60,263 bases of DNA from Candidatus Didemnitutus sp. (lineage in GTDB: Bacteria > Verrucomicrobiota > Verrucomicrobiia > Opitutales > Opitutaceae): NCBI GenBank assembly GCA_023701285.1, contig JAMPXH010000010.1, positions 1-60,263 on the forward strand, read 5' to 3'. Below the pieces are notes generated by a model that was not told the DNA's origin, made no database searches, and worked only from the letters and a program-made list of their open reading frames with translations. Made by a program: the position numbers and the translations under genes. This document shows, in pieces, positions 1-60,263 of the stretch. Each line of letters starts with the position of its first letter. The stretch's first letter is position 1.

Positions 1-1
1 C

Positions 2-2389
2 GCACCCGACCTGAAATGGATCACCTTCGCCAAGCCCGAGTTCGACGACGCCGCTTGGCGCTCGCTCACGCTCCCGCATGATTGGGGCGTCGAGTCCGCG
101 TTCGACCAGGACCTGCCCGGCCCCACCGGCAAACTCCCGTGGGCCGGCACCGGCTGGTATCGGAAGAAATTTCCCCTCCCCGCGAGCGATGCCGGTCGCC
201 GCATCCACCTCGAGGTCGACGGCGCCATGGCCTACGCGCTCGTGTGGTGCAACGGCCACCTCGCGGGCGGCTGGGCCTACGGCTATTCGTCGTGGCGCGT
301 GGACCTCACGCCCTATCTCCGCCCCGGCGCGGACAACGTCATCGCGATCCGCCTGCACAACCCCGCCGAGTCCTCGCGTTGGTATCCGGGCTCCGGTCTC
401 TACCGCCACGTCTGGCTGACGAAAACCGCTCCCACCGCCGTCGCGCATTGGGGCGTGCACGTCACCACGCCGCAGGTCACCGCCGAGTCCGCGCTCGTGC
501 ACGTCGCGGTCACGCTCGACAACGCCTCCACCGCCAAGGCCGACCTGCGGGCCCAGGTCGCTCTCTTCGCCGCCGACGCCGCCGGCCGAGCCACCGGCCC
601 GGCGTTGGCGCAGGCCGAGGCGCCGCCCGTCGCCCTGCCCGCCGGTCGCTCCGCCCACGCCGCGGTGACCCTGGAGCTCGACGCGCCGCGGCTCTGGAGC
701 CTCGAGGCGCGCCACCGCTACGTCGCCGAGGTGCGCGTGCTCCGCGATGGCGCCTTGGCCGACGTCGTCACCACGCCGTTCGGCATCCGCACCCTCGCGA
801 TCGACGCGGAGCGCGGGTTCCTGCTCAACGGCCGGCACGTCCCGCTCCGCGGCGTCTGCCTGCACCACGATCTCGGCGCGCTCGGCGCCGCCTTCAACGT
901 CCGCGCGATGGAACGCCAACTGGAGATTCTCCAAGCGATGGGCGCCAATGCCATCCGCACCTCGCACAACCCGCCCGCGCCCGAGCTGCTCGAGCTCTGC
1001 GACCGCATGGGCTTCCTCGTCATGGTGGAGCCGTTCGACGCGTGGCGCGCGGGCAAGAAGCCCGACGACTACAGCCGCCTCTTCGACGACTGGCACGAGC
1101 GCGACATCCGCGCCATGATCCGCCGCGACCGCAACCACCCGAGCGTCATCCAGTGGAGCATCGGCAACGAGGTCGTGGAACTCAACGACCCCGAGGGCTG
1201 GAAACTCGCCGCGCACCTCGCCGCCATCGTCCGCGAGGAGGACCGCACCCGCGCGATCACGGCCGGCATGAACAGCGTCCGCGCCGCCTATTCCGGTTTC
1301 GAGCAGGTGCTCGACATCGTGGGCTTCAACTACAAGCCCGCCGAATACGCCCGCTTCAGCGCCCGCCACCCGCACCTCGTGTTCATGGGCGCGGAGACGG
1401 CCTCCACCGTCAGCTCGCGCGGCGAGTATTTCTTCCCGTTGCCCAAGACGAAGGCCGACGGCGCGCAGGATTTCCAAGTCAGCAGCTATGATCTCACCGC
1501 CCCGCCCTGGGCCTGGCCGCCGGACGTCGAGTGGAAGGCGCTCGACGAACACCCGGGCGCGCTCGGCGAGTTCGTGTGGACCGGCTTCGACTACCTCGGC
1601 GAGCCCACGCCCTTCAACCGCGACACCACCAACCTGCTCAACTTCAGCTCGCCCGAGCAGCAGGCGCGCATCGCCGCGGAACTCGCCGCGCTCGGCAAGA
1701 TTCGCGTGCCCTCGCGCAGCAGCTACTTCGGCATCGTCGACCTCGCCGGTTTTCCGAAGGACCGCTACTATATCTACCAGGCCCGCTGGCGGCCCGATCT
1801 GCCAATGGCGCACCTCCTGCCGCACTGGAACTGGCCCGAGCGCATCGGCCAAGTCACACCCGTGCACGTTTACAGCAGCGGCGACGAGGCCGAGCTCTTC
1901 CTCAACGGCCGCTCGCTCGGCCGAAAAAAGCGCGGCCCGCTCGAATACCGTTTCCGCTGGGACGACACCGTCTACGAACCCGGCGAGTTGAAGGTCGTCA
2001 CCTACAAGAACGGCCAGCCCTGGGCCGAAGCCGTCCAGCGCACCACCGGCGCCGCCACGGCGCTGCGCGCCACGAGCGACCGCGCGCAACTGCGCGCCGA
2101 CGGCAGCGACCTCGCGTTCGTGAAGGTCGAGATCGTCGACGCGCACGGCCGGATGGTCCCGCGCACGAAGCCGCTCCTGAAATTCTCCGTCACCGGTCCG
2201 GCCGATCTCGTCGCCACCGACAACGGCGACGCGACCGATCACCGCGCCTTCGGCAGCGCCGAGCGCAACGCCTTCAACGGCCTCGCGCTCGCGATCGTGC
2301 GTCCGCACGCCGGCGCGGGCGGCGAGATCACGCTCCGCGTCGAGAGCGAGGGCCTCGCTCCCGCCAAAGTTCGGATCGAAGCCCGCTGA
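2..2389 (+). CDS. Glycoside hydrolase family 2 (beta-galactosidase-like), 5' partial
   Basis: The open frame runs in from the left window edge, so the N-terminus and any signal peptide are missing; the ATG at 227 is internal. The visible start is a GH2 sugar-binding (jelly-roll) domain (motif PHDWGVE, then GTGWYRKKF), followed by an Ig-like domain and the TIM barrel. The acid/base Glu is in SIGNEV (codon 1169) and the likely nucleophile Glu in GAETAST (codon 1394). After the barrel come C-terminal beta domains, including one resembling the DUF4982/Big type found in GH2 enzymes. It should remove beta-linked galactose or a similar sugar from oligosaccharides in the periplasm or outside. The exact substrate cannot be read from sequence. 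Confidence 0.93.
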   Translation, partial: APDLKWITFAKPEFDDAAWRSLTLPHDWGVESAFDQDLPGPTGKLPWAGTGWYRKKFPLPASDAGRRIHLEVDGAMAYALVWCNGHLAGGWAYGYSSWRVDLTPYLRPGADNVIAIRLHNPAESSRWYPGSGLYRHVWLTKTAPTAVAHWGVHVTTPQVTAESALVHVAVTLDNASTAKADLRAQVALFAADAAGRATGPALAQAEAPPVALPAGRSAHAAVTLELDAPRLWSLEARHRYVAEVRVLRDGALADVVTTPFGIRTLAIDAERGFLLNGRHVPLRGVCLHHDLGALGAAFNVRAMERQLEILQAMGANAIRTSHNPPAPELLELCDRMGFLVMVEPFDAWRAGKKPDDYSRLFDDWHERDIRAMIRRDRNHPSVIQWSIGNEVVELNDPEGWKLAAHLAAIVREEDRTRAITAGMNSVRAAYSGFEQVLDIVGFNYKPAEYARFSARHPHLVFMGAETASTVSSRGEYFFPLPKTKADGAQDFQVSSYDLTAPPWAWPPDVEWKALDEHPGALGEFVWTGFDYLGEPTPFNRDTTNLLNFSSPEQQARIAAELAALGKIRVPSRSSYFGIVDLAGFPKDRYYIYQARWRPDLPMAHLLPHWNWPERIGQVTPVHVYSSGDEAELFLNGRSLGRKKRGPLEYRFRWDDTVYEPGELKVVTYKNGQPWAEAVQRTTGAATALRATSDRAQLRADGSDLAFVKVEIVDAHGRMVPRTKPLLKFSVTGPADLVATDNGDATDHRAFGSAERNAFNGLALAIVRPHAGAGGEITLRVESEGLAPAKVRIEAR

Positions 2390-2402
2390 TCGCACGAACG
2401 CA

Positions 2403-2430
2403 GCCGCGCGGCTTTTCCCCGTCGCGCGGC
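2403..2430. terminator. GC hairpin between convergent genes
   Basis: Arms gccgcgcg and cgcgcggc flank a short T/C-rich loop in the 49-bp gap between the GH2 gene and the converging TonB receptor. It lacks a clear U tract on either strand, so a bidirectional terminator role is only suggested by position. Confidence 0.35.
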
Positions 2431-2438
2431 CGGTGCAT

Positions 2439-4610
2439 TCACCAACGCCACGCCGCCGTCACGCCGATCTGGCGCGGGTCGGCGCGGTTCTCGTAGCGGG
2501 TCTCGATGTAGTTCGGATCTTCGTTGCCGAAGAAATAGACGCGCTTGTCGTATTCCTCGTCGAGCAGGTTGCGCGCCCAGACCGTGATCGTCCAATCGCC
2601 CCACGCGTAGCCGAGCGTGGCGTTGATGACTTGGAACGGGCGGCGCGCCTCGTTCTGGTTGTTCGAGTCGAACTGCTGCCCACGCGCGACCAGTTCCGCG
2701 CTGCCGAAGAAGCCCTGCTCCGCGCGGTAGCGCGCGCCGAGCGTGTAGCCGTAGCGCGGCGTGTTGGCGAGGCGACGGCCGCCGACGGGGTTGCCGTTGG
2801 AGATCGTCGCGGCCTCCAGCTCGGAGTCCATCAGCGCGAGTGTGCCGTGCAGCGTCCACGCGCGCGTGAGCGCGAAGCTGCCCGAGGCCTCGAGGCCGGT
2901 GACGTGTGCGGCCGCGGCGTTGTCGGTGAAGAAACGGTAGCTGCCGCCGAAACCGGCGGAATCGCGCACCTGCGTGTCGCGGCGCTCGAGGTGGAAGACC
3001 GTGAACTCGCCCGTGAGACGTTGCTCGAGCCAGTGGCCGCGGAGGCCGAGCTCGTAGTTCCAGAGCGTCTCGGTGGCGTAGGTCAGCGGGTCGACGGCGG
3101 TGTCGATGCGCGCGTCGACGTTGATGCCGCCGGCCTTGTAGCCGCGCGTCACGGAGGCGAACGCGTGGTGCCGCTCCGTCAGCGCGTGCTCGAGCGTGAG
3201 CTTGCCGCCGACAAGCGTGTCGTCGAAGCTCGGCTGCGTGACCACCACGGGATCGAACGTGCCCGGTCCCTTGCGGTAACGCGTTTTCGTGCCGGTGCCG
3301 TGCAGGTCGATGTGCTCGGCGCGCAGGCCGAGGATCGCGCGCGTGCGCGGCGTGAAGTCGTGCGCGATCTGGCCGAAGAGCGCGGCGTTGTCGGAGACGT
3401 AGGCCGTGCGCAGGCCGCGGATGTTGCCGGGGTCCTCGTTGGTGTAGGCGCTCGTCTCGTCGATGCGGGCGAAGAACGCCCCGAGCGTCCAGCGGTCGAT
3501 CCAGCCGAGGGCGCGCACGCCGGGCTCGGAGTCGAGGCGCAGTTCCTGGTTCCACGCCGTGCGGTCGCGGTTGAGGTCGCTGAATCCCTCGTAGGAGGCC
3601 GCGGTCCAGTCGTCGTCGTAGCTGTAGGCGGAGTCGATCCACGCGGCGCTCGTCACCGTGCTGAGGCGGACACCGCTCCATCCGCGGTAGGTGCCGCGGA
3701 GGCTGGCGGCGGTGGAGCGCTGCTCGTCGCGGCCGGGCTGATCGCTGAAGGTGAACTCGCCGTTGTTATCGAGCGCGAACTCGTCGTAGCCGTTGGCGAA
3801 ATCGGAGAACAGCACCGCCGCCTCCCAGCGCCAGGCGTCGTTCGGGTTGAAGGTCAGGCGCAGGCGCGCGGTGAGTTCGTCGCGCGCGTTCGTGTCGCGA
3901 TCGAGCGTGAGGTTGCGGCGGAAGCCGTCGCTGCGGTGCTGCTGCACAGCAAGGCGCATCATCAACTTATCGGGTGTGGCGGAGAGGAGCGGGCCGCCGA
4001 GCGCGACGGCGCCGGAGCGCAGGTCGTCGCCGCCGGCCGAGACTTCGACCTGGCCGGTCCAGTAAGGCGTGGGCGCGTGGCTCACGAGACGCACGACGCC
4101 GCCGGCGGCGTTGGCCCCGAAGGCGCCGGCCTGCGGGCCGCGTAACACCTCGACTTGGCGCACGTCGAAAGTGCTGCCGAGCGTGCCGAGGCCGGTGAAG
4201 TCGAGGTCGTCGACGACGAAGCGCACGGTCGAATCGGGCGTCTCGCCTTCGAATTGCGAGTTCTCGCCGATGCCGCGGATCTGGAAATAACGCGGGCGCG
4301 ACGTGCCGCCGGTCCACGTGAGGTTCGGGATCTGGTCGACGAGATCGCCGAAGTGCCGCACGGAGGCGGCGCGCAGCGCGTTCTCGTCATAGACGGAGAC
4401 GCTGGCCGGGATGCGGTCGAGCGGGGTTTCCCAGAGATCGGCCGTCACGCGCAGCGGCGCGAGACGGACGAGGTCGGGCGACGAGTCGCCTGCGGCGGGA
4501 GGAGCGGCCGGCGGCGCGTCCACGGGGCGCGGGGCGCCGGTCTGGGCGCGCGCGGCGGCGAGGGCCGTCAGCGCGAGCGTGATGGAGAGGATTCGTGTCG
4601 GGAGTTGCAT
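2439..4610 (-). CDS. TonB-dependent outer-membrane receptor, predicted thiamine-compound transporter
   Basis: The 723-residue protein has a signal peptide (MQLPTRILSI... AARA), a plug domain with the motifs QVEVLRGPQAGAFGANAAGG and FQIRGIGE, then a long beta-barrel ending in the aromatic C-terminus AAWRW typical of outer-membrane proteins. It should use TonB energy to import a scarce ligand into the periplasm. A TPP riboswitch in its leader (4698-4790) points to thiamine or a precursor, as in the OMR1 receptors described for Bacteroidetes. It faces away from the GH2 gene, so a role in sugar uptake with that enzyme is less likely. The family call is firm; the ligand is inferred from the riboswitch. 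Confidence 0.92.
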   Translation of the reverse strand: MQLPTRILSITLALTALAAARAQTGAPRPVDAPPAAPPAAGDSSPDLVRLAPLRVTADLWETPLDRIPASVSVYDENALRAASVRHFGDLVDQIPNLTWTGGTSRPRYFQIRGIGENSQFEGETPDSTVRFVVDDLDFTGLGTLGSTFDVRQVEVLRGPQAGAFGANAAGGVVRLVSHAPTPYWTGQVEVSAGGDDLRSGAVALGGPLLSATPDKLMMRLAVQQHRSDGFRRNLTLDRDTNARDELTARLRLTFNPNDAWRWEAAVLFSDFANGYDEFALDNNGEFTFSDQPGRDEQRSTAASLRGTYRGWSGVRLSTVTSAAWIDSAYSYDDDWTAASYEGFSDLNRDRTAWNQELRLDSEPGVRALGWIDRWTLGAFFARIDETSAYTNEDPGNIRGLRTAYVSDNAALFGQIAHDFTPRTRAILGLRAEHIDLHGTGTKTRYRKGPGTFDPVVVTQPSFDDTLVGGKLTLEHALTERHHAFASVTRGYKAGGINVDARIDTAVDPLTYATETLWNYELGLRGHWLEQRLTGEFTVFHLERRDTQVRDSAGFGGSYRFFTDNAAAAHVTGLEASGSFALTRAWTLHGTLALMDSELEAATISNGNPVGGRRLANTPRYGYTLGARYRAEQGFFGSAELVARGQQFDSNNQNEARRPFQVINATLGYAWGDWTITVWARNLLDEEYDKRVYFFGNEDPNYIETRYENRADPRQIGVTAAWRW

Positions 4611-4697
4611 CGTTGTTGGATGCCCGACCCAAATCGGACTCCCGTTGAAGGGGCGCCGCTCCGAAGCAACCCCTTGGCGCTCATCGCGGCGCCTGCT

Positions 4698-4790
4698 GTT
4701 TCCTTCGTCGGCATGATCCGTTCAGGTTCCAAGGGTCGAGCAGCCGGTCGTGCCGCAATCTCAGCCCTCCGCGGAGGACACCCCTACAGG
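4698..4790 (-). promoter_or_regulatory. TPP (THI-box) riboswitch
   Basis: Read on the minus strand, the leader has the hallmarks of the thiamine pyrophosphate aptamer in order: an opening aggggtg stem, CTGAGA, ACCCttgGAACCTGA, then ATGCCG and the closing cgaAGGAA. It lies ~90 nt upstream of the TonB receptor start (4610). Between aptamer and gene is a GC-rich segment (ggcgccgcgatgagcgcc...) that could form the switching hairpin. Thiamine pyrophosphate is expected to turn the receptor off. Confidence 0.93.
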
Positions 4791-4935
4791 CAGGGGCAGC
4801 CAAAGTCGCGGCGGGCGCGTCGTCAACCCCGCGTTGCGTCGTAAGGCACCGCCGCGGGCGATGGGCGGGCGAACCCCGTCACCGGCCGTCCGCGGTGTTG
4901 CCAAACGGCATCCGGGCGTTGTGGATACGGCAACC

Positions 4936-6291
<1,356 letters not shown>

Positions 6292-6340
6292 GCGGGCGCC
6301 GGTGCGCCCACGCGGCGCGAGGCATGAACGCATTGCGCCG

Positions 6341-6356
6341 TGGCATGCACATTGCT
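6341..6356 (+). promoter_or_regulatory. Sigma-54 (-24/-12) promoter for the gamma-glutamyltransferase gene
   Basis: TGGCATGCACATTGCT matches the RpoN consensus TGGCAYG-N4-TTGCW. The diagnostic GG and GC doublets are ten bases apart. It sits 37 bp before the GGT start codon and just downstream of a sigma-54 activator gene. Confidence 0.75.
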
Positions 6357-6392
6357 AAGCTTTCAACCGGTCACCCTCCCGCGCCTTTTCCC

Positions 6393-8096
6393 ATGAGCCT
6401 CCTCGCCGTCCTGCCCCGCGTCGCCCTTGCCGGCGTTGTCATTTTCTCCACCACGCTGCCCGTGGCGCTCCGCGCCGCGGCCACGCACCGGCTGGAACCC
6501 GTCGATGCCGCGCACGGCATGGTCGTCGCCGGCCATCCGCAAGCGGCCGACGCCGGCGTGCAGATGCTGCGCGCGGGCGGCTCGGCGATGGATGCCGCCG
6601 TCGCCGTCTCGCTGGCGCTCGGGGTGGCGGAGCCCTACGGCTCGGGCCTCGGCGGCCGCATCGTCATCGTCTATTACGAGGCCGCGACGAAGCGCGTCTC
6701 GGTCGTGCACGGCGTCGAGGCGGTGAGCCGCGCGCTCGATGTCGACGCCTACCGCAAGCTCCCGAGCGCGGGCCGCTCCATCGGCGCCACCGCGGTCTGC
6801 GTGCCCGGCCTGCCCGCCGCGCTGCATGACGCGCATCAACGCTGGGGCCGGTTGCCGTGGGCCGACAACGCCCGCCCAGCCATCAAGCTCGCGCGCGAGG
6901 GCTTCCTCGTGCTGCCGCTCTCGGTCAAATTCTTCCAAACCCAGGAGAAGAAACTCCGGCGTTTCGCCGAGATCGGCCGGCTCTATCTCCCCGGCGGCAA
7001 ACTGCCCGCCGCCGGCGCGCGCCTGCCCAACCCCGATCTCGCCGCCACGCTCGAGCTCTTCGCGCAAAAAGGTCCGGAAGGCTTCTACCGCGGCCCCGTG
7101 GCCGAAGCGATCGTCGCCTCCGTGCGCGCCGGCGGCGGCACGATGACGCTCGAGGACCTCGCGCAGTATCGCGCGACGTTCTCCGAGGCCGCGCGTTTCA
7201 CATGGGGCGACGCGGAGATTTTCACCAGTCCCCCGCCCTTCAGCGGCGGCACGATCATCCAGCTCGCCATGCAGGCGCTCGAAGGCACGACCTGGCCCGG
7301 CGAGACGCTCCGCGATCCGCGCAACCTCGATCGCGTGGCCCGCGTCGTGCAACGCCTCTATCCGCTCGTGCAGGCCGAGATCGGCGACGTGCCCGACACC
7401 TGGGAGCGTTACCGCCGGCTCACCGGACCCGAGACGACCGCACTCCTGCGCGGCGCGCTCACCACGCCCGGCCGCCCGTTGGTCCACGTCTCCACCGCGA
7501 TGGAAGACGAGGGGCAGGCCAGTTCCACGACGCACTTCGCCGTGGCCGACGCGGAGGGCAACATCGCCTGCATCACGCAGTCCACCGGCTACCATTTCGG
7601 CTCCGGCATCGTCGCTCACGGCACCGGCGTGGTGCTGAACAACTGGATGAACTCCCTCACCTACGGCGACCGCAAGTCGCCCAACTACGTGGCGCCCGGC
7701 CGGCGCGGACGCAGCACCACCTCGCCGACGCTCGTCCTGCGCGGCGGCGAGCCCGTCCTCGCCGTCGGCGTGCCCGGCGGGCAACGCATCCCGGTCGGTG
7801 TGCTGCAGGTGTTGCTCGATTACCTCGCGTTCAACCGCCCCTTGGGCGAGGCGATCGGCGACACGCGCTTCCACGTCGTGCGCCCCGCCTCCACCGACGA
7901 CGCCCGCAACAAGCTCGAGTTCGAGTATTCCCTGCCCGTGTCCACAGCGGAAGCGCTGCGCCAGCTCGGTTGGAATCCACGCATCGAAGAAGACCCGGAG
8001 CACTTCGGCGGCGTCAACGCCATCGAGTTCCTCCCCGGCGGCGTGAAGCGCGGCTGGGCCGACCCCCGCCGCACCAACGCCGCCGCCGGCTACTGA
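6393..8096 (+). CDS. ggt: Gamma-glutamyltransferase (GGT)
   Basis: This 567-residue N-terminal-nucleophile hydrolase is made as a precursor with a signal peptide (MSLLAVLPRVALAGVVIF...). It should cleave itself before the nucleophile Thr (~residue 379) in ASSTTHFAV. Other family landmarks are the GGSAMDAAVA segment near the N-terminus and SGLGG. It transfers or hydrolyses the gamma-glutamyl group of glutathione and related peptides in the periplasm. The ATG at 6393 gives the signal peptide and lies just after the sigma-54 promoter; upstream in-frame ATGs fall in or before that promoter. The next gene is a D-aminoacylase, which suggests a peptide and amino-acid scavenging unit. Confidence 0.93.
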   Translation: MSLLAVLPRVALAGVVIFSTTLPVALRAAATHRLEPVDAAHGMVVAGHPQAADAGVQMLRAGGSAMDAAVAVSLALGVAEPYGSGLGGRIVIVYYEAATKRVSVVHGVEAVSRALDVDAYRKLPSAGRSIGATAVCVPGLPAALHDAHQRWGRLPWADNARPAIKLAREGFLVLPLSVKFFQTQEKKLRRFAEIGRLYLPGGKLPAAGARLPNPDLAATLELFAQKGPEGFYRGPVAEAIVASVRAGGGTMTLEDLAQYRATFSEAARFTWGDAEIFTSPPPFSGGTIIQLAMQALEGTTWPGETLRDPRNLDRVARVVQRLYPLVQAEIGDVPDTWERYRRLTGPETTALLRGALTTPGRPLVHVSTAMEDEGQASSTTHFAVADAEGNIACITQSTGYHFGSGIVAHGTGVVLNNWMNSLTYGDRKSPNYVAPGRRGRSTTSPTLVLRGGEPVLAVGVPGGQRIPVGVLQVLLDYLAFNRPLGEAIGDTRFHVVRPASTDDARNKLEFEYSLPVSTAEALRQLGWNPRIEEDPEHFGGVNAIEFLPGGVKRGWADPRRTNAAAGY

Positions 8097-8238
8097 ACCG
8101 TCGCCCCAGCGGAAGGAGTAGGATGCAACGCCGCCCGCGCGCCGCATCCGTCAAACCACGTAAGCACCCTTGCGCATCTTTCGCCGCGCGGGTGAAAAAC
8201 GTCGCGCGGCATCAGGGTTGCTGAAAAATTTTCCTATC

Positions 8239-9840
8239 ATGCGCGTGCGTCGTCTGCTGCCTGCCCTGTTCTCCCTCGTAGTCGCCATCAGCGGCCAGGC
8301 CGCTCCTGCGGCCCCGGAATTCGACCTCATCATCCGCCACGGTCGTGTGCTCGACGGCAGCGGCGCACCGTGGTTCCGCGCCGACATCGGCATCCGCGAC
8401 GGCCGCATCGTCGCCGTCGAGCCGCTCGCCGGCCGCACCGCCCACGAAGAGATCGACGCCACCGGCCTCTACGTCGCGCCGGGCTTCATTGACGGCCATT
8501 CGCACGCCGGCCCCGCGCTCGCGAAAGCGAGCCTCGCCGCCGCCGAGCCGCAGCTCGCGCAGGGCGTGACCACGATCTTCGTCAACCCCGATGGCGGCGG
8601 CCCCGTCGATCTCCGCGTGCAACGCACCGCGCTCGAACGCCACGGCCCGGGCGTCAATGTCGCGCAGCTGATCGGCCACAACGCCGTGCGCCTCGCGGTC
8701 ATGGAGATGGAAAACCGCGCCCCGACCGACGCCGAGCTCGCCCGCATGACGCAGCTGGTGCGCGATGCGCTCGACGCCGGCGCCTTCGGTTTGTCCAGCG
8801 GCCCCTATTACACGCCCGGCAGCTACGCCACGACCGACGAACTCGTCGCGCTCGCCCGCCCCGTGGCCGAGGTCGATGGTTTTCACAGCAGCCACATCCG
8901 CGACGAGGGCAACTTCGGCATCGGCCTGCGCGCCGCCGTGGACGAATTGATCGAGGTGTCGCGCCAGTCCGGCGTCACCGGCGTCGTCACGCACCTCAAG
9001 GCGCTCGGCCCGGACGTCTGGGGCGCCTCCGCCGACATTGTCGCCCGCATCGACGCCGCCCGCGCCGCCGGATTGGAAATCTACGCCGACCAATATCCCT
9101 ACGACGCCGGCTCCACCAGCATCACCGCCGCGCTCGTGCCGCCCGCCGCGCAGGCCGGCGGCCGGACGGCGTTGCTCCGCCGCCTCGACGACCCGGTGGA
9201 AGGCCCGGCCATCCGCGCCGGCATGGAGGCGAATCTCGCGAAGCGCAACGGCGCCGCGAACATGCAGATCCGCCGCTTCGAACCCGAGCCGCGCTTCGAG
9301 GGCCGCCGCCTCGACGACATCGCCGCCGAGGCCGGCGTGAGCCCCGTGGAGATGGCCGTGCGGATGATCCGCGGCGGCGGGGCCGCCGTCGTGATGTTCG
9401 CCATGGCCGAGGAGGACATCGCGCGCTTCATGCAACAGCCGTGGACGATGACCGCCTCCGACGGGTCGCTCGAAGCGCCCGGCGAAGGCGTGCCGCATCC
9501 ACGCTCCTACGGCACGTTCCCGCGCAAGATCCGCCGCCACGTCTTCGAGCGCGGCACCATCACGCTCGAGCAGGCCATCCACTCGATGACCGGCCTGCCG
9601 GCGAACGCCTTCCGCCTGCGCGATCGCGGCCGCCTCCAACCCGGCCAGTGGGCGGACATCGTCGTGTTCGACGCCGCGCGCGTGCGCGACCTCGCCACTT
9701 ACGAGAAACCGCAACAGCTGGCCGAGGGCATGGTGCACGTGCTGGTCAACGGCCGCCCCGCCATCCGCGACGGCCGGTTCACCGGCGAACGCGCCGGCCG
9801 CGTGCTCGTCCGTCCCGGCGCGCCGCGCACCGCGCCTTGA
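8239..9840 (+). CDS. N-acyl-D-amino-acid deacylase (D-aminoacylase family), secreted
   Basis: The 533-residue amidohydrolase-superfamily protein begins with a signal peptide (MRVRRLLPALFSLVVAISGQ). It then has the fold's FDLIIRHGRVLDGSG opening and the metal-binding motif GFIDGHSHAG. Late family motifs SDGSLEAPGEG and HPRSYGTFPR contain the catalytic Asp region of D-aminoacylases. It should release free D-amino acids, or another amino acid, from N-acyl forms. Start 8239 is chosen over an upstream frame because it gives a clean signal peptide. The next gene begins 16 bp later, so the two are probably co-transcribed. Confidence 0.88.
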   Translation: MRVRRLLPALFSLVVAISGQAAPAAPEFDLIIRHGRVLDGSGAPWFRADIGIRDGRIVAVEPLAGRTAHEEIDATGLYVAPGFIDGHSHAGPALAKASLAAAEPQLAQGVTTIFVNPDGGGPVDLRVQRTALERHGPGVNVAQLIGHNAVRLAVMEMENRAPTDAELARMTQLVRDALDAGAFGLSSGPYYTPGSYATTDELVALARPVAEVDGFHSSHIRDEGNFGIGLRAAVDELIEVSRQSGVTGVVTHLKALGPDVWGASADIVARIDAARAAGLEIYADQYPYDAGSTSITAALVPPAAQAGGRTALLRRLDDPVEGPAIRAGMEANLAKRNGAANMQIRRFEPEPRFEGRRLDDIAAEAGVSPVEMAVRMIRGGGAAVVMFAMAEEDIARFMQQPWTMTASDGSLEAPGEGVPHPRSYGTFPRKIRRHVFERGTITLEQAIHSMTGLPANAFRLRDRGRLQPGQWADIVVFDAARVRDLATYEKPQQLAEGMVHVLVNGRPAIRDGRFTGERAGRVLVRPGAPRTAP

Positions 9841-9856
9841 CTTCACCTCTCCGGCC

Positions 9857-10837
9857 ATGACCACGCCCCTGCGCCCGCCGCGTGCCGCCGACGTCCAGGC
9901 GGCCCTCGCCGCCATCCGGCACCAGGTGGTGCGGACACCGTTGCTCGAATCCGCCACGCTGAGCGAACGGTGCGGCGCGCGCCTGCTCGTGAAGGCTGAG
10001 ACGCTGCAACACACGGGCTCCTACAAGTTCCGCGGCGCCGCCAACCGCCTGCGCTTGCTCGACCGCGAGGCGCGCCGGCGCGGCATCGTGGCGTATTCCA
10101 CCGGCAATTTCGCGCAGGCCGTCGCCGCCGCGGCGCAGGCGCTGGGTGTGTCGGCCAAGATCATCGTGCCGCACGACACGCCGGCCGTGAAACGCGACCG
10201 CACCCGCGCGCTCGGGGCCGAGCTGCTATTCTACGACCGCACCGTGCCCGGCCGCCGCGAGGAGCTGGCCGCGGAGATCGCCCGCGCCGAACAACGCACG
10301 ATCATCCCGCCCGGCAACGACACCGACGTGCTCGCCGGCTACGGCACCGTCGGCGCCGAGTTGCTGGAGCAATTTCCGGAACCCATCGGCGCGTTGGTCG
10401 TGCCCTGTGGCAGCGGTGGCCTGACCGCCGGCATCACCGCGGTCGTCGCCGAGACACGGCCGGCGACCCCGCTCTTCGCCGTGGAACCGGTCGGCTTCGA
10501 CGACGTCACGCGCTCGCTCGCCGCCGGCGAACGCCTGCCCAACGCCCCCGGCGCGACCACGATCTGCGACGCCCTCACCGCGCTCTACCCGGCGGAACTC
10601 CCTTTCACCGTGATGCGCGGCCGCGTGCGCGGCTTGGTGGCGAGCGACGAGGAGGTGCGCACCGCGATGCGGCTCGCCTTCGACCACCTGCACCTCGTGC
10701 TCGAGCCCGGCGGCGCCATCGCGCTCGCCGCGGCGTTGCACGGCCGCGTGCCCGCCGGCGACGGCGCGATCGTGGCAATCGCCTCCGGCGCCAACGTGGA
10801 CCGCACGCAGTTCGCCGACATCCTCCGCGGCGCGTGA
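9857..10837 (+). CDS. PLP-dependent threonine/serine dehydratase-type enzyme
   Basis: The 326-residue fold-type II PLP enzyme binds the cofactor through Lys57 in GSYKFRGA, with the phosphate-binding loop PCGSGGL and the C-terminal SGANVD motif. No ACT regulatory domain follows, so it resembles catabolic threonine dehydratase, serine racemase or 3-hydroxyaspartate dehydratase rather than biosynthetic IlvA. It sits 16 bp behind a D-aminoacylase, so deamination of a hydroxy-amino acid released by that enzyme is a reasonable inference. The substrate and stereochemistry are undetermined. Confidence 0.85.
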   Translation: MTTPLRPPRAADVQAALAAIRHQVVRTPLLESATLSERCGARLLVKAETLQHTGSYKFRGAANRLRLLDREARRRGIVAYSTGNFAQAVAAAAQALGVSAKIIVPHDTPAVKRDRTRALGAELLFYDRTVPGRREELAAEIARAEQRTIIPPGNDTDVLAGYGTVGAELLEQFPEPIGALVVPCGSGGLTAGITAVVAETRPATPLFAVEPVGFDDVTRSLAAGERLPNAPGATTICDALTALYPAELPFTVMRGRVRGLVASDEEVRTAMRLAFDHLHLVLEPGGAIALAAALHGRVPAGDGAIVAIASGANVDRTQFADILRGA

Positions 10838-10911
10838 AGCACCCGCGCGAGACGGCTCAGCCGGACTCATGCAGTTGGACGCGATTCCTGATTGATGAGT
10901 TCCTGACAATG

Positions 10912-10972
10912 GGGAGGGGCGCCGCTGTCCCAGCGGCGACAGGCGTCGGTCGGGACACCGACGCCCACCTCC
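10912..10972. repeat. REP-like double hairpin between convergent genes
   Basis: Two perfect GC hairpins lie back to back: cgccgctg-tcc-cagcggcg (10920-10938) and ggcgtcggt/accgacgcc (10942-10965). The position between convergent genes suits a bidirectional terminator. The tcc-loop architecture recurs at 24018-24042, which suggests a dispersed intergenic element. Confidence 0.6.
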
Positions 10973-10986
10973 TGCATGATCCCGGC

Positions 10987-11913
10987 TCAGGCCTCGATCC
11001 GCACGGGGCGAGTGAGGTCTTGTCCCGGGAAAGTCGCCTCGAGCAAGCGGTGCAATTGCTCCGCCGTCGCGGCGTCGATGCTGCCGGCCGGATGACGCAC
11101 GCGGTTCGAGGCCAGCAAGCCGCGCCGCCGCAGGATCTCCTTGCGGATCGCCACGCCGGGCTGCTGCTCGAACACCATCAGCGGCAGGTAGCGCGTGAAG
11201 ACGCGGCGGGCGCCCTCGGCGTCGCCCGCGCGCATGCGCGCAACCATCGCCTGCAACACTTCAGGGAAGGCGAAGCCGGTGTTGAAGCCGTCGGAGCCGC
11301 GCTCGAGATCGAAGAAACCGTAGAGCGCGCCGAGACCGGTCAGCACCGAGACCTCCTTGCGCACGAGGCCAGCCTTGAGCGCCGCGATCTTGTTCGGGCT
11401 CGGCGTCGCCTCGGCCTTGATGCAGGCCACCCGCGGAAACTCGTTGGCCAGCCGCAGCAGCAACGGCGCAGGCATGTGCACCTCCGTCGAGAGCGGATGA
11501 TCCTGCACGACCACCGGCACAGGCGAGGCCTCGATGACGCGGCGATAATACTCGAAGACCACCGCGTCGTTCGGCACCGGCTGCTTCGATGGCGCCACCA
11601 TCACCGCCGCGGCGCCGAGTTGCGCGGCCTCGCGGGTGAGCGCGATCGTCGCCGCCGTGCCCGTGTGGCTCGTGCCGACGATGACGGGCCGGCCGCCGGC
11701 CGCGGCAACCGCGGTCTTGATCAGCGCCGTGCGCTCCGCGTCGGTGAGCCGGTTGGATTCGCCCAGCACGCCGAGCACGGTGAAACCGTCGACGCCGAGC
11801 TCGCCGAAGAAACGGATCAGGCGGTCGAGCGAGGCGTGGTCGGGCGACTCGTCATCGTGAAATGGCGTCGCCAGGATGGGGATGACGCCGGTGAAGGGAG
11901 CGGAGGCAGGCAT
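10987..11913 (-). CDS. DapA-family aldolase/lyase (dihydrodipicolinate synthase-like)
   Basis: The 308-residue TIM-barrel protein carries the Schiff-base Lys166 (ACIKAEATPS) and a LGVLGES segment in place of the DapA GTTGE motif. The catalytic Tyr of true DapA (in YNxP) is replaced: the local sequence is VVQDHPLS, with Gln at the Tyr position. It is therefore probably not the lysine-pathway enzyme but one of the paralogues acting on other 2-keto acids or hydroxy acids. It converges on the dehydratase gene and diverges from the FAH operon. Start 11913 begins the fold (TGVIPILATPF); an in-frame extension upstream shows no domain. Confidence 0.85.
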   Translation of the reverse strand: MPASAPFTGVIPILATPFHDDESPDHASLDRLIRFFGELGVDGFTVLGVLGESNRLTDAERTALIKTAVAAAGGRPVIVGTSHTGTAATIALTREAAQLGAAAVMVAPSKQPVPNDAVVFEYYRRVIEASPVPVVVQDHPLSTEVHMPAPLLLRLANEFPRVACIKAEATPSPNKIAALKAGLVRKEVSVLTGLGALYGFFDLERGSDGFNTGFAFPEVLQAMVARMRAGDAEGARRVFTRYLPLMVFEQQPGVAIRKEILRRRGLLASNRVRHPAGSIDAATAEQLHRLLEATFPGQDLTRPVRIEA

Positions 11914-12248
11914 GGGAGGAAGGGGGTCACGCCACCGCAAACGGAGGCGTGCGCCGGGGCAATTGCAGAATTGATGCCAGACCTGGAAACAGCGGCCGCT
12001 CCGGGCGCCGTGCCGCGACCGACGCCCGCCGCGCGTGCACACTGCTGCCGTTTTGCCACGCTCTGTTGCCGGATGCACAACGCCCGCCATCGCTCCAACG
12101 CGCCCGTCAGAGCGAGAGCCCGGGCCTCCGGCCGGTGGCACAAGGGGTGCTGAACCGTCCGGTGACGCGCGCCGGCCCATCCGGGTTTGCCGAACACGCC
12201 TCCGCGTGCGAGGCTCGCCGCGCTGTCGCCCTCCCGTCCTCCGTTCCC

Positions 12249-13133
12249 GTGAAAATCGCCACCCTCCGTCTCGCCACCTTTGAAGAAGCCTGCGTGCTGT
12301 TCGCCTCGGGCTTCGTGCCCGTGCGCGCCATCGCCCGGCACCTGCAACGCGACTGGCCCGCCGACCTCCTCGGTTTGCTGACCGCGCAGAAGCTCGACGA
12401 GCTGCAGGCCTGGCACGACGGCCTCGCCGGCGAGCTGCCCGCCGGGCTGCAGCTGGCCGCGATCGCGCCGTCCGCCGCGGTGTTCGCCCCGCTCTACCGC
12501 CACCCGCGCAAGATCTGGGGCATCGGCCTCAACTACCGCGCGCACGCCGCCGACCTCAACGAGACCTCGCCCACGCTCGAGCCCGCGAGCTTCATGAAGC
12601 CCGACACGAGCATCATCGGCCACGGCGACACGATCCTCATCCCGCATCTCTCGCAGAAAACCACGGGCGAGGCCGAGCTCGGCATCGTCTTCGGCCGCAC
12701 CTGCCGCGACGTGCCGCGCGAGCGCTGGCGCGACGTCGTGGCGGGCTTCTGCACGATCATCGACATGACGGCCGAGGACATCCTCCGCCGCAACCCGCGC
12801 AACCTGACCCAGAGCAAATCGTTCGACACCTTCTTCAGCTTCGGCCCGCTCTTCGTGACGAAGGACGAGATCCCCGACGTGAACCAGGTGCGGGTGCGCA
12901 CCGTCATCAACGGCCGCATCCACGCCGAGAACGTCGTCGCGAACATGACTTTCCCACCGGATTTCCTCGTGCATTATCACTCGCAGATCATGACGATGCT
13001 TCCCGGCGACCTCATCTCCTCCGGCACGCCCGGCGCGGCCCCGCTCGCGCACGGCGACACGGTGGAGTGCCATGTCGACGGCTTCCCGCCGCTCGTCAAC
13101 CCCGTCAGCGACCTCAAAACCCTCAACGCCTGA
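12249..13133 (+). CDS. Fumarylacetoacetate hydrolase (FAH) family protein
   Basis: The 294-residue protein has an FAH domain from about residue 90 (GIGLNYRAHA, FMKPDTSIIG) with the metal-binding acid GEAELGIVFGR and the late SSGTPGA motif. Members hydrolyse or hydrate acylpyruvates such as fumarylpyruvate or 2,4-diketo-3-deoxy sugar acids. I chose the GTG at 12249, which begins KIATLRLATFEEA; no ATG fits the fold start. It is the first gene of a three-gene operon, with only 3 bp to the SDR gene, and the aminotransferase follows. The operon could handle a keto acid made by transamination. The substrate is unknown. Confidence 0.87.
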   Translation: MKIATLRLATFEEACVLFASGFVPVRAIARHLQRDWPADLLGLLTAQKLDELQAWHDGLAGELPAGLQLAAIAPSAAVFAPLYRHPRKIWGIGLNYRAHAADLNETSPTLEPASFMKPDTSIIGHGDTILIPHLSQKTTGEAELGIVFGRTCRDVPRERWRDVVAGFCTIIDMTAEDILRRNPRNLTQSKSFDTFFSFGPLFVTKDEIPDVNQVRVRTVINGRIHAENVVANMTFPPDFLVHYHSQIMTMLPGDLISSGTPGAAPLAHGDTVECHVDGFPPLVNPVSDLKTLNA

Positions 13134-13136
13134 ACC

Positions 13137-13925
13137 ATGGACCTCGGACTCACCGGCAAATCCGCCCTCGTGCTCGCCTCCAGCGGCGGCCTCGGCCGCG
13201 CCACTGCGCTCGCCTTCGCGCGCGAAGGCGCCGACGTGACGCTCTTCGCCCGCCGCGAGGCGGAGACGCGCGCCGCCCAGCAGGAAATCAAGACGCAGAC
13301 CGGCCGCGACGCGCACGTCGTCCTCGGCGACCTCACCAAGGCCGCCGACATCCAGCGCGCGGTCGACGAGGCCGCCGCGAAGTTCGGCCGCCTCGACATC
13401 CTCGTGAACAACTGCGGCGGCCCGCCCGCGGGCACGTTCGACGCGTTCGACGACGCCACCTGGCAAGCCGCCTACGAGCTCACGCTCCTCAGCTACGTGC
13501 GCGCCACCCGCGCCGCGTTGCCGCACCTGCGCAAGGCCGGCCGCGGCTGGATCGTCAACTTCGTCTCCTCCTCCGTGAAGGCGCCGCTCGAGCTGCTGCT
13601 CCTCTCGAACACGTTCCGCATGGGCGTCATCGGCCTCACGAAGACGCTCGCCGGCGAAGTCGGCCCGCAGGGCATCCTCGTCAACGCGCTCGGGCCCGGT
13701 CGCGTCTACACCGACCGCATCGCCCAGCTCGACGGCGCCCGCGCCAAGAAGGCCGGCACCACGCCCGAGCAGGTGCGCGCCGACATGTCGAAGCAGATCC
13801 CGCTCGGCCGTTACGGCGAGCCGGAGGAGTTCGCCCGCACCGCCGTGTTCCTCTGTTCCCCCGCCAACACCTACATCAGCGGCCAGACGCTCCTCGTCGA
13901 CGGCGGCATGGTGAAGGCCTACTGA
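13137..13925 (+). CDS. SDR-family protein lacking the YxxxK catalytic pair
   Basis: The 262-residue Rossmann protein has a cofactor loop ASSGGLGRA and a CGGPPAG segment in place of NNAG. The usual Ser is present (NFVSSSVKAP), but the Tyr and Lys of YxxxK are replaced: alignment to the KxxxxGLTK helix gives SNTFRMGVIGLTK, with Ser for Tyr and Arg for Lys. The C-terminus (YISGQTLLVDGGMVKAY) is standard. A subgroup of SDRs with an S-N-x-x-R signature is annotated as 3-oxoacyl-ACP reductase-like, but its chemistry is unclear. It is tightly coupled to the FAH gene before it and the aminotransferase 8 bp after. Confidence 0.88.
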   Translation: MDLGLTGKSALVLASSGGLGRATALAFAREGADVTLFARREAETRAAQQEIKTQTGRDAHVVLGDLTKAADIQRAVDEAAAKFGRLDILVNNCGGPPAGTFDAFDDATWQAAYELTLLSYVRATRAALPHLRKAGRGWIVNFVSSSVKAPLELLLLSNTFRMGVIGLTKTLAGEVGPQGILVNALGPGRVYTDRIAQLDGARAKKAGTTPEQVRADMSKQIPLGRYGEPEEFARTAVFLCSPANTYISGQTLLVDGGMVKAY

Positions 13926-13933
13926 ACCCGCCC

Positions 13934-15133
13934 ATGTTCGACGCCCTTTCCCTCGCCCCCGAAGATCCGATCCTCGGTCTCGCCGCCGCCTTCAACCGCG
14001 ACCCGAGCCCCGCCAAGATCAACCTCGCCCAAGGCATCTACCTCGACGAGACCGGCCGCACGCCCACGCTCGCCTGCGTGCGGCGCGCGGAGGAGCTGCT
14101 GCTCCAGGCCGCGCCGCCGAAGACCTACCTGCCGATCGACGGCAGCGCCAAGTTCAACGACGCCGTCGCCGACTTCGTGCTCGGCCCCGCGCTCCGCGCC
14201 CAGCTCGGCCCGCGCGTCGCCGTGGTGCAGACGCCCGGCGGCACCGGCGCCGTGCGCCTCGCCGCCGAGATCGTGCACCTGCTGCACGGCGGCGCCACCG
14301 CGTGGATCAGCAATCCCACCTGGCCGAATCATCCCAACATCTGCCGCGCCGCCGGGCTGAAGCCCGCCGAGTATCGCTATTTCGACGCGCAGACCAAGCG
14401 CCGCGACCTCGACGCCGTGCTCGCCACCCTCGCCACCGCCGCCCGCGGAGACACCGTGCTGCTGCACGGTTGCTGCCACAATCCCACCGGCGACGATCCC
14501 TCCGAAAGCGAGTGGCGCACGCTGCTCACCGCGGTGCAGCAACGCGGACTCGTGCCGCTCTTCGACTCCGCTTATCAAGGGCTCGCCCGCGGGCCTGATC
14601 TGGATGCCTTCCCCATCCGCCTCGCCGCCGAGATGGGACTCAGCTTCCTCGCCGCCGTCTCGTTCTCCAAGAACCTCGGCCTCTACGGCGAACGCGTCGG
14701 CGCGCTGCTGCTCGTCGGCGCCGATGCCGAGGGCGTGCGCCGCGCACTCAGCCAGGCCAAGGCCGTCGTGCGCACCGCGTGGTCGAGCCCGTCCGCCCAC
14801 GGCGCGCGCATCGCGGAGACCGTCATGACGCACGCCGAGCTGCGTCCGCTCTGGCTCGGCGAACTCGAGACGATGCGCCTCCGCCTCGTGCAGATGCGCC
14901 AGGATCTCGTGCGCCTCATGACCGAGCGGGGTTTCGGCTCCGCGTTCGCCCCGCTCGCGGAGCAGCACGGTATGTTCGCGCTCACCGAACTCTCCGGCGA
15001 ACGCGCGCGCTGGCTGCGTCAGGAGCACAAGCTCTACTTGATCGAGAGCGGACGCATCAACGTCGCCGGCCTGAATCCCCGCAACCAGACCGCCGTCGCC
15101 GATCTCTTCGCCCGCGCGCTCGCGCTAGGCTGA
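13934..15133 (+). CDS. Aspartate/aromatic aminotransferase (AspC/TyrB family)
   Basis: The 399-residue fold-type I enzyme resembles E. coli AspC/TyrB from its first residues (MFDALSLAPEDPILGLA, KINLAQGIYLDETG). It has the cofactor-site NPTGDDPS and the PLP-binding Lys in SFSKNLGLYGERVG. It exchanges amino groups between aspartate or aromatic amino acids and 2-oxoglutarate. It is last in an operon with FAH and SDR genes, and a strong terminator follows at 15190. The FAH partner leaves open a role in aromatic amino-acid breakdown, but the intermediate steps are not encoded here. Confidence 0.9.
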   Translation: MFDALSLAPEDPILGLAAAFNRDPSPAKINLAQGIYLDETGRTPTLACVRRAEELLLQAAPPKTYLPIDGSAKFNDAVADFVLGPALRAQLGPRVAVVQTPGGTGAVRLAAEIVHLLHGGATAWISNPTWPNHPNICRAAGLKPAEYRYFDAQTKRRDLDAVLATLATAARGDTVLLHGCCHNPTGDDPSESEWRTLLTAVQQRGLVPLFDSAYQGLARGPDLDAFPIRLAAEMGLSFLAAVSFSKNLGLYGERVGALLLVGADAEGVRRALSQAKAVVRTAWSSPSAHGARIAETVMTHAELRPLWLGELETMRLRLVQMRQDLVRLMTERGFGSAFAPLAEQHGMFALTELSGERARWLRQEHKLYLIESGRINVAGLNPRNQTAVADLFARALALG

Positions 15134-15189
15134 CGCTCCCGCCTCCCTCCTCCAGCCGGCGCCGCTTCGCGCGGCGAGGCGCATTCTCA

Positions 15190-15213
15190 CGGGCTCCGGC
15201 AGGAGCCCGTTTT
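15190..15213 (+). terminator. Rho-independent terminator of the FAH-SDR-aminotransferase operon
   Basis: The stem is cgggctcc/ggagcccg with a 4-nt loop, followed by TTTTGTTT. It begins 57 bp after the aminotransferase stop. Confidence 0.85.
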
Positions 15214-15257
15214 GTTTGGCCGGCCGGGACGCCTGCCAGCGTCGACTCCGATCCCAT

Positions 15258-15417
15258 AAACATGAAGGGGCCGCCCTTTCAGGCGGCCCCTGCATGACCT
15301 AACACCAAGCAAACCGTAAGAACTACAAGCAATGTTTCGTGAAGAACGACGCACTGTTGTCACTCAGATAGACGTCACGTCCCCCGGAAACGTTGAAAGA
15401 TTTTTGCAGAAATCTGC
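15258..15417 (-). ncRNA. Candidate structured RNA, copy 1 of a tandem pair
   Basis: This 160-bp element aligns without gaps to a second copy exactly 384 bp away. The block 15294-15358 is almost identical in both. Two variable stretches follow, separated by conserved cagatagacg and gaaacgttgaaagattt. Read on the minus strand, the 3' end is a GC hairpin (15267-15290) closed by a GAAA tetraloop and followed by UUCAUGUUU, like a terminator. The strand choice rests on the GNRA loops and this tail. No convincing reading frame covers the conserved block. The function is unknown. Confidence 0.6.
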
Positions 15418-15641
15418 GCACTCCCCAACTCAGCCATTTTCAATATTTTGCGGAAATACGCCCCGCCGGAAGCCAAGGCCGATGCCCGTCTGTCGGCCGC
15501 AAAACCCGCACCGGCGAGGCGTCTCGCCGACGTGGCCGCGGCCGATACCTTGGTGCTGATGCAGGGGAGCCGCGGAGCACCCGCCGGATTCGCACTACGC
15601 CACTCCCGATCGCACGCCGGGAGATTTATCGCCGCCCGTAG

Positions 15642-15801
15642 AAACGTGAAGGGGCCGCCCTCGCGAGCGACCCCTTCATGACCTAACACCAAGCAAACCG
15701 TAAGAACTACAAGCAATGTTTCGTTAAGAACGACACACTGAACACACCCAGATAGACGCAGGCACCGGGCGAAACGTTGAAAGATTTCCGGAGATTTCTG
15801 C
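15642..15801 (-). ncRNA. Candidate structured RNA, copy 2 of a tandem pair
   Basis: Second copy of the element at 15258. Its 3' hairpin (15651-15674) differs from copy 1 in sequence but keeps the stem through C-G to U-G exchanges, and has a GCGA loop, again GNRA on the minus strand. It is followed by UUCACGUUU. The 224 bp between the copies and the 124 bp to the next gene show no other recognisable feature. Confidence 0.6.
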
Positions 15802-15925
15802 GGTGAATAACTTTCCCGGAAAATGTCTGGCCTTGTTCGCTGGCCTCCAGTGATTTGCGCGCGGGTTGATTTCCGGTTTCCAGGGCGCGGCAACGCGCCC
15901 CGCCTCGTCATAAACGCCTGAAATC

Positions 15926-16666
15926 ATGCTCCCTGCCCGCCCCCATCTGTTCGGCATGCTCGCCGGACTTTTCCTCGCCACCGGTCTCGTCCTCGCCGCC
16001 TTCCTCGTCGCCCGTGCCTGGACGCGCCTGAGCGAGACCAACGTCGTCAACGTCACCGGCTCCGCCCGCAAAAACGTGCGCTCCGACCTGATCGTCTGGC
16101 GCACCTGTTTCCACGTCGACGCCGCCACGCTGCCCGCCGCGCAGCGGCAGCTCCAGGAACAGCTCGCCCAAGCCACCGCGCATCTGGCGCAGAGCGGCCT
16201 CACCGATGTCGCAGTCGCGCCCGTGGAAGTGCAGGAACTCACCGTGCGCGCGCGCGATGCCGACGGCGAGGAGGCCACCGTGCGCCGCGTGGGTTACCGG
16301 CTCCTCCAACGGCTCGAGATCCGCTCGACCGACGTGGAGCGCGTGCCGCGGCTGGCGGCCGACACGAGCGCGTTGATCGAGCAGGGCATCGTGTTCTCGG
16401 CACACGAATTCCAGTTCATCTACACGAAGGCCGGCGAGGCGAAGGTGGAGATGATGGCCGAGGCGACGAAGGATGCCCGCGCGCGCGCCGACCAGATCGC
16501 GCGACAGGGTGGCAGCGAGGTCGCCGCACTGCGCTCAGCCAAGATGGGCGTCGTGCAGATCAACCCGTTGCACTCGAACGCCACGAGTTGGGAGGGCAAC
16601 AACGACACCAGCGCACTCGACAAGACCATCACCGCGACCGTGACCGCCGTGTTCTCCCTGCGCTGA
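15926..16666 (+). CDS. SIMPL (DUF541) domain protein, membrane-anchored
   Basis: The 246-residue protein starts with a single hydrophobic segment (LFGMLAGLFLATGLVLAAFL), acting as signal anchor or uncleaved signal. The SIMPL/DUF541 domain follows: NVTGSARKNVRSDLIVW at its start, then the typical KVEMMAEATKDARARADQIA helix and a beta-rich tail. Such proteins are periplasmic or envelope-associated, and their molecular function is poorly defined. It is monocistronic, with the esterase gene converging on it. Confidence 0.88.
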   Translation: MLPARPHLFGMLAGLFLATGLVLAAFLVARAWTRLSETNVVNVTGSARKNVRSDLIVWRTCFHVDAATLPAAQRQLQEQLAQATAHLAQSGLTDVAVAPVEVQELTVRARDADGEEATVRRVGYRLLQRLEIRSTDVERVPRLAADTSALIEQGIVFSAHEFQFIYTKAGEAKVEMMAEATKDARARADQIARQGGSEVAALRSAKMGVVQINPLHSNATSWEGNNDTSALDKTITATVTAVFSLR

Positions 16667-16735
16667 ACGCCGTCGCTACCGGAGCCGGGCGCACGGCGCT
16701 GAGTTGCTCGCCGGCTCGCGTCGCCGCGGGCGCGT

Positions 16736-19036
16736 TCACGGCGCGCCGGTCCACGTGACCTGCAGCCGCACGAACCGACGCCCCTCCGTTCCGAGCGGGA
16801 TGACGATCACCTGCTCGCCGACTGCATCGGCGGCGAGTTCGCGCCACGTGATCCACTCCTGCAGATCCGCGCTGACCTGCACCGCGACGGCCGTGTCCGC
16901 CGCGGTGTCGGCGGCGCGATGAAAACGGAAGATCCAACCCTCCGCGCCCCACGCGAGGGCGGTCGCCGCACCGGCGTCGGCCCGCGCGGGATCGCTGCCC
17001 AGCGCATACTCGACGAGGTTTGTCCGGCCATCCGCATCCGGATCGGCATCCGGCGTCGCGGCCTGCCCAGCCAGCCCCGCGTTCTCGGCCCACCGCTCGA
17101 AGGGTCGCCGCACCGCCAGCACCGCGGGCTGGCTGAGCACGGTGCCGGAGGCATTCGTCACCACGACCGTGTAGCTGCCCGCCGCGGAGAAGGTCAGGTT
17201 CGAGAGCGTGAGACTCGCCGCCCTCTCACCCGGCAAAACGACTCCGTCCTTCTTCCACTGGTAAGTCGGCGCCGGAACACCCACCGCCTCGACGGCGAGC
17301 ATCACGGTTTCCCCGACGACCGCGGCGCGGCTCTGCGGTTGTCCGAGAATCACCGGAGCCGCAGGCGCGTAGCCGGTGACCGCAAACGTCACGTGGTCGA
17401 TGCCGACGCCCTGATCGACGCCCGACAGGTTGGCGACATACCAGCGAATCCAGAGATCGTTGCCGGGCGCCAAACTCAGACCGCCGATCGTCACCGGCTC
17501 GAACACCGTGTGGTTGCCCGGGAGATTGAAATTCACCGTCGTCCCGGATGGTTGGCCGTTGCCGTTCAACGGCGCGGTGTAGCTGAGCGCGGGAATCGTC
17601 GTCCACGTGCCGGTCGTGAGGCTCGTCGACTGGCTGAGACGCTGGTGGTTGTAGGCAACGACGATCGTGTTGTTGTTCGCGCCCGTGCTGCGGTAAAACT
17701 GCCCGGCGGTGTAGCCGAGCGAGAATTGCGTGATGATGAAGCCAGTCTGGTTGCGCAGACGCAGGCCAAAATAAATGCCGGCACCGGTGCCGACTGATCC
17801 GGCGGTGTTGTCGCTCGGCCGCACGCCGAGGAGAAAATTGTTCGGCATATCGGTGCTCGCGAGGAAGCCGAGAAAGCCGGAATCGGTGTTCGACAACGAC
17901 GTCTGCACCGTCACGGCGGTCGGCGTGCCCAGCGCATTTTGATGCAAAAACCAGCCCGGCACGGTGACAGCGTCTTCCCACGCGAGACTTGCCGGCGCAG
18001 CGCTCGACGTGAACGCGTGATTGAAACTCGCCCGGTAGCTCGCGCTTTCGAGCGTGAGCACGGGGGAGTCGGGTTCCTCGATTTCCGCGTCGGGCGGGAA
18101 ATACGGCTCCGCGGAAAACAGCAGCGCCGACGCATAAGGCGTCATGCGCGACGTGTCGTGACCGACACCCGGCGCGTAGCTGAGTTGCCAGTTGAAAGTC
18201 GTGCCGAGTCCCGGCGCCGCCGCCGTGGCGTGCGCGTGAAAATACTGGCCGCGCGCGAGTCGATGCGGTCCCTGCGCCTCCGCGCCGGCGCTGTGGTTGA
18301 GATCGGGCGAATGCGGATCGTCGTCGGCCGTGCCGAGCAAAATCGCGTGCGGTTGCGCCAGCCGCTCACGAAGCGTGGCCGGCGAGTAGCTGGGACCCGC
18401 GAGGCCGAACGGGAAATTTTCCGCCGTCTCGGGCACGGTATACCAGCCGGCGTTCGCCGCGACGGCCTTCGCTGCGCGCACGGTCGGCGCGAAGAGCAAC
18501 ATGCGGTGCACGAACTGCGCGCCCGCGGAGTGACCGTAGAGCAGATAAGTTTCGCGGGCGCCGGCACCGAGACCGGCGCGCACCTCATCGAAGATCGCTT
18601 CGATGGCGTTGAACGTCCACTCGGCCGGCGGACGCAGCGAACCGTCGGCACCCCGCATGCCGCCGATGCTGTAACTATTCGCGTCGGGAAACTCGGTCTC
18701 GTTGAACTCGGGCGCGACTATGATGCAGCCTCGCACATCCGCCTGCGAAATCCACGAGTCGCGGTAGAACGACGCGTTGCGATTCGTGCCGTGGCAGACA
18801 ATCACGACGGGAGTGTTGGCCGCCGTGGCATTCGCCGGACGATACGTCCACACGGGAATGGTTTTGCCCGACCAGACGAACGTGAAGCTCGCCCGCCCGG
18901 GCGTGATCGTGACCGCGGTCAACGAACTGTTTAACAGCGCGAGGAAGACAAACACGAGCCACGCAACGCGGGCAAAGCGGCTTGAGGTCAGTCCACTCCA
19001 CCGAGGCGGCATGGGGACATGCGAAAAGGGGATCAC
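16736..19036 (-). CDS. Secreted alpha/beta-hydrolase (esterase/depolymerase-like) with Ig-like domain
   Basis: The 766-residue protein begins with a hydrophobic signal (FARVAWLVFVFLALLNSSLT). An alpha/beta-hydrolase domain follows (residues ~50-330), with the nucleophile elbow YGHSAGAQF and VVIVCHGTNRNASF near the oxyanion region, resembling PHB-depolymerase/feruloyl-esterase-type folds. Next is a beta-rich region (~340-570), an Ig-like domain (TYQWKKDGVVLPGE to SAAGSYTVVVTN), and a calcium-binding-like stretch DADPDADGRTNLVEYALG before a final beta domain. This C-terminal arrangement is common in secreted Verrucomicrobia proteins. The substrate is not evident. It is transcribed alone. Confidence 0.85.
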   Translation of the reverse strand: MIPFSHVPMPPRWSGLTSSRFARVAWLVFVFLALLNSSLTAVTITPGRASFTFVWSGKTIPVWTYRPANATAANTPVVIVCHGTNRNASFYRDSWISQADVRGCIIVAPEFNETEFPDANSYSIGGMRGADGSLRPPAEWTFNAIEAIFDEVRAGLGAGARETYLLYGHSAGAQFVHRMLLFAPTVRAAKAVAANAGWYTVPETAENFPFGLAGPSYSPATLRERLAQPHAILLGTADDDPHSPDLNHSAGAEAQGPHRLARGQYFHAHATAAAPGLGTTFNWQLSYAPGVGHDTSRMTPYASALLFSAEPYFPPDAEIEEPDSPVLTLESASYRASFNHAFTSSAAPASLAWEDAVTVPGWFLHQNALGTPTAVTVQTSLSNTDSGFLGFLASTDMPNNFLLGVRPSDNTAGSVGTGAGIYFGLRLRNQTGFIITQFSLGYTAGQFYRSTGANNNTIVVAYNHQRLSQSTSLTTGTWTTIPALSYTAPLNGNGQPSGTTVNFNLPGNHTVFEPVTIGGLSLAPGNDLWIRWYVANLSGVDQGVGIDHVTFAVTGYAPAAPVILGQPQSRAAVVGETVMLAVEAVGVPAPTYQWKKDGVVLPGERAASLTLSNLTFSAAGSYTVVVTNASGTVLSQPAVLAVRRPFERWAENAGLAGQAATPDADPDADGRTNLVEYALGSDPARADAGAATALAWGAEGWIFRFHRAADTAADTAVAVQVSADLQEWITWRELAADAVGEQVIVIPLGTEGRRFVRLQVTWTGAP

Positions 19037-19168
19037 GAAAAGGCGCCCCTTTCATCCCGGCGCGCTCCGCGAAACGCAACCGCAGCCATCGGGCACCTCC
19101 AGCGATTCCTACTCACTCCTTCCGCGTAAGCCTACGCCAGCCATCGCGCATGTAACGTCGTCCATAAC

Positions 19169-19186
19169 GGAAACCGTAAAGTTTCC
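19169..19186. promoter_or_regulatory. Palindrome upstream of the esterase gene, possible operator
   Basis: Arms ggaaac and gtttcc are separated by 6 bp, 133 bp before the esterase start in the 217-bp gap. Size and symmetry fit a repressor or activator site, but nothing identifies the regulator. Confidence 0.3.
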
Positions 19187-19253
19187 GCCCAAACGACTCA
19201 CAACAACCCGTCGGGCCCTTTGTGACGCCGGCCAGTCCTCGCCACCGCCCGCC

Positions 19254-20444
19254 TCAAAGATGCACTTCCGCCGGCAGCACCTTGCCGGCGTTTTGCTTCT
19301 CGACGATCGGCGTATTCTTGAGCGGGTAGCGGAATTCGCGGCCTTCGAAGTTTCGGAAGACCACCTCGTCGTCCGTGATTTTCTCCAGATACTCCGGATT
19401 GATCGGCACCTTGCCGCCGCCGCCGGGTGCATCGATCACGTATTGCGGCACGGCGTAGCCCGTCGTGTGCCCGCGGAGCGCTTGGATGATCTCAAGGCCC
19501 TTGCGAACGTCGGCCTTGAAGTGCGCGCCGCCCGTGATGAGGTCCATCTGATAAAGGTAATACGGCCGCACCCGCATGCGCAGCAGGCGGTGCACGAGCG
19601 CCTTCATGACCTCGGCGTCGTCGTTCACCCCACGGAGCAGCACGCTCTGGTTGCCCAGCGGCACGCCGGCGTAGGAGAGGCGCTCGCAGGCGTCCTTCAG
19701 CTCCCGCGTGGCTTCCTTCGGGTGGTTGACGTGGATGCTCATCCAGATCGGCCCGTGCTTCTTGAGCACCTCGCAGAGCTCCGGCGTGATGCGCTGCGGC
19801 AGGAACACCGGGATGCGCGACCCGATGCGGATGAACTCCACATGCGGGATCGCGCGCAGCCGGCCGAGCAGGTGGTCGAGCTTCTTGTCCGAGAGCAGCA
19901 GCGGATCGCCGCCCGAGAGAAGCACGTCGCGCACCTCCGGGTGAGACTCGATGTAGCGGAGCGCCTGCTCGTATTCCGGGTGGAAGTTGTAGTCCTGCGC
20001 GTTCGAGACCAGCCGGCTGCGCGTGCAATAGCGGCAATAGCTCGCGCAGCGGTCGGTCACGAGGAACAGCACGCGGTCCGGGTAACGGTGCACGAGACCG
20101 GGCACCGGCGAATGCTCGTCCTCGCCCAGCGAATCCAGCATCTCCTCGGCCGACACGATGCTCTCGTCGATCCGCGGGATGACCTGCTTGCGGATCGGGC
20201 ATGCCGGATCGTCGCGGTCGATGAGGTTGAAGAAATAGGGCGTGATCGCCAGCGCCAGCTTGTGCGCCGCGAAGAGGCAGCCGGCCTTCTCCTCCGGCGT
20301 GAGCGTCATCAGGCGTTCGAGCTGCTCGACGGTGGTGATGCGGTTCTTGAGCTGCCACGTCCAGTCGCGCCAATCGGCTTCCGGGATGTGTTGCCAAAGG
20401 CCCTGGCCCTCAAACCAGGCGGCGCGGTCTTCAGAATAGGACAT
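19254..20444 (-). CDS. kamA: Lysine 2,3-aminomutase / KamA-family radical SAM enzyme
   Basis: The 396-residue radical SAM protein has the cluster motif CxxxCxxC as CASYCRYC (then TRSRLV) and the family's LLSGGDPLLLSD substrate/SAM loop. HTTGYAVPQYVIDAPGGGGK near the C-terminus is typical for KamA. The enzyme converts L-lysine to beta-lysine using PLP and SAM. Paralogues acting on glutamate or EF-P (EpmB) are shorter or differ at the C-terminus. The length and C-terminal motif favour the lysine-type enzyme. It is divergent from the c-di-AMP riboswitch/trkH unit. Beta-lysine could serve as an osmolyte precursor, which would fit the potassium-transport neighbour, but that is inference. Confidence 0.88.
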   Translation of the reverse strand: MSYSEDRAAWFEGQGLWQHIPEADWRDWTWQLKNRITTVEQLERLMTLTPEEKAGCLFAAHKLALAITPYFFNLIDRDDPACPIRKQVIPRIDESIVSAEEMLDSLGEDEHSPVPGLVHRYPDRVLFLVTDRCASYCRYCTRSRLVSNAQDYNFHPEYEQALRYIESHPEVRDVLLSGGDPLLLSDKKLDHLLGRLRAIPHVEFIRIGSRIPVFLPQRITPELCEVLKKHGPIWMSIHVNHPKEATRELKDACERLSYAGVPLGNQSVLLRGVNDDAEVMKALVHRLLRMRVRPYYLYQMDLITGGAHFKADVRKGLEIIQALRGHTTGYAVPQYVIDAPGGGGKVPINPEYLEKITDDEVVFRNFEGREFRYPLKNTPIVEKQNAGKVLPAEVHL

Positions 20445-20649
20445 TGAAGTGGAAAACGGCTATCCGGTTGCCGCGGGGTGTCAAACGACGGTTCGCCGCC
20501 GGGCCCGGACAATTTCGGACGCACCGCGCCGGCACAGCTTGGGTTAAATTCCCGGCGCAACCGCGCCACGCCGGGCCACTTGCATCGCGCTGACGGAGGC
20601 TGGATTGACCGGCGGGGCAAGGCGGGGTTTTTTCGCGCCCACGTTCTTT

Positions 20650-20803
20650 GTCGGTGATTGCAGCCTAAGCACCCGTCGCTTCCTCGACGGGTGCGCGGGG
20701 GAACCAACTTCCCGGCGCGAGCCGGGACGGGGCGCACGTGACGGGGTAACCCGCCGCCAGGCCACTTCTCTGGCCGAGCCCGTCAGCTAACCTCGTCGGC
20801 CTC
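20650..20803 (+). promoter_or_regulatory. c-di-AMP (ydaO/yuaA) riboswitch
   Basis: The leader has the ydaO hallmarks in order: cctaag in the first stem, cgGGGGAACCaa, a GGGGcgca element, acttctct, then CCGagCCCGtCAGCTAACCTCG and ggc. It lies ~120 bp upstream of a TrkH/KtrB-type potassium transporter, a classical c-di-AMP target. High c-di-AMP should lower expression. Confidence 0.92.
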
Positions 20804-20925
20804 GGGAAGGGCGATCCTCTGAGCCTGCAAGTGCAGTGCCCATGGTCACTCCACCAACATCTCCCTCCTCCACGACGCGAGAGAAACGGTTCGCGCCGCC
20901 GGATGCGGGACTCAGGTCGATCTCC

Positions 20926-22272
20926 ATGAATCCACTGCTTGCCGCTGTTCGCGCCCGGCTCGAACGGCTGTTTTCCGATCCGGTGCGGCTCGTGCCGCTC
21001 GGCTACGCCTTCTACGTCACCCTCGGCTGGGGCCTGTTGCTGCTGCCGATCTGCCAACGTGGGGAGGCGACCGCCACTTGGCTCGATCACCTCTTCACGA
21101 CGGTTTCGGCCGTGTCGACGACCGGCCTCGTCACCGTGCCCACCGGGGCCACCTACACCGGGGCCGGGCAGCTCGTGATCCTCCTCCTCATGCAACTCGG
21201 CGGCTTGGGCTACATGACGCTCGGATCGTTCACGGTGCTGTCGGTCACCGGGCGCCTGCCGGCACTGCGCGAGAAAGTCGGAGCAACGGCGCTCAGCCTG
21301 CCGGCCGGTTTCGCCGTGGGGCCGTTCCTGCGCGTGGTGGTCCTGTTTACCCTCAGCATCGAAATCCTCGGCGCGCTGGCGCTCACGCCGGTGTTCGCGG
21401 CGCGCGGTGTCGAGCACCCGGTGTGGGAGGCGGTGTTCCACAGCGTGTCCGCGTTCTGCACCGCAGGCTTCGGGCTCTATGGCGACAGTTTCGAGAGCTT
21501 CCGCGGCGACCTCTGGCTCAACACCATCATCTCAATCCTGAGCTACCTCGGGGCCATCGGCTTCATCGTGGCCGCGGATTGTTGGGCGTTCGTGCGCGGG
21601 CGGAAGGCCTGGCTGACCCTCACGTCGAAGATCATCCTCGTCAGCACAGCGTGGATCGTCGTCCTCGGCACGCTGCTCTTCGCCACGACGGAACCGAGCA
21701 TCGCGACGCTGCCTCTGGGCGAACGCTGGATGACCGCGTTTTTCCAAGTGATGAGCGCGAGCACGACGGTGGGCTTCAACACGGTGCCGGTCGGCGCGCT
21801 CTCCGCCAGCTCGGTGCTGCTGCTGACGATCGCCATGGTCATCGGCGCCTCTCCGTCCGGCACCGGCGGCGGCATCAAGACCACGAGCCTGACCGCGCTC
21901 TGGGCCGTGATGCTGGCCGTCGCACGGCGACGCTCGCAGGTGCGGTTTCTTCACCGCGAGGTGCCAGACGCCCGCGTGCGTGCGGCCGTGGCCAACGTCA
22001 CGCTCTACAGCCTGACGCTCTGCGCCGGCATCTACGCGCTGACGCTCGTGGAAACGGCCCCCGTGGCCGATCTGGTCTTTGAGGGTGCCTCCGCCCTTGG
22101 CACGGTCGGCCTCAGCCGCGGCATCACCGGAGCGTTGTCCGCCGCGGGCAAGTCCATCCTCATTGCCCTGATGTTCCTCGGCCGCGTCGGCCCGCTGGCG
22201 CTCGGCATGGCCTTGGTCAGCCGCTCCAGCTTGGACGACACGAACCACCCGGAGGAAGATGTCGCCCTCTGA
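20926..22272 (+). CDS. TrkH/KtrB-type potassium channel subunit
   Basis: The 448-residue membrane protein has the four M1-P-M2 repeats of the Trk/Ktr/HKT family. The pore loops are visible as SAVSTTGL, SAFCTAGFG, SASTTVGFNT and GASALGTVGLS, each with the selectivity Gly. Length and the lack of extra N-terminal helices are closer to KtrB than to proteobacterial TrkH. No TrkA/KtrA gene lies in the window. I chose ATG 20926 because it starts the family-like N-terminus; an in-frame ATG at 20842 is possible. The riboswitch upstream ties expression to c-di-AMP. Confidence 0.9.
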   Translation: MNPLLAAVRARLERLFSDPVRLVPLGYAFYVTLGWGLLLLPICQRGEATATWLDHLFTTVSAVSTTGLVTVPTGATYTGAGQLVILLLMQLGGLGYMTLGSFTVLSVTGRLPALREKVGATALSLPAGFAVGPFLRVVVLFTLSIEILGALALTPVFAARGVEHPVWEAVFHSVSAFCTAGFGLYGDSFESFRGDLWLNTIISILSYLGAIGFIVAADCWAFVRGRKAWLTLTSKIILVSTAWIVVLGTLLFATTEPSIATLPLGERWMTAFFQVMSASTTVGFNTVPVGALSASSVLLLTIAMVIGASPSGTGGGIKTTSLTALWAVMLAVARRRSQVRFLHREVPDARVRAAVANVTLYSLTLCAGIYALTLVETAPVADLVFEGASALGTVGLSRGITGALSAAGKSILIALMFLGRVGPLALGMALVSRSSLDDTNHPEEDVAL

Positions 22273-22354
22273 GCGACGACCGCCGCCACGCTCGCCTTCG
22301 TCTTGAGCCGATCGTCGGCTTGCAGCCGCAGGCGTCCGCGAGCGGATGCCCGCG

Positions 22355-22379
22355 GGCGCGGCGGAAGTCCCGCCGCGCC
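22355..22379. terminator. Perfect 10-bp GC hairpin between trkH-type gene and carA
   Basis: ggcgcggcgg and ccgccgcgcc form a 10-bp stem with a 5-nt loop, 83 bp after the transporter stop and 80 bp before carA. It has no U tract, so it may be a terminator of the GC-only kind or a leader structure of carA. Confidence 0.4.
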
Positions 22380-22458
22380 GCCCAGTTGGAATTATGCCCC
22401 GCAGTTTCTCGGAATCTCGCTAGACACCCCCGGCCGAACTGCTTTTCGTGCCTCTTTA

Positions 22459-23631
22459 ATGTCCGCTCCCAAACCTGCGATTCTGGCCCTTGAAGATGGC
22501 AGTGTGTTCCGCGGCGCCGCTTTCGGCGCCGAGGCAACCATCGCCGGCGAGTGTGTCTTCAACACCTCGATGACCGGTTATCAGGAAATCCTGACCGACC
22601 CGTCCTATTTCGGTCAGATCGTCACGATGACCGCCGTGCAGATCGGCAACTACGGCATCAACGAGGAGGACGAGGAGCACTCCGGACCCAAGGCCTCCGG
22701 CTTCGTCGTGCGCGAGGTCTCCCCCATCGTCAGCAACTGGCGCAGCCAGATGTCGCTCGACGCCTACCTCGCCAAGCACGGCATCCCCGGCATCAGCGAG
22801 GTCGACACCCGCGCCCTGACCAAGAAGCTCCGCGTCACCGGCGCCATGAAGTGCTGCCTCAGCACGCAGCCCATTTCCGACGACGACGCCGTCGCGCGCG
22901 CCAAGAACTGGCAGGACATGGCCGGCTCCGACTACGTCAAGGACACCACCTGCAAGGCCCCCTACGTCTGGGGCGCCGACGATCCGCAGCGCTTCAACAC
23001 GGCCTACCTCCCCGTCGGCACCACCCTCGGTGCCAAGCCCCCGCACGCGAAGCGCTTCAAGGTCGCCGCCTTCGACTACGGCGCGAAATACACCATCTTC
23101 CGCAAGCTCGTCCGCCACGGCTTCGACGTGCACGTCTTCCCCGCCACCGCCACCGCTGAGCAGGTGCGCGAGGCCGGCGTCGACTGCCTCTTCCTCTCCA
23201 ACGGCCCGGGCGACCCGGCCGCGCTGCCCTACATCCACAAGACCGTCAGCGCGCTCCTGCCCGATTACCCGACCTTTGGCATCTGCCTCGGCCACCAGAT
23301 GATCACGCACGCCCTCGGCGGCACGACCTTCAAGCTCAAGTTCGGCCACCGCGGCGGCAACCAGCCGGTGAAGAACCTCGAGACCGGCAAGGTCTCCATC
23401 ACCGCCCAGAACCACGGCTTCGCCACCGACCCGAAATCCCTCGAAGCCCGCAGCGCGCTGGTCACGGAGATCAACCTCAACGACAACACCGTCGAAGGCC
23501 TCCGCCACAAGGAGCTGCCGGTCTTCTCCGTGCAGTATCACCCCGAGGCCGCCCCCGGCCCGAACGACGCCGACCCGCTCTTCGAGGACTTCTACGCCCT
23601 CGTTGCCAAGCGCAAGGCCGGCAAGATCTGA
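22459..23631 (+). CDS. carA: Carbamoyl-phosphate synthase small subunit
   Basis: The 390-residue protein has the CarA N-terminal domain (ALEDGSVFRGAAFG, TSMTGYQEILTDPSY) and a class I glutamine amidotransferase domain with catalytic Cys in FGICLGHQ and His/Glu in QYHPEAAPGP. It supplies ammonia from glutamine to CarB for arginine and pyrimidine synthesis. No carB follows; a strong terminator does (23694), so the subunits are encoded apart in this genome. The start ATG 22459 begins the fold directly. Confidence 0.97.
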   Translation: MSAPKPAILALEDGSVFRGAAFGAEATIAGECVFNTSMTGYQEILTDPSYFGQIVTMTAVQIGNYGINEEDEEHSGPKASGFVVREVSPIVSNWRSQMSLDAYLAKHGIPGISEVDTRALTKKLRVTGAMKCCLSTQPISDDDAVARAKNWQDMAGSDYVKDTTCKAPYVWGADDPQRFNTAYLPVGTTLGAKPPHAKRFKVAAFDYGAKYTIFRKLVRHGFDVHVFPATATAEQVREAGVDCLFLSNGPGDPAALPYIHKTVSALLPDYPTFGICLGHQMITHALGGTTFKLKFGHRGGNQPVKNLETGKVSITAQNHGFATDPKSLEARSALVTEINLNDNTVEGLRHKELPVFSVQYHPEAAPGPNDADPLFEDFYALVAKRKAGKI

Positions 23632-23693
23632 GCCGGGCGCGACGCGAGACGCGCCGCGCGAAGACACAAGCCGCAAGTAACAGGAGCCAAGTC

Positions 23694-23719
23694 AGGCCGG
23701 TCTCACGACCGGCCTTTTT
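23694..23719 (+). terminator. Rho-independent terminator of carA
   Basis: The stem is aggccgg/ccggcct with an 8-nt loop followed by TTTT, 62 bp after the carA stop. Confidence 0.9.
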
Positions 23720-24208
23720 GCGACAACGGCAGAGATCTGAAACCGAGCCGCGGAAACGCCTGCCCGAGCGCCACCTGGCGATGCGCAGCTCCAGCTTGCT
23801 CCCTGGGCGATTCTCGCGCCCCTCCGCGCATTGCCCCGCCGCGCGTCGTTCAGCGCAGATTGACTCAAGTCAACGACCCTTCGCCTTTGGACGTATCCGA
23901 CTTGGCAGGTGGTCGCAGCCGTCCCGGCGACGACAAGCGTCGTCAGGAGAATTACGCCCACCTCCACAAGTCCAGAAGCTACGGGCGCCTGGTATTCGAC
24001 TGCAACCACCCCTCGCTGGTAGAGGCGAGCGTCCCGCTCGCCACGCGCGCGGTGCCTGCCAAGGACGGCAGACACACCGTTTCTGCAACTGCTCCAGCCA
24101 GAAACGGCACCGCCCGGCTTGGCCCGCTAACGCGGACACGCATCGATTGTTGAATATATATTTCGAATGACTCAGTCGCAACTCTGCCCGAGTCTCGACA
24201 CCAGCAAG
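23720..24208. other. Gene-poor interval with a small GC hairpin repeat
   Basis: No frame here has a recognisable product. The only structures are a ggtag-led hairpin at 24018-24042 (listed separately) and an AT-rich patch (gaatatatatttcg, 24145-24168) just before the 5'-nucleotidase gene, which may hold its promoter. Confidence 0.6.
24018..24042. repeat. REP-like hairpin with ggtag lead
   Basis: ggtagag is followed by a perfect stem ggcgagcg-tcc-cgctcgcc. The tcc-loop design matches the hairpin at 10920, and the ggtag lead resembles the termini of the palindromes inserted in hrpA. Confidence 0.45.
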
Positions 24209-25729
24209 ATGCAACCGACCCCCTCCTTTTTCCTGCGGCTTTGGCTGCTCGTCGTCGCGCTGCCACTGGCCGTGGCGGCGCGCCCGGAACAGGCCGCTCC
24301 GCTCGCGCAACTGGTCGTCGTGCACACGAACGACATCCATGATCATGTGCGCCCCCGGGAGGACGGCGCCGGCGGCCTGCCATATGTGGCTGGGTTCGTC
24401 GCGCAACTGCGCCGGCAGCACGGCGACGTGCTGGTCGTGGACGCGGGTGACGTCACCGAGAAAGGCGACCTGATCGGCGCGCGCACCCATGGCCTGATCA
24501 CTTACGAGGCGATGCGGCGCGTCGGGTATCACGCGGTGGCCATCGGCAATCACGATCTGGATCGCGTGCCGCTGGAGCGCCTGCGGCGGCACGAGAAGGC
24601 GCTCGGCCAGAGGTTGCTGTGCGCGAATCTCCTCGGCCCCGATGACCAGCCGCTGTTCGAACCGGCGCGGCTGGTGCGGATCGGCGAGGTGCAAGTCGGC
24701 CTGGTCGGGCTGACCTTGGCGGCGCACGAAGGCCGGACGCGCGAGGGCCTGCTCGATTTGCGAGCGAGCGGCCGCCGGCTGGCCCACGAAGCCCGTGCGC
24801 TGCGCGCCGCCGGAGCGGACGTGGTGGTGGCGGTCTGCCACGAGGGCACGAAGGCATGCGCGGAACTGTCGCAACTGGCTCCGGAAGTGGCTCTCTTCGT
24901 CTCCGCGCATACGCATGAGATCGTCCGCGCTCCGATCGTCGTGCCCGGCACCGGAGCCTTGGTCGTGCAGGCCAGCTCCTACGCTCGTTGGGCGGGCTTG
25001 CTCAAACTCGAGGTCGACCGCCGCACCGGGCGAATCGTGCGGTATGGCGGATCGCTGGTGGAGATGACGGGCGAGGCGTTCGCGCCGGACCCAGCCATCC
25101 AGGGACTCGTCGCGGCGGCGGAAGGCACGGCCGCCCCGGACGCCAGCGTCTTCGTGATCGAGAACGAGCGCTCCCTCACCGCGTCAGAAATCGGCCTGCT
25201 CGGCGCGGAGGCCCTGCGCACGCAGACCGGAGCCGAGATCGGCTTCTGCCTGCCGTCGCAAGTCGTCCGCGACGTGCTGCCCGCCGGCCGGCTGGACTAC
25301 AATTCGTTCTACCGTGCGGTCGGCCTGATCGGCGCCAACCTCGTGGCCGCGGAACTCTCCGGCGCGGAGATCGCCGCCTACTTCACGGGCTGGCAGCGCA
25401 ATGGGAAGGAAAGGCCGGAATGGGCCGGCTTCCGTGCGCAGCGCACCGGGCGCGGCGGCCTGCTCCAGCCCGAACTCGAGCCGACACGCCGATACCGCGT
25501 AGTGATGCCCAAGCGAGAGTGGGGTCTGGTGATGCGTCAGCTGAAGTCGGCCGGTGCCGACCGGACCGCACCCGCGCTCAAGGAACGCGCGCAACGCCTC
25601 GACGCGAGCCTCGCCGGCGCGCTGCGCGATTACCTCTCCGCGAGGCGGGAGCAGGGCCAATCGCTGCGCGAAGTTCTCGCCGAGTTGGAAGCGGCACGCT
25701 CGCCGACCGCGGCGTTGACCAATCATTGA
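24209..25729 (+). CDS. 5'-nucleotidase/UshA-family metallophosphatase, secreted
   Basis: The 506-residue protein starts with a signal peptide (MQPTPSFFLRLWLLVVALPL). The calcineurin-like domain has VVVHTNDIHDH, VVDAGDVTEKG and AIGNHDLD, which supply the two-metal centre, plus AHTHEI. The C-terminal 5'-nucleotidase domain covers residues ~300-500. It should remove phosphate from nucleotides or sugar nucleotides in the periplasm. An upstream in-frame ATG at 24167 would add 14 polar residues before the signal; I prefer 24209 because an AT-rich possible promoter abuts 24167. Confidence 0.88.
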   Translation: MQPTPSFFLRLWLLVVALPLAVAARPEQAAPLAQLVVVHTNDIHDHVRPREDGAGGLPYVAGFVAQLRRQHGDVLVVDAGDVTEKGDLIGARTHGLITYEAMRRVGYHAVAIGNHDLDRVPLERLRRHEKALGQRLLCANLLGPDDQPLFEPARLVRIGEVQVGLVGLTLAAHEGRTREGLLDLRASGRRLAHEARALRAAGADVVVAVCHEGTKACAELSQLAPEVALFVSAHTHEIVRAPIVVPGTGALVVQASSYARWAGLLKLEVDRRTGRIVRYGGSLVEMTGEAFAPDPAIQGLVAAAEGTAAPDASVFVIENERSLTASEIGLLGAEALRTQTGAEIGFCLPSQVVRDVLPAGRLDYNSFYRAVGLIGANLVAAELSGAEIAAYFTGWQRNGKERPEWAGFRAQRTGRGGLLQPELEPTRRYRVVMPKREWGLVMRQLKSAGADRTAPALKERAQRLDASLAGALRDYLSARREQGQSLREVLAELEAARSPTAALTNH

Positions 25730-25871
25730 GCCACGCTCGTGCCGTCATCTTTGGGCGCCGCGGAACCGCCGCCGCAGGCAGCGACCTCGATCGCGCCCCG
25801 AAAACAGCCTCGATGCCAGCACGCCTTCCAAGCACCGCACCAGCTCCGTAACCACAAACTACAAAGCCTGA

Positions 25872-26279
25872 CCCCATCCGCTCGCCCGTTACCTCGCGCG
25901 CTACGTCAGCCGCACGGCGATCAGCGACGAGCGCATCATCGTGGCCGATGAGGAACGCGTGGTGTTCAACTATACCGACTCGAAGACGCAGCAGCGGAAG
26001 CGTTGCACGCTCAGCGCCGAGGAGTTCCTGCGGCGCTATCTGCAACACGTGCCACCGTCCGGTCAGCACCGCGTGCGCTACTTCGGCTGGATGCATCCCT
26101 CGTCCAAGGTGCGCCGCATGCAGATCGAGACGCTGCTGCAAAAACCGATCCTCGTCACCGCTCCACCGCCGGAGCGGCCGAAGTGGCACTTGCGCTGTCC
26201 GCATTGCGAGCGCTTCACGCTCGTGCGCGTCGGCGCGTTGCCACGGCAGGCGCGAGCACCGCCACGCTGCACGCGATGA
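25872..26279 (+). pseudogene. IS91-family (Y2) transposase, 3' fragment
   Basis: An open frame following an in-frame stop at 25869 encodes LARYLARYVSRTAIS, then FNYTDSKTQQRKRCTLSAEE, FLRRYLQHVP and RVRYFGWMHP. This matches the C-terminal region of IS91/ISCR rolling-circle transposases. The catalytic two-Tyr part and most of the upstream gene are missing. The piece ends with a cysteine-containing tail (LRCPHCERF). It lies ~270 bp from the outer attC of the integron. IS91-like elements often accompany integrons, so it may mark an old event at the array's end. Confidence 0.8.
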
Positions 26280-26548
26280 GTGTTCCGCTGCCATCTTCCG
26301 CCCGCTCTGGGCGACGCGCCCCTCGCGCCGCCAGCGGGAGCTTTGCGCCGAGCGAGAAAATGCGGCCATTTGATATATCGAACCACTGTCGCCGAGCCTC
26401 ACCGATGATAACTCCCTCCTCGCGTCGACACATCGCGGCATCCTCGCGCGCGCTCGACGCGCTTCGCCGCTCCGCCTCGCTCACCACGCGCCAAACACAA
26501 AGCGCATAAGCGCTCTCGTCGCGGCGGCCTTCAATCGTTCCCGGGCTT
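26280..26548. other. Interval between the IS91 remnant and the outermost attC
   Basis: I see no gene or clear structure. It could include the lost terminus of the IS91-type element, but no terminal motif could be assigned. Confidence 0.4.
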
Positions 26549-26603
26549 GTTCAACCCGCGTCCCGCTGCGCGCTCCGGCGCAGCAGAACGCTCAGAGTTA
26601 GGC
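26549..26603 (-). repeat. attC site of cassette 8 (outer end of array)
   Basis: In cassette orientation it runs from GCCTAAC to GTTGAAC (55 bp). The stem GCGTTCTGCTGCGC pairs with its partner around a CGGA loop with only two wobble positions. The EF-Tu-like gene stops inside its first core site. Confidence 0.8.
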
Positions 26604-26993
26604 CGATTTCTGTTCTTCATCTTCTAAACGAAGCCGCGTGATTTCGCCGTGCCCAATAATCTTCGCGCCCTCTCGGAGCGTGAACGCGGCTCCTGGCACG
26701 CAACCAGAATACATCTCGTGCGGATAATTCCAGAGATAAAGCGTCGCCTTGAACGGACGGCCGATCGGAATCGGATCATCGCCTGACCAAAACGCGACCG
26801 ACACAAACGGATCAACGCAGCAGCGCAGTCCATCACGCATCTCGATCTTCGCTTCGCGCGTATTTCGTGGCTGAAGGACAATGTGCGGTCGGTAGCCGCC
26901 GCCATAAGCAACTGGCAGAATCGGCGTGCTGCGTCCGCCTTCTTCTTTCGAGAGGAGGACCAGCTCAGTGTCGATGAAAGCTCTCGTCGGCAT
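26598..26993 (-). CDS. Cassette 8: stand-alone EF-Tu domain III-like protein
   Basis: The 131-residue product matches the third (C-terminal) beta-barrel domain of elongation factor Tu. It begins IDTELVLLSKEEGGRSTPI, where EF-Tu has the corresponding YVLSKEEGGRHTPF, then has a GYRPHIVLQ strand and an end resembling FTLREGAKIIGHGEI. There is no GTPase domain. In EF-Tu this domain contacts domain I, tRNA and EF-Ts, so a translation-linked or decoy role is conceivable. The family is known as EF-Tu C-terminal-like small proteins, but no function is established. The stop codon lies in the cassette's own attC. Confidence 0.82.
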   Translation of the reverse strand: MPTRAFIDTELVLLSKEEGGRSTPILPVAYGGGYRPHIVLQPRNTREAKIEMRDGLRCCVDPFVSVAFWSGDDPIPIGRPFKATLYLWNYPHEMYSGCVPGAAFTLREGAKIIGHGEITRLRLEDEEQKSA

Positions 26994-27000
26994 GTTCGGC

Positions 27001-27067
27001 GCCTAACGATTACGATGAGCCATGGCCGGGCGCCAGCCCGGACATTGGCTCGGGCAACTGGTTCGCC
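27001..27067 (-). repeat. attC site of cassette 7
   Basis: 67 bp from GGCGAAC to GTTAGGC in cassette orientation. The arms around GAGCC-A-ATG and CATGGCTC leave one unpaired A, the extra-helical base expected in attC. It is about 90% identical to the attC at 27577. Confidence 0.88.
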
Positions 27068-27567
27068 CTCTTTCTTGCTTCAATGCAGACTTCAAGGGCC
27101 TCAGTCGGCTGGATGGGCTGCGCGGCAAGCTCGGCTGATCGCACCCACACATATGGCCTCCAAACAAGTCGACCGGGTTCGATCTGCGGGTCGGATGACG
27201 GGCCTCCAAACAATGAATGCCCCCGACCTGAAATCAGGAAATAGTGCATCCGACCGAGGCGGCCGACCTGATGGTCCCCAATCTTCTCTCTTACTTCGAC
27301 TGCGAGGGATGCAACTTCAGAAGGCAGATATAGCTGCCGTGAGAACTCCTCGACAGCATGTCTTAACTCCTCGGTCACCAATCGCCGGCAGCACTCTTCA
27401 AGTGACTCGCTTGGCTCACGCTGCCATCCACCGGGGAGCCTAAGGTGCGTGCCCGCGTGAGCCATGTGGCGCAGGAAGAAAAAGGCGTCGTCACAGACTA
27501 TGACTCCCGCAACCCAATCGGACGCCCCACCCATTTCCGGTAAAGGAGGAAAATCTGGTAGCGGCAT
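27010..27567 (-). CDS. Cassette 7: NUDIX hydrolase-like protein
   Basis: The 185-residue protein carries a NUDIX fold with the box LPGGWQREPSESLEECCRRL followed by VTEEL. The canonical GxxxxxExxxxAxRELxEE is altered: Cys-Cys-Arg-Arg stands where Ala-x-Arg-Glu is expected, while the TEEL end keeps acidic ligands. Activity against a nucleoside-diphosphate derivative is possible but not assured. The start codon lies 10 bp inside the cassette. The last ~19 residues (from RANQLPEP) are encoded by the attC itself, a common cassette feature. Confidence 0.8.
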   Translation of the reverse strand: MPLPDFPPLPEMGGASDWVAGVIVCDDAFFFLRHMAHAGTHLRLPGGWQREPSESLEECCRRLVTEELRHAVEEFSRQLYLPSEVASLAVEVREKIGDHQVGRLGRMHYFLISGRGHSLFGGPSSDPQIEPGRLVWRPYVWVRSAELAAQPIQPTEALEVCIEARKRANQLPEPMSGLAPGHGSS

Positions 27568-27576
27568 GGTTTCTCC

Positions 27577-27643
27577 GGCGAACGTTTACGATGAGCCACG
27601 GCCGGGCGCCAGCCCGGACGTTGGCTCGGGCATCTGGTTCGCC
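27577..27643 (-). repeat. attC site of cassette 6, cut off from its gene by IS30
   Basis: 67 bp with ends GGCGAAC and GTTCGCC, and the same stem and unpaired A as the attC at 27001. The IS30 element begins ~18 bp to its right, between it and the gene at 28748. Confidence 0.87.
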
Positions 27644-27661
27644 TTCTTGGATTCAAGAAGT

Positions 27662-28764
27662 AAGTGCGACATTTCGGAGGAGTGTCCTATTCACAACTTC
27701 ACTCCGAGGAAAGGTATTCCATCGCGTTGATGCGAGCCCGCAGATGCCCGGTCAGCGAGATGGCCCGGGCGCTCGGACGACATCGCAGCACCATCTACCG
27801 GGAAGTTAGGCGCAACGCCGCCAAGTTCGACGGCGCTTACCGGCCATACTTCGCAACGGAGAAGGCCCATGGCCGACGGCGGCGATCGCGACGCAACCGT
27901 CGCTACACCCCGGAACACTTCGTGGTGATCGAGCGGCTCCTGCGTGAGGATTACAGCCCGCAGCAGATCGTCGGACGGCTGCGGTTGGAGGGCGTCCAAG
28001 TGATGAGTCACGAGACAATCTACTTGCACGTCTGGGCGGATCGGGCGCACGGCGGCACGCTTTGGCGCCACCTGCGGCACCTGACCAAGGTCAACCGCAA
28101 GCGCTACGCCCGGCACGACAGCCGCGGCCGCCTGGCCGGCAAGCGGATGATCACCGAACGCCCAGCCATCGTTGAGCGGCGGGAGCGGCTCGGCGACTGG
28201 GAGATCGATACGGTGCACGGTCTGGGCAAACCCGCCGTCGTCACGGTGGTCGAGCGCAAGAGCGGCCTGGTGCGCCTCGGACCGATCCCGCGGGTCGGCG
28301 CCGAGGAGACGCTGCAGCGCACCACCGCGATCCTGCGCCACGAACCGCACCCCATCCGCACCATCACCGCCGACAACGGCTGCGAGTTCCACAGCTACAA
28401 GCGACTCGAGCGACGTCTCGGCACCACCGTCTATTTTGCCACGCCCCACCACGCGTGGGAGCGCGCCACCAACGAGAACACCAACGGCCTGCTGCGCCAA
28501 TACCTGCCGAAGCGCACCTGCCTGCGCGATCTCACACAGCACCAGTGCAACGTCTTCGCCGCGCGCCTAAATGACCGGCCGAGACTGCGCCTCGGCTTCC
28601 TCACTCCCAACGAAGTATATTACAATCTCCCCGTGGAGCGACGGCCTTGGGTCGCTCCCTGCGGCAAGCTCTTGGGCTCCTGTCCTCGGGAGCGACCCAA
28701 GGCCTACCCATCTGCCAGCCGGGCTTACTATAAACGCCGCGACCGCTTCACCTCTGTCGCACTT
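27662..28764 (+). mobile_element. IS30-family insertion sequence
   Basis: A ~1.1-kb element with short inverted repeats: aagtgcgaca at 27662-27671 and its complement tgtcgcactt at 28755-28764. A single transposase spans it. The exact ends may lie up to ~10 bp further out, since the transposase stop is at 28771. It landed at the 3' end of cassette 6. Confidence 0.85.
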
Positions 28765-28773
28765 CAAACCTGA
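27664..28773 (+). CDS. IS30-family transposase
   Basis: The 369-residue DDE transposase has the N-terminal helix-turn-helix (MARALGRHRSTIYREVRRN) and the catalytic triad in GDWEIDTVHG, TADNGCEF and the Glu of ATNENTNGLLRQYLPK. It ends in VALQT, a usual IS30 C-terminus. The GTG start lies within the left inverted repeat. Near the C-terminus an extra segment (RPWVAPCGKLLG... RPKAYP) is encoded by a palindrome at 28643-28704. The reading frame stays open across it, so the enzyme may still work. Transcription is opposite to the cassettes. Confidence 0.92.
   Translation: MRHFGGVSYSQLHSEERYSIALMRARRCPVSEMARALGRHRSTIYREVRRNAAKFDGAYRPYFATEKAHGRRRRSRRNRRYTPEHFVVIERLLREDYSPQQIVGRLRLEGVQVMSHETIYLHVWADRAHGGTLWRHLRHLTKVNRKRYARHDSRGRLAGKRMITERPAIVERRERLGDWEIDTVHGLGKPAVVTVVERKSGLVRLGPIPRVGAEETLQRTTAILRHEPHPIRTITADNGCEFHSYKRLERRLGTTVYFATPHHAWERATNENTNGLLRQYLPKRTCLRDLTQHQCNVFAARLNDRPRLRLGFLTPNEVYYNLPVERRPWVAPCGKLLGSCPRERPKAYPSASRAYYKRRDRFTSVALQT
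28643..28704. repeat. Palindromic element inside the IS30 transposase gene
   Basis: Perfect 17-bp arms ggccttgggtcgctccc and gggagcgacccaaggcc enclose 28 bp. The right side continues to CCTACC, the same terminus as the hrpA palindromes. The frame stays open through it and codes extra residues late in the protein. Confidence 0.75.
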
Positions 28774-29179
28774 AATTATTCTTCTTCTTGGTTCGAGCTA
28801 CCTGCGAGGAGGCCAGCATTTCCTGATACTTCTCTTCGGTGCCGTGATAGAGAAAGACCTCGCGCATGCCCTCGATGACCGACTTCGGCAAGAAGCGGCC
28901 AATCTCTTTCCGGACTTCTCGATGGGTCGGCAGATGTTCGAAAAACGAGACGGTCACCATGGTCAGCAAATCGTCCGAAGCGTCTTTACCGCGTGGAGCC
29001 TCAAGGCACCACTGGGCATACTGGTATATCCGGCGGATGAGATCTTCGTCCTGCTGAAGGTGCGCCTGATAGAGCACCTCGCCCAACTCATGAAAAAAGA
29101 GATTAGGACTCTTCTCTTGCTGGAGCTGCTTCCGGCACTCCGGCAATCGATCAAATGCTTCTTTGCGCCAGCGGGACAT
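28748..29179 (-). CDS. Cassette 6: unknown protein, 3' end altered by IS30
   Basis: 143 residues of no family I can name. The start MSRWRKEAFDRL closely resembles that of the cassette 2 product (MYSWRKDSFDKL). The middle contains FFEHLPTHREVRKEI and looks mostly helical. About the last ten residues (after NNFRF) come from the IS30 end, where the present stop lies, so the native C-terminus is lost. The true stop and attC are across the element to the left. Confidence 0.75.
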   Translation of the reverse strand: MSRWRKEAFDRLPECRKQLQQEKSPNLFFHELGEVLYQAHLQQDEDLIRRIYQYAQWCLEAPRGKDASDDLLTMVTVSFFEHLPTHREVRKEIGRFLPKSVIEGMREVFLYHGTEEKYQEMLASSQVARTKKKNNFRFEVRQR

Positions 29180-29186
29180 TTTCTTC

Positions 29187-29269
29187 GGCGAACGTTAAAG
29201 GTGAGACACGCGCGGGCGAGCGTGGACTGAGCCCTTTTGAGCAACTGGAGATGCTGGGCGGAGCTGGGC
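29187..29269 (-). repeat. attC site of cassette 5 (degenerate)
   Basis: 83 bp ending in GTTCGCC on the recombining side. The opposite core reads GCCCAGC instead of GCCCAAC, losing the conserved AAC. The stem around CACGC/GCGTG is retained. Confidence 0.65.
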
Positions 29270-29283
29270 CATGCGAATCACGG

Positions 29284-29526
29284 TCACTTCCCGCGCGTTG
29301 TCTCTAGTGGCTGGATCGGCTCTTCTTTCTTCTGCGGTTTACGGGACTGAAAGAATGAAAACCAGAGAAACGCGGTAGCGAGCGCTACGAGAATCACTCT
29401 TATCCAACTTTCGACCGACACCGGAAATCGCCCTACCAAGCCGTCGATCGTGAAGCCTAGCACAACGGCAAGCATCAGGCTCATGACGAGGGCTCCGGCA
29501 TACAGGAGCTTTGATTGAGAGGTCAT
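29284..29526 (-). CDS. Cassette 5: small two-helix membrane protein
   Basis: 80 residues with two hydrophobic segments (LLYAGALVMSLMLAVVLGF and IRVILVALATAFLWFSFF) and a charged C-terminal tail (SRKPQKKEEP). No family is recognised. The gene begins 5 bp before the neighbouring attC and fits the cassette pattern. Confidence 0.65.
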   Translation of the reverse strand: MTSQSKLLYAGALVMSLMLAVVLGFTIDGLVGRFPVSVESWIRVILVALATAFLWFSFFQSRKPQKKEEPIQPLETTRGK

Positions 29527-29531
29527 CTTCC

Positions 29532-29623
29532 GCCGATCGATCTCTGGTCAGCCACGCCGAGCTGGCGACTCGAAATTCGAAGCGGACCCCGTCGAGGCGT
29601 TGCGCTGTAGCGGCTGGTTGGGC
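29532..29623 (-). repeat. attC site of cassette 4, mutated crossover core
   Basis: 92 bp, about 91% identical to the attC at 29935. On the crossover side the core reads GATCGGC instead of GTTGGGC, so the GTT triplet needed for strand exchange is lost. Confidence 0.75.
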
Positions 29624-29629
29624 TCTTCT

Positions 29630-29929
29630 TCAAATCGCGACATTTTCAATTTCATCATCCGAGATACCGACCAGCGCATCCATGACTTCTTGTGCTTCGT
29701 CGTCGGAGTAACCAGCGAGCTCCAAAATAGAAGGAGTAGAAACCCCGAGAAAGTCGATGAGCTCGGAATGCGACAAGCCGGCTAGATCGCCTCTCTTTAA
29801 GTAACGACAGCACGCCAGCTTCTTCTCTTGTTCGTTCTTGGCGTGGCGAAACTCTGCCGCAGCTTCCTTCGACACTTGGTCAACGAGAGCATCGTAAGCC
29901 TCCGGGGAAAGATCTTCGTCTGTGCTCAT
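29630..29929 (-). CDS. Cassette 4: small acidic unknown protein
   Basis: 99 residues, predicted helical and acidic, with SHSELIDFLGVSTPSILELAG suggesting a small helical bundle. A near-C-terminal acidic run (SDDEAQEVMDALVGISDDE) stands out. No known family. The gene starts 6 bp from the next attC, as expected for a cassette gene. Confidence 0.65.
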   Translation of the reverse strand: MSTDEDLSPEAYDALVDQVSKEAAAEFRHAKNEQEKKLACCRYLKRGDLAGLSHSELIDFLGVSTPSILELAGYSDDEAQEVMDALVGISDDEIENVAI

Positions 29930-29934
29930 CTTCT

Positions 29935-30026
29935 GCCCAACGATCTCTGGTCAGCCACGCCGAGCTGGCGACTCCAAACTCGAAACGGACCTGGTCGAGG
30001 CGTTGCGCTGTAGCGGCTGGTTCGGC
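29935..30026 (-). repeat. attC site of cassette 3
   Basis: 92 bp with ends GCCGAAC and GTTGGGC in cassette orientation, forming an imperfect long hairpin. Paralogous to the attC at 29532. Confidence 0.82.
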
Positions 30027-30046
30027 GCTTTCTTCATGGGCTACGA

Positions 30047-30307
30047 TCAGCCAACGGGGGTGACATCTTCAGGAAATCGACTGAGCCGCTCCCAATCCTG
30101 CTCTGAAACCTCGTCGTGAAGGTCACGTGAATGCCATGCTCGGTTCAGATGTGCGTAGATGTGCCCCAAGCTCACGCGAAGCTCTTCTTCGTCTATAGAC
30201 CCATCGGCCGTCATCTTACCGACGAGATCTTTCAGGTGCTCCTGCGCATCCTCCAAACCATAGACGAGCTGACTCCAAGGGACCGGATTTGTCTTTTCGT
30301 CGATCAT
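30047..30307 (-). CDS. Cassette 3: small unknown protein
   Basis: 86 residues, soluble and mixed-charge, with an apparent helical hairpin (QLVYGLEDAQEHLKDLVGK, then a second helix with HIYAHLNRAWHSRD). No family is recognised. The start lies 8 bp after the cassette junction at 30316, so its leader is minimal. Confidence 0.65.
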   Translation of the reverse strand: MIDEKTNPVPWSQLVYGLEDAQEHLKDLVGKMTADGSIDEEELRVSLGHIYAHLNRAWHSRDLHDEVSEQDWERLSRFPEDVTPVG

Positions 30308-30315
30308 CTTTCTTT

Positions 30316-30375
30316 GCCGAACGCCATCAGTCAGCCACGCGCGAAGCGCGTTGCGCTGTGATGATCTGGTTAGGC
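30316..30375 (-). repeat. attC site of cassette 2
   Basis: 60 bp with ends GCCTAAC and GTTCGGC in cassette orientation and a central CGCGCTTCGCGCG hairpin. It overlaps the stop codon of the 204-aa gene. Confidence 0.85.
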
Positions 30376-30984
30376 GTTCTTTCTTTTTTCATGCTCATCT
30401 ATCTCTTTCTTCTCATCTGCGATGAGACTGAGATATGTCTCGCGCAGTTTAGCATCACGCATCAACTGCGCTTCGCGCTGGGCGACTCGTAGAAGATCAT
30501 AATCATCTTCGACCACGCCGAGGTAGCCGACTGGAAGCTCGTGGGTGGAATAGCCGACAAAACCGAGAATCCTCAAAATCAGGCGTCGACGCGTGTGGTC
30601 ACACGAAGGATCGAGCTCAACTGCTCGAATAAGGTCATTCAAATCGCCGGTCCAACGGAACGGCTCGGGATTGCTGGGTTCAGCGCTCTTCCAGGCGTCG
30701 ATAACTGGAGCGATGAAACGACGACTCAGTGGCTCTGGGAGGAGCCGATGGCCGGTCCCACCTTCAGTCTCGCGGCATAACAAGCTGGCGAGGTAGCGCT
30801 GCCGCTCGTGCGGGAGCGCACGCAGAGTCGAGAGCAAATCTTCGATATGCTTTAGAGCCTCTTTTCTTAACCCGCGCGCAAGAAGCTCAGTATAGCTGAC
30901 GTAATCCGACAGCTCAGGAACGCCGGCTAAGCGCTCCTTAAGCGACGCGAGCTTATCGAATGAGTCTTTGCGCCAAGAATACAT
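30370..30984 (-). CDS. Cassette 2: unknown protein
   Basis: 204 residues, largely helical, of no family I can name. It shares its first residues with the cassette 6 product (W-R-K-D/E-x-F-D-K/R-L). Internal segments such as GFVGYSTHELPVGYLG and an arginine-rich DHTRRRLILRIL are distinctive. The stop (TAA) is part of its own attC core site. Start 30984 lies ~8 bp from the upstream cassette boundary. Confidence 0.7.
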   Translation of the reverse strand: MYSWRKDSFDKLASLKERLAGVPELSDYVSYTELLARGLRKEALKHIEDLLSTLRALPHERQRYLASLLCRETEGGTGHRLLPEPLSRRFIAPVIDAWKSAEPSNPEPFRWTGDLNDLIRAVELDPSCDHTRRRLILRILGFVGYSTHELPVGYLGVVEDDYDLLRVAQREAQLMRDAKLRETYLSLIADEKKEIDEHEKRKNA

Positions 30985-30992
30985 GCTTCTTT

Positions 30993-31059
30993 GCCTAACG
31001 TTCAGTGATGAGCCATGGCAGTGCGCAGCACGGCCATTGGCTCTGGCCGCTTGTTGGCC
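30993..31059 (-). repeat. attC site of cassette 1
   Basis: 67 bp with ends GGCCAAC and GTTAGGC in cassette orientation. GAGCCA-A-TGGC pairs with GCCATGGCTC leaving one unpaired A. Same class as those at 27001 and 27577. Confidence 0.87.
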
Positions 31060-31062
31060 CTT

Positions 31063-31446
31063 CTATTCATAGCGCTTGGCAATCTCGACCAGGTCGCGAT
31101 GGGCGGCCGAAATCAGCGCATCGGCACTTGCCGAATCTTTCCCGGCCTTGAGCAACGCAAGGCCCTCCTCGAAACCGCGAACATAGGCTTCGAAGGCGGG
31201 CCTCAGCTCCTTCTTTGTGTAGTCCACGTCTATGGCGCGCAAAGCGACGACATAGGCTTCGGCAGCCTCCAAGCTCTCTCCTTTCTTCTTTCTTTCGTCG
31301 TTCGCTTTGCCGATGGCCGAGAACACATCACGTGTGCGCTGGGTCTGGATGAAATCGACGAAGCCGAAACCGACCAAAACGGCGAAGCAGACGCTGATCA
31401 CCGCGAAAATGCCCTGAGCGCGCTTTGATGAGAGATCGATCTTCAT
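31063..31446 (-). CDS. Cassette 1: single-pass membrane protein of unknown function
   Basis: 127 residues starting MKIDLSSKRAQG, with one transmembrane helix (GIFAVISVCFAVLVGFGFV) and a helical soluble domain of ~95 residues outside the membrane. As the cassette next to attI it should be the best expressed and, by the usual rule, the newest. A start codon 24 bp further upstream would cross the attI junction, so I use 31446. Confidence 0.7.
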   Translation of the reverse strand: MKIDLSSKRAQGIFAVISVCFAVLVGFGFVDFIQTQRTRDVFSAIGKANDERKKKGESLEAAEAYVVALRAIDVDYTKKELRPAFEAYVRGFEEGLALLKAGKDSASADALISAAHRDLVEIAKRYE

Positions 31447-31452
31447 GCTTCC

Positions 31453-31632
31453 GGCCAACAGTATATTCAACTTAACTGAGTTGATGATAACAACAACATG
31501 GCCCGCGAAGGGATGAGGCCCGATAAGTTCCTGAAAATCAACACTCGACTTGGCTGGGTTGAGCTTTTTGCGCGTTGATTTTTACCGGCGTAAAGCTCAA
31601 CTCGGGGACGCACTGGGGCCGGTGCGTGTAAG
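31453..31632. promoter_or_regulatory. attI and intI/cassette promoter region with nested inverted repeats
   Basis: The first cassette joins at GTTGGCC (complement of 31453-31459). Between it and intI lie two interleaved inverted repeats: aaaatcaac (31534) with gttgatttt (31574), and gttgagcttt (31558) with aaagctcaac (31592). They are candidates for integrase-binding sites or for control of intI. A -10-like TATACT on the minus strand (31460-31465) could serve the cassettes, but no matching -35 is clear. Confidence 0.65.
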
Positions 31633-32967
31633 ATGGACAATCAGCCCCTATCTTTTCCCGAGTGGAAGGACGCCTTGGCAAACGCCGGCTTGAATCCGGC
31701 CGACGAAACGGCCTATCGGCGGGAAATCATCACCTTGCTCAAGCACTGCAAAACGCAGCATGTGCCGGTGACGGTGGAACTGGCCAAACAGTATGTTGAG
31801 CAGCACGAGCCTGCGCGCTCCGGTCCGGTGCGGGAGGCATTGCGCTGGTTTGTGCGGGCAGCGCGGGGCAACGCGGGGGAAAGAAAGATTGATGCGCCGC
31901 AAGGTGGCGCGCGGAGCGGAGCGGCGGCGAGTCCGTCGCCTCCGGCCCGCCCGCCCAAGCGCGCGGTGATCTTGCGTCCGATGGAGCCGAAGCCTGCGGC
32001 GACGGATTTGGGCGGGCCGGATTGGGAGCAGGCGCTGGTGAAGACGATGCGATTGCGCGGTCTGCTCTGGCGCACGGAATACAGCTACCGCGCTTGGGCG
32101 CGGCGTTTTGCCGCCTACCTCGCGCCGCGCTCGCCCTATGCGGCGAGCGGGAAGGAGGTGCAGGCATTCCTGACCGATCTGGCCGTGCAGGGGCGCGCCA
32201 GCGCTTCGGGCCAGCGACAGGCGCTGTGTGCGATCGTGTTTCTGATGCAGGAGGCGCTGGGCCGGGATCTCGGCGAAATGGATTTCCAACGAGCGACCCC
32301 GCGGGTGCGCGTGCCAGTTTTCCTGACGCAGGACGAGTGTCGGCGCTTGTTTGCCCAGTTGAGCGGCACGCACCGGCTGATGGCTGAGCTGGCCTACGGC
32401 GCGGGGCTGCGACTCATGGAATTGCTCCGCTTGCGGGTGCACCACTTGGATCTGGAGCGGTGCCAGCTCCATGTGAAAGGGGGCAAAGGCGACAAAGACC
32501 GCATTACGGTGATCCCGGAAGTGCTGCTGCCCCGCCTGCAGGAGCAGTTGGAGCGGCTGCGCCCGCTCCATGCGGAAGATCGAAAGGTTGGGCTGGCCGG
32601 CGTCTGGTTGCCCGATGGTCTGGAGAAGAAATTCCGCCGGGCAGGAGAGCGATGGGAATGGCAGTGGCTGTTTCCTTCGCGCGAGGCCAGTCGCGATCCA
32701 TCAAGCGGCATCGTCCGTCGCCACCACACGCTCGATGGGGCGTTTCAAAGTGCGGTGCGAAAAGCGGCGGCCGCGGCGGGAATCAACAAGCGGGTCACGC
32801 CGCATGTGTTTCGGCACTCGTTTGCGACGCACTTGCTGGAGGGAGGCGCCGACATCCGGACCGTGCAGGAGCTGCTGGGGCATGCCGATATCCGCACGAC
32901 GCAGATTTATCTGCACTGCATCAAAAAGCCGGGGCTCGGTGTGCGGAGTCCGCTGGATCGGACGTGA
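31633..32967 (+). CDS. intI: Integron integrase (IntI-family tyrosine recombinase) with N-terminal extension
   Basis: The 444-residue enzyme has all catalytic residues: Arg260 ([10 protein letters not shown]), His391 and Arg394 ([13 protein letters not shown]), His417 (LLGHADIRT) and Tyr426 (IYLH). The IntI-specific insert is present as [20 protein letters not shown], then SSGIVRRHH, matching the equivalent part of IntI1; the end GVRSPLDRT also matches. A core-binding domain starts near residue 130. The ~125 residues before it are extra compared with typical IntI (about 320-340 residues) and include a helical segment and a Pro/Ala-rich linker. It recombines folded single-stranded attC with attI. 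Confidence 0.95.
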
Positions 32968-33028
32968 GGCCGGGGGGGCGGCGGACAGTTAACGGTGAGC
33001 AGTTAAAGGTAAGTGCTGAGCGGGGGGC

Positions 33029-33076
33029 GGTAGGCGGGGGGCGTGAATTCGGCTCAGCCGGAGGATTCGCCCTACC
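33029..33076. repeat. Diverged copy of the hrpA-type palindromic element
   Basis: It runs from ggtagg to cctacc in the 209-bp gap after intI. Its right part matches 21 of 26 bases of the right arm found in hrpA; the left arm is shortened and degenerate. The remainder of this gap shows nothing else. Confidence 0.55.
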
Positions 33077-33176
33077 CTCCGTCCCGCGGTCGCGGCGGGA
33101 TTGCCGATGCGCGCGAGCAAGCGCGAGCGGGTGCGCCGGGGGACGCGTTGGAAAAGAGGATTGTCGCCGCAGGCCT

Positions 33177-36100
33177 TCAGCCGAGCGGTTGCACGCCGAG
33201 CGTGCCGACCAGCGAGGCGCGGTAGGCGGGCGAGGCGGCGCGGGCGGACTCGGTGCGCGCGGCTTCGAGCCGGGCGCGCAGGCCGAGGCGCTCCACGATG
33301 TCGGCGTTGGCCGGCACGGCGACGTAGGCCTCGAGCGTCTGCACGTGGCGCTGCCAGGTGCGGATGTCGAGCGCCTGCTTGGCGTCGAGCCGCGCGCGAT
33401 ACCAGTCGCTGGCGAGCAGGTTTTCGCGGGTGAAGAGCGCCCGGAAGGCGGGCGAGTCGAGCGTCCAGCCCTCGGCGGTGACGCCCTTCGTCATGATCTC
33501 GAGCAGGGCGCGGAGCGGCGGGCAGGCGAGCGCGACGGTGCCGTCGTCGAAGTAACTCTGCGCCACGCGCTGGTGGGTGGAGCAGATGTTGTCCATGCCG
33601 TCGGCGAAGAGGGCGGCGTCCTGCGTCTCGGGGCGCAGCATGGCGTCGGTGAAGACCGAGTGCGGGTGCGTGAACATGCGGGCGAGGAATTCGCGGGCGA
33701 ATTTCTCGGTGATGCGGTAGCCGAGGCGGCTGGCCTGGACGGGGCGGCCGGCGTGGACGAAATCCCCGCACTTCTCGAGGTAGCCCTCGCGGATGAGGTA
33801 GGCGGGCTCGCGGACCTCGGGCTTCAGGCGCGACCAGATTTCGGGGATGAGGAGGCTGATGTCGTGATCGACGCGGCAGTGCGGACCGACGTAGCCGGCG
33901 GCGGAGACGAACGAGGGCAGGCCGGTGAGGATGTTGGAGACGAGCGCGGCGTTGAGGTCGATGATCGCGGGCAGGGCGTTGAACGGCCCCTTGGTCAACG
34001 CGCCTTCGGAGCCGGCACCCGTGGTGGAGGGCGACTTGCCAGTCATGGAGCTGATGAACTCCATGAAGAGTTCGGGCAGCTCGAAGTAGTGCAGCGGGTT
34101 GAAGACGGCGAGCGAACGGATGGCGGCCTGCGGCTCAGGCGGATTGTTGCGGCGGCCGGGCACCTGCGCATCGACCGGCATCAGCACCGGCACATCGACA
34201 GGGAGGCGGCGGTAGAGGCGGGAGCACATCTCGGCGAGGTGCACGCTGCGCGCGTCGGCGAGATCGGAGCGGAGCTGGAGATAGCGCGGGTTCTTCGAGG
34301 GCTTGCCGTCGACGAGCCGCGGGTGCGCGGACGAGACAAAGTAGGCCGGGCCGGACGCCTCGGTGGCGGCGCGACGCACGAGGTCCTGCATGGGCGCGGT
34401 GTATTGGGTGAAGCCGATGGCGTCGTCCATCAGCTGCTGCGCGTCGGTGCGGGTGAGGGGCTCGAAGTTGGAGATGAAGTTGCCGGGCTCGGAGAGCTGG
34501 CTCTCGGTGAAGCGGTCGTAGCCGCGGTGGATGGCCTCGTCGGGGCGCTGGAAGAGACGTTGCTCGCAGTTTTCCACGAATTTCTGCGAGAGCTCGCCGC
34601 GGGCGGGCGCGCTGCGGCCGAGGGCCGGCGCGGGCACCACAACGGAGGCGGTGATGTCGTCCTCCATCTGGACCTTGGCGGCGGGATGGAAGTCCTCGCG
34701 GAGGCCGAAGACGCGCCAGGTGCCGTCGGCCTCGTAGCCGACGCGGAGGTAGCTGGCGACGAGCTTGCGGTTGTCGCATTTCAGCTCGTTGCCGGGGTTG
34801 CCGTTGATGACGTCGGCGGAGAAGTGCTCGCGCCAGCGGTCGCCCCAGGCGGGGACGTAGTGGCGTTTCACGACGAAGACGATCTCGCGCAGGTAGTGCG
34901 GGATGGAGCGGAGCCACTCGTTGTAGGCGTCGCTGTAGTCGTCGGAGGGCGTGAGGAGCTTGATGACGGAGCCGAGGGAGCGCTCGGTGCTGAGGATGGG
35001 GCGGCTGTCGGTGCCGCGGCGGGCGGGATCGCGGAAGCGGTCGGAGTAATCGCGGGCGATGAGGTCGGCGACGCGCTGCATGTCGCGCTCGAAGTCGGCG
35101 ATGAAGACCGGGCCGGGCAGGATCGCGTCGGAGATGGCCTTGGAGATCTCGGATTTGCCGCCGCCGGAGACGGTGCAGGGCTTGTGGCAGAGCGTGACCT
35201 CGGCGAGCGTGCCGATGAGGCGCCAGGTGTTCTGCGCGGGCTGGCGCTCGAGGGCGATCTTGTAGCCCGAGGGGCGCACGTAGGTGCAACCGGCGCGCAG
35301 CGGCAGGCTGTAGTCCCGGCCGGCGTGCTGCCAGGTGAGGCGCTGGGCAGCGAGGTCGAACTGGGTGTGCTCGGCGACGTAGAAAATGTCGGGATACTTG
35401 CGGTCGATGCCGTAGCCTTCGGGTTGGACGTCGACGAGCGAGGTGTAGTCGCGGGCGACATCGGCGAAGGAGTAGCCCTTCTGCTTCACGTAACGGTTGC
35501 CCGAGACGCCGTCGCCCTGGTCGTAGGACGGGAACACGAGCGCGCCGCCGGCGTGTTCCTCCTCGGCGAGGCCGAAGAGGTTGGCCGAATAGCTGATCTG
35601 GGTCTTCACCTCCTTCTTGCAGTAACCGAAATAGTTGTCGGCGATGAGGGTGAGGACGACGCCGCTGGAGTCGCGGGTGCAGACCTTGAAGGCGGAGCCG
35701 CCGTTGTAGCGCTCGTCCTCCTTGCGCCAGCACATGCCGTCGCGGCGCTGGCGGGGCGTGGCCTGGTCGTAGTGCGGGAGGCCGAGTTCGCGCTTGGTGA
35801 CGGCGGTGAGGTGCGGGGCGAGGATGACGCAGCCGGTGTGGCCGGTCCAGCCGGCGGGGTTCAGCGCGGCATCGTTGTCGGGCAGGTAGGGATCGCCGCC
35901 GTTGCCGAAGATGGACTCGACGAAATCGAGGTTGGCCACGAGCGAGCCCGGGGCGAAGAACCGGGTCTCCATGCGCTTCTCGCCGATGAAGCCGGGCACG
36001 GCGGGCACAACGAGGGGACGGAGCAGGAGCGACACGAAGCAGTGCGCCTCGTGGCCGGAGCCGGCGGTGAAGGGCAGTTCCTGCAGCGCCGGCGGCGGGC

Positions 36101-36587
36101 GCAGCGCGCGGTCGAGCAAGCCGAGAAAGGCCTGGGGCGGCACTTCGAGTTTGTCGTCCGGCACGGCGAGGTCGCTGCCGCCGGCGATGTGGAAGACGCC
36201 CTGCGTGGTGCGGCGGTCGTTGACGGGATTGTGGAGCACGCCGTTGCGCAGGCGGTAGCTCTTGAGCAGCGGGGTCGTGTGCTCGTCGCGGTCGAACGGC
36301 AGGGAGAGCTCGCGGGCCAGGCCGCGTTGATCGAGCACGAGGGTCTGGGCCGGCAGGCGCGGCACAGGGCCGTGGGCGGCGAACACGCGGTCGAGGTAGG
36401 CCTGGAGGCGGGTGTCGGCCGGACAGGGCTGGGCGGGCTGGGCGCGGGTGCGCTCGTGCTGGCGGGCGATCAGGGGCGCGGCGAGGTGGGCCCATTCCAC
36501 ACTGCTCGGGTCGCCGACGGGGACGTGGCCGAGCATCGTGAGACGCAGGTTGATCGCTTGGTGGAGGGTGGCGCGTTGATCGGACAT
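33177..36587 (-). CDS. PPi-dependent phosphoenolpyruvate carboxykinase (PPi-PEPCK)
   Basis: The 1136-residue protein matches, from memory of the family, the pyrophosphate-using PEPCK first characterised in Propionibacterium and Entamoeba. Its shared hallmarks are AINLRLTMLG at the start, NGVLHNPVNDRRTTQGVFHI, NLDFVESIFGNGGDPYLP, ILAPHLTAVTKRELGLPHYD and GYCKKEVKTQISYSAN. It interconverts PEP, CO2 and phosphate with oxaloacetate and pyrophosphate, linking glycolysis to the TCA cycle. It is much longer than ATP or GTP PEPCK. Start 36587 matches the family's N-terminus; in-frame ATGs at 36608 and further upstream are alternatives. Such genes are often left as hypothetical. Confidence 0.8.
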   Translation of the reverse strand: MSDQRATLHQAINLRLTMLGHVPVGDPSSVEWAHLAAPLIARQHERTRAQPAQPCPADTRLQAYLDRVFAAHGPVPRLPAQTLVLDQRGLARELSLPFDRDEHTTPLLKSYRLRNGVLHNPVNDRRTTQGVFHIAGGSDLAVPDDKLEVPPQAFLGLLDRALRPPPALQELPFTAGSGHEAHCFVSLLLRPLVVPAVPGFIGEKRMETRFFAPGSLVANLDFVESIFGNGGDPYLPDNDAALNPAGWTGHTGCVILAPHLTAVTKRELGLPHYDQATPRQRRDGMCWRKEDERYNGGSAFKVCTRDSSGVVLTLIADNYFGYCKKEVKTQISYSANLFGLAEEEHAGGALVFPSYDQGDGVSGNRYVKQKGYSFADVARDYTSLVDVQPEGYGIDRKYPDIFYVAEHTQFDLAAQRLTWQHAGRDYSLPLRAGCTYVRPSGYKIALERQPAQNTWRLIGTLAEVTLCHKPCTVSGGGKSEISKAISDAILPGPVFIADFERDMQRVADLIARDYSDRFRDPARRGTDSRPILSTERSLGSVIKLLTPSDDYSDAYNEWLRSIPHYLREIVFVVKRHYVPAWGDRWREHFSADVINGNPGNELKCDNRKLVASYLRVGYEADGTWRVFGLREDFHPAAKVQMEDDITASVVVPAPALGRSAPARGELSQKFVENCEQRLFQRPDEAIHRGYDRFTESQLSEPGNFISNFEPLTRTDAQQLMDDAIGFTQYTAPMQDLVRRAATEASGPAYFVSSAHPRLVDGKPSKNPRYLQLRSDLADARSVHLAEMCSRLYRRLPVDVPVLMPVDAQVPGRRNNPPEPQAAIRSLAVFNPLHYFELPELFMEFISSMTGKSPSTTGAGSEGALTKGPFNALPAIIDLNAALVSNILTGLPSFVSAAGYVGPHCRVDHDISLLIPEIWSRLKPEVREPAYLIREGYLEKCGDFVHAGRPVQASRLGYRITEKFAREFLARMFTHPHSVFTDAMLRPETQDAALFADGMDNICSTHQRVAQSYFDDGTVALACPPLRALLEIMTKGVTAEGWTLDSPAFRALFTRENLLASDWYRARLDAKQALDIRTWQRHVQTLEAYVAVPANADIVERLGLRARLEAARTESARAASPAYRASLVGTLGVQPLG

Positions 36588-36930
36588 GGGACGGGGGGAA
36601 GAAGACATCGGGGACCGGAAGCTGACGGAGTGAACCAGCAGCATGAAAGCGTGGGCGAGTCTCCCGCGACGCCTTTTGCAGTCATCAAGTCGACCGCGCG
36701 GCCTTTTGCATTAATTGTTATTCGGGCGCAGCGGTTTCTACTAAACGCCCGGCGTGGCACGCGCCCGGGAACATGTTTCGACCGCGTTTCTCGCGGGCGC
36801 TGCGGGGCTTAACGCATCTCGGCGCGCGAACGAGCGGGCGAGCCGGGGGACTTTGTGTGTGTCAACTGCGCGCGCCGAGCGGTGTCGATCTGCCGCCCGC
36901 TGCCGCTGCCCGCCCGGCGGAGCCGCGCGC
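36588..36930. other. PPi-PEPCK upstream region
   Basis: This 343-bp gap precedes the PPi-PEPCK gene on the minus strand. It contains the direct repeats listed at 36671 and an AT-rich patch (ttaattgttatt, near 36711) that could hold a -10. No gene is evident. Confidence 0.5.
36671..36710 (-). promoter_or_regulatory. Two direct repeats, possible operator for PPi-PEPCK
   Basis: The exact decamer tgcaaaaggc (minus strand) occurs at 36671-36680 and 36701-36710, 30 bp apart, about three helical turns. The sites lie 84-123 bp upstream of the chosen start, as expected for a regulator binding to one face of the DNA. Confidence 0.4.
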
Positions 36931-37680
36931 TCAATGGCCTTCGAGCGCCTGCTCGAAGCGCACGGCGTCCTCCGCGGTGTCGACGCCGATGGTCGGATCC
37001 TCGGTCACGTCGATCGCGATGGGGTAGCCGTTCTCCAGCACGCGCAGCTGTTCGAGCCGCTCGATCTGCTCCAGTTTGCCCGGGGCCAGGCGGACGAATT
37101 GTTCGAGAAAGTCGCCCTTGTAGGCGTAGAGCCCGAGGTGCTTGTAGCAGCCGTGGGCAGCGAGCCAGGCCTCGTCGACCTTGCCGCCGAGGTCGCGCGC
37201 GTAGGGCATGGGCGAACGCGAGAAGTAGAGGGCGCGGTTCGTGTTCGTGCGGACGACCTTCACTTGGTTCGGGTTGTGGAAATCCTCCACGCGCTTGAAC
37301 GGCGTGCACAGGGTCGCCATCGGGGCGTCGCCTTGGATGAGCTTGGCCAGCGCGTGGAGCTGGGCGCCGGACACGAGCGGCTCGTCGGCTTGGACGTTGA
37401 TGACGTAGCTGGCGCGCACGGTGCGGTTGGCCTCGGCCAGCCGGTCGGTGCCGCTGGGATGCCGGGCATCGGTGGCAATCGTCCGGAAGCCTGCCGACTC
37501 GAGGCACTCGGCGAGCTGCGGATGGTCGACGGCGAACCAGAGCGGAAAATCCGGCGCTTCGGCCGTGATCCGCTCCGCCACCCAAATCACAAGCGGCTTT
37601 CCCTTAATGACATGGAGCAATTTACGCGGAAAACGAGTCGACTCCAACCGACAGGGCACGATCACTGCTAGGGCGGGCAT
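36931..37680 (-). CDS. kdsB: 3-deoxy-manno-octulosonate cytidylyltransferase
   Basis: The 249-residue protein has the KdsB nucleotide-binding start VIVPCRLESTRFPRKLL, then HPSGTDRLAE, NVQADEPLV and the sugar-site region DLGGKVDEAW...CYKHLGLYAY. It activates Kdo as CMP-Kdo for lipopolysaccharide core synthesis, so the organism makes LPS. Start 37680 begins the fold directly; an in-frame ATG further upstream adds no conserved sequence. It is divergent from the HPr gene. Confidence 0.96.
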   Translation of the reverse strand: MPALAVIVPCRLESTRFPRKLLHVIKGKPLVIWVAERITAEAPDFPLWFAVDHPQLAECLESAGFRTIATDARHPSGTDRLAEANRTVRASYVINVQADEPLVSGAQLHALAKLIQGDAPMATLCTPFKRVEDFHNPNQVKVVRTNTNRALYFSRSPMPYARDLGGKVDEAWLAAHGCYKHLGLYAYKGDFLEQFVRLAPGKLEQIERLEQLRVLENGYPIAIDVTEDPTIGVDTAEDAVRFEQALEGH

Positions 37681-37757
37681 AAGGGGAATGTGATTGCAAG
37701 CCCGGGCGCTTAGGGCTTTTTGCATTACCCTTTATTTTCAGCCGATAACGACCCGCA

Positions 37758-38054
37758 ATGGAAAAGAGTGACACCAATACCGCCGCCACCCACGTCCGGG
37801 AACTTCTTGTGCAAAACAAGATGGGCATCCACGCCCGCCCGGCCGCGATGATCGTGCGTGTCACCAACAAGTTCAAAGCCGAGGTCTTCGTGGAGAAGGA
37901 CGACGAGCAGGTGAACGGCAAGAGCATCATGGGGCTCATGATGCTGGCCGCCGCCAAGGGTTCGAAAATCAAGTTCGTGGCCACCGGCGAGGACGCCGAA
38001 GGCATGCTGAACGAGCTCGAGGCGCTCTTCGCCAAGAAATTCGACGAGGCCTGA
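37758..38054 (+). CDS. ptsH: HPr-family phosphocarrier protein
   Basis: 98 residues with the phosphorylated His in NKMGIHARPAAMIV and the regulatory Ser in NGKSIMGLM. An N-terminal extension of ~10 residues precedes the fold. HPr passes phosphate from Enzyme I to sugar or nitrogen PTS components; the Ser site may be phosphorylated by HPr kinase. No other PTS genes are in the window. Confidence 0.94.
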   Translation: MEKSDTNTAATHVRELLVQNKMGIHARPAAMIVRVTNKFKAEVFVEKDDEQVNGKSIMGLMMLAAAKGSKIKFVATGEDAEGMLNELEALFAKKFDEA

Positions 38055-38115
38055 GATGGCTGCGGCGCCGTGGCGCGGCGCCAGGAACAAGGGTCCAGTC
38101 ACCTCCGCCAAACCG

Positions 38116-38139
38116 GGCCGGCCTGAAGCCGGCCTTTTT
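38116..38139 (+). terminator. Rho-independent terminator of ptsH
   Basis: ggccggc/gccggcc stem with a 5-nt loop followed by TTTTT, 62 bp after the HPr stop. Confidence 0.88.
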
Positions 38140-38199
38140 CATGCACGGATGACGTCGCTGGGACCGGACAGGCGCCGGTGTGCGCGCTCCGGGGGCGCC

Positions 38200-39006
38200 T
38201 CAAGCGAGGCCGTAGAACCGCCGCGCGTTGGCGGTCATGATCTCAGCCAGCCGTTCGAGGCTCACGCCGAACAGCCCTGCGCAAAAATCCGCCGTGTGGC
38301 TCAGGTAGGCGGGCTCGTTGGGCTTCCCGCGGTGCGGCACGGGCGTGAGGTAGGGCGCATCCGTCTCCAGCATCAGCCGCTCCAAGCCTTGGGCCTTGGC
38401 CGCCTGCCGCAGATTCTCCGCCGTCTTGTAGGTGATGATGCCGGTGAAAGACCCCCAGCCTCCCCGGCGCTGCAGCTCGGCCATCTCGGCCACGCCCTCG
38501 GTGAAGCAGTGGAACACCACCTTGCGCCAGTCGACGCCGCTCGCATCGACCATCTCCACGCACTCGGCAAAGGCGCCGCGCGAGTGCACCACGACCGCAC
38601 AACCCAGCTCCTTGGCCAGTGCCAGGCCCGCGGCGAAGGCCTCGCGCTGATGGGCAAAAATCCGGGCCGCCGCCTCCTCGTCGTCCTTTGGCAGATGGAA
38701 GCGATCGAGCCCGATTTCTCCCAGCCCGACCGGCTTGGGCCCGGCCGATCCGGTCCAGAACGCCGCCAGCGTGGCGAACCGCTCCCTCCAGCGCTCGTCG
38801 ACGCTGCACGGATGGAGGCCGGCGGTGTAGTGGACGAAGCCGGGGTGCGCCGTGGCGAGTTCCCGGTAAAGCCCCCAATCGTCCACATCGGTGCCGATGG
38901 TCACCAAGGCCTCCAACCCGGCCGCGCGCGCACGTTGCAGGATCGCGTCCGCCTCGCCGCGGCGCGCGAAGGATTCCAAGTGCGTGTGGGTGTCGATCAG
39001 GCCCAT
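38200..39006 (-). CDS. TatD-family metal-dependent hydrolase (3'-5' DNase type)
   Basis: The 268-residue TIM-barrel hydrolase has the metal ligands in LIDTHTHLES, GLGEIGLD, VVVHSRGAF, VFHCFTEG and LETDAPYLTP, all in family order. TatD proteins are nucleases linked to DNA repair or degradation; the YcfH/TatD subtype fits best. Its length is standard. It is transcribed alone toward the HPr terminator. Confidence 0.93.
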   Translation of the reverse strand: MGLIDTHTHLESFARRGEADAILQRARAAGLEALVTIGTDVDDWGLYRELATAHPGFVHYTAGLHPCSVDERWRERFATLAAFWTGSAGPKPVGLGEIGLDRFHLPKDDEEAAARIFAHQREAFAAGLALAKELGCAVVVHSRGAFAECVEMVDASGVDWRKVVFHCFTEGVAEMAELQRRGGWGSFTGIITYKTAENLRQAAKAQGLERLMLETDAPYLTPVPHRGKPNEPAYLSHTADFCAGLFGVSLERLAEIMTANARRFYGLA

Positions 39007-39097
39007 GAGACGCAGTTGAAGCCCCGAAAAACGCGGAAGCCAGCGCTTTCGCGCCGGCTTTTTCTGGTATGACCGCCGGCTGACGGCGGCGAAAGGG

Positions 39098-40039
39098 TCA
39101 CTCGGTCTTCAGCGTGATGTCGCCGCCCGACGTGCGGAGTTTCAGCACCGGTCCGCCACCGTTCACCGCGCCGGCGAGGCGGCTCTTGCCCACGCCGCCC
39201 TCTGAAATCTTCAACGTGATGCCCGCAGCCTTGACGTCGCCGCCCGACGTGCGGGCGTCGAGTTGGAAGCCCGCCGCGGCGGGCACGCGCACCACGACGT
39301 TGCCGCCGGAAGTGCTCACGAAGGCATCGCGCTGGAGCGGCCCGGCGAGCGAGACGCGCACGTTGCCCCCGGAAGTCGTCGCGCTGACAAGCTCCGTGGC
39401 GGCCTCGATGCGGATGTTGCCACCGGACGTGGAGACTTCGGTCGGTCCGCCGGCACGCTCGACGTCAATGTCGCCGCCGGACGTGGTCAGTTTCGCGCGG
39501 GCCGTGCCCTCCTTCAGGTAAATGTCGCCACCGGAGGTCCGGGCCTCCAACTCGCCATCGATCCGGGCAAAGTTCAGGTCGCCGCCCGACGTGCGGGCCT
39601 TCACCTGCCCTTGCAGGGATTCGACGCCGATGTCGCCGCCCGATGTCGTCAGGCCGAGGTTGTAGCTGCGCGGCACGGTGACCGTGAAATCCACGGTGAC
39701 CGGCGGCCAACTCTTCCACACCAAGCCCGATTTCGACCGCTCATACTTGGCCTCCGCGACCACGTCGTTGCCCTGTTGTTCGATGCGGAGGCTCTGGTCG
39801 GCGAGCAGTTTGTCCGCCTCGGCATCGGTGTTGGCGCGCACGGTCTGCCGGGCCACGACGCGCACCTCGGGGGTGTCGGCGGTGTGCACGACGATGTCGC
39901 CGCCCTGGGTGACGACGGTGAGGTTACCGCCCGGCTGCACGGTGAAGCTGCGCTCGACGGTGCGGACGATCTTCGCGGACAGGGCGAGGGGCGCGAGCGC
40001 CAGCAGGCCAGTCGCCAACAGGGAAGGAAGGATTTTCAT
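39098..40039 (-). CDS. DUF4097-type beta-repeat envelope protein
   Basis: The 313-residue protein has a signal peptide (MKILPSLLATGLLALAPLALS). Its second half consists of at least nine short repeats of the form T-S-G-G-D/N-hydrophobic, spaced ~20 residues, which should stack as a beta-solenoid. This is the DUF4097/DUF4098 putative adhesin pattern. It is probably periplasmic or surface-located. It lies 38 bp after the membrane-protein gene at 40078, so the two are likely co-transcribed. The function is unknown. Confidence 0.88.
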   Translation of the reverse strand: MKILPSLLATGLLALAPLALSAKIVRTVERSFTVQPGGNLTVVTQGGDIVVHTADTPEVRVVARQTVRANTDAEADKLLADQSLRIEQQGNDVVAEAKYERSKSGLVWKSWPPVTVDFTVTVPRSYNLGLTTSGGDIGVESLQGQVKARTSGGDLNFARIDGELEARTSGGDIYLKEGTARAKLTTSGGDIDVERAGGPTEVSTSGGNIRIEAATELVSATTSGGNVRVSLAGPLQRDAFVSTSGGNVVVRVPAAAGFQLDARTSGGDVKAAGITLKISEGGVGKSRLAGAVNGGGPVLKLRTSGGDITLKTE

Positions 40040-40077
40040 GGTCAGTTCTCCCGATAACCCCGCCACGGCGGCCGAAG

Positions 40078-40626
40078 TTACAGTTTTCCCGGCGATTCCT
40101 GCGGGCTTGGCTGCACCCGCACCGGCATGCGCGCCAGCAGTCGCAGCAATTTCAGGTCCGCGCGCACCGGCCACCAATCGTAGAGGTAAATCTCCACCGG
40201 ACGCCACATCGCCACCCAGCCGACGATGTGCAGGCCGAGTTCGACGAATTCGCCCCAGGGATCGGGCGCCGCATCGCGCACCAGCACGCCCAGGCCGAAG
40301 CAGAAACCGAGGAACAGCAACCCGATCACCAGATTGGCCCGCCCCCGGCGCAGCAGCAGACGCAGCTCGCTCCGCTTCAGGTCGGCCCGGTTCGCGAAGT
40401 AGTGCTGCACCGCATGCTCGAGGCCCGCGAGGGTGCGCTCGGAGGGCGGCGTCGCGACATGAACCAGCAGTTCGAATCCACCATGATGGGGCAACTCGCG
40501 CGCCCAGCCGACGATGAAGCTCTCAACCGCCGCGTCCAAGTCGCGATCGATGAGGGGCGAAGGGTCGAGCGAGTTGAAGAGTTGCGGCAATTCCCGCAAC
40601 CGCACCTCGATGCGCGAGGGTTTCAT
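40078..40626 (-). CDS. Conserved membrane protein of unknown function
   Basis: 182 residues with a soluble N-terminal part (RLRELPQLFNSLDPSPLIDRDL) and two transmembrane helices (LVIGLLFLGFCFGLGVLV and a second near FVELGLHIVGWVAMW). The tail is YDWWPVRADLKLLRLLARM. I do not recognise a named family, although the pattern resembles small proteins beside DUF4097 genes. ATG 40626 is chosen; an upstream in-frame codon adds an Arg/Cys-rich stretch without support. Confidence 0.75.
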   Translation of the reverse strand: MKPSRIEVRLRELPQLFNSLDPSPLIDRDLDAAVESFIVGWARELPHHGGFELLVHVATPPSERTLAGLEHAVQHYFANRADLKRSELRLLLRRGRANLVIGLLFLGFCFGLGVLVRDAAPDPWGEFVELGLHIVGWVAMWRPVEIYLYDWWPVRADLKLLRLLARMPVRVQPSPQESPGKL

Positions 40627-40709
40627 GCCACCAGCAAAACGGCCCGCCGCGAAAGCGCAACGCCGCCGGCACACCCGCCACCAACCGCGGGCGCGGCGCC
40701 CTCAGGCGC

Positions 40710-42518
40710 TCATTCGCGGCGCACGGGCAGCCACTGGCGGAGGCAGGTCCGCAGCTCCTCCAAGCGCACCGGCTTGGTCAGGAACGCGTCCATGCCCGCG
40801 GCGAGGCAGGCCTCGCGGTCTTCCGCGCGCGCATTGGCGGTCAAGGCCACGATCGGCAGCGCCCGTCCGCCCAATTGCTGGCGGATCTTCCGCACCGCCT
40901 CCATGCCGTCCATGCCGGGCATCTGCATGTCCATGAGCACGAGCGAGAGTCCGGGCGCGAGCGCGCGCTTCAGGGCGTCGGCGCCGTTGTCGACGATCTC
41001 CACGTCGAGGCCCATGCGCCGCAACATCACCTCGATGACGCGCTGGTTGCCCCAGTCATCCTCGGCCACAAGCACGCGACCCCTGAACTGGACGCGCCCG
41101 GTCGCGGAGGCCTCCGGCGCGGCCGCCGGTCGCTGACCGCCCACCGGCAGCGGCAGTTCGAACCAGAACTCGCTCCCCTGCCCCGGCGTGCTGCGCAAAT
41201 GAACCTCGCCACCCATGCGCCGCACCAAGCTCCGCGAAATGGCCAAACCCAGACCGGAACCGCCGTAGCGCCGCGTCGTGGAGCTGTCGCCTTGGGTGAA
41301 CTTCTCGAACAGCCGCTGCTGCGTCGCGTTGTCGATGCCGATGCCGGTGTCCGCCACGCGGAAAGCGAGCGTCGCCACGCCGTCCGTCACCCGCAGCAGT
41401 TCCACCCGCAGGTCGACGCGGCCGGCCTCGGTGAACTTCACCGCGTTGCCGAGCAGGTTGAGCAGCACCTGGCGCAGCCGCATCGAGTCGCCGCGCACGG
41501 TGGGCGGCAGATCCGGCCCGGTGTGCAGGGAGAGTGTCACGCCCTTGGCCGACGCGCGGGTCTGGAAAAGCGCCACCACTTCCTCCGCCACTTCCGCGGG
41601 CGAGAAATCGATCTCCTCGAACACCAGCTTGCCGCTCTCGATCTTCGAGAGGTCGAGAATGTCGTTGAGCAGGTGCAGCAATGTGTCGGCCGATTTGCCC
41701 GCGATGGCGATGTGCTGCCGCTGGTCCGGCGTGAGCGGGGAATCGCCGAGCAGCTGGAGCATGCCGATGATGCCGTTCATCGGCGTGCGGATCTCGTGGC
41801 TCATCGTGGCGAGGAACTCGCTCTTCGCCTGGTTCGCGGCCTCGGCGCGCCGCTTGGCGTCGCTCAGGGTGCCGACGAGTTCGTCGTTCTCATAGATGAG
41901 CCGGTAGAGCTTGCGCAGGTCGGCGTGGTGGAGCTTGGCCGTGTTTAGCAGGAACAGCGCATACGTCACCGTGATCGCGGCGAGCGTCCACGAACCGGTC
42001 TCGTCGAGCTGCAGGAAGCGCGCGACCGCCGGCGCCAGCGTCACCACCAGGTAGAATCCGTAACAATAGCGCACGGACGCGAGCGAGCGCGCCGCGCCGG
42101 CGTTCATGCCGCCGACGATGAACACCGCGAGACAGCGCGGCAGCAGCGCGTCGGTGTCGAGGAACATCCAGGCGCCCGCGCCCCAGACGAGGCCGGCCGC
42201 CACGAGCTCGAGGAAAAAGATCCGGCGCCAGAACGGCAGTTCGCCGTCGCTGCGCGCCCGCCGGGCGAAGGTCAGGTTCGTGCCCAGCCGCAGGCAGGAG
42301 ACGACGACCACCGCCGCCAGCCACCACGCGCATTGCGCCGCGGGAAAGTAGCTCCACACGCCCGCCGTCATCACGGTCGCGAGCACGAAATTCGAAAACA
42401 ACCCGAAGCCCGCCGAACGGTAGAGCAACCGCGTCATCTCCGCCTCGACGCGCGCATCGATTTCACGCGCGACGTCGGCGGCATTGCGGGGCGGGATGGC
42501 TTGCACTGGAAGAGTCAA
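40710..42518 (-). CDS. Hybrid sensor histidine kinase with C-terminal receiver
   Basis: 602 residues: a membrane region with about six helices (residues ~35-200), a short coiled linker, then a dimerisation domain with phospho-His in [20 protein letters not shown]. The ATPase domain follows ([37 protein letters not shown]), and then a receiver with Asp in [13 protein letters not shown] and the conserved Thr and Lys (VALTANA, LTKPV). No separate sensing domain is visible, so the membrane part probably senses the signal. The receiver is intact, unlike that of the sigma-54 activator. No dedicated output regulator lies beside it. Confidence 0.93.
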
Positions 42519-42546
42519 AGGAATGTCACGCCGCGGCGCAATGAGT

Positions 42547-43029
42547 TCATCGCCGCATCTTGTTCCGGAACTCGATCACGTCACCCGCGGCGAGCTTGAG
42601 GTCGTCGCGGCCCTTGCGCACACGCTTCAGGTCCAGCTCCACGCGCCGTCCGCCGCGGAAAATCGCCGCGATATCCGCCGCCCGTCCCACCGGATCGGAA
42701 CGCGCCAGCGTGTAAAGGCGCAACCCTTCGCGCCACGGCAGCTCGCTGATCGCCCCCGTCTGGCCGTCGACCACGACGACCATGCCGGCCCGCGCCAGCG
42801 CGGCGGCGGACTCCATCGTCAAGGCCGTGACATCGCCGGACGAGGTCACGGCGGACGACACCACCTTGCCCGAGGTCTTCACCGTGGCGACGGTGACCTG
42901 CCCGGCGGCCTTGACGCTCGCCGCCGTCATCGAGCTCGCCACTCCGGCCGTCGCGACGACGGCCGCGCAACCGCTCCCGGAGACCGCCAGCACCAACATC
43001 AGTCCTGCTCCCACCCAGCGGCAACTCAC
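42547..43029 (-). CDS. Putative lipoprotein
   Basis: 160 residues with a lipoprotein signal: a hydrophobic stretch ([15 protein letters not shown]) and the lipobox-like SGSGC, giving a Cys anchor. The mature part starts with an Ala/Thr/Val-rich segment of short repeats ([20 protein letters not shown]) and ends with a basic segment ([16 protein letters not shown]). No family is recognised. The GTG start overlaps the stop of the CBS gene (GTGA), so they are translationally coupled. Confidence 0.75.
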
Positions 43030-43469
43030 GGGGACAGTCCGCCCCCGATGTATTGCCGCAGCGATTCCGCCTCGGCGCGATGCATGCTGGCCACCCAGCG
43101 CGACACGTCGCCGATCGAGATCAGGCCGAGCAACCGCCCCTCCTTGAGCACGGGCAGGTGGCGGCAGCGCCGTTCCGTGAAAAGCTCCATCGCCTGCTGC
43201 ATCGTCGTCTCCGGCCCGATCGTGAACAGATTCCCCGTCATGACCGCCGTCACCGGCGTCGTCTTCGGATCGAGCTCCGCCGCCACGACGCGCGTGAGCA
43301 CATCGCGCTCGGTGAAGATGCCGGCGAGACGCTCGCCCTCCATCACGAGCACGGAGCCGATCTTGTGCCGGTTCATCTCCTTGACCGCATCGGAAACGGA
43401 AACGGTGGAGGCCACCGTTTTCACCGCTCCCCCTTTGTGTTCCAGCAACGTGGAAATCGAGGTGTTCAT
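43026..43469 (-). CDS. CBS-domain pair protein
   Basis: 147 residues made of two CBS motifs: VKEMNRHKIGSVLVMEG with GIFTERDVLTRVV, and RRCRHLPVLKEGRLLGLISIGDV. Such modules bind adenosyl nucleotides and regulate partners. It stands alone as a stand-alone CBS pair, coupled by a GTGA overlap to the lipoprotein gene downstream. The start ATG 43469 sits at the first motif's leader. Confidence 0.9.
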   Translation of the reverse strand: MNTSISTLLEHKGGAVKTVASTVSVSDAVKEMNRHKIGSVLVMEGERLAGIFTERDVLTRVVAAELDPKTTPVTAVMTGNLFTIGPETTMQQAMELFTERRCRHLPVLKEGRLLGLISIGDVSRWVASMHRAEAESLRQYIGGGLSP

Positions 43470-43542
43470 GGGGTAGTTTGGGGTTGGCCGGGAAGCTACC
43501 GTCGCATCGAGGCGCAGCAATCCCAAAGCCTGCGCAACGACC

Positions 43543-46500
43543 TCAGCGCGGCAGATTGCCGAGAGCATCGAGACTCTTGAGCACGGTCCGCCCCTTCACC
43601 GGCAGCGCCGCGGCCGGGGGCTTCGGCGAAGGCGCTGCCGCCGGCACCTCGCCCGCAATCTCGCGGCCCGCCGCCAGATCGCGCAAGGCCCGCTCGAGCC
43701 GCACCGCAGAGACCGGCCCGTCCGTGCCCAGCTCCTGCGCGAACAGGCTCACGCGCAACTCCTCCACCAGCCAGCGGAACTCGCCCGCGCGCTCGCCGAG
43801 CCGCGCTGCCGCCTGCACGAAAGGCTGCAGCTCGCGCGCCCGCGCCGAATCTTTCGCCGGGTCGCGTTTCCAGCGCTCGGCGCGCGCCTGCATGCCCTTG
43901 AGGTAGCGCGGCAGATGCTTCAACCGCGCGAACGGGATGCGCGCCACGAAATCGGGCGGCACCAGCGCCGCGAGATCGTTCTCCAATCCCGGATACGGAG
44001 TTTTGTGCGTCTGCAGCGCGAGCCGCAGCGTCAAGATCTCCCGCAGCAGATCGGTCAGGCGCGACACGAGGCCGCGGCCGTCGGCCTTCGCCTCCTCCAC
44101 CACCGCCGCGAAACGCGCCGCCGTGAGCGGCCGCACCTCGCGCCCGGTCAGCCAGCGCTCGATCGAGACCAGCGCCTGCTGCTGCAATTTTTCCAGCGGG
44201 GCCAGCCCCGCCGCCAGCACGCCGAGCGCGCGGAGGCCGCGCAGATCCTTCTCCAGCCAGCCGATGTCGTGGCGCAAATGCGACGCGAGCAGCCGCCGCA
44301 CGCCTTCGCGCGTCGCGGCCTGCGCCTGCTCGGGCGCAGCAAACAAGCGCACCGCGACGCCGGCCGGCACCGCCTGCAAGCCCGGGAACGCGCGCACCGG
44401 CACGCCCGCCTGCGCGCTGATGACGATGTCCTCCGGCAGATCGCCGAATTTCCACTCGAGCACGGGCTCGCGTTCCCATTGGGCGCGCGCCGCGCGCCAG
44501 GCGGCGTTGTCCGTGGTGGCGGCCTGCCGGCTCACTTCGCGCTCCTTCGAGCCGAGTTGCTGCTGGAGCTCGGCGAGATCGCGGCTGGCCCCGAGCACGG
44601 CGCCGCGCTGGTCGACGACTTCCACGCGCACGCGCAAATGCTCAGGTAGTGTCCGCTCGCTCCAGCCCTGCGGATCGATGCGCACGCCGAGCTTGTCCGT
44701 GAGCACCTCCGCGAGGGCGCGCACCAACGTGGGTCGGGGCGAACGCCCGGAGATGAGCCGGAGCTCGCCGAGGATACGGCGCGCCGTCTCGGCCAGCGGG
44801 ATCAGCGCGCGGCGCTGGTCCTTCGGCAACGCCTTGAGGAGGATTTCCACTTTCTCCTCCAGATGCCCCGGCACCGCCCAGTCGAGCGTGGCTTGGTCGA
44901 GCTCGGCCGCCTCGGCGAGGCTCACGCGCAACGTCACGCCGTCGTCGTCCGCGCCGGGCTTGTAGGCGTAGTTGAGCGGCAGCGCCCGGTTCTCCAGCGG
45001 CACGGCATCGGGAAACACGGCGGGATCGTGCGGCTCCTCGTCCGGTTTGAGGTCGTCCTCGCCGAGAAAAAGGAACTTCGGCTCCGTCATCTGGCGGTGC
45101 CGCACGAAGTCGACCAGTTCCGGCACGCTGCTGATGCTTTGGTAGGGCGAGTTCTCGGAACGAGCCTCAACCGGGCGCGCAGCGCTTGGCGGCTCGTGCG
45201 GAGAACTCGCCCTACCTTGGTCCGTCCTGCCTTCCGGCATCAACCGCCGCGCGTAGAAGCGATACACCGCCTCGTCGAGGTTCATGTAACCGGCCGCGCG
45301 CAGGCGCGTGAGGACGCTCTCGGCTTTTTCGCGCAGCTGGCGGTTGTGCCGGATGAAGTCGAAGGGCCACGTGACAGTGTCGCCGACCAAGCCTTCGCGG
45401 ATGAATATCTGCGTCGCGTGCACCGGGTCGATCTTGCCGTAGCCGACGGAGCGGGTCTCGAGCTCGAGATTGTAGAGCCGGCGGCGCTCCTTCACGAGGA
45501 CGCGGCCGCTCTCAACGCTCCAGAACGGCTCGCTGTGCGACACGCGCAGCAGGTGCGCGCCGAGATCGAGCGCCCACGAGGGATCGATGCGCGCGCAGGT
45601 GCGCGCGTAAACGCGGCCCGTCTCCATGATCTCCGACGCCATCAGCCAGCGCGCCACCTTCGGTTTGGCCGGAGCCTGCTTGCGGGGCGCAACCGGCTTC
45701 TCGCGCACGGCGCGCTCGAACAGCGCCGAGCCGGGGAAGACCGCGACCTTGCGGTCGTGCGCGGCGTGGTAGGTGCCGTCGTCGGTGCGCGTGGCGATGT
45801 TGCCGAGCAGGCCGGCGAGGATGGAACGGTGGATCGCCCGGTAACCCGGCGTGCCGAGGGCGAGATCGCGCACCGACTCGGGCGTGGCGGCGGCCTTGCG
45901 CCGCGCGGCCCGGCCGGCGTCGCGGGGGTCGGCCCCGGCGCCGTCGAACACCGAGGTGTCGTCGAAACCCTCGCCGCCCTCGATCGTGTCGATCAGTTGC
46001 GCGTGCACGTCGCGCCACTCGCGCATGCGCATGAAGGAGAGGAAGTGCGCCGTGCAGAACTTCCGCAGCTTGCCCAGCGTCATCGCCTCGAACTCGTCGT
46101 GATACGCCTCCCAGATCGAAAGCAGCGTGAGAAAATCCGAGTCGGGATGCGTGAAGCGCCGGTGCGCCGCATCGGCCTTCTGCTGGGCATCGAGCGGACG
46201 CTCGCGGGGGTCCTGGATGCTGAGCGCGGCGGCGATGACGAGCGCCTCGCGCATGCATTTTTCCGCCCGCGCCTGCAGCACCATGCGCCCGACGGTCGGG
46301 TCGACCGGCAGGTGCGCGAGATCGCGGCCGAGCTCGGTGAGCACGCCGGCCTCGTCGATCGCGCCGAGTTCGTGGAGCAGCGCATAGCCCGCGCGGATGC
46401 CCTTCGCCGGCGGGGCGTTGAGAAACGGGAATTCCTCGATGTCGCCGAGGCCGAAGGCCTTCATGCGCAGGATGACGTCGGCGAGATTAGCGCGCTGGAT

Positions 46501-47703
46501 CTCGGGCTGGGCGAAGCGCGGACGGTCGTTGTAGTCCTGCTCCGAGTAGAGGCGGATGCAGACGCCGTTGCTCACGCGGCCGCAACGGCCCTTGCGCTGA
46601 TCGGCGCTGCTCTGCGCGACCGGCTCCACCGGCAGGCGCCGCGTGCGGCTCTGCGGCACGTAGCGGCTGATGCGCGCGAGGCCGGTGTCGATCACGAAGC
46701 GGATGCCGGGGATGGTGAGCGAGGTCTCGGCGATGTTCGTCGCGACGACGACCTTGCGCTTCTGGGTCGGCGCGAACACGCGCTGCTGTTCGGCGTTGGT
46801 CAGACGGCCGAAGAGCGGCACGACCTCGACGTCGCGGCTGCGGCGGCCCTCGAGCAGGTCGCGCATCTCGCGGATGTCGCGCTCGGTGGGCAGGAAGACG
46901 AGCACGTCGCCGCCCGAGCTCTCGCGCAGCACGCGCTCGACCGCCTCCACGGCGCCGTCGATGTAGGTGAACTCGTCGTTGCGGTTGGACTGGTAAGGCG
47001 AGTTCTCCGAACGAGCCGCTTCGCGCCGCGTGGATCCATTCGGCTCGTTCGGAGAACTCGCCCTACCCTGCGGATCGGCCATTTCCTCCAACGGCGCGTA
47101 AATCACCTCCACCGGATACGTGCGGCCGGAGACCTCGACGATCGGCGCACCGTCGAAGGCGTCGGAAAAGGCCTGGGTGTCGATCGTGGCCGAGGTGATG
47201 ACGATCTTCAGGTCCGGCCGGCGATGGCGCAGCCGGCGGAGGTGACCGAGGATGAAGTCAATGTTGAGCGAGCGCTCGTGCGCCTCGTCGACGATGATGG
47301 CATCGTATTCGCGCAGCTCAGGGTCGCCTTGCAGCTCGGCGAGGAGCATGCCGTCGGTCATGAACTTGACGACGGTCTGCGGCGAGGTCTGGTCGGCGAA
47401 GCGGATCTTGCAGCCGACCTCGCGCCCGTGGTCGACGTTGAGTTCCTCGGCCACGCGGCGGGAGACCGAGGCGGCGGCCACGCGGCGTGGCTGGGTGCAG
47501 GCGATGCGCCCGCGGGTGCCGCCACCGGCGGCGAGCACCATCTTGGGGATCTGCGTGGTCTTGCCCGAACCGGTCTCGCCGGCGAGGACGATGACTTGGT
47601 GTTTCAGCAGCAGGCCGATGATCTCGTCCGCGCGCGCGCTGATCGGCAGTTCCGGCGGGAACTCGATGCGGAATTGAGGCGTTGGTTTGGGACGTGACGA
47701 CAT
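43543..47703 (-). CDS. hrpA: ATP-dependent RNA helicase HrpA (DEAH box), with two in-frame palindromic inserts
   Basis: The 1386-residue superfamily 2 helicase has motif I AGETGSGKTTQIP, motif II VDEAH, motif III SATI, and motif VI QRKGRCGRV; HA2, OB and the long HrpA C-terminal domain follow. It unwinds or remodels RNA, including mRNA on ribosomes. Two related 26-codon segments interrupt it: about residues 213-238 between the two RecA domains and 830-855 in the C-terminal half. Both read GRASSP...ARSENSPYQ, both are encoded by the palindromes at 46992 and 45141, and neither belongs to the family. They lie in likely surface linkers. Start 47703 is preferred over an upstream in-frame ATG. Confidence 0.94.
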   Translation of the reverse strand: MSSRPKPTPQFRIEFPPELPISARADEIIGLLLKHQVIVLAGETGSGKTTQIPKMVLAAGGGTRGRIACTQPRRVAAASVSRRVAEELNVDHGREVGCKIRFADQTSPQTVVKFMTDGMLLAELQGDPELREYDAIIVDEAHERSLNIDFILGHLRRLRHRRPDLKIVITSATIDTQAFSDAFDGAPIVEVSGRTYPVEVIYAPLEEMADPQGRASSPNEPNGSTRREAARSENSPYQSNRNDEFTYIDGAVEAVERVLRESSGGDVLVFLPTERDIREMRDLLEGRRSRDVEVVPLFGRLTNAEQQRVFAPTQKRKVVVATNIAETSLTIPGIRFVIDTGLARISRYVPQSRTRRLPVEPVAQSSADQRKGRCGRVSNGVCIRLYSEQDYNDRPRFAQPEIQRANLADVILRMKAFGLGDIEEFPFLNAPPAKGIRAGYALLHELGAIDEAGVLTELGRDLAHLPVDPTVGRMVLQARAEKCMREALVIAAALSIQDPRERPLDAQQKADAAHRRFTHPDSDFLTLLSIWEAYHDEFEAMTLGKLRKFCTAHFLSFMRMREWRDVHAQLIDTIEGGEGFDDTSVFDGAGADPRDAGRAARRKAAATPESVRDLALGTPGYRAIHRSILAGLLGNIATRTDDGTYHAAHDRKVAVFPGSALFERAVREKPVAPRKQAPAKPKVARWLMASEIMETGRVYARTCARIDPSWALDLGAHLLRVSHSEPFWSVESGRVLVKERRRLYNLELETRSVGYGKIDPVHATQIFIREGLVGDTVTWPFDFIRHNRQLREKAESVLTRLRAAGYMNLDEAVYRFYARRLMPEGRTDQGRASSPHEPPSAARPVEARSENSPYQSISSVPELVDFVRHRQMTEPKFLFLGEDDLKPDEEPHDPAVFPDAVPLENRALPLNYAYKPGADDDGVTLRVSLAEAAELDQATLDWAVPGHLEEKVEILLKALPKDQRRALIPLAETARRILGELRLISGRSPRPTLVRALAEVLTDKLGVRIDPQGWSERTLPEHLRVRVEVVDQRGAVLGASRDLAELQQQLGSKEREVSRQAATTDNAAWRAARAQWEREPVLEWKFGDLPEDIVISAQAGVPVRAFPGLQAVPAGVAVRLFAAPEQAQAATREGVRRLLASHLRHDIGWLEKDLRGLRALGVLAAGLAPLEKLQQQALVSIERWLTGREVRPLTAARFAAVVEEAKADGRGLVSRLTDLLREILTLRLALQTHKTPYPGLENDLAALVPPDFVARIPFARLKHLPRYLKGMQARAERWKRDPAKDSARARELQPFVQAAARLGERAGEFRWLVEELRVSLFAQELGTDGPVSAVRLERALRDLAAGREIAGEVPAAAPSPKPPAAALPVKGRTVLKSLDALGNLPR
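45141..45216. repeat. 76-bp palindromic element A inside hrpA
   Basis: 26-bp arms (45141-45166 and 45191-45216, 24 of 26 complementary) flank a 24-bp loop. Ends are ggtagg and cctacc. The dinucleotide tt lies at both borders, as a 2-bp target duplication. Insert plus duplication is 78 bp, so the frame is kept. Confidence 0.85.
46992..47067. repeat. 76-bp palindromic element B inside hrpA
   Basis: The same arms as element A (46992-47017 and 47042-47067, 25 of 26 complementary), again with a 24-bp loop of unrelated sequence. The dinucleotide ct flanks both sides. It is in the same orientation and reading frame as A. Confidence 0.85.
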
Positions 47704-47750
47704 CGCGCTTGGCGTGGCAGCGTAAGCAAGCCAATCAGGCTGATTCGGAA

Positions 47751-48293
47751 ATGACAAAATCCCCGCCGACCCTCCCGGAACGCAAGCTGCAACGTGTGTT
47801 GACCATCTCCCGCGCCGACAGCATCGGCGTGCTGGTGTGCTCCGGCAGCAGCCTGTTGCTCAGCTTGCTGGCCGGCGATGCGACCTTCGCCCTGTTCTCC
47901 GCGCTGGCCCTGGCGGCCGGCGGGATGGAGGCGCACGGGAACCGCCGCCTGCGCGAAGGTGGGCCGGACGGGTTGCAATGGCTGACGGGGGCGCAGGGCT
48001 GCCTTTACACCGTCGTGGTGGGGTATGCGCTGTGGCGGCTGAATTTCTTCGACGCCGCGGCGTATTGGGAACAGGTGCCCGCGCCCGCGCGCGAGCAATT
48101 CGAGGCCAAGATGCGCGAGGCGGGGCTCGATCCCGTCGCCGACCGCGCGCAACTCCTCGCGTTCGTGAACTTCCTTGTCTGCTCGGTCCTGCTGGTCGTG
48201 AGCACGCTCTATCAGGGCGGTCTCGCCTTCTGGTATTCGCGCCAGCGGGCGGCGGTGCTCGCCGCGCTGGGCTACGAAGCGCCCCGCGCCTGA
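47751..48293 (+). CDS. Membrane protein of unknown function
   Basis: 180 residues with about four transmembrane helices (SIGVLVCSGSSLLLSLLAG, ALFSALALAAGGMEA, a segment near CLYTVVVGYALWRLNFF, and FVNFLVCSVLLVVSTLY). No named family is recognised. The ATG 47751 lies 47 bp from the divergent hrpA start, so both promoters must share this short gap or overlap the genes. Confidence 0.78.
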   Translation: MTKSPPTLPERKLQRVLTISRADSIGVLVCSGSSLLLSLLAGDATFALFSALALAAGGMEAHGNRRLREGGPDGLQWLTGAQGCLYTVVVGYALWRLNFFDAAAYWEQVPAPAREQFEAKMREAGLDPVADRAQLLAFVNFLVCSVLLVVSTLYQGGLAFWYSRQRAAVLAALGYEAPRA

Positions 48294-48347
48294 GCCGGCC
48301 GGTCCGACCTTGCGCCCCGCCCGCGCAGGGAATTGAGTCGGGGCCGC

Positions 48348-49673
48348 ATGAGCTCCCCTTCCTTCTTCCCCCAGGACATCATCATCAAGAAGCGCGACGG
48401 CGGCGCGCTCGCGAAGGAGGAGATCGAGTTCTTCGCCCGGGGCGTGGTGAACGGCCAGTTTGCCGACTACCAAGCGACCGCCCTGCTCATGGCCATCTTC
48501 TGGCGCGGCATGACGGCGCAGGAAGTCGCCTGGCTGACCGACGCGATGATGCGCTCCGGCGACGTCATCGACCTGCGCGACCTGCCCGGCGCCAAGGTGG
48601 ACAAACACTCGACCGGCGGCGTGGGCGACAAGGTCTCGCTCATCCTCGCCCCACTCGCCGCCGCCTGCGGCGTGATGGTCCCCATGATGAGCGGCCGCGG
48701 CCTCGGCCACACCGGCGGCACGCTCGACAAGCTCGAGTCCATTCCCGGCTTCCGCGTGATGCTCGACGTGCCGGAGTTCCGCGCGATCCTGCAACAGGTC
48801 GGCATGGCCATGATCGGCCAGACGCCGAAAGTCGTGCCCGCCGACCGCAAGCTTTACTCGCTCCGTGACGTCACCGGCACCGTCGAGTGCATCCCGCTCA
48901 TCTGCGCCAGCATCATGTCCAAGAAACTGGCCGAAGGCATCGACTCGCTCGTGCTCGACGTGAAGTTCGGCAAGGGCGCGTTCATGAAGAAAAAGGACGA
49001 CGCGCTCGCGCTCGCCCGCGCGATGGTCGCCGTCGGCAAGGCCGGCGGAAAACCGGTCCGCGCGCTCCTCACCGCGATGAATCAACCGCTCGGACGCTGC
49101 GCCGGCCACACGACCGAGGTCATCGAATCCATCGAATGTCTCAAAGGCCGCGGGCCGGCCGATCTCATGGAGGTTACCTACGCCCTCACCGGCCACATGC
49201 TCATTCTCGGCGGCGCCGCGACGGACGAAGCCGATGCCCGCGCGAAGATGGCGACCGCCATCGCCAACGGCAGCGCACTCCAAAAATTCCGTGAGATGTG
49301 CGTCGCCCAAGGCGGCGACCCGCGCGTGGTGGACGATTATTCGCTCCTGCCCGCCGCGAAACAGATCCGCGCTCTCGCCGCACCGGCGGGCGCGAGCGGT
49401 TTCGTCAGCGCAGTCGACGCCCTCAAGTGCGGCCACGCCATCATGGCGCTCGGCGGCGGACGCGCCGCGGTCACTGACAAGGTCGACCACGCCGTGGGTC
49501 TCTCGGACCTGATCAAGATCGGCGAGCGCGTCGAGCCCGGCACCCGCCTCTGCACCCTCCATGCGAACGACGAGGCGAAGGCCGCACGGGCGGAGGAATT
49601 GATCCGTGCCGCCATCACGCTCTCGCCGGAGCCGCCCGCTCCGGAGTCGCTGATCCAGGATTTGGTGGCCTGA
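48348..49673 (+). CDS. Thymidine (pyrimidine-nucleoside) phosphorylase
   Basis: The 441-residue protein has the family signature GRGLGHTGGTLDKLESIPG, the phosphate loop KHSTGGVGDK and the nucleoside site residues in ASIMSKKLAEG. It splits thymidine or uridine with phosphate into base and (deoxy)ribose 1-phosphate. With the cytidine deaminase 1.4 kb downstream it would form part of pyrimidine salvage. DeoA and Pdp cannot be separated by eye. ATG 48348 is chosen over a TTG 15 bp upstream. Confidence 0.95.
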   Translation: MSSPSFFPQDIIIKKRDGGALAKEEIEFFARGVVNGQFADYQATALLMAIFWRGMTAQEVAWLTDAMMRSGDVIDLRDLPGAKVDKHSTGGVGDKVSLILAPLAAACGVMVPMMSGRGLGHTGGTLDKLESIPGFRVMLDVPEFRAILQQVGMAMIGQTPKVVPADRKLYSLRDVTGTVECIPLICASIMSKKLAEGIDSLVLDVKFGKGAFMKKKDDALALARAMVAVGKAGGKPVRALLTAMNQPLGRCAGHTTEVIESIECLKGRGPADLMEVTYALTGHMLILGGAATDEADARAKMATAIANGSALQKFREMCVAQGGDPRVVDDYSLLPAAKQIRALAAPAGASGFVSAVDALKCGHAIMALGGGRAAVTDKVDHAVGLSDLIKIGERVEPGTRLCTLHANDEAKAARAEELIRAAITLSPEPPAPESLIQDLVA

Positions 49674-49750
49674 TTTTGCCGGGATTTCCGCTCCGGCGGA
49701 GCCTCCGGGCGACCCGGCCAATCCGCCCTCTCGCCGGGTTAACAAAAGCC

Positions 49751-49778
49751 TTGCGCCGACCCGTGCCGGACGTATCCC
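49751..49778 (+). promoter_or_regulatory. Candidate sigma-70-type promoter of tRNA-Leu
   Basis: TTGCGC and TATCCC are spaced 16 bp, ending 17 bp before the mature tRNA. The match is moderate. Confidence 0.45.
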
Positions 49779-49795
49779 TAGCCGTTCCGTTGTTT

Positions 49796-49880
49796 GCTCA
49801 GGTGGTGGAATTGGTAGACACGCAGGTCTCAGAAGCCTGTGCCTAACCGCATGGGGGTTCGAGTCCCCCCCTGAGCACCA
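49796..49880 (+). tRNA. tRNA-Leu (anticodon CAG)
   Basis: The 85-nt gene has a 7-bp acceptor stem (GCTCAGG with CCTGAGC), a long variable arm, TTCGAGT in the T loop, anticodon loop CTCAGAA and an encoded CCA end. It decodes CUG. Confidence 0.96.
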
Positions 49881-49886
49881 ACTTCG

Positions 49887-50975
49887 TCAACTTGCCGGCG
49901 TATACTGGCGCTCGAGATCGAGCAGGCGCTGCTTGCGCCACAGGCCACCAGCGTAGCCGCAGAGCGAGCCGTCCGCTTGGATCACCCGGTGACAAGGGAT
50001 GACGATCGCGATCATGTTGGAGCCGTTCGCGCGGCCGATGGCCCGCGCGGCCTTGGGCACGCCAACCGCGCGCGCCATCTCAAGGTAACTCCGCGTGCAC
50101 CCGGACGGGATGCACTGCAATTCCGCCCAGACCTTCAACTGGAAGGCCGAGCCGACCGGGGCCAGCGGCAACTCGAACCGCGTCAAACGCCCGGCAAAAT
50201 AGCGCTCCAATTGCGTCGCGACGGCGTCGAGCGTGGCGTGGTTGCCCGGCACCACCGAGCATTTAAGGCGGCGGCGCAGACCGGCGATCTCGCGCTCCAG
50301 ACCGCGCCGATCCACGAACTCAAGCAGCCGCAGGCCCGCATCGTCGGCCAAGGCGAGCATGGTGCCGAGCGGCGTCTCGATCCGGCGGGCGAGGAGGCAG
50401 GTGCGTTGCTTGGCGCCGAGCGGCGGCTGGCCGAAGATGCGCGCGAACGCTTCGCGAAAACCGCTGGTCGACTCGTAGCCGCGATCGAGCTGCACCTCGA
50501 TGACCGGCTTGCCGGCTTTCACGTCGCGCAAGGCCAGCCCCATGCGCCGGGCGCGCTGGAAGGCGTGGAACGTCATGCCGTGATAGGCCTTGAATTGCCG
50601 GCGCGCGGTGGAGGGATCGATGCCCATGGCGACGAGCTCCTTGTCGCTTACGCGCCCGTCCTCGGCGTCTTCCGCGGCGCGGCGCAGGCGCTCGACCAAA
50701 GGCGGCACGGGCTTGGTGGCGTCCATCGGCCGGCAGAGCCGGCACGGGCGGTAGCCACCGTGCAAGGCCTCGCTCACCGTGGCGAAGAACTCGACGTTCT
50801 CCACCTTGGGTTTCTTCGCTTTGCAGGTGGGCCGGCAGAACACGCCGGTGGTCTTCACGCCGGTGAAAAACACGCCTTCATAGGCGGCGTCGCGCTGCGA
50901 GAGCGCCCGATACATCGTGCGGAATTGCGGCAGGCGCGGACGGGCGGCGGACATGGAGAATTCGGGCTGGATCAT
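49887..50975 (-). CDS. ada: Ada: methyl-responsive transcription activator / O6-methylguanine-DNA methyltransferase
   Basis: 362 residues in classical Ada order: an N-terminal zinc domain with four Cys (GVFCRPTCKAKKP and PCRLCRP), an AraC-type helix-turn-helix (EVQLDRGYESTSGFREAFAR) and a C-terminal methyltransferase with the acceptor Cys in VIPCHRVI. The zinc-domain Cys accepts methyl from phosphotriesters and turns on the regulator. An in-frame ATG at 50954 is a possible start. It runs toward the tRNA-Leu gene, with its stop 7 bp from it. Confidence 0.94.
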   Translation of the reverse strand: MIQPEFSMSAARPRLPQFRTMYRALSQRDAAYEGVFFTGVKTTGVFCRPTCKAKKPKVENVEFFATVSEALHGGYRPCRLCRPMDATKPVPPLVERLRRAAEDAEDGRVSDKELVAMGIDPSTARRQFKAYHGMTFHAFQRARRMGLALRDVKAGKPVIEVQLDRGYESTSGFREAFARIFGQPPLGAKQRTCLLARRIETPLGTMLALADDAGLRLLEFVDRRGLEREIAGLRRRLKCSVVPGNHATLDAVATQLERYFAGRLTRFELPLAPVGSAFQLKVWAELQCIPSGCTRSYLEMARAVGVPKAARAIGRANGSNMIAIVIPCHRVIQADGSLCGYAGGLWRKQRLLDLERQYTPAS

Positions 50976-51080
50976 GCTGACAGTCTATCCGAGTCCGGCG
51001 CAAGGATTCCGCCGATTTCCGGGCAGGGAATTTCCGCCGCGCCATTGACCGCGCTGCCCGAGCCGGGTTGTATCGCAATC

Positions 51081-52064
51081 ATGCAGCGTCCGACTCCCCG
51101 TCCTGTCGCCTGGCAACGCGCACTCACTCGCTTCCCCGCCCCGGCGCGCCGGGAGCTCGACCGGATGTGGGAGACCGGTGGCATGCTGCCCGCCGAGACC
51201 GTGGCGCGGCTCCTCACGGAGCTGAAGATCGACACGGGCACGCTGATGCTGCGGTTGCTGCCGGTGGCCCAGGCCTACGCACAGGTGCCCGTCTCGCACT
51301 ATCCGGTCGGCGCCGTCGCCGCCGGACTCCTCGCGCGCGGCGAGCGCTGTCCCAATCTCTATCTGGGTGCCAACCTCGAGATCGCGGGCGTGGCGCTGAG
51401 CTTCACCGTGCACGCCGAGCAATCGGCGACGAACCACGCCTGGCTGCACGGCGAACCGGGCCTGTCTGCCCTCGCGGTGAGTGCAGCGCCCTGCGGTTAC
51501 TGCCGGCAATTCCTGCACGAGTTGAGCACGGCTCACACCCTGTCGCTGCTGCTGCCGTCGGGCAACAAGGCCGGCTACACGGTGACGCCGCTCGCGCACC
51601 TGCTGCCCCAAGCCTTCGGTCCCGTGGACCTCGGCGTGCAAGGCGGCCTGATGGACCCGGCGCTGGCCGCGCCTCGCCTCGCCATCGACGCCGCCGCGGC
51701 GAAGGACGAGCTCGCCGCCGCCGCGCTCGCGGCGGCGCGGCGGAGCTACGCGCCCTACCCCACCGACCGGACCGGACAATTTTCAGGCGTCGCGTTGCAG
51801 GCCGCGAGCGGCCGGATTTTTGAGGGACGCTATGCGGGCAACGCCGCCTACAATCCGAGCCTGTCGCCGCTGGAGTCGGCCCTGGCTTTCATGCGCATGA
51901 GCGGGCCGCCCGACCGCGCGACGGAGATCCGGCGGTGCGCTCTCGTCGAGGTGCCGACCTTGGCCAGCCAGCGCAGCGCGACGGAAGCGGTGCTGGCCGC
52001 CTGCGCCCCGGGCGTGAAGCTGGAATATCATGCCGCGCGTCCCGGGCGGACGGCGCGACGCTGA
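51081..52064 (+). CDS. cdd: Cytidine deaminase (E. coli-type, two-domain)
   Basis: The 327-residue protein has the catalytic-domain zinc motifs VHAEQSA and PCGYCRQF, then a second, degenerate deaminase domain with a Pro/Tyr-rich start (RRSYAPYPTDRTGQFSG). This matches the homodimeric E. coli class rather than the small tetrameric enzymes. It converts cytidine and deoxycytidine to uridine forms, upstream of the thymidine phosphorylase in salvage. Start 51081 begins the N-terminal helical part; a longer frame exists upstream, opposite ada. Confidence 0.92.
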   Translation: MQRPTPRPVAWQRALTRFPAPARRELDRMWETGGMLPAETVARLLTELKIDTGTLMLRLLPVAQAYAQVPVSHYPVGAVAAGLLARGERCPNLYLGANLEIAGVALSFTVHAEQSATNHAWLHGEPGLSALAVSAAPCGYCRQFLHELSTAHTLSLLLPSGNKAGYTVTPLAHLLPQAFGPVDLGVQGGLMDPALAAPRLAIDAAAAKDELAAAALAAARRSYAPYPTDRTGQFSGVALQAASGRIFEGRYAGNAAYNPSLSPLESALAFMRMSGPPDRATEIRRCALVEVPTLASQRSATEAVLAACAPGVKLEYHAARPGRTARR

Positions 52065-52820
52065 TCAGTCCGCCAGGAAGGGCCGGATGTCGGGCAGCTC
52101 CTTCACGCGGCGCCCGCTGCGGTTGCGCTCGAAGTAGGGTTCCGGCTGCACGGCGTCCTCGTCCTCTTCGCCGTCTTCTTCGTCATCGGTCTCGATCGGC
52201 ACGGGCGGGAGCTCCTGATCCTCGTCGAAATACTGCGACACCCGGCGCGGCTGCGGATCGAGCACCAACGCAGGATTTTGCAGCCCGGTTTTCTTCACTT
52301 GGATGAAATGGCAGGGGAAAAACTGATCCTCGTAGCGGCGGATGAAGGTGCTGAGCCATTTGTTGGCCACGCCATCGCGCTTGGTGAGGAAGACCACATC
52401 GGAGAAATGGATGCACGCATCGAGCCACTGCACGAGCGGGGCGTGTTTCTCGGCCAGCTGGCAATCCACGACGCAGAACACGCGGGCCAGCTCCGCCTGA
52501 TGTTGCCCGAGCCAACCTTTGAGCGCCTCGAGCTGGGTCATCGTATCGCCGTGCGTGTCGGCCACGAAGAAGATGGTGCCACCCGGCGGCAGTTCTTGGG
52601 CGGGCAGATTGGTTCCATCCCAAGTCCAACGGCGCACCTCGACCTGGGGACGCTGCGCCAAGGTCTGTTCGGCGGCATCCTCGTGCTCGCTCGTCGCGAC
52701 CAACACGAGCACGGGCTGGCCCGGAGCGATCCCGTTCTCCACCAGATCGAGCACCAACGCTCGGCGGCCGGAGCGCGGGGTGCCGAGCACGAAGTAAACG
52801 GAAGGAGCCGATGGATTCAT
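52065..52820 (-). CDS. P-loop NTPase-like protein (CobW/G3E-like), degenerate Walker A
   Basis: 251 residues starting with VYFVLGTPRSGRRALVLDL. This occupies the P-loop position but has Arg-Arg-Ala where Gly-Lys-Ser/Thr is usual. A later VVFLTKRDGVAN resembles the TKxD base-recognition motif of the SIMIBI G proteins, and VVDCQ could be a Walker B. The last 50 residues are very acidic (ETDDEEDGEEDEDAV). It may bind nucleotide weakly or not at all. It abuts the cdd stop tail-to-tail. The family assignment is tentative. Confidence 0.7.
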   Translation of the reverse strand: MNPSAPSVYFVLGTPRSGRRALVLDLVENGIAPGQPVLVLVATSEHEDAAEQTLAQRPQVEVRRWTWDGTNLPAQELPPGGTIFFVADTHGDTMTQLEALKGWLGQHQAELARVFCVVDCQLAEKHAPLVQWLDACIHFSDVVFLTKRDGVANKWLSTFIRRYEDQFFPCHFIQVKKTGLQNPALVLDPQPRRVSQYFDEDQELPPVPIETDDEEDGEEDEDAVQPEPYFERNRSGRRVKELPDIRPFLAD

Positions 52821-52857
52821 GACGTGCCAAAGAAGTCCGGCCCGGCGGCCGGACAAG

Positions 52858-53949
52858 TCAGAACTTGAAGGTCTGGTTCTGCGCGGCGTGGCGCATCCAG
52901 TGGTCGACGAGGACGAGCGCGGCCATCGCCTCGACGATCACGACGGCGCGGGGCACCACGCAGGGATCGTGGCGGCCGCGCCCTTTCAGCTCCGTGGGCA
53001 CGCCCTGCAAGTCGACGGTCGGCTGGGGTTGCATGATGGTTGCCGTGGGCTTGAAGCCGACGCGGAAGACGATCTCGGCACCGTTGCTGATGCCGCCCTG
53101 CACGCCACCGGATTTGTTGGTGGCGGTCGTCACGCGTCCGTCGGCGGCGACGAAAGCGTCGTTGTGCTGCGAGCCCTTCAAGAGCGTGCCGGCGAAACCG
53201 CTCCCCAGCTCGAACGCCTTCGTGGCCGGGAGGGAGAGCATCGCCTTGGCCAGATCGGCGTCGAGGCGGTCGAAGACCGGCTCGCCCAGGCCCGGCGGGA
53301 CATTGCGGATGCGGCACTCGATGGCGCCGCCGACCGAGTCGCCCTCGCTGCGGACCTGCTTGATGCATTCGATCATCTTCTCGGCCGTAGGCCCGTGCGG
53401 ACAGCGCACGGCGTTGGCCTCCACCTCGGCGAGGGTCGGGAAATGATCGAGCCACGGCGCGGCAATCTGATGGATGCGCGTCACGAAGGCGCGGATCTCG
53501 ATCCCGGCCGCCTGCGCGAGGATCTTGCGGGCCACGGCGCCGGCCGCGACGCGGCCGATGGTCTCACGGGCAGAGGAGCGGCCGCCGCCGCGATGGTCGC
53601 GGATGCCAAACTTGGCCTGATAGGTGAAATCGGCGTGGGAGGGACGGAATTTATCCTTCATCTCCGCGTAAGCCTCGGGCCGCGCATCGGCATTGCGGAC
53701 GAGCATGGCCAGCGGCTGGCCCGTGGTGTGGCCCTCGAAGAGGCCCGAGAGAAACTCAACGCGATCTTCTTCTTGGCGCGGCGTGGTGATGTCGCTCTGT
53801 CCGGGACGGCGGCGGTCCAGCTCGGCTTGGATCTCCGTGGCGGTCAAAGGCAGCCGCGGCGGGCAACCATCGATGACGACGCCGACGCTCGGGCCATGAC
53901 TCTCGCCCCAGGTGGAAATGGTGAACAGTTTGCCGAACGAATTGGCCAC
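52858..53949 (-). CDS. aroC: Chorismate synthase
   Basis: The 363-residue FMN-dependent enzyme has [59 protein letters not shown] and the late [17 protein letters not shown], all chorismate synthase signatures. It makes chorismate from EPSP, the last common aromatic step. The start is GTG 53949, matching the family N-terminus; upstream sequence in frame has no homologous content. It follows the P-loop gene order on the minus strand at 37 bp. Confidence 0.97.
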
Positions 53950-54009
53950 GGTCGCATGGTTGGGCGAAGGTCGCTTGCAAGCAAGCTTGGCCTCCGCATC
54001 GTCCGTCAC

Positions 54010-54618
54010 ATGAAATTCTTCGTGCTCAGCGGGAGTCATCGCGCCGAGGCGCAGTCGCTGAAAGTGGCCCGCTATGTGGCGCAGTCCCTGCCGCAAGAGG
54101 TCCCCGGTGCGGAAGCGCTGGTCCACAGCTTGAGCGGCAATCCGCTGCCGCTCTGGGAGGAGGCCAATGGCGGCGCGCCCGATGAGATCTGGGAGCCGCT
54201 CTCGCGCGATTTGCAGGCCGCGGACGCGTTGATCGTCATCAGCCCGGAATGGAGCGGCATGGCCACGCCGGGGGTGAAGAACTTCCTGCTGAATTGCACG
54301 GCGCAGGAAGTCGGGCACAAGCCTGGTCTCATCGTGACGGTATCGGCCGGACGCGGCGGCGCCTACCCGGTGGCCGAGCTGCGCATGAGCGGCACCAAGA
54401 ACAACCGCCTCGCGTGGCTGCCCGAGCACGTGATCGTGCAACATGTCGAAGGCAGTCTGAACGCACCTGACAACGCACCCGATCTGGCGAAGGAAGACGC
54501 AGCCATCCGGCAACGACTGCGCTACGCGCTGCGGCTGCTCGCAGAATACGCCAAGGCCCTGCGCTCCGTCCGCGCGAGCGGAGTGGTGGACCACCGGCAG
54601 TTCCGCAACGGCATGTGA
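54010..54618 (+). CDS. NAD(P)H-dependent FMN reductase-like flavoprotein
   Basis: The 202-residue flavodoxin-like protein has the FMN phosphate loop [13 protein letters not shown] and the family's [20 protein letters not shown], which forms the isoalloxazine contact. It should reduce FMN, quinones or azo compounds. Start 54010 is 60 bp from the divergent aroC start. The C-terminal tail is helical and basic. Confidence 0.88.
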
Positions 54619-54629
54619 GCGAAGCCAAC

Positions 54630-54705
54630 TGGCGCCCCCGCCCGGACTTGAACCGGGATGCGCGGTTTAGGAAACCGCTGCTCTATCCAGTTGAGCTACG
54701 GGGAC
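54630..54705 (-). tRNA. tRNA-Arg (anticodon CCT)
   Basis: 76 nt on the minus strand, starting GTCCCCG and ending GCCA. The anticodon stem GCGGT/ACCGC holds the loop TTCCTAA, the T loop has TTCAAGT, and CCA is encoded. It decodes AGG. Confidence 0.96.
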
Positions 54706-54762
54706 TAACCTTCTCCGCCAATCACCGCCGGCCTCCGATGGGACGCAAACTAAAAATGCCCG

Positions 54763-54790
54763 TTGACAGGGCTTGGCCCGGAAGCAACAT
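54763..54790 (+). promoter_or_regulatory. Promoter of rpsR
   Basis: A perfect -35 TTGACA (54763-54768) precedes a -10-like CAACAT at 16-bp spacing, 23 bp upstream of the rpsR start codon. Confidence 0.6.
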
Positions 54791-54812
54791 CTCGTCCCCT
54801 TTTCCAATTCTA

Positions 54813-55004
54813 ATGAGCACCGAACAGAAGCAACAGAGCCTCAAGCCGGAAGAAATTCCGATGACCCAACCCCAGCTGATGTCCCGCTACATCACGGACA
54901 CGGGCAAGATTCTCCCGCGCAAATACACCGGCATGTCGGCCAAGCAGCAGCGCTCCGTCACCAAGCAGATCAAGCGCGCGCGCACCATGCTGGTGATGCA
55001 GTAA
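54813..55004 (+). CDS. rpsR: 30S ribosomal protein bS18
   Basis: 63 residues containing [19 protein letters not shown] and [18 protein letters not shown], the conserved core of S18 that binds the ribosomal platform beside S6. It is short for S18 (usually about 70-80 residues), with a polar start. A promoter with TTGACA precedes ATG 54813. It stands alone rather than in the usual rpsF-ssb-rpsR order. A strong terminator follows. Confidence 0.92.
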
Positions 55005-55032
55005 GCCGGAGCTCGACCTCCTTTCTCATTGA

Positions 55033-55057
55033 GCCGGAGCCAACGCTCCGGCTTTTT
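55033..55057 (+). terminator. Rho-independent terminator of rpsR
   Basis: Perfect stem gccggagc/gctccggc with a CAAC loop followed by TTTTTGTTTTT. It ends 11 bp before the next start codon. Confidence 0.92.
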
Positions 55058-55067
55058 GTTTTTCCGC

Positions 55068-56057
55068 ATGAAGACCCGCGTCCACGCGCCCTCCGCAACG
55101 AGCCTGCGCCGGCTGGCAGCAGCCCTGCGGCGGGGTGAATTGGTGGCAATGCCGACCGAGACCGTCTACGGGCTGGCGGCAAACGCACTCGATGCCCGCG
55201 CGTGCCGGCGGATTTTCACGGCAAAGAGGCGTCCGGCGAACGATCCCTTGATCGTGCACATCCTCAATGTGACCGCGGCGCGGCGACTGGCCGATTTTCC
55301 CGCTCCGGCTCGCGCGTTGGCCCGAGCCTTCTGGCCGGGGCCGTTGACACTGGTGCTGACGAAGAAGTCGGTGGTGCCTGACATCGTCACCTCCCGGCAG
55401 TCCACGGTCGCGCTGCGCTCCCCCGCCCACCCGCTCGCCCGCCAGTTGATTGCGCTGGCCGGAGTGCCGCTCGCGGCGCCCAGCGCGAATCCCTTCGGTT
55501 ATGTCAGCCCGACCACGGCGGCGCATGTGCTGGACGGATTGGAAGGCCGCATTGCCCATGTGCTGGACGGCGGAGAATGCGGAGTCGGACTGGAATCGAC
55601 GATTGTCGATGTCTCGCAGCCCGGGCGGGCGATCATCTTGCGACCCGGTGCAATTTCGGCCGGCGATTTGCGCCGAGCCTTGGCCAAGCAAGGGCTGCGG
55701 CTCCGTATCTCCACCGCACGCCGGCACGCGGTGTTGGCGCCGGGGATGCTGCCGCATCACTACAGCCCGCGCACGCCGCTGACTTTGGGCCGGGCACCGC
55801 GGAGCGCGCGCGTGGCGCAGAGCAAGAGCGGGGTGATCCACTGGCGTAAACCGGCGTGCCCGCGACCCACCGATGCGTGGTTGAGCCCACGTGGAGACGT
55901 CTCCGAGGCGGCGCACTCACTCTATGCCGTGCTGCGCCGCATGGATGTGGCGGGATTTGATCGCCTCTACTGCGAACGCGCTCCAGTCAGCGCGGGGCCG
56001 CTGGGTGAAGCGATCAACGATCGCCTCACCCGCGCAGCGGCAAAGACGCGTCGCTGA
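55068..56057 (+). CDS. L-threonylcarbamoyladenylate synthase (Sua5-type)
   Basis: 329 residues: a YrdC-fold domain with GELVAMPTETVYGLAANALD, RRPANDPLIVHI and PSANPFGYVSPT, then a C-terminal Sua5-like domain (GMLPHHYSPRTPL). It makes the threonylcarbamoyl-AMP used for t6A in tRNAs that read ANN codons. The extra domain marks the Sua5 form rather than the short TsaC. ATG 55068 lies just after the rpsR terminator, so its promoter must overlap that region. Confidence 0.94.
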   Translation: MKTRVHAPSATSLRRLAAALRRGELVAMPTETVYGLAANALDARACRRIFTAKRRPANDPLIVHILNVTAARRLADFPAPARALARAFWPGPLTLVLTKKSVVPDIVTSRQSTVALRSPAHPLARQLIALAGVPLAAPSANPFGYVSPTTAAHVLDGLEGRIAHVLDGGECGVGLESTIVDVSQPGRAIILRPGAISAGDLRRALAKQGLRLRISTARRHAVLAPGMLPHHYSPRTPLTLGRAPRSARVAQSKSGVIHWRKPACPRPTDAWLSPRGDVSEAAHSLYAVLRRMDVAGFDRLYCERAPVSAGPLGEAINDRLTRAAAKTRR

Positions 56058-56059
56058 CC

Positions 56060-58276
56060 TCAGCGGGCCGGCTCCTCGCCGTCCTTGCGGGCCATCGTGA
56101 TGTAATAGTCCTTGTAGGACTTGTCGTAATACTGGGCGTAGTAGTAGCCGGAGACGGCGAGATTCAGGCCGTTCAATACCGCGCCGAAGCAGGGCACGTT
56201 GACCTCAAGGAGGCGACGGGCCGCGAACTGCGCCGCTTTGCGACGCACGCGGTTGAAGTAGATCGTGAATACCGAACCATCGACCAGCGGCAGGATGATC
56301 AACGAATCGCTCACCGCTGCGAGCGGCGGTGTGTCGATGAAGATGCGGTCGTAGCGCTTCCGGAGATCGGCAATCATGACCTCGAAGCCCTTGCTGTTGA
56401 GGATCTGCGTGGGATTCTTGGCCCGCCCACCGGCCGGGATGACATCGAGGTTGGGGTGCATGCCCTTCACCAAGGCTTCCTCGATCGAGGCGGACCCGGC
56501 GCAGATATCGATGACACCCTTCAGATTCTCGATGCGGAACGATTTGTGGATATTCGGTTTGCGGAGGTCGCAATCGATGATCACGACGCGTTCGCCGTGC
56601 GCCGCGAAGGTCAGCGCGAGATTTGTGGAAACGAAGGATTTGCCTTCACCGGGGACGGTGGAAGTCACCAAGAGGGCCTGTGCATTCTTGCTCTCGTCCT
56701 TCAGACGCAAGCTGGAGTGCAGCGCCAGAAAGGCCTCGGCGACCTGCTTGTCCTGATTGTTGACGACGATCTGGGCCTTCTCGGGTTGTTCCAAGCGCTT
56801 GATTTCCGGGATGATGCCGACGAGCGGCAGGCCAATCACGCCTTCGATGTCGTAGGAGCTCTTCACGCGGTCATCGATGTAGGCGACGAAGAAGGCGAAG
56901 GCCGTGCCGAGGGCCAAGCCGCCCAAGATGCCGAGCGCAAGGTTGAGCGGGATGTTCGGGGAATAGTGCCGCAGTGCCGGCGTGGCGCGGTCGACCCAGC
57001 GGGCGTTCTGGGTTTCGATCGTGCTCGTGACGGAGGTTTCCTTCATACGGGCCAAGGTGGCCTGCAGGAGCTGCTCGCTGATGCGGAGGTCGCGATCGAG
57101 ATTGGTGTATTCGACGGCAGCGCGATCAAGTTCGAGCGACTCGGCTTCCTGCTTCGCAAGGAGACCGCGGGCTTCCTGATCATTGCGCAAGGCGGTCTGG
57201 TATTCCGCCTCGATGGTCGCGGCGGCGGTATTCAACGCGCGCGTCAGTTCCATTTCCGTCTGCGTGAGCGAATTCACCGCCTCGATCATCTTGGGGTGCT
57301 TGTCGCGGTAGCGCTCACGGAGCTGGGCGAGCAGGATCTTCTGCGAGGAGACCTGTTGCACCAATTGAGCGATCAACTGCTGGCTGGAGATGAAGGGAAG
57401 ATCGATCAAGGCCGCCAAGGATGACCGGCGCTCCTGGACCTGTTTCCAGCGCACCTCGGCGTCATTCAGTCTCGCCGTCGTCTGCGTAACATAGGTGCTC
57501 AGGGCCTTAAGTTTTTCGGTGACGATGTCCTTGCGCTGATCGAGTGAGACCAAATTATTCTTTTCACGATAGCTCTGCAGGCTGATCGCGATTTCCTCGA
57601 CTCGACGGCGCTGCTGGTCGGCCCGGACTTTGAGCTCATCGACGGCCTTCATCGACTCCTCGATCCGCAGGCGGGAATTGTGGGCGATGAATTCATCGAT
57701 GAAAAGGTTGGCCACCTTGGCGGCGATGAATTTGTCCGGATGGCGATACTGGACCTGGATAATCAGCGACAACCGAATCGGAACGACCTTGCGGTTTTCA
57801 TAGATGACCGTGGCCGGGGTGATCGGCTCGTCTCCCTCCATTTCACCGGCATAAGGCGCCATGAACTGACGCAAGTCTTCACCTGTGAGCCGGTCGGCGA
57901 CGGCCTGGACGATCGCCAAACTCTCCAACACCTTGACCTGCGTGTTCAAATCCTCCGCGGAGCGGATTTCATTATCCATCACGCCTTGCACCTGCATGAT
58001 CACCGGATCGCGCCGGAAGACCTGCACGCTCGAGACCGACATGTAATCCTTGGTCTTCGTGAAGGTGTAAATCAGCGCGGAGCTGAAAACCAACAGGAAC
58101 ACGACCACGATATACCAAACACGCTCCCGCAGAATCAGCACATAGTCCTGAAAGCCGCGCTGGACCGCGGTATCCGCAGAGCCCGGGTTTGCACCATACG
58201 CGCCGTAGTTGTTGCCGTAGTAGGTATAGGGATAGGCACCCGATCCGGAGCCTTTTTCAAATTTGGTGGTTTCCAT
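56060..58276 (-). CDS. Polysaccharide co-polymerase with tyrosine autokinase (Wzc-like)
   Basis: The 738-residue inner-membrane protein has a Wzz-type chain-length domain: first transmembrane helix ERVWYIVVVFLLVFSSALIY, a long coiled coil at ~220-430, and a second helix near LALGILGGLALGTAFAFFVAY. The BY-kinase domain follows, with Walker A STVPGEGKSF, Walker A' VVIIDCDLRKP and DTPPLAAVSD. The C-terminus has a Tyr cluster (SGYYYAQYYDKSYKDYY), the likely autophosphorylation site, and the N-terminus is also Tyr-rich (AYPYTYYGNNYGAYG). It controls polymerisation and export of an exopolysaccharide with the Wza gene 8 bp upstream. Confidence 0.94.
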   Translation of the reverse strand: METTKFEKGSGSGAYPYTYYGNNYGAYGANPGSADTAVQRGFQDYVLILRERVWYIVVVFLLVFSSALIYTFTKTKDYMSVSSVQVFRRDPVIMQVQGVMDNEIRSAEDLNTQVKVLESLAIVQAVADRLTGEDLRQFMAPYAGEMEGDEPITPATVIYENRKVVPIRLSLIIQVQYRHPDKFIAAKVANLFIDEFIAHNSRLRIEESMKAVDELKVRADQQRRRVEEIAISLQSYREKNNLVSLDQRKDIVTEKLKALSTYVTQTTARLNDAEVRWKQVQERRSSLAALIDLPFISSQQLIAQLVQQVSSQKILLAQLRERYRDKHPKMIEAVNSLTQTEMELTRALNTAAATIEAEYQTALRNDQEARGLLAKQEAESLELDRAAVEYTNLDRDLRISEQLLQATLARMKETSVTSTIETQNARWVDRATPALRHYSPNIPLNLALGILGGLALGTAFAFFVAYIDDRVKSSYDIEGVIGLPLVGIIPEIKRLEQPEKAQIVVNNQDKQVAEAFLALHSSLRLKDESKNAQALLVTSTVPGEGKSFVSTNLALTFAAHGERVVIIDCDLRKPNIHKSFRIENLKGVIDICAGSASIEEALVKGMHPNLDVIPAGGRAKNPTQILNSKGFEVMIADLRKRYDRIFIDTPPLAAVSDSLIILPLVDGSVFTIYFNRVRRKAAQFAARRLLEVNVPCFGAVLNGLNLAVSGYYYAQYYDKSYKDYYITMARKDGEEPAR

Positions 58277-58284
58277 TGCTTACC

Positions 58285-58875
58285 TTAAAGGATGCGTTCC
58301 GGCACGAAGATGATGTCGCCTTTGCGCAAAAGCCATTGTTCCGGGGAGTTCCCTTGAATGAGGTCGTCGGCGTTGATGGTCTCGTTTTTCGTCTGCCCGT
58401 CCTCCGTCGTGCGCGTCAAACGGACGCGGCGACGATCCGCCAGTCGATTGAAGCTACCGGCACGGGCGATTGCCTCCAGCAGGTTCATGCTCTGCTCCGG
58501 AGTGAAGGGAATCGCACCGGGCTGATTGACTGCTCCCATGACCTGCACCGTGCGGGGAGTATACTCGGCTACAGTGATGGTGATTTGCGGGTTCTTAAGA
58601 TAGTCGCGATCGTATAGTTCCCGAATCATCTCCTCAGTCTGCCGGACCGTCTTGCCCTTGAGATCAAGCGTGCCAATCAAGGGCAAATTGATGGTCGATT
58701 CCTGGGAGATACGCACTTCCCGGAATAAATCCGGCTCTTGGAAGACAACCACCCGAAGCAGATCGGAGGGCTGCAAAACGTAATCGGTGGGCACCTGCGC
58801 GCGTAGGCAAGACACGGCACCGAGGGCCACCGTCAGGCACGCCAGCAACACGGAACGAGAGCGAAACAAATTCAT
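58285..58875 (-). CDS. Polysaccharide export lipoprotein/outer-membrane protein (Wza-like)
   Basis: The 196-residue protein has a signal peptide (RSVLLACLTVALGAVSCLRA). A Poly_export domain (YVLQPSDLLRVVVFQEPDLF) and a SLBB domain (VQVMGAVNQPGAIPFTPEQS) follow. It is shorter than Wza (~380 residues) and lacks its C-terminal helix, so it may form a periplasmic channel that joins a separate barrel; the barrel gene lies upstream. A Cys in VSCLRA could serve as a lipidation site. It is coupled to the Wzc gene. Confidence 0.92.
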   Translation of the reverse strand: MNLFRSRSVLLACLTVALGAVSCLRAQVPTDYVLQPSDLLRVVVFQEPDLFREVRISQESTINLPLIGTLDLKGKTVRQTEEMIRELYDRDYLKNPQITITVAEYTPRTVQVMGAVNQPGAIPFTPEQSMNLLEAIARAGSFNRLADRRRVRLTRTTEDGQTKNETINADDLIQGNSPEQWLLRKGDIIFVPERIL

Positions 58876-58890
58876 GGACGGAAAATAAAA

Positions 58891-58922
58891 ACGGAAGAAG
58901 ATCGCTCGCGACCTTCTTCCGT
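58891..58922 (-). terminator. Terminator/attenuator between the beta-barrel gene and the Wza-like gene
   Basis: ACGGAAGAAG and CTTCTTCCGT pair across a 12-nt loop containing a minor stem. On the minus strand TTTTATTTT follows. It would partly separate barrel expression from that of the export pair. Confidence 0.8.
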
Positions 58923-58941
58923 CAAATGGAACACCGCGGGC

Positions 58942-60099
58942 TCAGTAACGGAAGTTAGCCGTCAGACCGAACACGTTGTTGCTGAACGTCGGGAGCAAGG
59001 CGGCAGGAATGACAGGAGCCCCATTAGTATCGACAGCGCTCTCCGAACCATTGTTGCGGTAGGTGTAGCTGGCCGAGAAGCTCAGGTATTCGTTATGACG
59101 ATAGGAAAGGCCGACCCCACCTTGGAAATAATCGTCTTCGCGGCTGGGATACTCGGAAACGCGGTAGCCAAGCTGGACATTCCAACTCCACTGATCGTCA
59201 AAGCGGGAATTGAGGCCAATATTGGCGGTCATTTCTTCAGTCGAATCGCCGAGGGCGGAAGTGCCATAGTCGTTGCTGAGGCCGATGTAGACGGAAGTCT
59301 TGGCCGAGTGGGCGTAATTGAGGCTGGCATCCATGCCGAAGCTGCCGTCGGAACCCGCCCCATCAATGTCACGGCTGGTGTAACCCACGCGAATTTGTCC
59401 GCTCAGCTTGGGGGTAAACTCACCACGGGCGCCAATGTTGAAGAAATGATCCTCATTGTCCACGGTGCCAACACCACGGACATCCGTGCTACGATAACGG
59501 TAACCCAAACTGACCTGCATCTTGGGAGAATATTCGAAGTAAACATCCAGAGGGACGGTCCACGTGTCACTGTCGCGCAGCGTGGTTTGCACATAGTCAT
59601 TATCGTCGTAGCGGACGCCGAAGCTGACCGTGCTCTTTTCAGTCATGCCGACCTCCATGATACCGCGGGCACGCAGCGTATCACGCTCGACAATCAGACC
59701 TGCCACCGACGGCTCGTTCTGGGCGGTCTCGACGAACGAGGCACCGAAATCCACCTTCGTCTTGCCGTTGCTGTAGAGCGTATTCAACCCGAGGTTAGCC
59801 AAATCGGTGTCTTGGGAGGAATTGTCCGAGTAACGCAGGATGTCGTGACGATAGTAGAGGTTGCCCGTCGTCATCGAATTGCGACCGAACACCATGTCCA
59901 CGCCCGGGGAGAACGTGAGAATCATGTCATCCACGCGATTCGCCCCGTTGCGGAGATAAATGTTATCGTCAATCGTGACGCCAACGGCGGCCGTCAGGAA
60001 CAGTTCGGCATTGTCGCCCATGGCCAAAGAAGGCGCGGCGGTGAGTTGGTGCGCACCAAGCAATGCGGTCAGCGCGAGGATTCGTCCGTAGGATTTCAT
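58942..60099 (-). CDS. Outer-membrane beta-barrel protein of the exopolysaccharide locus
   Basis: 385 residues with a signal peptide (MKSYGRILALTALLGAHQ). Regular amphipathic strands follow (NLYYRHDILRYSD, VSFGVRYDDNDYV, YSPKMQVSLGYRYRS...) and a C-terminal Phe-Arg-Tyr end typical of barrel insertion. It resembles the outer-membrane beta-barrel proteins placed beside short Wza proteins, so it is plausibly the pore through which the polymer leaves. Start 60099 gives the signal peptide; an in-frame start upstream does not. Upstream sequence to the window edge (60100-60263) shows no clear feature. Confidence 0.85.
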   Translation of the reverse strand: MKSYGRILALTALLGAHQLTAAPSLAMGDNAELFLTAAVGVTIDDNIYLRNGANRVDDMILTFSPGVDMVFGRNSMTTGNLYYRHDILRYSDNSSQDTDLANLGLNTLYSNGKTKVDFGASFVETAQNEPSVAGLIVERDTLRARGIMEVGMTEKSTVSFGVRYDDNDYVQTTLRDSDTWTVPLDVYFEYSPKMQVSLGYRYRSTDVRGVGTVDNEDHFFNIGARGEFTPKLSGQIRVGYTSRDIDGAGSDGSFGMDASLNYAHSAKTSVYIGLSNDYGTSALGDSTEEMTANIGLNSRFDDQWSWNVQLGYRVSEYPSREDDYFQGGVGLSYRHNEYLSFSASYTYRNNGSESAVDTNGAPVIPAALLPTFSNNVFGLTANFRY

Positions 60100-60263
60100 A
60101 CGTGAATAGGGGGCAAGGTATAATAGGTCAGTTCGGCGGCTACAGCCCGAGAGCAAGATGCAAAGGATTAACGTGAGCAAGCACTTTTACCGGCACCTGA
60201 CAAAGGTTCTTATCCGGACTTCTACGTAGACAACCGCCCCGACTCGGACTATCTGCGCCCCGA

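Follow-up and report, generated by a model that had tools for sequence, protein, structure and literature searches.

REPs take their name from an extragenic location. In Pseudomonas fluorescens SBW25, nearly all copies are of this kind, with 1,067 occurrences of the main 16-mers and 14 16-mers that overlap genes (Bertels and Rainey 2011, PMC3116915). Di Nocera et al. (2013, PMC3733652) describe Opitutus terrae, which belongs to the same family as the organism studied here, as the richest in GTAG REPs inside genes, some genes being hit twice and RNA helicases being among the hosts; they also note different REPs at nearly one and the same position in the recB gene of Xanthomonas. In-gene GTAG REPs in Opitutaceae are therefore already known (PMC3733652). 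Here we consider two such elements within hrpA in a stretch of 60,263 nucleotides from Candidatus Didemnitutus sp. (contig JAMPXH010000010.1), called the window below. The initial annotation took them to have no local precedent; the Opitutus terrae record, together with the GTAG REPIN anatomy of the elements and the RAYT gene of a congener, speaks otherwise.

Two REPINs in hrpA

The hrpA gene, for an ATP-dependent RNA helicase, occupies positions 43543 to 47757 of the minus strand as an ORF of 1404 codons counted from a TTG, the ATG of residue 19 being the likelier start. The best solved relative of its product, presumably E. coli HrpA, is matched at E 3.4e-247. Reading the ORF on the minus strand bears out the initial annotation in that two inverted-repeat elements, each of 76 bp, lie in-frame in hrpA; both read as GRASSP.EP...ARSENSPYQ, without a stop. 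REPIN 1 (site 1), at 46992 to 47067 of the minus strand, encodes residues 231-256 (GRASSPNEPNGSTRREAARSENSPYQ), and REPIN 2 (site 2), at 45141 to 45216 of the same strand, residues 848-873 (GRASSPHEPPSAARPVEARSENSPYQ). Their arms are 96% and 92% complementary, respectively, and their loops, as had also been observed, are unrelated to one another.

These elements are REPINs: two inverted REPs, each consisting of a GTAG-type tag and a hairpin, around a variable spacer. The arm is of the type GTAG-GGCgaGTTCtccGAACgaGCC, apart from single changes. In REPIN 1, the plus-strand arm (46992 to 47017) has GTAA replacing GTAG and the minus-strand arm (47042 to 47067) is the exact consensus; in REPIN 2, the plus-strand arm (45141 to 45166) has a single change, in the hairpin loop, and the minus-strand arm (45191 to 45216) a single change that breaks its own stem. 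GTAG thus stands at the base of an imperfect palindrome in three of the four arms, the other having GTAA. As single-stranded DNA, three of the four fold into a GA-mismatched stem on a GTAG foot. The four arm copies in the window compare with none in 100 dinucleotide shuffles. As a point against the REPIN reading, single REP hairpins were no more stable than shuffles (z -0.98 to +0.25); only the window dimers were (z -7.2 and -8.5). By eye, stem changes come in pairs in related copies (GTTC/GAAC, GTCC/GGAC, ATTC/GAAT, ATCC/GGAT, GTCG/CGAC).

A 2-bp flank duplication, which the initial annotation had ascribed to each insertion, is present at both window copies (TT and CT) and is not general in the family. 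Across four genomes, 2-bp flank identity was found at 7 of 42 dimers, a set that includes some orthologous copies, the expectation by permutation being 3.0 (P=0.02). A constant 2-bp target duplication was accordingly rejected as a rule, and the constant-length target-site duplication of classical MITEs, judged by 2-bp identity only, is not a property of these dimers. In-gene dimers are also found with lengths of 83, 62, 77, 71, and 65 bp, and in these two extra bases alone would not suffice to keep the frame.

Both sites lie between stretches alignable to E. coli HrpA. In predicted structures, pLDDT is below 50 at residues 229-262 for site 1 and at fragment residues 64-89 for site 2, where the insert is 68-93 of the fragment; these low values may partly be an effect of the few aligned rows there. 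The most likely reading is that the window elements are tolerated insertions in disordered linkers. In full, a RAYT (Y1/HuH) transposase, acting in trans, would have carried type-A GTAG REPINs (the arm type of the window) through the genus Candidatus Didemnitutus, in-frame arrivals in the disordered linkers of HrpA would have been tolerated and then inherited, and selection would have purged most gene-breaking copies. We regard spread by RAYT with tolerance in the HrpA linkers as very probable.

Copies in the genus and the cognate RAYT

A search of the genome with the arm, as the initial annotation had proposed, gave further dispersed copies, 35 matches at 30 places in all, and none with a reversed control pattern. 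Ten of these places are at contig ends, with a single flank (one of them, in mfd, was counted as in-gene), and a single element accounts for two places, C6 and C85, each being one half of it. The arm is present in 11 of 150 family genomes and in 5 of the 7 of the genus, including the window genome. At least 6 of the 30 places are in genes and in-frame, as are 23 of 99 over four Candidatus Didemnitutus genomes, with hosts including HrpA, Mfd, AlaRS, UvrA, and TatD. A place was called in-gene on the strength of its coding-frame score, a Pfam match, or an alignment with orthologues; L012, L235, the first element of L241, L242, and L249 were ambiguous and excluded from this count, and the place counts cover 36 of 38 places in G096 and 12 of 13 in G116. 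The other 76 places are without a demonstrated gene location, and in-gene lengths vary; the proposal that the palindrome is adapted to survive inside coding sequence is not borne out. The window copies themselves lie within hrpA and are not extragenic; an extragenic location is not demanded of REPs by the 2013 survey (PMC3733652).

A candidate for the mover comes from the congener G096, where type-A arms in inverted orientation, one on each side and both matching the window consensus at 26/26 positions, enclose a RAYT gene (L170:1034-1504). Its product passes NCBIfam NF047646 with 91 bits, the cut-off being 80. We infer that a RAYT moved these elements. Against this, neither the window genome, which is 95% complete, nor that of its nearest relative, G149, at 86%, gave a type-A RAYT, the best arm match near their RAYT-like genes being 16/26 bases; the family therefore looks orphaned in the window genome. 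A Y1 transposase of the window genome (L031) was rejected as the mover: the inverted repeat on either side of it is unrelated, and its 3.3-kb locus yielded no arm when up to 7 substitutions were allowed. In a RAYT survey of 25 rows (two being the same gene), an inverted repeat surrounds the RAYT in 14, none was seen in 5, and 6 were unscored. For the type-D repeat that occurs at hrpA, no RAYT was found in its own genome (best match 16/22 bases), and 20/22 bases are found at a RAYT locus of G040. A RAYT match for the left arm at mfd site 2 of G116 was dropped, as the copy belongs to an adjacent Mur ligase gene.

The initial annotation had compared the elements to the Rickettsia and Wolbachia palindromes (RPE and WPE). 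On one alternative reading they would be of that kind, with a mechanism of their own and no relation to RAYTs. As with RPEs, many unrelated protein genes have in-frame inserts (a comparison made in PMC3733652), a likeness by description only, and the GTAG tag, the REP stem, and the identical REPs flanking a RAYT gene make this origin very improbable indeed. RPEs and REPs are, however, not wholly apart, since PMC3733652 groups RPE-4 and RPE-6 with CGTC REPs.

Conservation and recurrence at the same linkers

In nine of the elements common to the window genome and G149 (those whose locus in the window genome was available, gap columns left out), the arms are identical at 331/338 positions, the flanks at 2970/3445, and the loops at 74/94. 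Such arms could mean that in-gene REPINs are kept for a function: their hairpins, in RNA or DNA, might set the pace of translation or be bound by gyrase, or their peptides might be useful linkers. It would fit that nucleic-acid enzymes recur among the hosts (HrpA, Mfd, UvrA, AlaRS, TatD), for which PMC3733652 offers precedent in other species. Arm identity is, however, biased upwards because copies were found by arm matching, and it is equally high outside genes (179/182) and inside them (152/156), so it need not concern protein. Since arm conservation was the sole support for a function by peptide and is common to extragenic copies, that version was rejected. The same linkers of congeners, moreover, have unrelated REPs, heptamer-like repeats, or nothing, and retention for function seems improbable overall. 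Under the preferred reading, tolerated insertion, the insert peptides would be neutral.

Insert-free HrpA homologues exist (e.g., L073 and L074), as the initial annotation anticipated; REPs are recognised at site 1 in 8 of 48 rows and at site 2 in 7 of 46. DNA was read for 17 rows, the remainder being judged by peptide; L066 at site 2 and L069 at site 1, both uncertain, were not counted, and L082 at site 2, ended by its contig, was. Mobility, which had been part of the initial description, is another matter. Eleven G149 copies were tested, and for 10 the corresponding place was located in the window genome: 9 of these places are occupied or coincide with a contig break, and one (L200) has no element. 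Joined flanks gave no clean empty site among the 10, the flanks of L200 having diverged too far to define a junction. An AlaRS copy of the window genome is absent from G149. As most copies are shared, recent mobility is not demonstrated, and no movement was seen.

In HrpA, Mfd, and AlaRS, the same linkers are occupied by different REP families in different species. It is conceivable that each site received one ancestral insertion whose arms were rewritten later. The mfd gene is suggestive in this respect: at site 2, G149 (type A) as well as G116 and G161 (type B) have 83-bp elements at an identical base position, 83-bp elements are also found at site 1 in G149 and G116, and this length is unique to mfd among the measured dimers. 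Lengths, starts, and families vary, however, at both hrpA sites, in AlaRS, and in the mfd of G074, G096, and G162, and AlaRS has a type-A REP in the window genome and a heptamer-like repeat in G149. A single ancestral insertion is thus unlikely at AlaRS and may apply at mfd; it was rejected as an account of all the recurrences, and we consider this explanation rather unlikely in general. Tentative, and less likely than not, is the idea that a small set of disordered linkers of Opitutaceae housekeeping enzymes (HrpA, Mfd, AlaRS, and others) are recurrent landing pads, each lineage filling the same linkers in-frame with REPs of present or past RAYT families, and older copies being rewritten in step with the resident family. 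If so, a selfish DNA repeat would, in one stroke, change the same peptide across many unrelated proteins. The 23 in-gene places constitute a natural assay of protein sites that tolerate inserts of about 9 to 38 residues, and several REP families in the same linkers amount to replicate insertions, so that comparative genomics could test target choice against tolerance, and arm rewriting against re-insertion.

Comparison with described REP systems

The elements share with the REPINs and RAYTs of SBW25 (PMC3116915) inverted REPs around a variable spacer and REPs beside the RAYT gene; they differ in location, extragenic there and in genes at 23 of the 99 examined places here. With the TnpA-REP system of E. 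coli (PMC8266576), they share the GTAG motif and a conserved mismatch bulge in the stem. CT is the usual cut site there, whereas here 13 of 84 element ends have a CT no more than 4 nt away, a raw count. The GTAG REP dimers of Opitutus terrae (PMC3733652) come from another genus and are likened by description; they are alike in bacterial family, in the GTAG tag, in coding for 20-30 residues as dimers, in hitting some genes twice, and in hosts that include RNA helicases and repair genes. What is new beyond print is that, in HrpA, Mfd, and AlaRS, the REP family carried by a given linker differs from species to species.

Two inverted-repeat elements in hrpA

The hrpA ORF (43543-47757, minus strand, 1404 codons; best solved relative HrpA, E 3.4e-247) contains two inverted-repeat elements of 76 bp, at 46992-47067 (site 1, HrpA residues 231-256) and at 45141-45216 (site 2, residues 848-873). 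The initial annotation had described two in-frame palindromic elements in this gene, and the element coordinates, the ORF and the reading frame bear it out. The window holds four arm copies, and 100 shuffles of it hold none. Both inserts are located between stretches that align to solved HrpA. Element 1 lies in a segment, residues 229-262, with pLDDT below 50 (prediction with 25 aligned rows), and for element 2 pLDDT is below 50 at fragment residues 64-89, the insert being residues 68-93 (19 aligned rows). HrpA relatives assign the window to the genus Candidatus Didemnitutus (Opitutaceae) or to its neighbourhood, and the closest of them is 97% identical to the HrpA of the window (L062; genome G149 = G150).

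Each arm consists of a tag and a hairpin, G-GTAG-GGCgaGTTCtccGAACgaGCC. Three of the four window arms adopt the hairpin as single-stranded DNA, the fourth having a stem-breaking change; one window arm has GTAA instead of GTAG. Related copies, read by eye, display paired stem changes (GTTC/GAAC, GTCC/GGAC, ATTC/GAAT, ATCC/GGAT and GTCG/CGAC). This is the anatomy of a GTAG-tagged REP, and the inverted pair is a REPIN.

Genomic copies and RAYT genes

It had been anticipated that the arm would recur elsewhere in the genome, and a search of the window's genome (G000) gave 35 matches at 30 places, two of which are halves of one element. With up to two mismatches allowed, the arm is present in 11 of 150 family genomes and in 5 of the 7 genomes of the genus, G000 counted. 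Ten of the 30 places are at contig ends (C6, C10, C66, C69, C85, C120, C140, C178, C194 and C216) because the assembly breaks in the elements' palindromes; the loop at C6 is the reverse complement of that at C85, so these two contigs abut. At the end of C194 (L023), a long poly-C tract, probably an assembly artefact, directly follows the arm. The REPINs at L204:2000-2075 and 3333-3408 lie 1.3 kb from each other and have nearly the same loop, from either a local duplication or copying with the loop retained. A second dispersed inverted-repeat family, GGTAGCGGCCGTCGTCCC...GGGACGACCGCCGCTACC (L200:1900-1960), has many copies in G000, with about 30 matches.

In the congener G096, a 156-residue protein (L170) scores above the NCBIfam cut-off for REP-associated tyrosine transposases (RAYTs; 91 bits vs 80), and its gene is flanked by two inverted arms, both equal to the window consensus. 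The hrpA elements are REPINs whose GTAG REP family is linked to a RAYT, and the HrpA linkers most likely tolerate them. A decayed REP dimer seems to be present in the Mur ligase gene adjoining this RAYT (L170:369-500), and a fresh dimer is found there in G116. A flank scan of 25 RAYT rows found an inverted repeat around 14 and none around 5, with 6 unscored. RAYTs sharing 58-64% identity with that of L170 adjoin GGTAGGGCGAGTCGTCCCGACGAGCC, and three with 48-49% identity adjoin GGTAGGGCGGGACCGCTGGGCCCGCC or near variants; read by eye, the divergence of REP and RAYT appears to run in parallel.

A RAYT of the REP family in hrpA (type A) was not found in G000, where the window arm matches at most 16/26 bases near L031 or L256, nor at five RAYT loci of G149, the nearest relative, with the same limit. 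The L256 RAYT (48% identical) has GGTGGGGGCGGTTGTCCACAACCGCCC as its flanking repeat. The Y1 match L031 (G000:C144:19390-22716) was rejected as the type-A RAYT, its inverted repeat being different; this 330-aa RAYT-like gene (56.5 bits, under the 80-bit cut-off) lies between inverted GGGGTCATGGCTTGACTCTTGACA copies, a different terminal-repeat type.

Recurrence at the same linkers

Copies were assigned to genes by a codon-usage score on both flanks, ORFs, Pfam and orthologue alignments. Over four genomes, 23 of 99 places are in-frame copies in genes: 6/30 in G000 (one of them has flanking sequence on one side only), a count that answers the earlier call to tabulate coding copies against the rest; 5/21 in G149; 6/36 in G096 (38 places, 36 fetched); and 6/12 in G116 (13 places, 12 fetched). 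The hosts are HrpA (G116 has a third site), AlaRS, UvrA, TatD, an FMN-dependent dehydrogenase, a DUF255 protein, adenine deaminase, a Mur ligase and, with two sites each, Mfd and an RND pump. In three of them (FMN dehydrogenase, TatD, RND pump) a single Pfam domain spans an insert.

At the two hrpA sites, read as DNA for 17 rows and as peptide for the remainder, 8 of 48 rows (site 1) and 7 of 46 (site 2) contain a recognisable REP. These REPs belong to at least four types; in L063 and L064, site 2 holds two types in tandem. Insert-free homologues, which the initial annotation expected, exist (L073 and L074). At mfd site 2, REPs occur in 6 of the 12 genomes with sequence there: type A in G149, type B in G116 and G161, and other types in G074, G096 and G162; G040, G160, G163, G133 and G159 have none, and G164 is ambiguous. 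Site 1 has a REP in G149, G116, G096 and G000. The AlaRS linker, with sequence from 10 of 13 genus genomes, has type A in G000, type B in G096 and G162, a GGAG-type palindrome in G116, another palindrome in G074, the GGGAGCGAGCTTGCTCGCGA type in G040 and G133, a heptamer-like repeat in G149, perhaps a similar one in G164, and nothing clear in G159. In AlaRS there is turnover between near relatives. By eye, short heptamer-like tandem repeats seem to stand in place of a REP in AlaRS linkers of several Opitutaceae: of CTCAGCG type in the G149 linker (L353), and also at L284, L290, L293, L298, L301 and L306.

Eight of 19 in-gene arms differ by at most one base from a REP at the available RAYT loci of their own genome: 26/26 for G161 mfd site 2 right, G116 mfd site 1 right, G162 mfd site 2 left and the G096 FMN dehydrogenase; 25/26 for mfd site 2 right in G074 and G096; 26/27 for G096 hrpA site 1; and 24/24 for G040 AlaRS. 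In a control, 8/19 arms had a better match, and 7/19 an equally good one, at RAYT loci from other genomes, so that only 4/19 point specifically to their own genome, which weakens the link to resident RAYTs. The other in-gene arms, among them G096 AlaRS (22/26), G096 mfd left (19/26), G074 AlaRS (16/24), and type A in G000 and G149 (16/26), lack a near-exact own match. One dimer, at G096 mfd site 2 (L312), has two arms resembling different REP families.

Nine elements common to G000 and G149 are identical at 331/338 arm, 74/94 loop and 2970/3445 flank positions, the arm value (152/156 in genes, 179/182 outside) being biased upwards because copies were found via the arm match. Joined flanks served to test 11 G149 copies: 10 could be placed in G000, where 9 sites are occupied or at a contig break; L200 was located without an element at the place, an intact REP lying about 90 bp off, and L202 was not found. 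The mfd elements of G149 and G116, and at site 2 that of G161 too, keep an unusual length of 83 bp and have differing arm types, a hint of one insertion whose arms were rewritten. A gene-conversion idea for REPs was reportedly put forward by Higgins in 1988, to judge by the title, and is older than the present work.

Comparison with described REP systems

One survey (PMC3733652) gives Opitutus terrae the most intragenic GTAG REPs, with both uvrA genes struck twice and RNA helicases among the targets; more than half of the intragenic inserts are dimers or groups encoding 20-30 residues. For this bacterial family, in-frame REP dimers are therefore not new, and the hrpA REPINs fit a kind already described. 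What deserves further attention is that the same linkers recur across species and repeat families. In two Xanthomonas species, according to the same survey, recB carries different REPs at roughly the same position; for Opitutaceae, no description of same-site turnover was recognised in the open-access literature searched. In P. fluorescens SBW25, according to PMC3116915, 14 of 1,067 occurrences of the main 16-mers overlap genes, whereas here 23 of 99 places are in genes.
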